DNA from: Clostridia bacterium
GTDB taxonomy: Bacteria; Bacillota; Clostridia; Christensenellales; SZUA-584
Assembly: GCA_018648645.1 (NCBI GenBank)
Contig: JABGQS010000024.1
Span: 1 to 33,418, forward strand
DNA length: 33,418 nucleotides
Direction: 5' to 3'
Shown piece after piece: positions 1 to 33,418 of this stretch (the first letter of the stretch is position 1; each line of letters opens with the position of its first letter). A program made the position numbers and the translations under genes. Under the pieces are notes generated by a model that saw nothing but the letters and a program-made list of their open reading frames with translations, was not told the origin of the DNA and did not search any database.

Positions 1-1
1 A

Positions 2-77
2 ACAGATAGCTGCTAACCAATCAGCTGCTTAGATAAATGTAACCGAGGAATTTACACACTTATATGGACTTGACTTT
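2..77. repeat. Left copy of 76-bp terminal inverted repeat
   Basis: These 76 bases are the exact reverse complement of the last 76 bases of the window (33343-33418). The match stops at base 78 on the left, and on the right it runs to the very last base, so it may continue outside. In this copy the minus strand would encode only the last 15 codons or so of the 33391-ending membrane protein. A stop codon lies a few codons upstream, so it is a gene fragment and not a second gene. It may be a real genomic inverted repeat or an assembly-graph end. Confidence 0.95.
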
Positions 78-694
78 AACAGTCTCATCTATACATTCCT
101 CCTCATTAATATTGTTGAGGCAACAGAACCACCTTGATGGACATCCGTCCATTTTAGGCTTCATGCTTTGCGTCTTCGCCTTTCGAACGAATTTGCTTTT
201 CACAAACGTTATTATTCAATTAAAATTCGGCTTTGATAGTAAACTTCTGGTGAAATGTACATAACACCTGTTGAGAAATTTGGTTGAACTATGGTGTGGG
301 TAAGTCATACGTGCAAGATGTCAAAGGTTACTATCTGGTTTCTACTTATTCATTGAGTAAGTTTTTGTGTCCTTATAGTAAGTGAACTCTCGACTGGTAA
401 TATAACTCATTTTGAGCTATACCTTCCTCTATTACATAACCTTGCTAGTTGAAAAGGGCACCTCTTCTTATGTATTTTACTCCAGCACAATAAATTTGTC
501 AGTAAGTTTACATAAAATTGACATGAGAAGGTAAAAATAGGGTACAAATGAAGGATATTCTCCCCCACCGTCCCTCAGAAGGCCGATAAACTGAGGGTTC
601 CTTGTGATGACGCCCTGAATGATAATGACCTTACCCCGATAAGGTTTCCAGTTTTCATGTTAGTATATTCGACTATCCCCGACTCATTGGACAC
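78..694. other. AT-rich stretch without a convincing gene; two hairpins at 572-645
   Basis: About 600 bases without a supported coding region. Short open frames here lack ribosome sites and look random. Two hairpins are visible. One has a 7-bp stem, 572-578 (CCCTCAG) with 591-597 (CTGAGGG). The other has a 6-bp stem, 628-633 (ACCTTA) with 640-645 (TAAGGT). Both contain CCGATAA. Neither is followed by a clear T-run on either strand, so they are not ordinary terminators. I do not recognise an RNA family. Confidence 0.5.
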
Positions 695-1096
695 CTAGAG
701 TAGATTCTTAAAGTTCAAATGGCTAATATAATCGCCTTCAGCGTTGTCAACACTGATAAAAGGTGCACTTGCCTGCTCTCCTTCCACGTCTTCGTATTTA
801 TATAGAAAGTATTCTCCCGCAGGCATGTCAATGCCCACCACGTATTCGCCTTCGCTAATCCTGTCATCCGCCTCAGATACATTATCTATCTGGTCATCGG
901 TTTCTTTATTATCGCTATTAGAATCGACATCCTTATCATCTTCGCTAATCGCGTCCTCTTCCGTTATATTGTCAGTATTACTATCAGAGGCAGTGTCTGT
1001 GCCGCATCCTGCACTCATAGCAAATAGCGCGATCACCAATACAATAATAAACAGTAGTTTTAATCTCCAATGAACGATTTCCCTTACATTTTTCAT
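695..1096 (-). CDS. Small acidic lipoprotein, probably C-terminally shortened
   Basis: A 133-residue predicted lipoprotein anchored on the outer face of the membrane. It has a basic start, a hydrophobic segment and a lipobox ending SAGC near residue 30. A long Asp/Glu/Ser/Asn-rich linker follows. The last 45 residues resemble a module common in Bacillota lipoproteins (motif EGEYVVGIDMPAGEY). That module usually goes on for another 20-30 residues after the point where this protein stops, so the C-terminus may be lost. The start at 1096 was chosen because AGGAGG lies just upstream (plus-strand 1102-1107); an upstream extension to 1189 has no ribosome site and would bury the signal peptide. Function unknown. 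Confidence 0.75.
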   Translation of the reverse strand: MKNVREIVHWRLKLLFIIVLVIALFAMSAGCGTDTASDSNTDNITEEDAISEDDKDVDSNSDNKETDDQIDNVSEADDRISEGEYVVGIDMPAGEYFLYKYEDVEGEQASAPFISVDNAEGDYISHLNFKNLL

Positions 1097-1218
1097 TTCT
1101 ACCTCCTCATTACTAACGCACCTGTTGTAAAACAGATTTCGTGTCCATATTCGGGATAGTGTGTGTAATAATCGAAATTGATGAGCCAATTTGTCGCTAG
1201 TTGTTGCATTACTATATT

Positions 1219-1241
1219 ATTATACTCCCGGTTTGAGTATA
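1219..1241 (-). promoter_or_regulatory. Candidate operator and -10 upstream of the lipoprotein
   Basis: A perfect inverted repeat, TATACTC (1221-1227) and GAGTATA (1235-1241) with a 7-bp spacer, overlaps a TATAAT -10 box read on the minus strand (1219-1224). A protein bound here would cover the promoter. No strong -35 is visible, which would suit an activator-dependent or weak promoter. The leader to the start codon would be about 115 bases. Confidence 0.5.
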
Positions 1242-1429
1242 TATCATACGCCATTGTATGTATTACTCACCTCAAACCATCCGTTTTTTCAAAGCCATAA
1301 GAATATTACCAAAACAACAATAATTCAGTAAAGACTATACTAACAAACAGCGCTAATAAGTTTTTTTCTACGGATGCAAATTCCCCCTCTATTTCGTCCG
1401 AGTTGTGTCAATATTTGAAATGAGTCTAT

Positions 1430-1453
1430 AAAAAATACGCGCCGGTAGCACGT
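1430..1453 (-). terminator. Rho-independent terminator after the 1551-2027 lipoprotein
   Basis: Read on the minus strand, a 6-bp stem (ACGTGC with GCGCGT, one wobble pair) and a 5-base loop are followed by ATTTTTTATA. It lies about 100 bases past the stop codon of the lipoprotein gene. Confidence 0.65.
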
Positions 1454-1550
1454 TTATAGCGAGGCGACTTCCAGACTTGCAGCTGCCACCAATAATACCA
1501 CGACGCAGCTTGTCAGCCCTTACCCTCCGCAACCACAAATGTTTGAATCC

Positions 1551-2027
1551 CTAATGCCCAACACATTTACTGCACGGATCATTCTTCCCTTTTCCCTTCG
1601 CTTCCTCCAAGTTGCCGCTTATTATCTTTTTCGAGTTCGAAAGGGTATAGCACCAATCTATTGCATGATAAGACGATCCGCCCGAAGTCCAATAAACTTT
1701 GCTTGCGTCAAACTCAGGATAATTAATTAGCGCTTGCTGCTCGTCCGTCAGCGTTTTCCAGACAAGTCCACCCTCCGCCTCAATAAGCTCGCCCCAAACC
1801 TCATCAGGTGTACTTGGCATATAAGGCTCTTCGGTACTCGCAGGCTCCTCTGTATAAACAGGCTCTTCCGTATAAACAGGCTCCTCAGTTTGCTCTTCCT
1901 CCGCTTCAATCACCGCTTGGATTTCTTCTTCAACATCCGTCCGCTCGATTGCAACCGGCACGCTTGCACACCCCGCAATCACGGCAATAATAACTATCCA
2001 AACAATAACTATACAGCAACGTTTCAT
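1551..2027 (-). CDS. Lipoprotein with TEEP repeats and a C-terminal YHxxxxC...CxxC domain
   Basis: A 158-residue predicted lipoprotein. The signal peptide is hydrophobic and ends in a VIAGC lipobox, with the modified Cys at about residue 20. A Glu-rich region follows with four imperfect repeats of the type TEEPVY (residues about 46-68), probably a flexible spacer. The C-terminal 55 residues form a small module, VYWT...YH...C...DPCSKC, that recurs in Bacillota secreted proteins and looks like a small Cys/His metal-binding or disulfide domain. The start at 2027 has AAAAGGAG upstream. It sits 55 bases behind the flavoprotein gene on the same strand, with its own terminator at 1430-1453. Exact function unknown. 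Confidence 0.8.
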   Translation of the reverse strand: MKRCCIVIVWIVIIAVIAGCASVPVAIERTDVEEEIQAVIEAEEEQTEEPVYTEEPVYTEEPASTEEPYMPSTPDEVWGELIEAEGGLVWKTLTDEQQALINYPEFDASKVYWTSGGSSYHAIDWCYTLSNSKKIISGNLEEAKGKGKNDPCSKCVGH

Positions 2028-2082
2028 GTCAGTCTCCTTTTTAGAACATGCTACCTTCGTAGATCCGAAAGTAAACTATTCT

Positions 2083-2838
2083 TTATACAATACCCATTTT
2101 TACTAATCCTTTAAACATCCCTGTAAACATCCCTATCAATCCTTTTTGAAAAACATTAAGTTTAGCATCAACGAAGTATTTCTTATCTTTGTAAAAGTTA
2201 TAATCAGCAGGCAGATGCGTTTTGCTATCGCTTGAAGTTGCCTTAAACACGCTAAACCACACCAAAAATCCGAACGGAGGTCGATGCTCCGTTTTGCGTG
2301 ATAATCGTTTATAAAACGCTCTTGCTTTTTTCTCTATTTCCTTATCCTGCTTAAGTTTCTTTTTCTCATTCATCCCCGGCGAATTAAACACTTTCAATTC
2401 AGTAACAATTTTTCCGCCCGATGCCATCATTCCAAGCGTTTTAGATGCCTGCTTGGTCCCCATATAACTACCGCTGGTTACCAGTATCATAAAGTATTGA
2501 TCAAAGAACTTCGGTCTGTGCATAGTATACGCAAATCGGTCAATATAGTTTTTCATTATCCAAGGAACATTCATTACATAATTCGGGCTTGCCAGTATAA
2601 CACCATCCGCATTCTCAATCTTACTGATAATTAAGTCTCGGTCATCTTTTAACGGGCACTTATCCTCTCCATGCGAAATACATACAAAACATCCGGTGCA
2701 CTGTTTAAAATCAGCACCCTTCAAAAAAAGGTACTCATATTCAAAATCAGAGTATTCCTTATGATACTCCTCAATCCTTTTGACCGTTTTATAAGTGTTT
2801 CGCTTTCTCAAACTCCCAATGATCACTAATATTTTCAT
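2083..2838 (-). CDS. Flavodoxin-fold NAD(P)H-dependent oxidoreductase
   Basis: A 251-residue protein of the NADPH-dependent FMN reductase/iron-sulfur flavoprotein group. The N-terminus shows the FMN phosphate-binding pattern (ILVIIGSLRKRNTYK), and ASPNYVMNVP near residue 85 is the typical second FMN loop. A Cys cluster CTGCFVC followed by a further Cys (residues about 47-62) matches the Cys-rich loop of iron-sulfur flavoproteins, so a 4Fe-4S cluster is possible. The C-terminal third is basic and longer than in minimal family members. The start at 2838 has GGGAGG upstream. It follows phoR by 78 bases on the same strand; no strong terminator separates them, so read-through is possible. Substrate unknown. 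Confidence 0.8.
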   Translation of the reverse strand: MKILVIIGSLRKRNTYKTVKRIEEYHKEYSDFEYEYLFLKGADFKQCTGCFVCISHGEDKCPLKDDRDLIISKIENADGVILASPNYVMNVPWIMKNYIDRFAYTMHRPKFFDQYFMILVTSGSYMGTKQASKTLGMMASGGKIVTELKVFNSPGMNEKKKLKQDKEIEKKARAFYKRLSRKTEHRPPFGFLVWFSVFKATSSDSKTHLPADYNFYKDKKYFVDAKLNVFQKGLIGMFTGMFKGLVKMGIV

Positions 2839-2916
2839 AGCGCCTCCCAGAAATTACTCCGACTACAGAAAAGTCTTCACTATCCTTATTTCATATTCCT
2901 ACATTACCAAAAAACC

Positions 2917-4665
2917 CTACTTCAACACCGGCAGCGTCACCACAAACTCGCTCCCAACGCCCTTTTCGCTGCTCACAGTCACGCTTCCGCCATAAAGCTC
3001 GGCAATGTGCTTCACAATAGATAGTCCAAGCCCCGTGCCTCCAAGCTCCTTACTGCGGCTCTTGTCCTCTCTGTAAAACCGCTCAAACAGCCGCGATATC
3101 GACTTGCTGTCAATCCCCTCGCCGGTGTCCTTCACCGATAAGCGCAGCATACCGTTGTGCTCCCTCGCGCTCAGCGTCAGGCTGCCGCCCTGCTTATTAT
3201 ACTTAATCCCGTTATCGAGTAGGTTTAGCAGCAGCTGTTTAATCCTGTTCCGATTCGCCAGTATAGTAAAGTCCCTGCGCATATCCACGCTAACTTCGAC
3301 ATCCTTTTTGCTCGCCGACAGCTGCACCAACGCAACCGTTTCCTCCACAATACCTTTCAGCTCATACTCCGAAATGTCCGTGTCCTCGCTCCTGTGCTCA
3401 ATCATCGACAGCTCCATCAAATCGTTAATCAGCAGATTCAGCCGCTCCGCCTCAAGCTCAATGATATCGAGGAACTTCATGGTGTTCGTGTCGTTGGCGC
3501 TCTCGTCTTCCTTCAACGCCTGCGCATACCCGATAATGCTCGTCAGCGGCGTTTTCATCTCGTGGCTCACGTTCGCAACAAAATCGCTCCTCAGCTTCTC
3601 CAGCTTCAACACATGCGTCACGTCCCTAAACAACAGTATCGCTCCGCTTAGCGCGTCCTTGAAATACATCGGATAAATATACACGCTAAAATCCATCGCT
3701 CCATCCACACCGATTCGCTGCTTCAATACCTGCTTATCATTCTCCTGCATGCATCTTACCGCAGCATTGAGCACCGGCTTTCTAAAACACAGCTCGCTAA
3801 GAGCGCGCCCGCCTTGTGCAAAATCGTCCGATGCGCCAAACAGCTTGCTAGCAACATGATTGATATACAACACTTTGCTGTCTTTGTCCACCACAACAAG
3901 CGCGTCTTCCATGCTGCCTAGAACCGCGTCAAACTCCGCATTTTTGTGCCTCAATGTGTTCATCGAAGTATTCAGTCTGCCCGACATATCGTTAAAATCG
4001 TGCGCCAACTCGTCCAGCTCTGTTCCTGTGCTCAGCTTCACCTCGCTTGCTTTGCCGTCCTGTGCCAGCTTGCTTGCCGCCGCCGCCAGCTTTTTGATGG
4101 GCTTGCTCAGCTTGCCCGAAAACAAGAACGCCGCAATTAGTGACACCACCTGCCCAACAAGCAACCCAATCAGACTGCCGACGAACAAGTTCACGCTCAT
4201 CCTTTGCAGCTCGGTCAGCGGCAGCGCCACGCGCACATACACCCCAAGCGCGTCGTCCTTCACGGCGACATAAAGCATATTGATACCGAGTGTGTCCGAT
4301 TTTCTTCGCGCACTTCCCACGCCGCTGCGCTGCGCCTGTACTACCTCAGGGCGCTCAGAGTGATCGTCCATCCCGGCTATATCGGCATTTGAGTCTCCAA
4401 GCACCGTGCCGTCCATCGATATAACGGTCACCCTGTAGCTCGTTTGCTCTTTGCTCACCGTCTCTTGTTTCAAAGACTTCGCCGTCTCATCGTACGTGCT
4501 TTGCTCATCGCCAAGCATATTAGTTATCATATTCGCCATGCTCTGCGCTGAGCGCTCAGTCTCTTCAATAACAGAGCTGCGCATCACAACAAACGCAATC
4601 ACGCTCGTAATCAACACCGCAATTGTGCAGGCTACAAAACAATATATGAATATCTTTTTTCTCAT
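2917..4665 (-). CDS. phoR: Phosphate-sensing histidine kinase PhoR/PnpS type
   Basis: A 582-residue membrane sensor kinase. Transmembrane helix 1 is at about residues 5-28. The extracytoplasmic sensor domain spans about 29-155 and helix 2 about 158-183. A HAMP linker (KLSKPIKKL) covers about 184-237, followed by a PAS domain at about 243-350. The HisKA domain has the phospho-acceptor His368 (NVSHEMKTPL). The ATPase domain carries LLDNGIKY, DTGEGID and GTGLGLS boxes. It autophosphorylates and passes phosphate to the response regulator encoded 13 bases upstream in the operon. Placement behind pstSCAB-phoU supports a phosphate-starvation role; in this family signalling usually depends on the Pst transporter and PhoU. 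AAGGAG precedes the start. Confidence 0.93.
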   Translation of the reverse strand: MRKKIFIYCFVACTIAVLITSVIAFVVMRSSVIEETERSAQSMANMITNMLGDEQSTYDETAKSLKQETVSKEQTSYRVTVISMDGTVLGDSNADIAGMDDHSERPEVVQAQRSGVGSARRKSDTLGINMLYVAVKDDALGVYVRVALPLTELQRMSVNLFVGSLIGLLVGQVVSLIAAFLFSGKLSKPIKKLAAAASKLAQDGKASEVKLSTGTELDELAHDFNDMSGRLNTSMNTLRHKNAEFDAVLGSMEDALVVVDKDSKVLYINHVASKLFGASDDFAQGGRALSELCFRKPVLNAAVRCMQENDKQVLKQRIGVDGAMDFSVYIYPMYFKDALSGAILLFRDVTHVLKLEKLRSDFVANVSHEMKTPLTSIIGYAQALKEDESANDTNTMKFLDIIELEAERLNLLINDLMELSMIEHRSEDTDISEYELKGIVEETVALVQLSASKKDVEVSVDMRRDFTILANRNRIKQLLLNLLDNGIKYNKQGGSLTLSAREHNGMLRLSVKDTGEGIDSKSISRLFERFYREDKSRSKELGGTGLGLSIVKHIAELYGGSVTVSSEKGVGSEFVVTLPVLK

Positions 4666-4678
4666 CTAATGCTCCTTG

Positions 4679-5383
4679 TTATTTATCGCTAAATTTATAT
4701 CCGACCGAGCGCAGCGTTTCTATCAGCTCCGGCTTATCGGGATTATCCTCAATCTTGGCACGCAGCTGACTTACATGCACATCCACTGTTCTGCTCTCTC
4801 CATAATAATCGTAACCCCACACAGCGTCCAATATCTGTTTTCGACTCAGCGCCCTGCCTACGTTTCTCATCATAAACTCCAGCAAATCGTACTCCTTGGT
4901 TTTAAGCGCTATCTGCCTTTCTCCTTTATACACCTCTCGCTTGTCGGGCAAAATCGTCAGCCCTCCTACAGCGATTTCATCTTCCTCATTCATCTTGCTT
5001 TGCATCCGCTGCCCCCGCCGCAAAGCCGCGCGCACCCGCGCCACCACTTCTCTTATCGAAAACGGCTTGCTGATATAATCGTCCGCGCCAATCTCAAGCC
5101 CAAGCACTCTGTCGCCTTCTTCACCCCTCGCAGTCAGCATAATAATAATCGTGTTTTTGGCTTTGCTGTCCGCGCGCACCCGTCTGCATATCTCATACCC
5201 GTCGATTCCGGGCAGCATCAAATCGAGCAGCACAACGTCGGGTGGGCTTGTCAATATCGCTTCCAGCCCTTCCTCGCCCGTCGCAAATCCGCTTACATCA
5301 AACCCGCTCCCCGTCAGCTTATAGACGAGCAGCTCCCTAATGCTTTTGTCGTCCTCAACCACATACACTTTTGCTGCGCTCAT
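4679..5383 (-). CDS. phoP: OmpR/PhoB-family response regulator PhoP/PhoB
   Basis: A 234-residue response regulator. The receiver domain (residues 1-120) has the acidic pair D11-D12, phospho-acceptor D54 (LLDLMLPGIDGY) and the SKPF lysine. The winged-helix DNA-binding domain occupies the C-terminal 100 residues, with the recognition-helix pattern RTVDVHVSQLR. I chose the ATG at 5383 because AGAGG lies 8 bases upstream; a GTG at 5392 would add three residues. It is the partner of the adjacent kinase, and its likely first target is the pst promoter at 9655-9708. PhoB and PhoP naming varies between phyla; either is defensible. Confidence 0.92.
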   Translation of the reverse strand: MSAAKVYVVEDDKSIRELLVYKLTGSGFDVSGFATGEEGLEAILTSPPDVVLLDLMLPGIDGYEICRRVRADSKAKNTIIIMLTARGEEGDRVLGLEIGADDYISKPFSIREVVARVRAALRRGQRMQSKMNEEDEIAVGGLTILPDKREVYKGERQIALKTKEYDLLEFMMRNVGRALSRKQILDAVWGYDYYGESRTVDVHVSQLRAKIEDNPDKPELIETLRSVGYKFSDK

Positions 5384-5411
5384 ACATTGCACCTCTGTTG
5401 TCCCAGTCCCT

Positions 5412-6059
5412 CTAAAAATGCGGGTGCTCGCCCGACTGCGAAAACACCGCCCATTCGCCTATGTTTGTGGCATGGTCGGCAATCCGTTCCAAATACTTCG
5501 CAATCGTAATCAACGCCACGCCCTGCTCCACCACCGCGGGGTTGCTTTTCATCATCTCAATCAGCTCGTTGTATATTTTCACATAATAATCGTCGACAAT
5601 TTGGTCGTCCTTGCACGCTTCCAGTGCCAGCTCGATGTCCCCCTGCATATAGCCAGCAATCACCTTGCTTACCATCGTTCTTGCGATGCCCGCCATTTTC
5701 GGCAGGTCGACAAGCGGCTTCATCAGGCGCTCATTATATATCTTCACCACAATCTCGCTGATGTCCTCCGCATGGTCAGCTATTCGCTCAAGGTCAGTAA
5801 TCAGCTTAAATATGCTGGTAATCTTCCTCAGATCCCCCGCCAACGGCGCCTGCCTCACGATAATATCAAGACACAGCTTCTCAATCTTGGCTTCCTGACT
5901 GTCAATAATATCATCGCCCGCAATCACCTTCCTTGCCAGCTCCACATCTTGATTTTTCAGCGCAACCATCGCCCCATCAATCGCTTCCTCCGTCATCGAG
6001 AGCATTTTTACAATCTCTTCGTGCAGCATTTTCAAATCCTGATCAAATGAAATTCTCAT
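5412..6059 (-). CDS. phoU: Phosphate signalling protein PhoU
   Basis: A 215-residue all-helical protein with the two PhoU repeats. The metal-site patterns DLERIADHAEDI (first repeat) and YLERIADHATNI (second repeat) are both intact. PhoU is a cytoplasmic adaptor that links the PstB ATPase to the PhoR kinase and keeps the Pho response off when phosphate is plentiful. It lies 18 bases after pstB and 28 bases before phoP on the same strand, as usual. GGAGGGG precedes the start. Confidence 0.95.
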   Translation of the reverse strand: MRISFDQDLKMLHEEIVKMLSMTEEAIDGAMVALKNQDVELARKVIAGDDIIDSQEAKIEKLCLDIIVRQAPLAGDLRKITSIFKLITDLERIADHAEDISEIVVKIYNERLMKPLVDLPKMAGIARTMVSKVIAGYMQGDIELALEACKDDQIVDDYYVKIYNELIEMMKSNPAVVEQGVALITIAKYLERIADHATNIGEWAVFSQSGEHPHF

Positions 6060-6077
6060 GGCTAACCCCTCCGCTTC

Positions 6078-6842
6078 TTATCCAAACCTTCCGGTTATAT
6101 AATCTTCTGTTCGCTTGTCTTTCGGATTCTCGAACAGATCCGACGTTTTCTCAAACTCGATAATCTCCCCCATAAGGAAGAACGCTGTCTCATCCGAAAT
6201 CCTCGCTGCTTGCTGCATATTGTGCGTCACAATCACAATCGTAAATTCCTTTTTCAGCTCGTGTATCAAATCCTCAACCTTCAACGTCGCAATAGGGTCC
6301 AGCGCACTCGTCGGCTCGTCCATCAATATCACTCCGGGCTCCACAGCCAACACCCGCGCGATACAAAGCCGCTGCTGCTGCCCGCCCGAAAGCCCCATCG
6401 CGCTGTCCTTCAGCCTGTCGCTCACTTCATCCCAAAGCGCCGCCTGCTTCAGCGATTTTTCCACAATCTCGTCCAGCCGCTTTTTGTTTTTAACACCGTG
6501 CACCCGCGGGCCATACGCCACGTTATCGTATATCGAAAACGGAAACGGATTCGGCTTTTGAAACACCATACCGACGCGTTTTCTCAGCGCCACGATATCA
6601 TACCCCTGCTCAAATATATCCTTGTCATCCAGCATCACTTCGCCGGTCGTCTTGGCGATCGGCACCAAATCGTTCATTCTGTTGAGCGACTTCAAGAACG
6701 AGGATTTGCCACAGCCCGACGGTCCAATCAGCGCCGTAACGCTGTTGCTCTTAATATTTACGCTGATGTCTTTGAGTGCCTGCGTATCTCCATAAAACAG
6801 GTTCAAATCATTAATTTCTATTATATCATATTTCTTCATCAT
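6078..6842 (-). CDS. pstB: Phosphate ABC transporter ATP-binding protein PstB
   Basis: A 254-residue ABC ATPase that powers high-affinity phosphate import. Walker A is GPSGCGKSS (residues about 40-48), followed by the PstB-typical [11 protein letters not shown]. The Q-loop is VFQKPNPFP, the signature LSGGQQQR and Walker [14 protein letters not shown]. Length is usual for the family. The start at 6842 has AAAGGA upstream and lies four bases from the pstA stop, so translation is probably coupled. Confidence 0.97.
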
Positions 6843-6845
6843 ATT

Positions 6846-7691
6846 TTATCCTTTTCCCATGCTAAACTTCTTGCTGAGTATTCGTGTCAACAGCCTTGCT
6901 GCCAAATTGATAATCGCCACCAATATAACAAGCACCGCCGCCGTCGCCCACGTTTCATCAAACGAAAACCCTTCGTTCGCACTCGCAAACATATGCACCG
7001 CCAGCGTTCTGCCCGAGTCCATTATGCTTCCCGGCAGCCGATACACCATGCCCGCCGTCATAAACACCGCCGCGCTCTCCCCGACAATTCTGCCGACCGA
7101 CAATATCACCGACGACATTATTCCCGATAACGCACTCGGCAGCGTGATTTTAAACAGCGTATACAACCTCGAAGCACCCAGCGCCAAGCTCGCTTCCTTA
7201 TAGCTCTTCGGCACTGTTTTCAATGCCTCCTCTGTCGAGCGTATAATGGTCGGCAGCACCAGTATCGACAACGTGAACCCGCCCGACAAAAGCGAAAACT
7301 TCAATCCCAGCAGCAGTACAAAGAATATGTACCCGAACAGCCCGTATATGATAGACGGTATGCCGGCAAGGCTCTCAATCGAAAACCGTATTATTCTCAC
7401 TATCCTGCCCTGCTTTGCATACTCCGACAAATATATCGCGGCAAACACCCCAATCGGCACAGCAATCACAAGCGTGATACCGATGATAAATATAGTCGTC
7501 AGCAATATATCCGCGATGCCGTGATACTCGCTGTCAAACCCCGTCGTCAAAAACCCCCAGCTTATGTTAGGTATGCCTTTTAACAATATATAATACAGTA
7601 TAAGCCCAAGAATGCCGATTGTCACCAGCGCGGACAACCCAATCTGCACAAACCCAAGCGTGTCCTTTAATCTGCCAAATTTCCTATTCAT
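6846..7691 (-). CDS. pstA: Phosphate ABC transporter permease PstA
   Basis: A 281-residue integral membrane permease with about six helices and the EAA-type coupling loop (EEALKTVPKSYKEASLALGA) that docks on PstB. It pairs with PstC to form the phosphate channel. The start ATG overlaps the pstC stop by four bases (ATGA), a typical translational coupling. Confidence 0.95.
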   Translation of the reverse strand: MNRKFGRLKDTLGFVQIGLSALVTIGILGLILYYILLKGIPNISWGFLTTGFDSEYHGIADILLTTIFIIGITLVIAVPIGVFAAIYLSEYAKQGRIVRIIRFSIESLAGIPSIIYGLFGYIFFVLLLGLKFSLLSGGFTLSILVLPTIIRSTEEALKTVPKSYKEASLALGASRLYTLFKITLPSALSGIMSSVILSVGRIVGESAAVFMTAGMVYRLPGSIMDSGRTLAVHMFASANEGFSFDETWATAAVLVILVAIINLAARLLTRILSKKFSMGKG

Positions 7692-8593
7692 CGAGGCTTC
7701 ACCCCCGCTCTTCTGCGCTTTCTCGTCCCCGCTTTACGGTTCAACACCGCTTGCAGCGTAAAGTTCAGTATCATAATAATCGCAAACAACACAACGCCCG
7801 TTGCAAACAGCGCCTCCCTGTGTATCCCCGACGCATAGCTCATCTCAAACGCAATGTTGATGGTCAGCGTCCTCACACTGTCCAGAATCGACCCGGGTAT
7901 CTGCGGCGTGTTTCCGGCGACAAGTATTACAGCCATTGTCTCCCCAATCGCCCTGCCAACGCCCAGTATTATACTCGCCGTTATCCCCGATTTTGCGGAC
8001 GGCAGCGACACGCGCAAAAACGTCTGCATCCGACTCGCCCCAAGCCCAAGGCTCCCTTCAACAAAACTTCTCGGCACCGCTCTGATTGCCAACTCAGACA
8101 AGTTGATGATCGTCGGCAATATCATGATACCAAGAATTATTATTATCGCCAGCAGAGAGTTACCTGCTCCGCCAAACGTGTTGCTTATAAACGGCACCAG
8201 CACCACCAGCCCAAAATATCCGTACACCACCGAAGGTATTCCCGCCAGCAGCTCCACCGCAGGGCGCAATATCCTCACCGCCCACTTAGGCGCAATGTCC
8301 GCAAGAAAAACCGCCGTGGGCACTCCAATACCGACACCAATAACCGCCGCCCCAATGGTCGCAGCCAGCGAAGCGATAATCATCGTCAGTATGCCGTAAT
8401 ACCCCTCGCTCGGACTCCACTTCTCCCCAAACAAAAACTGCCCTACACCAATTTTGAACATGCCGGGCAGCCCGCTCACCAATATATAAACGCCAATCAC
8501 AAGCAGCGCAAGCACAGCAACGCAAGCGCTTAACAAAAATAGCTTTTCAACGCCATACGAAGCTATTTTCTTTAGAAGTTTTTTCTTTTGCAT
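7688..8593 (-). CDS. pstC: Phosphate ABC transporter permease PstC
   Basis: A 301-residue permease with a first helix at about residues 17-42, five further helices, and the coupling loop ELAIRAVPRSFVEGSLGLGA. Its partner is PstA. A Lys/Arg-rich C-terminal tail (GTRKRRRAGVKPR) is cytoplasmic. The gene is 105 bases downstream of pstS; that gap holds only weak secondary structure and no clear terminator, although differential expression of pstS through such gaps is common. Confidence 0.95.
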   Translation of the reverse strand: MQKKKLLKKIASYGVEKLFLLSACVAVLALLVIGVYILVSGLPGMFKIGVGQFLFGEKWSPSEGYYGILTMIIASLAATIGAAVIGVGIGVPTAVFLADIAPKWAVRILRPAVELLAGIPSVVYGYFGLVVLVPFISNTFGGAGNSLLAIIIILGIMILPTIINLSELAIRAVPRSFVEGSLGLGASRMQTFLRVSLPSAKSGITASIILGVGRAIGETMAVILVAGNTPQIPGSILDSVRTLTINIAFEMSYASGIHREALFATGVVLFAIIMILNFTLQAVLNRKAGTRKRRRAGVKPR

Positions 8594-8698
8594 GGCGCTT
8601 CCTTTCTACTAAAGGTATGTATCGGATTGCCTGTACCCTCGCACACGCATCCCGCTTGCGTTCACTATTTCATTAGGAAATCAAACTTGCTTCATTCG

Positions 8699-9619
8699 CT
8701 AATTCGCAGAAATATAATCCTGCGAAGCAATTTCCTGCCCCGCTTCGCTCTTAACAAATTCCAGAAACGCCCGCGTAATCGCGTTCGGCTGCCCACTCGT
8801 CAGCATCAAGAACGGTCGATACAGCGTATACGTCCCGTCTATCACATTGCCCGCCGTTGCCTGCACACCGCCGATGCTAACCGCTTTGATGGTATCATCA
8901 ATCGTTCCCATCGAAACATACCCGATTGCGCCTTCCTTGGTCGAAACGTTCGTTTTCAGCGCACCGTTGCTGTTCGCTTCCAGCGCTTCGCTCGTTATCA
9001 ACAACCTCTTGCTTCCGTCATCGCGCTTCTCTTCCAGCTTGGCAAGCTCAATAAACGCGCCCCGCGTTCCCGAAGCCGCCTCTCGATTAAACACGATAAT
9101 CGGCTTGTCAGCGCCGCCAACCTCGCTCCAGTTCGTAATCTCGCCCATATATATCTGCTTCACCTGCTCCGCGCTCAAATCGCTGACAGAGTTGTTGGGG
9201 TGCACCACCACCGCGATGCCGTCCAGCGCCGCAATGTGCTCAGTTAGCCCCGCGCCCTTCTCTGTCTCCTTCAAACTTCTCGAAGCCGTTCCAATATCGC
9301 ATATACCGTTAATCGCCGAAGTCACCCCCACAGACGACCCACCGCCCTGCACGTTCACAACAATATCAGGATTTGCCTTCATGAACTCGCGCGCCAGCTC
9401 CTCCGCCAACGGCTGCACAGATGTCGACCCGATAATCTCAATCGTTCCCTTTAGCTCACCATCGTCACCAATCGGCGGCAAAGTCTCCTGCCCGCCAGCG
9501 CCCTGCTCTGCAACCTCAACAGGGTCATCAAAAATCGGCGTCTGCTCACACGCACTAAATGCGAACATCGCCGCCGCTAATATTGCAATCATCAATATCC
9601 TAAAACTTCTTTTCATCAT
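8699..9619 (-). CDS. pstS: Phosphate-binding lipoprotein PstS
   Basis: A 306-residue substrate-binding lipoprotein, the first gene of the pst operon. The signal peptide ends in a lipobox FAFSAC (Cys about residue 24) and is followed by a Glu/Gly/Pro-rich linker. The phosphate-binding signature GSTSVQPLAEEL lies at about residues 64-75. The GGGSSVG and DIGTASRSLK motifs and a later EAASGTRGAF loop also match the family. There are two adjacent ATG codons (9619 and 9616); GAGG spacing slightly favours the second, a difference of one residue. The upstream Pho box suggests phosphate-starvation induction. Confidence 0.95.
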   Translation of the reverse strand: MMKRSFRILMIAILAAAMFAFSACEQTPIFDDPVEVAEQGAGGQETLPPIGDDGELKGTIEIIGSTSVQPLAEELAREFMKANPDIVVNVQGGGSSVGVTSAINGICDIGTASRSLKETEKGAGLTEHIAALDGIAVVVHPNNSVSDLSAEQVKQIYMGEITNWSEVGGADKPIIVFNREAASGTRGAFIELAKLEEKRDDGSKRLLITSEALEANSNGALKTNVSTKEGAIGYVSMGTIDDTIKAVSIGGVQATAGNVIDGTYTLYRPFLMLTSGQPNAITRAFLEFVKSEAGQEIASQDYISAN

Positions 9620-9654
9620 ATCCTCATTTTATTATAAACTTAATCGATGTGTTT

Positions 9655-9708
9655 ATCATAAATCAACACTTTAAAGCGAGCTTCATTTTTTTGTAATTTC
9701 TGTGTAAA
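9655..9708 (-). promoter_or_regulatory. Candidate Pho box and promoter of the pst operon
   Basis: Read on the minus strand, TTTACA (9708-9703) and ATTACA (9697-9692) are separated by 5 bases, so they repeat every 11 bases. That is the spacing of TT(A/T)A(C/T)A boxes bound by Bacillus-type PhoP. A possible -10, TATGAT (9660-9655), follows with no good -35, as expected for an activator-dependent promoter. A closer TATAAT (9636-9631) is too near the start codon to leave room for the ribosome site. Confidence 0.5.
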
Positions 9709-9774
9709 TTGTCTGATTCGACTCCGACAACAAGTTTACCCATATACTGCTCATGCAATCCAACTATCCGCATT

Positions 9775-10269
9775 TCACTCATAAAGCTGTCCGCTAATAT
9801 CCCCGACAAGCCCCACAACTCTCGGCCACTTTTTCTTCACAATCATCGTCGTCGCGTTGATATTCCCAAGGTGACTGTGCAAATGCCGCAGCTGTCCTAA
9901 TATCAAACCAAGACGTGTAAACTCGCACCCATCCGCTTTTTCCCCAAGCATGTCATCATCAAGTGTGCCTATATAGCCGCAAATCTTGTCACGTATACTT
10001 TTAAAATACTCAAAAAGCATCTCCCTCGACAACGCCTTTTCACTTTGAATATCAATATTGTCTAAATTCGCCTCATGGAGCGGCGGCTCGCTGAACCTGC
10101 TTGGGTTAATAAACCACTTGTCCATGCTGTGCAGCATATGATAAACATGCTTGCTAATCGGCACATCAAAAAGTACGTAATCCATATCGCAGGTTTTAAT
10201 CATGGTTGCCACATTGTGCAAAGATACATCCACCTTATCGCTAATAATTTCAACCAACAGTCTGCCCAT
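9775..10269 (-). CDS. DinB-superfamily protein
   Basis: A 164-residue four-helix protein of the DinB/YfiT-like superfamily. Supporting motifs are an early HxxxxxH-type helix (YHMLHSMDKWF, about residue 43) and a late LRHLHSHLGNIN helix (about residue 132). Their histidines form the usual metal site. Members include thiol transferases and many proteins of unknown role. The start at 10269 was preferred over 10281 because GGAGG sits 5 bases upstream of it. It is a single gene, running toward the pst promoter. Substrate unknown. Confidence 0.75.
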   Translation of the reverse strand: MGRLLVEIISDKVDVSLHNVATMIKTCDMDYVLFDVPISKHVYHMLHSMDKWFINPSRFSEPPLHEANLDNIDIQSEKALSREMLFEYFKSIRDKICGYIGTLDDDMLGEKADGCEFTRLGLILGQLRHLHSHLGNINATTMIVKKKWPRVVGLVGDISGQLYE

Positions 10270-10414
10270 AGTATCCTCCATTCATAATTGTGTGCGGTTC
10301 GACTACCTTGCTCGTCTCATTTGCCTTATTATAACATACCTTCGCATCCTCTCTACTCAAGAAATCTCAACTATGATATAGTAACCTTAACTAATTCGTT
10401 ATTCGAGGTAAACC

Positions 10415-10888
10415 ATGTTCACTCCCATGACTCGCAAAGCCGCAAAAACCATATCATCCTGGACATACAGCGGCGAGTACTCCTGCTACAGCTTAGAGCA
10501 AACCGCAGCCACCATAGACGAACTTATGGACGGCAGCTATTTCGCTGCGCTGGATGATGGCGGCGTGGTCTTCGGCTTCGTCTGCTTTGGTAAATCGGCA
10601 CAAATCCCAACCATTGAGGTCGGCACCTACGACATGCCCGCTCTCGACATCGGACTCTCGCTCTCACCCTCCCTGTGCGGTCAGGGTCACGGCCTGCGTT
10701 TTCTCAAGGACTGCCTCACTTTCGGTAAAGAGACTTTTGGCGCCACATCATTTCGCCTATCAGTCGCCTGCTTCAACAAACGCGCCATAAAGGTGTACAA
10801 ACGCGTCGGCTTCACCGTGCAGTGCACAGTACAGCACGCACTCTCAGGCAGCAGTTTTCTGGTCATGCGCCTTCCCTCGCTGCCATAG
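10415..10888 (+). CDS. GNAT-family N-acetyltransferase
   Basis: A 157-residue acetyltransferase-fold protein. The acetyl-CoA loop (motif A) is visible as LCGQGHGLRFLKD near residues 88-100, preceded by a beta strand IGLSLSP. The C-terminal strand-helix FNKRAIKVYKRVGF near residue 125 is the classic motif B. A GAGG ribosome site lies 7 bases before the start. The substrate cannot be inferred. It stands alone between the DinB-like gene, transcribed away from it, and the egsA promoter. Confidence 0.85.
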   Translation: MFTPMTRKAAKTISSWTYSGEYSCYSLEQTAATIDELMDGSYFAALDDGGVVFGFVCFGKSAQIPTIEVGTYDMPALDIGLSLSPSLCGQGHGLRFLKDCLTFGKETFGATSFRLSVACFNKRAIKVYKRVGFTVQCTVQHALSGSSFLVMRLPSLP

Positions 10889-10948
10889 TCACAGCAGAAC
10901 CCACAAAAATAAACCCGTCCACGCAGCGCGTTATTGCATTTGCCTGCG

Positions 10949-10977
10949 TTGACACTGCACGCCAAACGATATATCAT
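10949..10977 (+). promoter_or_regulatory. Sigma-A type promoter of egsA
   Basis: TTGACA (10949-10954), a 17-base spacer and TATCAT (10972-10977) lie 35 bases before the start codon of the glycerol-1-phosphate dehydrogenase gene. Confidence 0.7.
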
Positions 10978-11012
10978 ATAATCGAAAATAAACGAGACAG
11001 AAAGGGAAACCC

Positions 11013-12377
11013 ATGCACTTAAATATTATCCGAGAAAACGGGCAACTGAAACTGGAGAACCTACACTGCGGCTGCGCATACGACCACGACATGCCGGACA
11101 TGAAGATATTCATCTATTCGGGGCTACTTGGCGACTGCGCTAATCTCGTCAAACAAAACATGACGGGCAGCAACGTACTGGTCGTTTGCGACGAAATCAC
11201 GCACGAAGTCGCCGCAAAACAAATTATAGATAATCTGCAATCCCAAGGCTACAACTGCACGCTTTGCATGTTCGCCGGTGAGCCGGTCGAGCCTTCACCC
11301 GAGCGCGAGGCGCAGGTCGCCGCAATGATAGAGAGCGACACAGACTTCCTGCTGTCCGTCGGTTCGGGCGTTGTCACAGATGTCACACGCCATGCCGCGT
11401 TCATGGCAGAAAAACCATTCGCAGTTTTCGGCACCGCAGCGTCAATGGACGGTTACACATCAATTACATCATCCATGATGGAAAACGGCATGAAAATTAC
11501 CAAGTACGGTAAATCGGCGGACATCCTTATGTTCGACCCCACCGTGCTTGCTACCGCACCGCCCATCATGCAGGCGGCCGGCATCGGCGACGTGCTCGCC
11601 AAATACAACGTGCTGGTCGATTGGAAGCTGGGGAGCATCGTCTCCGACGAAACCTTTTGCCCTCTGTGTGAAGAGCTTCTCCTGGCAGCGCTGGACCTTT
11701 GCTCGTCCAATGTAGACGAGATCATCGCCCGCAGCGAAAAAGGCATGGAAGCGCTCATCGAGTCGCTTATCCTCGCCGGGCTCACCGTACTTATAGTTCG
11801 CTACACGCGCCCTGTCGCTTCGGTAGAGCACAACATGTCTCACTATTGGGAAATGTCTGCGCTCGCATACGGCGGAAGCAGTCCGTCCCACGGTGTCGGC
11901 GTCGGCATCGGGCTTATCTACTCATTGATTTTCCACGATATACTTCGTTCCGCAAACATGGCGGACATCGACAAAGAAAAGATCAAAGCATCGCGCATGA
12001 CTAAGGCGCAGAAAAAAGAGTTCATCATGACCTACTATCCGCCGGGCGTCGGCAAAGAGGTTCTTCAAGTCAACCATTTTTGGTACCTCACTTGGGAGCA
12101 GCAGCAAGCACGCATAGACGCACTAATCGCCTACCATGAGCGATACAAGCAGGACTGCGCAATACTGCCAAGCTACCAGAGCATCATCGACATGTTCGAG
12201 AAGATGGACGCCCCAACCAGCGCAAAAAAAGCAGGCATCGACAAAGATCGCCTGCGCAAAACGCTGCTGTGCACCAAAGACTTCCGCCCGCGCTACTCAA
12301 TCGCCAACGCAATTGATGAACTCGGGCTCTTGGGGTACGCCACTCAAAAAGTTCTCGACATGGAAGATTCACTCTAA
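11013..12377 (+). CDS. egsA: sn-glycerol-1-phosphate dehydrogenase (EgsA/AraM type)
   Basis: A 454-residue member of the iron/zinc alcohol dehydrogenase-like fold. It is expected to reduce dihydroxyacetone phosphate to sn-glycerol-1-phosphate with NAD(P)H in the cytoplasm. The nucleotide loop GSGVVTDVTRH (about residues 113-123) and FGTAASMDGYTS match the family. So do the metal ligands: Asp in AGIGDVLAKYN, His in VEHNMSHYWE and His in SHGVGVGIG. The first 35 residues, including HCGCAYDHD, resemble the family N-terminal extension. In Bacillus the product feeds PcrB to make archaeal-type ether lipid; no pcrB gene is in this window. Own promoter (10949-10977) and terminator (12406-12432) suggest a single-gene unit. 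Substrate assignment is by family. Confidence 0.88.
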   Translation: MHLNIIRENGQLKLENLHCGCAYDHDMPDMKIFIYSGLLGDCANLVKQNMTGSNVLVVCDEITHEVAAKQIIDNLQSQGYNCTLCMFAGEPVEPSPEREAQVAAMIESDTDFLLSVGSGVVTDVTRHAAFMAEKPFAVFGTAASMDGYTSITSSMMENGMKITKYGKSADILMFDPTVLATAPPIMQAAGIGDVLAKYNVLVDWKLGSIVSDETFCPLCEELLLAALDLCSSNVDEIIARSEKGMEALIESLILAGLTVLIVRYTRPVASVEHNMSHYWEMSALAYGGSSPSHGVGVGIGLIYSLIFHDILRSANMADIDKEKIKASRMTKAQKKEFIMTYYPPGVGKEVLQVNHFWYLTWEQQQARIDALIAYHERYKQDCAILPSYQSIIDMFEKMDAPTSAKKAGIDKDRLRKTLLCTKDFRPRYSIANAIDELGLLGYATQKVLDMEDSL

Positions 12378-12405
12378 CATTATATAATCAAACAGTTAAA
12401 AATAT

Positions 12406-12432
12406 CCCAGGGCATTGCCAAGGGCTATTTTT
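12406..12432 (+). terminator. Candidate terminator after egsA
   Basis: An imperfect hairpin (CCC/GGG outer pairs, GGC/GCC inner pairs, loop ATT) is followed by CTATTTTTAT, 28 bases after the egsA stop. Confidence 0.5.
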
Positions 12433-12609
12433 ATATATAAAAGTTTTCTTAATTCATTTCAAAAATCTTGGAACTTATCGTCAACGCCTTTGAATCTCTG
12501 ACAGCAGACAAATTTCAATTAAGCTGTATCCCACGCCGCTTTATGAAATTACTAAACCCGTAATATTAATTTCTATTATTAACATGCCGCAAGACTATCT
12601 GCTATTTCG

Positions 12610-13062
12610 TCATTTTTGCTTCATCACCTTCCTTATTTTCACCAGCGCCGCAACGCGAATCCGCCCGCTCGTTGCATCCGAAACAAACATCCTCAACGCA
12701 ACTGCCTGCGCCGTCAAATCACAGAAATACCGCATCCGTACATACTCGCGTTCCCTGCTATTCAGCCCTGCTCTGCTCACAGAATCCTCAATCGCATCAA
12801 TTACCGCCTTTGTCTCCTTCATTCTTCGCTCAATGCTCTCCACCTGCGCCCGGTGTCGGTCAATCACGATCATCGCCTTTATCTCGACGGGCTTTGCAAT
12901 TTTCCTGTTTCTCTCCCTCACCGTATCAAAGTTGCACGACGACGGCATGTTTAAATAGCTTTCCTCGTATGCGTGCTGTGCCAATGTAAAATCCAGTAGC
13001 ATTCTCTTGTACTCTCTCGAGCGTGCCCTATGCTCCCACAAATACTTTTCAACCTCTCTCAT
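12610..13062 (-). CDS. Phage-type sigma-region-4/ArpU-like regulator
   Basis: A 150-residue protein. The N-terminal half is helical and charged, and may be coiled coil (about residues 60-95). The C-terminal part, with LNSREREYVRMRYF followed by an Ala/Val-rich second helix, looks like a sigma-70 region 4 helix-turn-helix. That layout is typical of ArpU/RinA-type late-gene regulators of Gram-positive phages, and of small domesticated relatives. AGGAG precedes the start by 6 bases. It lies 40 bases behind the tiny Cys4 gene on the same strand, probably one operon. The family assignment rests on pattern only. Confidence 0.6.
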   Translation of the reverse strand: MREVEKYLWEHRARSREYKRMLLDFTLAQHAYEESYLNMPSSCNFDTVRERNRKIAKPVEIKAMIVIDRHRAQVESIERRMKETKAVIDAIEDSVSRAGLNSREREYVRMRYFCDLTAQAVALRMFVSDATSGRIRVAALVKIRKVMKQK

Positions 13063-13102
13063 AACGAACTCCTATTTTACCGTATATTTTATATGCCTGC
13101 CT

Positions 13103-13288
13103 TTATTCATCCAATCCGAGATTAAGCAGCTGATCAAACTGCATTTGCCGTTTTGCCGCCTCTTCTTCAAACACAGCCCACGCATAGCTCCTCGCACATT
13201 CGCTGCAAATGCACAGTCCCTTATGCACAAAATACCAGTCTCCAATAAAAATAACATCCTCGCAATAATCACAACTCTCACCTGCCAC
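13103..13288 (-). CDS. Small Cys4 (zinc-finger-like) protein
   Basis: A 61-residue protein starting at GTG 13288, chosen because GAGGAGGAGG sits 7 bases upstream. A TTG-initiated longer frame would run through that ribosome site. It has two CxxC pairs, CDYC near residue 6 and CSEC near residue 27, separated by an aromatic stretch. This is the layout of a zinc ribbon or treble-clef finger. The C-terminal half is an acidic helix rich in Glu, Ala and Leu. Such proteins are frequent in phages and small islands. It is probably co-transcribed with the sigma-like gene just downstream. Function unknown. Confidence 0.65.
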   Translation of the reverse strand: MAGESCDYCEDVIFIGDWYFVHKGLCICSECARSYAWAVFEEEAAKRQMQFDQLLNLGLDE

Positions 13289-13479
13289 TATAAAACCTCC
13301 TCCTCGCGACAATTATTCAACCACCTATAAATGTGAAAACCCATTCTGTTTTCATAATCTTAATTCAACAAGCATATTACAAATTTTTCGGCTGTTTACG
13401 CGCCTGCATATCGAGTTGTCCTACACTCGCCCAATTTGCATAGACTTCGGTAAATATAACTAAAAGCTATTTTCACCCG

Positions 13480-13683
13480 CTACTCCTTCGAGTAAAACAC
13501 CCTAAACATATCCTGCTCGCTTATTTGCAGAACGTCTGCAATTTTCTCCGCTACACTTGGAGAAGGACAGCGAAACCCGCTCTCTATCTCGGAATAATAC
13601 CCCTGAGATATACGTGCACACCTTGAAATCTGCGTTTGCGTCATATTGGTACTTTCCCGCAGATTCGCCAACAAAACTCTCAT
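13480..13683 (-). CDS. XRE-family helix-turn-helix regulator, divergent from 13849
   Basis: A 67-residue, single-domain Cro/CI-type DNA-binding protein. The helix-turn-helix reads MTQTQISRCARISQGYYSEIE, and the domain continues to helix 5 (VAEKIADVLQI). The start at 13683 is preferred over 13695 because GGAGG lies 5 bases upstream. It is transcribed from TTGACA-17-TAAGAT within the shared regulatory region (13713-13741) and points toward the Cys4 and sigma-like genes, which it could control. This gives a Cro-like arrangement against the 13849 repressor. Confidence 0.85.
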   Translation of the reverse strand: MRVLLANLRESTNMTQTQISRCARISQGYYSEIESGFRCPSPSVAEKIADVLQISEQDMFRVFYSKE

Positions 13684-13706
13684 AAGTTCCTCCATTAATC
13701 GCTTTT

Positions 13707-13786
13707 AGCTATATCTTAGACAAATTTCGCCACTATGTCAATAGCTTTAAGCTATACTTTACAAATCTATCGCTATGAGCTATAAT
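13707..13786. promoter_or_regulatory. Divergent promoters with AGCTAT operators between two XRE genes
   Basis: The plus-strand promoter is TTTACA (13758-13763), 17 bases, TATAAT (13781-13786). The minus-strand promoter is TTGACA (13741-13736), 17 bases, TAAGAT (13718-13713). A perfect 7-1-7 inverted repeat, ATAGCTT and AAGCTAT (13741-13755), lies between the two -35 boxes. AGCTAT recurs at 13707-13712 beside the minus -10, and at 13778-13783 overlapping the plus -10. This is the layout of a CI/Cro-like switch in which one or both proteins bind AGCTAT half-sites. Confidence 0.75.
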
Positions 13787-13848
13787 TATGTACATATACA
13801 GCACGTGACTGCGGTCACATTGATTACTATACAAAGGATGGTACTAAA

Positions 13849-14196
13849 ATGAATGACTTTTCAGATCGAATTCGTCTAATGCGCGTCGCGCAAAACCTAA
13901 ACCAAACTCAACTGGCAGAGCTCGTTGGCATAACCCAACCCGCCATGTCCGACATCGAGAAAGGCAGGCGCAAACCTTCAATCGAAGTCTTAGAGAAATT
14001 ATGCGATGTTCTTGGCTGCTCTGCTGACTATCTTCTTAATCGCCCAAAGAACCACGCAAAACTCGAAGAGACCCATCTGCCCAGCGGACTAACTCCAGAA
14101 ATCCTGCGTATCGTTGAAGAGCGCAATTTAACTGAAGATGAGCTTAAAATGGCACTGCGCGTTGCCAACATTATGCGCGATGAGCCAACCCAATAA
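13849..14196 (+). CDS. XRE-family transcriptional repressor
   Basis: A 115-residue regulator. The N-terminal 65 residues are a complete helix-turn-helix domain with the core NQTQLAELVGITQPAMSDIE, ending in the common CSADYLLNR. A short C-terminal helical tail follows (about residues 80-112, NLTEDELKMALRVANIM), as in SinR/ImmR-type proteins with a small dimerisation helix. A GGATGG-like ribosome site lies upstream of the start. A short inverted repeat GTGAC/GTCAC (13805-13818) lies in its leader. Divergent to 13480-13683 across shared operators. Confidence 0.9.
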   Translation: MNDFSDRIRLMRVAQNLNQTQLAELVGITQPAMSDIEKGRRKPSIEVLEKLCDVLGCSADYLLNRPKNHAKLEETHLPSGLTPEILRIVEERNLTEDELKMALRVANIMRDEPTQ

Positions 14197-14562
14197 ACAT
14201 TCCTACTCCCTCCCCACAATTATTTGTGTACCAACGTCTTCACCTGCTTTTCGCAAAGTCTCGTCGCATCGCCGCTATTTCTCGGCTTTGCGACGTCGCT
14301 TTGCCTCTCCGTTAATTCTCAGCTTTGCGATGCAGCATGCCTCGCCATCCCAATGCACACGCCGCCCCAACCCCGCTATCGCTATACCAGAACACATGTT
14401 CTATTCTACCCGACAGCCGTCCTTTTTTTTGGACTTCGCTACATTCTTTTACCCTTTCGTCATTCGCCTGTTTTTTCTGCGCAAAAAAAGAAAACCGCAG
14501 CAGATATAGCAGCCTTCTTCCACACTTCTTGCCCCTTTGCTCTCCATTCTCTCAATTTGATA
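14197..14562. other. Pyrimidine-rich intergenic stretch with CTTTGCGA repeats
   Basis: No supported gene; open frames here show no ribosome site or protein-like composition. A 13-base near-identical direct repeat, CTCGGCTTTGCGA (14281-14293) and CTCAGCTTTGCGA (14318-14330), is present. TCGCAAAG (14251-14258) can pair perfectly over 8 bases with either repeat copy, giving two mutually exclusive hairpins. Confidence 0.55.
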
Positions 14563-14591
14563 TTGACACATCGCCCCATAGCCGTTAGAAT
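14563..14591 (+). promoter_or_regulatory. Promoter of tRNA-Ala
   Basis: TTGACA (14563-14568), a 17-base spacer and TAGAAT (14586-14591), ending 16 bases before the mature tRNA 5' end. Confidence 0.85.
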
Positions 14592-14607
14592 CATTAGTGA
14601 ATTCTTT

Positions 14608-14684
14608 GGGGGATTAGCTCAGCTGGCTAGAGTGCCTGACTGGCAGTCAGGAGGTCGTGAGTTCGAATCTCATATTCTCCACCA
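14608..14684 (+). tRNA. tRNA-Ala (anticodon GGC)
   Basis: A 77-base cloverleaf with encoded CCA. The acceptor stem is GGGGGAT/ATTCTCC with the G3-U70 wobble that marks alanine tRNAs, plus discriminator A73. The anticodon stem is CCTGA/TCAGG with loop CTGGCAG, giving anticodon GGC for GCC codons. The T-loop TTCGAAT is intact. It has its own promoter and terminator, so it is a single-gene unit. Confidence 0.97.
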
Positions 14685-14711
14685 AAAAAGCTCTTTTTAC
14701 AGGGCTTTTTT
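14685..14711 (+). terminator. Rho-independent terminator after tRNA-Ala
   Basis: A 9-bp stem, AAAAAGCTC with GGGCTTTTT, and an 8-base loop directly after the CCA end, followed by further T residues. Confidence 0.85.
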
Positions 14712-14797
14712 ATTTTCCACAATTCGTTTCGCTGCAAGCCGCATACACCACGCCATTATTCATGCCGCTACAAAGATATATCGTACACATTTGTAAA

Positions 14798-14832
14798 TAA
14801 AAAGAGCCGCCTACCATGTTGGTAAACAGCTC
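14798..14832 (-). terminator. Minus-strand terminator between tRNA-Ala and the small membrane protein
   Basis: Read on the minus strand, GAGC...GCTC encloses TACC...GGTA, and the hairpin is followed by TTTTTATTT. It is positioned to end transcripts arriving from the 14967-15215 gene and beyond, and to separate them from the oppositely oriented tRNA. Confidence 0.6.
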
Positions 14833-14966
14833 ATAGTTATTATTAGTAACTAGTATTGTTGGGTTAGAATCATTATCGCATCATCAGTTAAGCGATACTC
14901 TTGCGACACAAAAGACGACAGCTCTTTCTCTCGAACTTTGCCTGTTTCCTACGGAGATTTTGTTGA

Positions 14967-15215
14967 TTAATCTGGGGATAGCTCCGGTACAGTAGTTACA
15001 AAATGAGTTGAGGACGGATCTAGGAAATCCTCATCTTGCTCCAAAGTTTCCAACGTTTGATCAAGATGCTGTTGCTCGTTAAGTTGCTCTGCTTCCAAAC
15101 CGGGTTCCTCAGGCTGCATTATTGCTCCAATATCTATTACGCCAGTAATAATCAAAATCGTTGCAATAATTATGACAACCGCAATACCAATAATCGCAAT
15201 TGCGTGAATCAACAA
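14967..15215 (-). CDS. Possible small membrane protein with acidic tail
   Basis: An 82-residue open frame with one strongly hydrophobic helix (about residues 4-31) and an acidic, Gln/Glu-rich tail. The composition looks protein-like, and a minus-strand terminator follows at 14798-14832. However, the only starts are TTG codons and no ribosome site is visible upstream, so it could be a decayed or misread gene. No family recognised. Confidence 0.4.
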   Translation of the reverse strand: MLIHAIAIIGIAVVIIIATILIITGVIDIGAIMQPEEPGLEAEQLNEQQHLDQTLETLEQDEDFLDPSSTHFVTTVPELSPD

Positions 15216-15454
15216 TAATGGAGTCGGTCAACCTTGCCGTGCTTTCTCGCTAATCTTCCACTTAGTTATTACTATCGTTTTATCTGTGTCTGCTCCCGAG
15301 GAATATGAACTCCCTTTTCCGCATTAGCCGCGACAGCTCACCTGCCGGTTTCGGATTGTTTTGTGGCATTCGACCCCGAATATCTCGAAGCCGAATGCCC
15401 ATAAGTCGTAATCCTAAATGCTGCTTCGTATATGTTCATTACGCAGCGTTTCCC

Positions 15455-16147
15455 CTATATTCCAAGCTCCTCCGCCGTAACCATGCCTTTTTCGAGCGCG
15501 TTTTTCTTAATCTCCACATACAGCCCCGCAAGACTTGTAGACATATACGGTCCCGTGTAGAAAATCCCAAGGATTCCGCCCGTCAGCGCCGTCAATATGC
15601 CCCAGCCGATGAAGCTGAGATACATAACGAATATCTCGCCCTTATACCCTTTAGTCATTTTCATAGAAACCTTTAGCGCCTGTGTTGGCGTTACGCGCGG
15701 CAAATCCGTAAGTATATACGGCGTCATTGAGTACGCAATCGCTTTGATGATACCCGGTACTATGAACAGCAATGTCCACAGGAAGGTGAACAGCTCCATG
15801 AAAAGCATTCCGCCCACGTTATGCCAATAGTTCTTGAATCCGGCGCCAAACATCGGGCCAATCTCGCCTGTCTCGTCGTTGTAGATACGCATCGAAAACC
15901 ACGCATACGCAACTGTCAGCGGCGGCATCAGGAAAACGGATACTGCAACTCCGATAAATCCAAAGCCCATGAAAGGCCCTGCCATCGGCACGAACATGCC
16001 CGGGCTTCTTCCCCATGTGTCAGTGCTTGTGAAAACAGATGCTACGCACATACACAGCATTATCAGCACAAACGCGCCTACGCTTATCCAATACTGCTTT
16101 GCAAATCTTTCTTTTGCTTGGCTCTTAATCTCTGCTCTTAACTTCAT
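15455..16147 (-). CDS. DUF975-family integral membrane protein
   Basis: A 230-residue membrane protein of the DUF975 family common in Bacillota. The N-terminal MKLRAEIKSQAKERF motif is characteristic. Helices follow at about residues 21-41, 58-82, 108-140 and 170-205. The middle carries a motif rich in Tyr, Met and Pro before LPRVTPTQALKVSMKMTKGYK, also typical. GGAGGAGT precedes the start. No function is established for the family. The flanking gaps (15216-15454 and 16148-16411) show no further gene. Confidence 0.85.
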   Translation of the reverse strand: MKLRAEIKSQAKERFAKQYWISVGAFVLIMLCMCVASVFTSTDTWGRSPGMFVPMAGPFMGFGFIGVAVSVFLMPPLTVAYAWFSMRIYNDETGEIGPMFGAGFKNYWHNVGGMLFMELFTFLWTLLFIVPGIIKAIAYSMTPYILTDLPRVTPTQALKVSMKMTKGYKGEIFVMYLSFIGWGILTALTGGILGIFYTGPYMSTSLAGLYVEIKKNALEKGMVTAEELGI

Positions 16148-16411
16148 TTTGTTACTCCTCCATAATTTGTTATATTAGTATTTCATTTGGTGACTTTATT
16201 ATTTGCATCACGACATAAAGCCCGACGCCCTTCTCTTCCGCCTTGTCCTACATGGCTTCTTTTTCTTCTCTTTCGCCATCTTCAGAGTACAACTGAAATG
16301 CGCAAACACACAAATCATCAATGCTTTCCTAAATATCCGTCTTTCATTATTACTTCACTAATAAGACGACTGAACTCCGAAAATATTGCATGATTTTCAC
16401 TAATTTTTGTT

Positions 16412-17071
16412 TTACGGCGCTAAGCCATATACCCAGCCGTCTTTTAATATAAAGAACTTGATTGCAACCACGACAAACCATTGATTATACGCAATTATCG
16501 AAATCCGCTCCACAAGCCCCACAACCGGCACATTGTTCGCAACGATAACGGGCGATATAGCAGCACCTACCAGCATAAACGCAAATGTAATCACCGTGTA
16601 TATCCTGAAACCACTCCATCCGCCAACGCTGAACATAGTGAACCCTATCAGCATTCCGCCAACTATCGTAGCTATCGCGGCCAGCGCCACAAACGTAATG
16701 TGCATAGAAGTATTGACAGTCATTCCCGAACTGTGTGGGTCCAGCCGAAAGATTATCGACGAGAACAGGCTGAACACCCCGCTCAGACCGACAACAATAA
16801 TTCCCGCTTTCGTTGCCCCCTTCAAGCTCGGCGCGTGTGTAATCAGCATCGCCGCGCATGAGAGCGCAATAAACACAAACGATATAATCATCATGGTGTC
16901 AAGCGTCGGCAGTTTTGGCGATCCCTTAATCAACAAATCGCTTACTGAATCTTTGATGTGGCTATATCCTTGGTTCGCTGCCCCTCCAATAAACGAAGCC
17001 CCAAAGTAGAGCAACGGCGATACCACACCAACCAGTATTAAATACCTCGTAACCATCCTTAACGAATCCAT
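16412..17071 (-). CDS. DUF998-family membrane protein in a TetR operon
   Basis: A 219-residue protein with about six transmembrane helices, matching the DUF998 layout: first helix LILVGVVSPLLYFGASFI, and a conserved FRLDPH-type loop after helix 3. The start at 17071 was chosen because AGAGGATG sits 8 bases upstream; an upstream ATG at 17080 lacks spacing for a ribosome site. It lies 12 bases after the TetR gene on the same strand, so expression should follow the TetR operator-promoter. Molecular function unknown. Confidence 0.8.
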   Translation of the reverse strand: MDSLRMVTRYLILVGVVSPLLYFGASFIGGAANQGYSHIKDSVSDLLIKGSPKLPTLDTMMIISFVFIALSCAAMLITHAPSLKGATKAGIIVVGLSGVFSLFSSIIFRLDPHSSGMTVNTSMHITFVALAAIATIVGGMLIGFTMFSVGGWSGFRIYTVITFAFMLVGAAISPVIVANNVPVVGLVERISIIAYNQWFVVVAIKFFILKDGWVYGLAP

Positions 17072-17083
17072 TTTGTGCATCCT

Positions 17084-17764
17084 CTACTTCATCTTTATAT
17101 CGAGCAATTTCGCATCATAGAAGTTAATATCGTTTTCCAAACCAAACAGCTCTTTTGAATACAGTTCAAACGCCATAATCCTGCTTTTTAACACTTCATA
17201 CCCAACCGGATCAACTTTCTTCTTATAGAGTACTATTCCCATTTCGTTGTTAATCGCTACTATAGTGTTTAAGTAAATGAACACACTACCCTTCGGGTTT
17301 ACTATATCGAATTCACCCGTAGTATTTCCCTGTACCATCACCTTCTCATAAATCGGCAAACATTCTTTAAGATAAAACGTTTGCATTTCATTCCTCATTG
17401 CCAGGTTCTCGTCCTTTTGCAGCAAAAGGACGGTCTGCTGAAAGACGTGATCGCCCGTATTCTTTTGCTGTGCCGCGGCACTAAAGAGAGCAATGATTTT
17501 CTGCGTCGGCGTCAGCGAAGCATCGCTTGCAACCTCTTTGATTGCCTCCATCATTGGAACGTAAATCAGCTCCATTATGCTGGCAAGCAGCTCTTTTTTT
17601 GTGCTGAAGTAATGGAAGAATGCGCCCTTGGTCATACCTGCGTTTTGGATAACCTTGTTGATCGAGAACTTCTCAAACCCCACTTCATCAAGCAGCGCTA
17701 CCGCGTGCGAAATAATCTGATTCCTTTTCTCGTTATACTCCTGCTCATTCCTTACTCTCGTCAT
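17084..17764 (-). CDS. TetR-family transcriptional repressor
   Basis: A 226-residue TetR regulator. The N-terminal DNA-binding domain shows the standard pattern: FSINKVIQNAGMTKGAFFHYFSTKKEL. The C-terminal ligand domain is divergent, as usual. The start at 17764 has AAGGA upstream; the ATG at 17794 has no good ribosome site. Two GACCGGTGGT-containing operators lie in and just below its promoter, so autoregulation is likely. It heads a two-gene operon with the DUF998 protein. Ligand unknown. Confidence 0.9.
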   Translation of the reverse strand: MTRVRNEQEYNEKRNQIISHAVALLDEVGFEKFSINKVIQNAGMTKGAFFHYFSTKKELLASIMELIYVPMMEAIKEVASDASLTPTQKIIALFSAAAQQKNTGDHVFQQTVLLLQKDENLAMRNEMQTFYLKECLPIYEKVMVQGNTTGEFDIVNPKGSVFIYLNTIVAINNEMGIVLYKKKVDPVGYEVLKSRIMAFELYSKELFGLENDINFYDAKLLDIKMK

Positions 17765-17808
17765 AATACCGTTCCTTATAGATATTCTAACCATTTACCA
17801 ATTAAAAT

Positions 17809-17864
17809 ACCGACCACCGGTCTGTTTATGCTATTAATATACCACCGGTCGGTTTAAGTGTCAA
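17809..17864 (-). promoter_or_regulatory. TetR promoter with two operators
   Basis: The minus-strand promoter is TTGACA (17864-17859), a 17-base spacer, TATATT (17841-17836). The spacer contains one operator (17841-17855, ACCGACCGGTGGT on the minus strand). A second related site lies at 17809-17825 just downstream of the start point (GACCGGTGGTCGGT on the minus strand). Both resemble the palindromic ACCGACCGGTCGGT sites of many TetR repressors. Confidence 0.75.
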
Positions 17865-17890
17865 GTGTTTTCTAAAATAAAATTCTGTAC

Positions 17891-17917
17891 AAAAAAAGCC
17901 CCACCTACAGGGCTTTA
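17891..17917 (-). terminator. Rho-independent terminator after ackA
   Basis: Read on the minus strand, AAAGCCC and GGGCTTT form a perfect 7-bp stem (plus-strand 17895-17901 and 17910-17916) followed by a T-run. It lies about 55 bases past the ackA stop. Confidence 0.8.
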
Positions 17918-17972
17918 ATATTACTCCAAGTTAATTTAAACACGCTCTCTAGATTTGCTCTGACAATCTCCC

Positions 17973-19196
17973 TCAAACCGCATCCCGATGCACTTCACCC
18001 ACCCGACTGCATATATCCAGCGTATCTCGTGCAATCATCAGCTCTTCATCCGTCAGAACCACCATTACCGCCACTTTGCTGTCAGGTGTCGAGATAATCT
18101 TTTGAACCCCTCTGCTATTGTTTTGCTCTCGGTCAATATCGACCCCAAGAAACTCAAGTTCCTCCGTTATCAATCCCCTTACCCCAAAATCATTCTCGCC
18201 AATGCCCCCGGCAAACACAATCGCGTCAACCCCGTTCATCGCGGCAACATACGAACCAATGTATTTCTTTACTCGATAGCAAAACACTTCGATTGCAATC
18301 ATAGAGCGCTCATCGCCTAGCTCAACATGCTTCCAAAGATCTCGAAAATCACTCGACTTTCCGGACAACCCCAACACTCCGCACCCGGTATTAAGATAAT
18401 CTATCACTCCCTCAATATCCATGTCCTTCTTCTTCATCAAATACTGCACAATCGCAGGGTCAATATCACCGCATCGTGTGCCCATTACAAAGCCCTCCAG
18501 CGGAGTGAACCCCATCGACGTATCAATCGACACGCCGTTTTTGACAGCCGACACGCTCGACCCATTCCCCAAATGACACGTAATCAGCTTTAACTCACCA
18601 ATATCCCTGCCCAGCATTTTGGCCGCCTGCATTACCATATACTTATGAGAAGTACCATGAAACCCATACCGGCGAATTTTCAAATCTGTGTATGCATCAT
18701 ACGACAACCCATAAAGAAATGCTTTGCTTGGCAGCGTTTGATGAAACGCAGTGTCAAATACCGCAACCATCGGCGTGTCCGTCATAATTCTTTTACACGC
18801 TTCAATAACCACAACGCTCACAGGGTTATGCAGCGGTGCAAGCTCCCCGTTCTCCCTAATGGCCTGCAGCGTCAAATCATCAATCAACGACGCATCAGAG
18901 AACCTCTCTCCACCGTGAGCAATCCTAAACCCTATCGCACCGATTTGCTCAATGCTCTCGATAACGCCATATTCGCTGGACAGCAGAGTTTCAACAACAG
19001 CTTCAACCGCCTCATTATGGTCGGCGATGCTCGCGTTCTCAATCACCTTGTCCTCGCCGTTGGCGTGGTGTTTCAGCGTAGTTCCTTCAATCCCAATTCG
19101 CTCTACAATTCCCGATGCCAATACGATTTCAAGCTCCATATCAATCATTTGATACTTCAAAGATGAACTTCCTGCATTTACAACAAATATATTCAT
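17973..19196 (-). CDS. ackA: Acetate kinase
   Basis: A 407-residue enzyme that interconverts acetyl phosphate plus ADP and acetate plus ATP. Family signatures are intact: NAGSSSLKYQ at the N-terminus, FDTAFHQTLP, RRYGFHGTSHKYM, the catalytic loop CHLGNGSSVSAVKNG and GFTPLEGFVMGTRCGD. Length is typical. It lies 245 bases downstream of the dehydrogenase E3 gene on the same strand. I see no convincing terminator and no strong promoter in that gap, so co-transcription is possible but unproven. No pta gene is in the window. Together with the dehydrogenase it could make ATP from pyruvate-derived acetyl-CoA. Confidence 0.97.
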   Translation of the reverse strand: MNIFVVNAGSSSLKYQMIDMELEIVLASGIVERIGIEGTTLKHHANGEDKVIENASIADHNEAVEAVVETLLSSEYGVIESIEQIGAIGFRIAHGGERFSDASLIDDLTLQAIRENGELAPLHNPVSVVVIEACKRIMTDTPMVAVFDTAFHQTLPSKAFLYGLSYDAYTDLKIRRYGFHGTSHKYMVMQAAKMLGRDIGELKLITCHLGNGSSVSAVKNGVSIDTSMGFTPLEGFVMGTRCGDIDPAIVQYLMKKKDMDIEGVIDYLNTGCGVLGLSGKSSDFRDLWKHVELGDERSMIAIEVFCYRVKKYIGSYVAAMNGVDAIVFAGGIGENDFGVRGLITEELEFLGVDIDREQNNSRGVQKIISTPDSKVAVMVVLTDEELMIARDTLDICSRVGEVHRDAV

Positions 19197-19441
19197 ATTC
19201 CATTCCTTTTCACATTATTCGCGTACAACAAATAACTGCCCGCGCTCGGTTAAAATAATCACTATCAAATTGCTTCTCACCGGCTCTTGCTCAAGATAAA
19301 ATCGATTCGTTCAAATGTACAGCTGTTTTCTACTTTATGTATTAGCCAAAGTTTGAAGTGTCTCGCCAACAAATTTCGTATCCCTGTCATAAACCCCGTC
19401 CGTATTGGTCAGAGCCCATAACAGGAGTGAAATCTCAGCTC

Positions 19442-21190
19442 TTATATATGCAACGCTCCCTTGCTGCTCCCAAGGAACGCCTCGCTCATCGCTTCACTTA
19501 GCGTCGGATGCGCGTGCACCGTAGTCCCTGCTGATTCTGCCGTAGCTTCCAGCCGCATCGCAATCGCAGCTTCGTGTATCAGCGTGCTCGCTTCAGGTCC
19601 AATGATGTGCACACCGAGTATCTCGCCAAATCGCGGATCGGTGACCACTTTGATAAACCCTTCGCTCTCGCCCATCGTCAACGCTTTGCCGTTAGCCGCA
19701 AACGGGAATTTAAACTCTCTGGCTTCAATGCCTTGGCTTTCTGCCTGCGCCTTAGTCAATCCAATGTATGCGATTTCTATATCCGTAAACACGCACGACG
19801 GTATATTTTGCTCTTCCGCCTCGGTCTTTCCGTCAAACAAACGCTCAACAGCCGCAACGCCCTGTTCACTCGCCGCGTGCGCCAGCTGACAAATCCCGTT
19901 CATATCGCCAATCGCATACACGCTCCTAAGATTCGTGCACATAAACTCATCCACATTCACAAACCCGCGCTTTGTCATATCAACGCCCAGCGCCTCAAAC
20001 GCATCGGTGTTTACTTTCCTGCCAACGGCTTCGAGCACCATATCGCACTTGACCGTGTTGTCGTCACTCATTATCACGGTATACCCCGCTTTTTCTTTCC
20101 TTATCGCGTCCACAGTCACACCCGTCGTCAGCTTAATGCCGTTTTTGCTCATATGCCTAGCCAAATACGTCGCAACTTCGTCATCCACCATCGGCAGTAT
20201 GCTCGGCAGCAACTCAACAATCGTCACGTCCACGCCAAAGCTGTTCATGATACAGCCAATTTCACAGCCGATAATTCCGCCGCCCACAATCACCATAGTC
20301 TTCGGCAGCTTTTTAAGCCCCATCAGCTTATCCGTGTTGTATATCTCCACGCCGTCCGCCACGTTTCTCAGCACAGACAACGGGCTGCTTCCCGTAGCCA
20401 GTATCGCATACTTGCAAGTAATCGTTTTGTCATTTACGCTAATTTCGTGCTCCTTGCTCATCTTAGCTTCGCCGTTGATGACTTCAACCTTCGCTTTTTT
20501 CAGCAAAGCTCCAACACCGCCGGTCAGTTGCTTCACAACCTTGTCCTTGCGCTTCATGATCTTAGCAAAATCAAACTTAGCGCCTTCTATCTCAAACCCA
20601 AACTCGCCCGCGTTCTGTATGCTCTGCCACTGCTTCGCGCTGGTATACAATGCTTTGGTCGGTATACACCCTCGGTTCAGGCACGCTCCGCCCAACACGT
20701 CCTTCTCAATCACAACAGTTTTCACACCAAGCTGCGCTGCTCTTAGAGCCGCCACATATCCGCCCGGTCCTCCGCCAATAATCGCCAAGTCATAGTCATA
20801 CGTCTTGCCATCGTCCTCAAGCGCTGCCGCTTTCTTCTTCGGCGTTGCAGTCGGTGCGCTCCGCTCTGACGAGCTCGGTGCTGCACTCGGTGCTGCTCCG
20901 TCTTTGCTTTCCGCCGAAACCACAACCTTCTCAATCTCAGGCACTTCCTCGCCCGCTTCACCGATGTACCCTACTTCAAGGTCACAAGGCACGTCCTCGC
21001 CTTCCTCGTAATACTGCTTCAGCAATATCCCCGCATACAACGAATCCACTTCCAGCGTGGTCTTGTCCGTCTCTACTTCATAAAGATAATCGCCTTTTTC
21101 AACCTTGTCGCCCTCATTTATCAGCCACTTGACGATTTTACCTTCCGTCATTGTCATGCCAAGCCTTGGCATTACCGTAAAATTACCCAT
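19442..21190 (-). CDS. lpdA: Dihydrolipoamide dehydrogenase (E3) with N-terminal lipoyl domain
   Basis: A 582-residue E3, about 110 longer than usual because it begins with a lipoyl domain (residues 1-80). The lipoyl-lysine is K43 in the VETDKTT motif. A flexible Ala/Ser/Pro/Lys linker (about 85-125) follows. The FAD motif IIGGGPGGY starts near residue 137 and the redox disulfide is CLNRGC. The NAD-binding GGGIIGCEIG, FAD-contacting YAIGDMNG and C-terminal HAHPTLSE dimer motif complete the enzyme. It reoxidises dihydrolipoamide with NAD+ and here also supplies the swinging arm. The start overlaps the end of the E2 gene by 8 bases, with GGAGG inside E2. Confidence 0.95.
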   Translation of the reverse strand: MGNFTVMPRLGMTMTEGKIVKWLINEGDKVEKGDYLYEVETDKTTLEVDSLYAGILLKQYYEEGEDVPCDLEVGYIGEAGEEVPEIEKVVVSAESKDGAAPSAAPSSSERSAPTATPKKKAAALEDDGKTYDYDLAIIGGGPGGYVAALRAAQLGVKTVVIEKDVLGGACLNRGCIPTKALYTSAKQWQSIQNAGEFGFEIEGAKFDFAKIMKRKDKVVKQLTGGVGALLKKAKVEVINGEAKMSKEHEISVNDKTITCKYAILATGSSPLSVLRNVADGVEIYNTDKLMGLKKLPKTMVIVGGGIIGCEIGCIMNSFGVDVTIVELLPSILPMVDDEVATYLARHMSKNGIKLTTGVTVDAIRKEKAGYTVIMSDDNTVKCDMVLEAVGRKVNTDAFEALGVDMTKRGFVNVDEFMCTNLRSVYAIGDMNGICQLAHAASEQGVAAVERLFDGKTEAEEQNIPSCVFTDIEIAYIGLTKAQAESQGIEAREFKFPFAANGKALTMGESEGFIKVVTDPRFGEILGVHIIGPEASTLIHEAAIAMRLEATAESAGTTVHAHPTLSEAMSEAFLGSSKGALHI

Positions 21191-22127
21191 TGCTATCCTC
21201 CATACATGTCGGGTGCTCTATAATTTCTTTCAACCGCTTCATAAACATACCGCTTACCGCTCCGTCGATATGCCGATGGTCGCTCGTCACGCTCATTCGC
21301 ATTATCGGCCTTATGCCGATGTTTCCGTCAACAGGCACAACCGTGTCGGCAATCGTCCCGACTCCAAGTATCGCCGCTTCGGGCAAGTTGATAATCGGCG
21401 TAAAGTCGTCCACCGGAAACGCTCCCATGTTGCTTATCGTGAACGTACCGCCGCTATACTCCTCCGGTGCAAGTCTTCCTTCGCGCGCTTTGCCGACAAG
21501 TCTCTTTCTCTCGGCGGTAATCTGCCCAATCGACAGCCTATCCGCGTTCTTGATATTCGGCACAATCAACCCGTCCTCCAGCGCAACCGCCAGCCCAACG
21601 TTAATCTGCTCGTGTATCTTAATATGCGTCTCCATGAACGAACTATTCATAATCATGTTGTCTCTTAGCGCCATCGCAGCCGCTTTAATCAACAAATCCG
21701 AATACGTCGGCTTTATTCCGCCGCTCGCAACGCTCTGCTGCGCCAACTGCGCTAAGAACACCTTCAGCTCACCCGCATCAATGCTGCCGTGGTTGGTATA
21801 CTGCGGCGCATTCGTCAAACTCTCGCTCATCCTGCGCGCAATCACACTGCGCATACCGCTCAGCGGAATCACATTGTCCTGCATGGCTTGTTTGTAAGCC
21901 AGCACGTCCTCTTTACCTATTGTATCTCTCGAGTCAATCTGGTTTATGTCCACGTTGTAGTACTGCGCCACCGCTTGTGCCAAAGGGGTTGCACTAAATC
22001 CTTTAAACGCCAACACATCGCTTAGCTGCACATATCCGGTCACTCCCGTGCCGTGTATCCTAGCCAAATCAACTCGCTTGTCACCCGCTGCTTTTCTGGC
22101 GGCGGGCGTTGCCATTATTATTGACAT
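21183..22127 (-). CDS. Dihydrolipoamide acyltransferase (E2) lacking a lipoyl domain
   Basis: A 314-residue E2 of a pyruvate or acetoin dehydrogenase complex. The N-terminus is a peripheral subunit-binding domain (residues 5-42: ATPAARKAA...GTGVTGYVQLSDV), and a second, more divergent one follows (46-80: ATPLAQAVA...KEDVLAY). The catalytic domain runs from about residue 85 to the end, with the active-site motif DHRHIDG (His284, Asp288). No lipoyl domain is present; the only one in the operon is on E3. I recall a similar arrangement in streptococcal E2 proteins. GGAGGG precedes the start, which lies 11 bases after E1beta. Acetyl transfer to CoA is expected. Confidence 0.92.
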   Translation of the reverse strand: MSIIMATPAARKAAGDKRVDLARIHGTGVTGYVQLSDVLAFKGFSATPLAQAVAQYYNVDINQIDSRDTIGKEDVLAYKQAMQDNVIPLSGMRSVIARRMSESLTNAPQYTNHGSIDAGELKVFLAQLAQQSVASGGIKPTYSDLLIKAAAMALRDNMIMNSSFMETHIKIHEQINVGLAVALEDGLIVPNIKNADRLSIGQITAERKRLVGKAREGRLAPEEYSGGTFTISNMGAFPVDDFTPIINLPEAAILGVGTIADTVVPVDGNIGIRPIMRMSVTSDHRHIDGAVSGMFMKRLKEIIEHPTCMEDSNG

Positions 22128-22138
22128 TGCTCGCCCTC

Positions 22139-23116
22139 CTATTTCAGCAGCTCTTTTGCTTTTTCATATATCGTCTCTACCTGCGGCACAACCTGCGCTT
22201 CAAGCTCCGGCGAATACGGTATCGGTATAAAGTCTCCGCCAAACCGTTTGATCGGTCTGTCAAGATAGAAGAACGCTTCGCTGTCGCCAATCACTCCGGC
22301 AACCTCTGCGCCCACGCCATAGTTCTGCACACCTTCGTGCGTTATCAGCACTCGGCCCGTCTTCTTTGCCGACTCGATAATCGTCTGCGTATCCAGCGGT
22401 GACAGCGTGCGCAAATCAACAACCTCTGCGTCAATGCCGTCTTTCTCCAGCATCTCTGCCGCTTTCAACGCCTTTTGCAGCGTATAGCTATAGCTTATTA
22501 TCGTGATATCTTTTCCCGCTCGCTTCACGTCCGCTTTGCCGATGGGGATCACATAATCATCGTCCGGCACTTCGCCCTTCACACTATACCCAATCTTGTG
22601 CTCAAAAAACAGCACCGGGTTATCGTCGCGTATCGCCGCTTTTAATAATCCCTTTGCGTCATATGGCGTGCTCGGCATAATCACCTTTAATCCCGGCACA
22701 TGGCAGAACCACGCTTCCAGCGACTGCGAATGCTGCGCCGCAGCTCCGCTTCCGCTGCCCGTCGGTGTGCGTACCACCATAGGTATCTTCACTTGTCCGC
22801 CCAGCATAAATCGCTGTTTTGCTGCTTGGTTGACCAACGCATCCATCGCGATAGTCACAAAGTCGCTAAACATATACTCGACTATCGGTCGATACCCGGC
22901 CATCGCCGCGCCCACCGCCATCGACGTGAACCCGCTCTCCACAATCGGCGTGTCCATCAATCGCTCTTCGCCAAACTCTTCGAGGAAACCATTGGTTATG
23001 CCAAAACATCCGCCATATATTCCCATGTCCTCGCCCATCATAAATATCTTTTCATCCCGCCGCATCTCTTCACGCAGCGCGTCCGTAATTGCTTGCTTAA
23101 ATGTTATAACCGCCAT
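22139..23116 (-). CDS. Pyruvate/acetoin dehydrogenase E1 beta subunit
   Basis: A 325-residue transketolase-like subunit that pairs with E1alpha to decarboxylate a 2-oxo acid or acetoin using thiamine diphosphate. The TPP-activating Glu is E60 (IVESGF). The motif AAQHSQSLEAWFCHVPGLKV (about 126-145) is highly typical of this family. The C-terminal domain includes ITHEGVQNYGVGAEV. GGGGAGG precedes the start, which lies 12 bases after E1alpha. The choice between pyruvate and acetoin cannot be settled from sequence alone. Confidence 0.95.
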   Translation of the reverse strand: MAVITFKQAITDALREEMRRDEKIFMMGEDMGIYGGCFGITNGFLEEFGEERLMDTPIVESGFTSMAVGAAMAGYRPIVEYMFSDFVTIAMDALVNQAAKQRFMLGGQVKIPMVVRTPTGSGSGAAAQHSQSLEAWFCHVPGLKVIMPSTPYDAKGLLKAAIRDDNPVLFFEHKIGYSVKGEVPDDDYVIPIGKADVKRAGKDITIISYSYTLQKALKAAEMLEKDGIDAEVVDLRTLSPLDTQTIIESAKKTGRVLITHEGVQNYGVGAEVAGVIGDSEAFFYLDRPIKRFGGDFIPIPYSPELEAQVVPQVETIYEKAKELLK

Positions 23117-23128
23117 ATTGTCCTCCCC

Positions 23129-24085
23129 CTATGCGTAAACGAGCGATTTCGCTTCGTCCAATGAAACAATCGGTGCTGCCATCGCATACTCAACCGCTTC
23201 TTCCATATAGTCCTCAGCCTGCTTATAAATCGCCTTTAGTTCATCGTCTTTAAATCCGTCTTTAAGCATGTACTGCTCAAAGCGCATAATCGGACACTTG
23301 GCCTTCCACTCCGCTTCTTCCTCGCGCGTTCTGTAAGCACGCTTGTCGCTTTTGGAGTGCCCAAGCCATCTGTACGTCTTCGCTTCAATCAGCGTTGGTC
23401 CGTCTCCGCGCCGTGCACGCTCTGCCGCTTCCCCTACTGCTTCCATCATGGCAAACACATCGTTTCCGTCCACAACAACGCCCGGCATTCCATACGCCAC
23501 AGCCCTGTCTGCAATGTTCGGAACAGACACCGTCTTCTCCACAGAAGTTGACATACCATACTGATTGTTCTCGCATATATACACTATCGGCAGCTTCCAA
23601 AGCTGCGCCATGTTCAGCGCCTCATGGAAAACACCCGTGTTGGATGTCCCGTCACCAAAGAAGTCGATTATAATCTTATTTTCCTTATCCTTTTTCAGCG
23701 CCAGCGCAACCCCTGTTGCAATCGGAATTGCCGGACCGATAATCCCGTTCGCGCCATAGTTATTAGACTCAATATCCACGATGTGCATCGATCCACCCAT
23801 GCCTTTGCAAAACCCGGGTTCGCGCCCCAATAGTTCGCACATCATCTTTTTAACATCCGCCTCTTTGGCAATACAGTGGCTGTGTCCTCTATGGCTGCTC
23901 ATCATCAGGTCGTCCTTGTTGGTCGCATATATCGCGCCCACAGCAACGCCCTCCTGTCCAACGCTCAAATGCGTGGTTCCATGAATCATCCCGCGCATAA
24001 ACATCTCGTTCACCCGCTCCTCAAAAATCCGCGCAGAGTATAGCTTATAGAGCATATCCCTTGCTGTTTCCTTACTCAGTTTCAT
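23129..24085 (-). CDS. Pyruvate/acetoin dehydrogenase E1 alpha subunit
   Basis: A 318-residue TPP-binding subunit, first gene of the dehydrogenase operon. The TPP/magnesium motif runs from GDG at 144-146 to NN at 173-174. Other family markers are HGTTHLSVGQEGVAVG (residues 35-50), SHRGHSHCIAKE and the phosphorylation-loop equivalent WLGHSKSDKRAYRT. The length and the RGHSH motif fit both acetoin dehydrogenase (AcoA) and the short two-chain pyruvate dehydrogenases. The nearby ackA favours an acetyl-CoA-to-acetate route, which both would supply. AAAGGAAAG precedes the start. Confidence 0.95.
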   Translation of the reverse strand: MKLSKETARDMLYKLYSARIFEERVNEMFMRGMIHGTTHLSVGQEGVAVGAIYATNKDDLMMSSHRGHSHCIAKEADVKKMMCELLGREPGFCKGMGGSMHIVDIESNNYGANGIIGPAIPIATGVALALKKDKENKIIIDFFGDGTSNTGVFHEALNMAQLWKLPIVYICENNQYGMSTSVEKTVSVPNIADRAVAYGMPGVVVDGNDVFAMMEAVGEAAERARRGDGPTLIEAKTYRWLGHSKSDKRAYRTREEEAEWKAKCPIMRFEQYMLKDGFKDDELKAIYKQAEDYMEEAVEYAMAAPIVSLDEAKSLVYA

Positions 24086-24260
24086 CTATCTTCTTTCCTT
24101 TCAAAAATAATATACATGTTGTTTGCCTATGTCGCACCTTGTCTCAATACAACCCTTACTTGTGTCCACTGCATCCTGCTCCGGTGTCTACGCATTCCGG
24201 GTCACATATTCGACCAATAAACCATCATATCAATGCACATCATACACCAATATTTCATTC
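24086..24260 (-). other. Long 5' leader of the dehydrogenase operon
   Basis: If the promoter at 24267-24295 is used, the transcript carries about 175 bases before the E1alpha start. The leader contains a 22-codon open frame (24195-24127) without a clear ribosome site, and a short CCGG...CCGG hairpin. I do not recognise a riboswitch. Confidence 0.45.
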
Positions 24261-24266
24261 TGTTCA

Positions 24267-24295
24267 ATTTTATCACCCACATTCCCATATGTCAA
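24267..24295 (-). promoter_or_regulatory. Promoter of the dehydrogenase operon
   Basis: On the minus strand, a consensus TTGACA (24295-24290), a 17-base spacer and TAAAAT (24272-24267). It lies in the region shared with the divergent SorC-type regulator gene. Confidence 0.75.
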
Positions 24296-24402
24296 TTCAT
24301 TAGGTAAACCAGCACATTCGTGCCCTCATGTCGTCATTTGTTCTTAGTATATCGAATTTCAAGGCACATAATTCATTCTTTTGTGTAATTATCGTGATAT
24401 TG

Positions 24403-24435
24403 TTTACATTTTCTACAGATTTGTGTTAATATAAT
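24403..24435 (+). promoter_or_regulatory. Promoter of the SorC-type regulator
   Basis: TTTACA (24403-24408) is followed after 18 bases by TAATAT (24427-24432), which overlaps a perfect TATAAT (24430-24435). Because this -10 covers the upstream ATG at 24434, that ATG cannot be the usual start, which supports 24464. Confidence 0.65.
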
Positions 24436-24463
24436 GTCGAATACAGCACATAAAGGGTGTAAT

Positions 24464-25417
24464 ATGAATAATTTTGCCGAGGAAAGACGTCAATTGCTCG
24501 AGTCAATAGCACAAATGTATTATATAGAAGGTATGTCGCAGGCAGACATAGCCGCAAAGGTCTCTATGTCGCGCGCCAATATCTCAAAGCTGCTAAAAAC
24601 CTGCGTTGATGAGCACATCGTCGAATTCAAAATCAACTCGACAAGCTCCCCACGAACATCGCTGGAACTAATGTTACAAGAGAAATACAACCTCAAGAAA
24701 GCAATCGTAGCCCCCTCCGATTCGCACGGCGAGCTGAGCAAAAACAACGTCGGTCTCTACGCCGCAGAATATCTCATATCCACAATAAAAAGCGGCATGC
24801 TCATTGGCGTGGCATGGGGCACAACGCTCTATTACGTAATCAACAACCTAAAACCAAAAAACACCATCCAAGCAGACGTCATTCAAATGGTCGGCGGCAT
24901 CAGCCCAAAAAGCGCCGATACCGACGGACAAAACCTCGCGCAAAAAATGGCGGAAACGCTAAACGGCAAATGTAACATCATGCAGCTGCCAATGCTCGTG
25001 CAAAGCAAACTGCTTCGCGATCTGCTGCTCGAAGAACCTTTTGTCAGCAAACACTTCAAACTGTTTAACGACATCGACATAGCCGTTGTCGGTCTCGGTT
25101 CCAACCGCGCAGAGTCAAGCGCAGTATACAAATCCGGCTACATTACTCGCGAGGAGACCGAGAGCATACTAGAGCTCGGTGCCATCGGCAATATCTGCGG
25201 ACACAACATCGACATAAACGGCAACCCCTGCGCAACAAACCTAAGCGACAAAGTCATCAGCATCGAGCTAAATCAGCTCAAAAAAATAGACACCGTAATC
25301 GGCGTCGCTTCCGGCTTCGAGAAAACGCAGGCAGCACTCGCAAGTCTGCGCGGCTCATATATCGACGTGCTCATCGTAGACGAAAACCTCGCTCACAGCA
25401 TACTCAATGCAGAATAA
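24464..25417 (+). CDS. SorC/CggR-family sugar-responsive transcriptional regulator
   Basis: A 317-residue regulator. The N-terminal helix-turn-helix (EGMSQADIAAKVSMSRANISKLL, split over residues about 20-42) is followed by the SorC sugar-binding domain. That domain has a GVAWGTTLYYVINNL loop and a C-terminal GVASGFEKTQAALASLRGSYIDVLIVDE segment. These proteins sense phosphorylated sugars or related metabolites and act as repressors or activators of neighbouring operons. It is divergent from the dehydrogenase operon with about 380 bases between the genes, so that operon is the most likely target. The start at 24464 has AAAGGG upstream; an ATG at 24434 lies inside the -10 box. Confidence 0.9.
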   Translation: MNNFAEERRQLLESIAQMYYIEGMSQADIAAKVSMSRANISKLLKTCVDEHIVEFKINSTSSPRTSLELMLQEKYNLKKAIVAPSDSHGELSKNNVGLYAAEYLISTIKSGMLIGVAWGTTLYYVINNLKPKNTIQADVIQMVGGISPKSADTDGQNLAQKMAETLNGKCNIMQLPMLVQSKLLRDLLLEEPFVSKHFKLFNDIDIAVVGLGSNRAESSAVYKSGYITREETESILELGAIGNICGHNIDINGNPCATNLSDKVISIELNQLKKIDTVIGVASGFEKTQAALASLRGSYIDVLIVDENLAHSILNAE

Positions 25418-25444
25418 AATGTTTTGCATTTCTTCGTTTTACCG

Positions 25445-25527
25445 TCATTATAATAATGATCCTATTTGAACTATTTCTTGCTTACAACATTTCAGCACAA
25501 ATAAAAATCTGCAGCCGTTGCTGAAAT
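25445..25527. repeat. Two inverted repeats upstream of the Cys-rich small protein
   Basis: A 7-1-7 palindrome, TCATTAT and ATAATGA (25445-25459), lies about 30 bases after the regulator stop. A 9-bp inverted repeat, ATTTCAGCA (25489-25497) and TGCTGAAAT (25519-25527), lies about 25 bases before the next promoter. Neither has a T-run that would make it a normal terminator; operator or weak terminator roles are both possible. Confidence 0.5.
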
Positions 25528-25551
25528 CTGTTCCATCCTCCAATCTTCCTA

Positions 25552-25580
25552 TTGACACCAAACCCGTAAAGTGCGATAAT
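25552..25580 (+). promoter_or_regulatory. Promoter of the 25618 gene
   Basis: Consensus TTGACA (25552-25557), a 17-base spacer and GATAAT (25575-25580), 37 bases before the start codon. Confidence 0.8.
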
Positions 25581-25617
25581 TTACAGAGCAAGTCAAACCA
25601 ACAGATTGGAAGATCCC

Positions 25618-25932
25618 ATGGCAAAAATAAACGTTCAACCCGGCATCTGCGGTCTCGTGTCAGATATCGAAGTCACGTCAGACGACGGCATGACCGCACA
25701 AATCAACGTCGAAACACAGTGCCCACATATCAAAACTATGGCAGAGCAAGTCCCCTCAGTAGACGGCTACACCGAGTGCTTCACCAAATACGGCGACGGT
25801 GCCATCGCCCTTGCGGCAAAAGCCCACTGCCAGCATGGCGCCTGCCCCGTCCCCACCGCCATTCTCAAAGGCGTAGAGGTCGCTTGCTCGTTGGCTCTGC
25901 CCAAAGACGTCACCATCTCCATAGAAAAATAG
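25618..25932 (+). CDS. Small conserved Cys-rich protein (DUF6951-like)
   Basis: A 104-residue cytoplasmic protein starting at ATG 25618, with GGAAG 5 bases upstream. Five or so Cys residues are visible: QPGICGLV near residue 12, ETQCPHIK near 38, TECF near 57, then CQHGAC and a VACSLALPKD motif near the C-terminus. The overall pattern (GICG...CPHIK...H-x3-AC-PVPTAI-KGIEVA) resembles the family I know as DUF6951, found in anaerobic bacteria and methanogens with no known function. A metal or redox role is an inference from the Cys pattern only. It is a one-gene transcript with its own strong promoter and terminator. Confidence 0.7.
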   Translation: MAKINVQPGICGLVSDIEVTSDDGMTAQINVETQCPHIKTMAEQVPSVDGYTECFTKYGDGAIALAAKAHCQHGACPVPTAILKGVEVACSLALPKDVTISIEK

Positions 25933-25962
25933 TCTTTTCAAACACAATGTACGCTATCGCTT

Positions 25963-25995
25963 AGCCCAAATGGTTCTTTTCGTTTGGGCTTTTTA
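25963..25995. terminator. Bidirectional terminator between the Cys-rich gene and selO
   Basis: A perfect 8-bp stem, AGCCCAAA (25963-25970) and TTTGGGCT (25983-25990), is followed by TTTTT on the plus strand. The T-run overlaps the stop codon of selO, which arrives from the opposite direction. On the minus strand the hairpin has only a weak T-run, so it works best for the plus-strand gene. Confidence 0.8.
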
Positions 25996-27447
25996 CGTCC
26001 CGCAATACGTCTTATAAGGCACACCCGTCGCTTTCGGTGGCTCGGCATATTCGCTCACTTTCCCGGTGTGCACATAAGGCTTGCTCAGCGCTTCAAGCAA
26101 CCGCTCCATCACACCATAATCCCCGTTTTCGGTGGCCGCGCTCAGCGCTTCCTCCACCCGATGGTTGCGCGGAATAATCGCAGGATTGCTGCTTTGCATC
26201 AGCTGCTTCGCTTCGCGCTCACTCTCCTGCTGCGCTCCAAGCCTCGCCTTCCATTTTTTTCGCCACTGCGCAAGCTTTTCGCTGTCAAACATTCCCGCGC
26301 CTTCGTCCGCGCCTGTTGTCAGCGCCGCAAACGTATTTGTAAAGTCCGCTTTGTACTCCTGCATCAGCGCCAGCAGCCCCGCAAACAGCGCTTGATCTCC
26401 CTCGTCCTCGCTGAACAACCCAAGCTTGCCGCGCATCCCGCTCATCCAACTCTCGCGATACTGCGCCACATACTTTTCTACCTCCACCTGCGCTTTCTCC
26501 CGCGCCGGCTCAGCGCTCTCGTGCAATATCGGCAGCAGCGTCTCGGCAAACCGCGTCAAGTTCCACCCGCCGATCGTCGGCTGATTCCCATACGCATACC
26601 TGCCCTGCACATCAATCGAGCTAAACACCGTGTCCCGGCTATAAGCGTCCATAAACGCGCACGGTCCGTAATCGATCGTCTCGCCGGATATCGTCATATT
26701 GTCGGTGTTCATCACTCCGTGTATAAATCCAACCATCTGCCACTTCGCTATAAGCGCAGCTTGGCGTTTCACTACCTCGCGCAACAACCCTAAATATTTT
26801 TCTTCGTCCTGCTCCAAATGCGGATAGTGCCGCTCTATCGCATAGTCAGCCAGCGCGCGCAAATCGTCCTCGTCCCCAAACTTCGCAGCAAACTCAAACG
26901 TACCAACCCGCAAATGACTGCTCGCCACCCGCGTCAGCACCGCCCCAATTTCCGGCGTTTGCCGATACACAGGCTCCCCGGTCACCACCACCGCCAAACT
27001 TCGCGTGGTTTCTATCCCCAGCGCACTCATCGCTTCGCTGATGATATACTCCCTCAGCATCGGGCCAAGGCTCGCTCGTCCGTCGCCGCCTCTCGAATAC
27101 GGCGTTCGCCCGCTGCCTTTCAGCTGCACATCATACCGCTCGCCGCCGGGCGCAATCTGCTCTCCCAGCAATATCGCCCTTCCGTCCCCCAGCATCGTAA
27201 ACTGCCCAAACTGATGCCCCGCATACGCTTGCGCAATAGGCACTCCGCCCTTCGGCACGCTGTTGCCACTCAGCTCCTGCACGCCCTTCTTGCTTCTCAA
27301 AGCCTGCGGACTAAGCCCCAGCTCCCTCGCCAGCGCGTCGTTGCTCACCACCATCCTCGGCGCACTAACAGGCACCGGCTCAACCCGGCTGAAAAACACC
27401 TCCGGCAGCTCCATATAACTATTCTCCAACTTCCATCCAATATCCAT
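25993..27447 (-). CDS. selO: SelO/YdiU-family protein adenylyltransferase
   Basis: A 484-residue pseudokinase-fold enzyme that, in characterised relatives, transfers AMP from ATP to Ser/Thr/Tyr of target proteins in redox defence. Family signatures are [10 protein letters not shown] and [11 protein letters not shown] (about residues 75-95), [18 protein letters not shown] (nucleotide loop), and the metal/catalytic stretch HGVMNTDNM...DYGPCAFMD near residue 245. The last three residues are CGT. The family keeps Sec or Cys at the third position from the end, and here it is Cys482, so this is the Cys form. The gene is a single unit, divergent from the FAH-pcrA operon. AGAGGG precedes the start. 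Confidence 0.95.
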
Positions 27448-27606
27448 AGTCCCTCTTCTCTTGCAAGCGCGAATTATGCTTCTCTTATTGTCAATTTACC
27501 ACACCTCTTACATGGTGTCCACTTACCCATTCAATTTGGTTTCTATATCGCCTGCATCTTCCTCACCACTCCCACATGCAAATCCAAAAAAAGTTACACA
27601 ATAGGC

Positions 27607-27634
27607 TTGTATTCGCGTATTAGTGTGGTAAAAT
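27607..27634 (+). promoter_or_regulatory. Candidate promoter of the FAH-yerC-pcrA-ligA operon
   Basis: TTGTAT (27607-27612), a 16-base spacer and TAAAAT (27629-27634), about 40 bases before the first start codon. Confidence 0.5.
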
Positions 27635-27674
27635 GTATATAGAAATAACTCGCACATTACTTTAAGGAGTTCCA

Positions 27675-28427
27675 ATGCAGATACTACGCGCAACTGCGCA
27701 AAACCAAACCTTCTACGCACAACTGGACGGCAGCAAAATCCGTCGCATCGATGGTCTGCCGTACAGCGATATCACATTCACGGGCGACACCTACAACCTC
27801 GCCGACGTCGATATCCTCACACCGTGCGAGCCGAGTAAAATAGTGGCGGTCGGTCGCAACTACTCAGCGCACGCCAGCGAGCTTGGTAACGAAATGCCCG
27901 AGTCCCCCATGCTTTTTTTAAAGCCGAGTTCATCCGCGCTTGCCAACGGCGGTAGCATCGTCTACCCCGCTATGTCCGAGCGCGTCGATTACGAAGCAGA
28001 GCTTGGCGTAGTCATCGGATCGACTTGCAGCAACGTTAGCGAAGCAAATGCCGCAGATCACATATTCGGCTACACACCGCTAAACGACGTCTCCGCCAGA
28101 GACCTGCAAAAGAAAGACAAGCAATGGGGACGCGCCAAGGGCTTCGACACTTTCTGCCCATTCGGTCCATACATCTACACCGACTTCGACCCAACCGGCA
28201 AAAGCGTGCAAAGCCTGCTTAACAACCAACTTCGCCAAGGCGGCAACACCGCCGACATGCACTTTTCCGTGTTTACTCTCGTCGCTTTCATCAGCAAGGT
28301 CATGACGCTTCTGCCGGGCGATATCATCGCAACAGGCACACCCGCAGGCATCGGGCCAATGAGCAAGGGCGACACCATCGAAATTCGCATAGAGGGTATG
28401 GAACCGCTTATAAACACAATCATTTGA
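27675..28427 (+). CDS. Fumarylacetoacetate hydrolase (FAH) family protein
   Basis: A 250-residue FAH-fold enzyme. Members are acylpyruvate hydrolases, oxaloacetate tautomerases/decarboxylases or hydroxyheptadienedioate isomerases. The metal ligands E107, E109 (DYEAELGVVIG) and D138 (NDVSARD) are present. The substrate loop RAKGFDTFCPFGP and the late GDIIATGTPAGIGP motif are typical. AAGGAG precedes the start. It heads the pcrA operon; its stop codon lies just inside the ribosome site of yerC. Such proteins often act in general metabolite clean-up; the substrate cannot be deduced. Confidence 0.9.
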   Translation: MQILRATAQNQTFYAQLDGSKIRRIDGLPYSDITFTGDTYNLADVDILTPCEPSKIVAVGRNYSAHASELGNEMPESPMLFLKPSSSALANGGSIVYPAMSERVDYEAELGVVIGSTCSNVSEANAADHIFGYTPLNDVSARDLQKKDKQWGRAKGFDTFCPFGPYIYTDFDPTGKSVQSLLNNQLRQGGNTADMHFSVFTLVAFISKVMTLLPGDIIATGTPAGIGPMSKGDTIEIRIEGMEPLINTII

Positions 28428-28438
28428 GGAGGACTTTT

Positions 28439-28732
28439 ATGTACGATTCAAAGCTAAAATCGGAAGACCTTGACAGGCTGTTCACCGCTGTGCTAAGTTT
28501 AGAATCGCTCGAAGAATGCTACATGTTTTTTGAGGACGTCTGCACAATCAGCGAGCTGATGAGCATCTCCCAGCGCCTAAAGGTTGCGGCGTTGCTAAAA
28601 GAGCACCACACCTGCCACGACATCAGCGACACAGTGGGCGCAAGCACAGCAACAATCAGCAGAGTAAATCGCTGTCTCAATTACGGCACAGGCGGATATA
28701 ATAAGGTACTCGACCGAATAAAGGAAAAATAA
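28439..28732 (+). CDS. yerC: YerC/YecD-type TrpR-related regulator
   Basis: A 97-residue TrpR-superfamily DNA-binding protein. It has the family pattern DLDRLFTAVLSLESLEECYMFFEDVCTI (split over about residues 10-37), then SQRLKVAALL and a helix-turn-helix with SDTVGASTATISRVNRCL. The start at 28439 follows GAGGAGG; an ATG-like start 15 bases upstream would lie inside the ribosome site. In Bacillus subtilis the homologue lies near pcrA and ligA, as here. Its stop overlaps the pcrA start by one base (TAATG). Target genes unknown. Confidence 0.9.
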   Translation: MYDSKLKSEDLDRLFTAVLSLESLEECYMFFEDVCTISELMSISQRLKVAALLKEHHTCHDISDTVGASTATISRVNRCLNYGTGGYNKVLDRIKEK

Positions 28733-30942
28733 TGAACTTAGAAAAGTTAAATGAGCAACAGCGCAAAGCGGTCACCACGACAGAGGGCGCAGTCCTCGTT
28801 CTCGCAGGCGCGGGTTCGGGCAAAACGCGCGTGCTGACAACGCGTGCCGCATACCTCATCGAGAACGGCATATCGCCCTACAACATACTGGCGCTTACGT
28901 TCACCAACAAAGCGGCAGAGCAAATGCGCTCTCGTATCGCGTCCCTCGTGCCCGATTCGTCAAACATGTGGGTAAGCACGTTCCACGCAATGTGCGCCAA
29001 GCTTCTTCGCATAGAAGGCAGCGCCATCGGCTACGACAGCAGCTTCTCGATATACGACGGCGGCGACTCGCAAACGGTGGTCAAAGAGTGTTTGAAAGAG
29101 CTCGACATCGCCAAAGACTTCATCGACCCAAAATCCGCAAAAATCAAAATCAGCCGCGCAAAGAACGCAGGCATCAGTCCCGCGGGCTACATCAAAGAAT
29201 ACGGCGACAGCTCGCTTAATAAAATCATGAGCCGCGTCTATACTAAATACGAAGACAAGCTGCACGCAAGCAACGCAATGGATTTCGACGACCTGCTGCT
29301 CAAAACCGTGCACCTGTTCGAGTCCCACCCGAACGTGCTGAAAAAGTACCAACAACGCTTCACCTACATCATGGTAGACGAATACCAAGACACCAACAAC
29401 GTGCAGTACGACATCGTCGCCAAGCTCGCGAAACTGCACGGCAACCTGTTTGTCGTCGGCGATGACGACCAGTCCATCTACGGCTGGCGCGGCGCAGACA
29501 TCAGCAACATCCTAGAGTTCGAGAAAGACTTCAAGGGCGCTACGGTCATACGCATGGAGCAGAACTACCGCTCGCATCAGCACATTTTGGGTGCCGCCAA
29601 CGGCGTCATAAGCAACAATCGGGGCCGCATGGGCAAGTCTCTTTGGTCAGATATCGCCACAGGTCAAAAGCCTCTCGAGTTCGAGGCACAGAACGACGGT
29701 GAGGAAGCCATTTTTGTCGCAGCTAAAGTCGACAGCATACTGCGCGAGGGCAAATACAAACCAAGCGACATCGCGGTTCTCTACCGCGTAAACAGCCAGT
29801 CGCGCATACTCGAAAACAAACTGAAAGAGCGCGGCGTCCCATACGAAATCTACGGGGGCTTAAGCTTCTACGACCGGCGCGAAATCAAAGACATCGTCGC
29901 ATACCTCAACCTGATATGCAACCCTAACGCCAACCTATGCTTCATGCGCGCAGTGTGCGTGCCAAGGCGCGGCATCGGCGCAGTCACGCTCGAAAAGCTA
30001 AACGCCATCTCGGGCAGTTCGGGCACTTCCATGCTCTCTTTGAGCTCAGACGCCCACGCGCATCTGCCAAAGAAAGCAGCCGCAACGCTCAGTAAGTTCG
30101 CAAGCGTTGTGCAAGACATCCGCGATCGGCGAGAGTCGCAGACTGTGCTGCAAACGGTCGAAGATGTAATCAACATGTCGGGCATGCGCGAAGCTATGCA
30201 ATTAGACCAAACCGCAGAAGGCAAAATGCGCTACTATAACGTTGAAGAGTTCATCAAAAGCGTCGCCGATTGGCAGAGCAGCGCACCGCTGCCACAAACG
30301 CTCGAAGCATTCCTCGAGCGCAACGCCCTCGTTTCCGATGTCGACAATCTAGGCGAAAACGAAGACTCAATCATGCTCATGACGCTGCACAGCGCAAAGG
30401 GTCTCGAGTTCCCGATAGTGTTCATCGTCGGTCTCATCGAAGGTCTTCTGCCGCACCAAATGAGCCTCAACGAAGGCGACATAGAGGAAGAACGCCGTCT
30501 TTGCTACGTCGGCATGACGCGCGCACAAAAGCGCCTCTACCTCACATGGAGCACCCTGCGTTTCGTGAGATCGAGCGGTGGCTTTTCATACATGAGCAGC
30601 GAGCGCTCGCGCTTTCTCAGCGAGATTCCGGACGAGTGCATAGAGCTTGCGCAAGTTCGCAAACCCAAACGCGGTTTCGAGCCGTACGCCAAAAGCCAAA
30701 ACGCGTTCTCCTTCGGCAAAAACAAAGTGTCCGCGCCGTCCTTCACGCCCGACCTCAGCAAAAAGGCAAACCACGCACCCGATGCGTTCTCGCCGGACAC
30801 AATGGTCACTCACCCCAAGTTCGGCAGCGGCGTAATTGTTTCCACAAACGGCACCGGCGACGAGAAAATCGCGGTGGTCAACTTCGACACAGTCGGCGAA
30901 AAGAAAATGTTCGTAGCATTCGCACCGCTCAAAATCGGATGA
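28732..30942 (+). CDS. pcrA: ATP-dependent 3'-5' DNA helicase PcrA
   Basis: A 736-residue superfamily 1A helicase of the UvrD/PcrA group, used in nucleotide excision repair, plasmid replication and removal of stalled RNA polymerase. All motifs are present: Walker A AGAGSGKT (about residue 26), Ia ALTFTNKAAEQM, II VDEYQDTN, III DDDQSIYGWRGAD, IV EQNYRS, V TLHSAKGLEFP and VI EERRLCYVGMTRAQKRLYL. The C-terminal 45 residues form the Tudor-like RNA polymerase-binding fold (VTHPKFGSGVIV). Start overlaps the yerC stop by one base. The pcrB gene that precedes pcrA in Bacillus is absent here. Confidence 0.97.
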   Translation: MNLEKLNEQQRKAVTTTEGAVLVLAGAGSGKTRVLTTRAAYLIENGISPYNILALTFTNKAAEQMRSRIASLVPDSSNMWVSTFHAMCAKLLRIEGSAIGYDSSFSIYDGGDSQTVVKECLKELDIAKDFIDPKSAKIKISRAKNAGISPAGYIKEYGDSSLNKIMSRVYTKYEDKLHASNAMDFDDLLLKTVHLFESHPNVLKKYQQRFTYIMVDEYQDTNNVQYDIVAKLAKLHGNLFVVGDDDQSIYGWRGADISNILEFEKDFKGATVIRMEQNYRSHQHILGAANGVISNNRGRMGKSLWSDIATGQKPLEFEAQNDGEEAIFVAAKVDSILREGKYKPSDIAVLYRVNSQSRILENKLKERGVPYEIYGGLSFYDRREIKDIVAYLNLICNPNANLCFMRAVCVPRRGIGAVTLEKLNAISGSSGTSMLSLSSDAHAHLPKKAAATLSKFASVVQDIRDRRESQTVLQTVEDVINMSGMREAMQLDQTAEGKMRYYNVEEFIKSVADWQSSAPLPQTLEAFLERNALVSDVDNLGENEDSIMLMTLHSAKGLEFPIVFIVGLIEGLLPHQMSLNEGDIEEERRLCYVGMTRAQKRLYLTWSTLRFVRSSGGFSYMSSERSRFLSEIPDECIELAQVRKPKRGFEPYAKSQNAFSFGKNKVSAPSFTPDLSKKANHAPDAFSPDTMVTHPKFGSGVIVSTNGTGDEKIAVVNFDTVGEKKMFVAFAPLKIG

Positions 30943-32901
<1,959 letters not shown>

Positions 32902-32923
32902 TATAAACTAACCGGAGGTCTCA

Positions 32924-33391
32924 ATGTATTTCAATTTCTACAGAAAAGGATTAATGTTTGGTATATACTTTTTCTTATTTGTTTGTCTGGGAATACTCTA
33001 TATTGGAGTAAGAGGATTAATAAAAGACTCTGATTCAGTATTCATCTTTTTAATCATTATTGAGACTATTTTTGTAGTTATATTAATTTGGATGCTTACA
33101 TACGGTCCATTTTCTCACAAATTCTATATAAATGAAGAAGGTGTCAAGCTCATCAAGAGGAAAGAATCCTTCTCAATGAAATGGGAGGATATAGAATTTA
33201 TCGGCTTAGAAAGCAAAAGTTTTCTAAACAAACAATCACTATTTTTCTTTGACAGCCGTCCTCTAATAGATAATTCTTATACAGGACCGAACCTAACTTT
33301 CAATGAGTTCAGTGATGACTACTTCTGTGTCCAATACCGAAAAAAGTCAAGTCCATATAAGTGTGTAAATTCCTCGGTTACATTTATCTAA
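32924..33391 (+). CDS. AT-rich two-helix membrane protein at the window end
   Basis: A 155-residue protein with two transmembrane helices (about residues 9-30 and 38-62). A cytoplasmic C-terminal half beginning FYINEEGVKLIKR...SMKWEDIEFI follows, a strand pattern like small PH-fold membrane proteins. GGAGGT lies 5 bases before the start, 22 bases after ligA, so it may be co-transcribed. Base composition is much more AT-rich than pcrA and ligA, suggesting recent arrival or weak constraint. Its last 15 codons lie in the 76-bp inverted repeat, so the true C-terminus could differ if the repeat is an assembly join. No family assigned. Confidence 0.7.
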   Translation: MYFNFYRKGLMFGIYFFLFVCLGILYIGVRGLIKDSDSVFIFLIIIETIFVVILIWMLTYGPFSHKFYINEEGVKLIKRKESFSMKWEDIEFIGLESKSFLNKQSLFFFDSRPLIDNSYTGPNLTFNEFSDDYFCVQYRKKSSPYKCVNSSVTFI

Positions 33392-33418
33392 GCAGCTGAT
33401 TGGTTAGCAGCTATCTGT
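33343..33418. repeat. Right copy of 76-bp terminal inverted repeat
   Basis: Exact reverse complement of 2-77. It begins inside the 3' end of the AT-rich membrane protein gene and runs past its stop codon to the last base of the window. Confidence 0.95.

Follow-up and report, generated by a model that had tools for sequence, protein, structure and literature searches.

Which subunit carries the lipoyl arm in a 2-oxoacid dehydrogenase complex whose E2 has no lipoyl domain and whose E3 begins with one? The question is raised by an operon in the window (the whole stretch of 33,418 nucleotides analysed here), which is contig C17 of a genome of 77 contigs and 2.67 Mb in total. The features of this locus are as follows.

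17973..19196, minus strand: acetate kinase (Pfam Acetate_kinase 485.3 bits; above the TIGR00016 cut-off)
19442..21190, minus strand: E3 dihydrolipoyl dehydrogenase with N-terminal lipoyl domain, 582 aa (above the TIGR01350 cut-off, residues 133-581)
20957..21190, minus strand: lipoyl domain of E3, about residues 1-78, with K43 at 21062-21064 (Pfam Biotin_lipoyl 7-69; sequence)
21183..22127, minus strand: E2 without lipoyl domain, 314 aa (Pfam, sequence)
21204..21878, minus strand: catalytic domain of E2, DHRHIDG at residues 283-289 (Pfam 2-oxoacid_dh; sequence)
21894..21992, minus strand: second, weaker, putative subunit-binding domain of E2, residues 46-78, with a shortened loop (sub-cut-off Pfam match, own profile, conservation, model)
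22011..22115, minus strand: first peripheral subunit-binding domain of E2, residues 5-39 (Pfam E3_binding; alone 34.5 bits, above cut-off)
22139..23116, minus strand: E1-beta, 325 aa (Pfam Transket_pyr and Transketolase_C; NF006667 418.3 bits, above cut-off 321)
23129..24085, minus strand: E1-alpha, 318 aa (Pfam E1_dh 302.3 bits; TIGR03182 350.2 bits, below cut-off 393.85)
24434..25417, plus strand: divergent regulator with a sugar-binding domain, SorC/DeoR type (Pfam Sugar-bind 231.7 bits)

The operon runs on the minus strand in the order E1-alpha, E1-beta, E2, E3 and then acetate kinase, with a gap of 11 bases between E1-beta and E2, an 8-base overlap between E2 and E3, and 245 bases between E3 and acetate kinase. 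Elsewhere in the window, a frame of 484 aa (25993-27447, minus strand) presumably encodes a protein resembling the SelO/YdiU family.

The first-pass annotation had read E3 as opening with a complete lipoyl domain and E2 as beginning with a subunit-binding domain and having no lipoyl domain, and both readings are borne out. E3 matches TIGR01350 lipoamide_DH at 521.2 bits (cut-off 408.8) and carries Biotin_lipoyl at residues 7-69, N-terminal to the dehydrogenase domains, at 51.2 bits (Pfam cut-off 22.1), with K43 as the motif lysine within ETDKT, so that a lipoamide dehydrogenase equivalog, an N-terminal lipoyl domain and the motif lysine are united in a single lipoyl-bearing protein. K43 is the predicted site of lipoylation, and the genome encodes one lipoate ligase homologue (203.7 bits). 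In E2, Pfam E3_binding matches two stretches (43.1 bits, best at residues 5-39), of which the first scores above the cut-off and the second below it, and the first also matches solved binding domains in the PDB by sequence search (best E 0.00057). The catalytic domain follows at residues 84-308 (2-oxoacid_dh, 256.5 bits) and has the HxxxDG motif of a 2-oxoacid dehydrogenase E2, while Biotin_lipoyl is unlisted for E2 in the Pfam search even at E ≤ 10. A Pfam search of E1-alpha and E1-beta finds no Biotin_lipoyl in either protein, and the sole lipoyl domain of the operon is the one on E3.

A second subunit-binding domain had also been placed at residues 46-80 of E2. Pfam does report two stretches, but tested alone the second one reaches 15.1 bits (E 0.11) where the cut-off is 23.7 bits, and its sequence has no PDB match at E ≤ 10. 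A profile iterated on relatives scores it at 27 bits, and its mean pairwise identity among nine lipoyl-less relatives is 49.0%, compared with 55.7% in the first domain, 56.0% across the catalytic domain and 27.5% in the linker. An AlphaFold2 model of E2 built on a 38-row alignment (mean pLDDT 94.0, pTM 0.78) predicts two helices in this domain, at residues 48-56 and 72-82, with a block pLDDT of 84-95 over residues 41-90. Because the profile of relatives, the conservation and the modelled helices agree despite the low Pfam score, we consider the second subunit-binding domain to be real and under constraint, with a putative role in binding. It is without the usual glycine-rich loop, and the shortened loop is also present in second domains of lipoyl-bearing E2s. 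A glutamine follows TPLA in this domain, in contrast to the arginine that follows TPAA in the first domain and that is probably a binding residue, as in the Geobacillus structures. We found no paper on tandem binding domains in the literature searched.

Matic et al. 2003 reportedly described 'a novel lipoyl domain arrangement' in the pyruvate dehydrogenase (PDH) of Mycoplasma hyopneumoniae, and Hakansson and Smith 2007, cited in PMC10444860, are said to have characterised a pneumococcal E3 'harboring its own substrate'. The expectation of the first-pass annotation that the layout is probably not new is correct: in M. hyopneumoniae PDH the lipoyl domain is on PdhD, with lipoate found at K42 by LC-MS/MS, and Alcaligenes and Neisseria are given as further cases of E3-borne lipoyl domains (PMC7873978, in excerpt). 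The layout has thus already been described in other bacteria, and the window is a further case. The window complex shares the lipoyl domain on E3 with M. hyopneumoniae PDH, but the 17 Mycoplasma-order loci with this layout have one binding domain where the window E2 has two, and their E2s and E3s form a clade separate from that of the window in both the E2 and the E3 tree. The Streptococcus-type E2 (PRK14843) is closer in layout, with no lipoyl domain, two binding domains and an adjacent lipoyl-bearing E3 (30 of 30 fetched loci, 28 of them distinct, from genomes that we infer to be streptococci), although the second binding domain of the window E2 differs in its shortened loop. All fetched loci above the PRK14843 and PRK11857 cut-offs (30 and 17, with E2 frames of 304-392 aa) encode lipoyl-less E2s. 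The window E2 scores 219.5 bits against PRK14843 (NCBIfam, 347 positions, cut-off 429) and 180.2 bits against PRK11857 (NCBIfam, 308 positions, cut-off 378), and since it falls below both cut-offs it belongs to the same kind of system but lies outside either curated family. Some Clostridia E2s resemble it in their two binding domains and often also in the shortened loop of the second, but differ in carrying the lipoyl domain on E2, the adjacent E3 being without one in 37 of the 40 cases with an adjacent E3.

To describe how the lipoyl state of E2 relates to that of E3, we surveyed the E2 frames of 231 loci, which gave 209 non-redundant frames and, with 7 that start at a locus edge set aside, 202 with a readable start. 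Of these, 65 are lipoyl-less and 137 lipoyl-bearing; the counts are not prevalences, because loci entered the set through their similarity either to the window E2 or to one of two lipoyl-less families, and many of the rows are closely related. An E3 is adjacent to 59 of the 65 lipoyl-less E2s and is lipoyl-bearing in 56 cases; this recurrence is inflated by the relatedness of the rows, with 28 of the 56 pairs coming from one single-order search and 17 from another. The opposite pattern is seen for the lipoyl-bearing E2s, where 84 of 137 have an adjacent E3 (81 without a lipoyl domain, 3 with one) and 53 have none adjacent. The motif lysine is kept in all 63 lipoyl domains of adjacent E3s (29 by pattern, 34 by eye). 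Among the three exceptions in the 59, the E2 frame of L044 starts at contig base 10 and is possibly cut, in L048 a different frame encodes a lipoyl and a binding domain, with unread bases in between, and L152 has a free-standing lipoyl frame. Six lipoyl-less E2s have no adjacent E3: L133, on a short contig, in whose locus no lipoyl frame was found, and L138, L235, L238, L240 and L243, all of which are accompanied by a free-standing lipoyl frame, so that such a protein adjoins six lipoyl-less E2s (these five and L152). A Fisher test of E2 against E3 lipoyl state (3, 81, 56, 1) gives P of about 2e-34, a value that we set aside as evidence of significance, as the rows are related and two lipoyl-less E2s without binding domains but with an adjacent E3 (L048 and L152) are omitted from it. 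Only 2 independent contrasts fall on starred branches, which is not enough for a test or for any statement of significance.

The number of binding domains follows a different pattern. Two are present in 49 of the 137 lipoyl-bearing E2s (and three in one), and the 56 pairs with the lipoyl domain on E3 have two in 39 cases (28 of them found in the Lactobacillales search and 11 elsewhere) and one in 17, all of them from the Mycoplasma search. On these counts, two binding domains are neither required for the lipoyl move nor a product of it, and tandem binding domains are a separate trait. The first-pass annotation proposed that two such domains could recruit two E3 or E1 units.

The arm on E3 is favoured because the operon's only lipoyl domain is found there and because the pairing recurs in these 56 of 59 cases. 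We therefore regard the window operon as very probably encoding a 2-oxoacid dehydrogenase complex whose only lipoyl domain has moved to the N-terminus of E3 and whose substrate is most likely pyruvate, with acetoin as a possible alternative; an arm carried on E3, and not on E2 as is customary, is the best reading. The first-pass annotation went further, holding that the arm must come from E3 and that a lipoyl-bearing E2 elsewhere in the genome would count against this. 'Must' is too strong, and this objection holds in part, because two lipoyl-bearing E2s are encoded in other operons, one of them degenerate and without an E3 of its own, but each has its own E1 genes and its own operon. They are among six places in the genome that match Biotin_lipoyl, one being the window E3. 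Judged by sequence and neighbouring genes, two others appear to be biotin carriers (C23:81235, which precedes a biotin carboxylase frame, and C10:36884, which follows a carboxyltransferase-like frame), and one appears to be the glycine cleavage H protein. The E2 on contig C21 has a lipoyl, a binding and a catalytic domain, and its operon also holds an apparently fused E1 and an E3 that has no lipoyl domain; the 823 aa frame adjoining this conventional E2 and its E3 (L016 2326-4797) reads as the fusion of E1-alpha and E1-beta.

The E2-like protein on contig C23 (L017 6417-7505) is the main candidate for an arm supplied in trans, which would make the lipoyl domain of E3 an extra. This protein has a lipoyl domain (Biotin_lipoyl, 59.8 bits) and a binding domain (E3_binding, 32.4 bits), its 2-oxoacid_dh match starts at profile position 26, and its acyltransferase site is degenerate, with DADVIDR where DHRxxDG is expected, unlike a relative in a Christensenella hongkongensis genome (L249) that retains DHRIVDG; furthermore, no E3 frame was found within its locus. 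However, it adjoins its own E1-alpha and E1-beta, and the pairing of a lipoyl-bearing E3 with a lipoyl-less E2 recurs across other genomes, so we think it improbable that an E2 of another operon provides the arm. Still less credible is an E2 that is truncated or misassembled, having lost its lipoyl domain by error next to an E3 whose copy is an incidental extra, as the E3 lipoyl domains reported for Neisseria and Alcaligenes in the excerpted source (PMC7873978) might suggest. The 11-base gap to E1-beta and the 8-base overlap with E3 leave no space for a lost lipoyl domain, and that gap, together with the lack of a lipoyl match in either E1, argues against loss by frameshift. Outside the Lactobacillales set, the layout is shared by ten more distinct lipoyl-less E2s with tandem binding domains, eight of which are 50-55% identical to that of the window, and truncation or frameshift is refuted for practical purposes.

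A different substrate would leave the architecture unchanged. That the complex acts on acetoin or another 2-oxoacid in place of pyruvate is possible, if the less likely choice: E1-alpha falls below the cut-offs of both TIGR03182 (pyruvate dehydrogenase E1-alpha; scores given above) and TIGR03181 (249.6 bits, cut-off 411.35), but E1-beta passes the PDH E1-beta subfamily model NF006667, and the acetate kinase downstream of E3 suggests acetyl-CoA as the product, although pyruvate and acetoin would both yield it.

Turning to the relatives of the lipoyl-less E2 of the window, a single-protein search of genome contigs with this E2 found none, and an alignment-based search of genome contigs then gave 80 loci. 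The closest E2s (L080-L085, 50-54% identical) belong to a Christensenellaceae bacterium (L080), C. hongkongensis (L081), Christensenella sp. Marseille-P2438 (L084), two Clostridiales Family XIII MAGs (L082, L085) and an unclassified Clostridia bacterium (L083), and the E2 of C. hongkongensis is identical to that of G094, a member of the window's order. Nine of the 396 genomes searched in this order have a match at E ≤ 1e-55, and six of the nine, the window's included, have a lipoyl-less E2. In the nearest genomes of the same family (G002 and G004), it is E2 that bears the lipoyl domain, together with two binding domains, and the E3 has no lipoyl domain. In a catalytic-domain tree of 102 rows the window E2 groups with four other lipoyl-less E2s (98, starred). 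A single clade of lipoyl-less E2s that are paired with a lipoyl-bearing E3 is rejected when the Mycoplasma rows are included (p-AU 0.000387, 11 of 102 rows), but not when they are left out (p-AU 0.893, 8 rows), in which case the joint-clade tree scored better. For the lipoyl-bearing E3 cores, a single clade is rejected both with the Mycoplasma rows (p-AU 4.4e-05, 13 of 66 rows) and without them (p-AU 0.00218, 10 of 66). The starred branches of the E3 tree require at least 3 changes of lipoyl state, with gains and losses not told apart by the tree alone.

Lipoyl domains on both E2 and E3 are found in L042, L164 and L165 (Christensenella and kin). In L042 (940-2325 and the following E3), a second complex in a Christensenella genome, the two lipoyl domains are sisters (97, starred) in a lipoyl-domain tree that is mostly unresolved, the domain being short with few columns; this is the pattern that copying within an operon would give. 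In a tentative scenario, which may well prove wrong, the lipoyl arm is a portable part that was repeatedly copied from E2 to E3 within the operon and then lost from E2, and that can also become a separate small protein; the ancestral tandem binding domains of the window lineage would then have allowed a single E2 chain to bind E1 together with an E3 that bears the arm.

Separate small lipoyl proteins were observed in five Mycoplasma-order genomes, where E2 is a catalytic domain alone (L259 to L262 read with code 4).

L259 4082-5024: catalytic-domain-only E2 and free-standing lipoyl frame
L260 4129-5081: catalytic-domain-only E2 and free-standing lipoyl frame
L261 3749-4809, minus strand: catalytic-domain-only E2 and free-standing lipoyl frame
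L262 4094-5069, minus strand: catalytic-domain-only E2 and free-standing lipoyl frame
L263 4197-5517: catalytic-domain-only E2 and free-standing lipoyl frame, M. amphoriforme

The free-standing lipoyl frames adjoining these E2s are 82-92 aa long (161 aa in M. amphoriforme), with E1 frames nearby in L261, L262 and L263 and none found in loci L259 and L260. In Enterovibrio sp. (L138 5754-6696), E1-alpha, E1-beta, a free-standing lipoyl frame of 80 aa and a catalytic-domain-only E2 are consecutive. None of the literature searched describes free-standing lipoyl proteins beside E2 in its title or abstract, and this arrangement may be more unusual than the E3-borne arm.

Returning to the window complex with its arm on E3, E3 would attach to the core of E2 by way of the subunit-binding domain or domains, and the lipoyl arm on K43 would take the acyl group from E1, hand it to the E2 active site and be re-oxidised by an E3 core. 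This locus shows that the arrangement of mycoplasmas and streptococci also occurs in Christensenella and its relatives, and intermediate states are seen within one family. Should the arm indeed be carried by E3, every arm would be tied to an oxidase of its own, and how many arms a complex has would be set by the docking of E3 and not by the copy number of E2.
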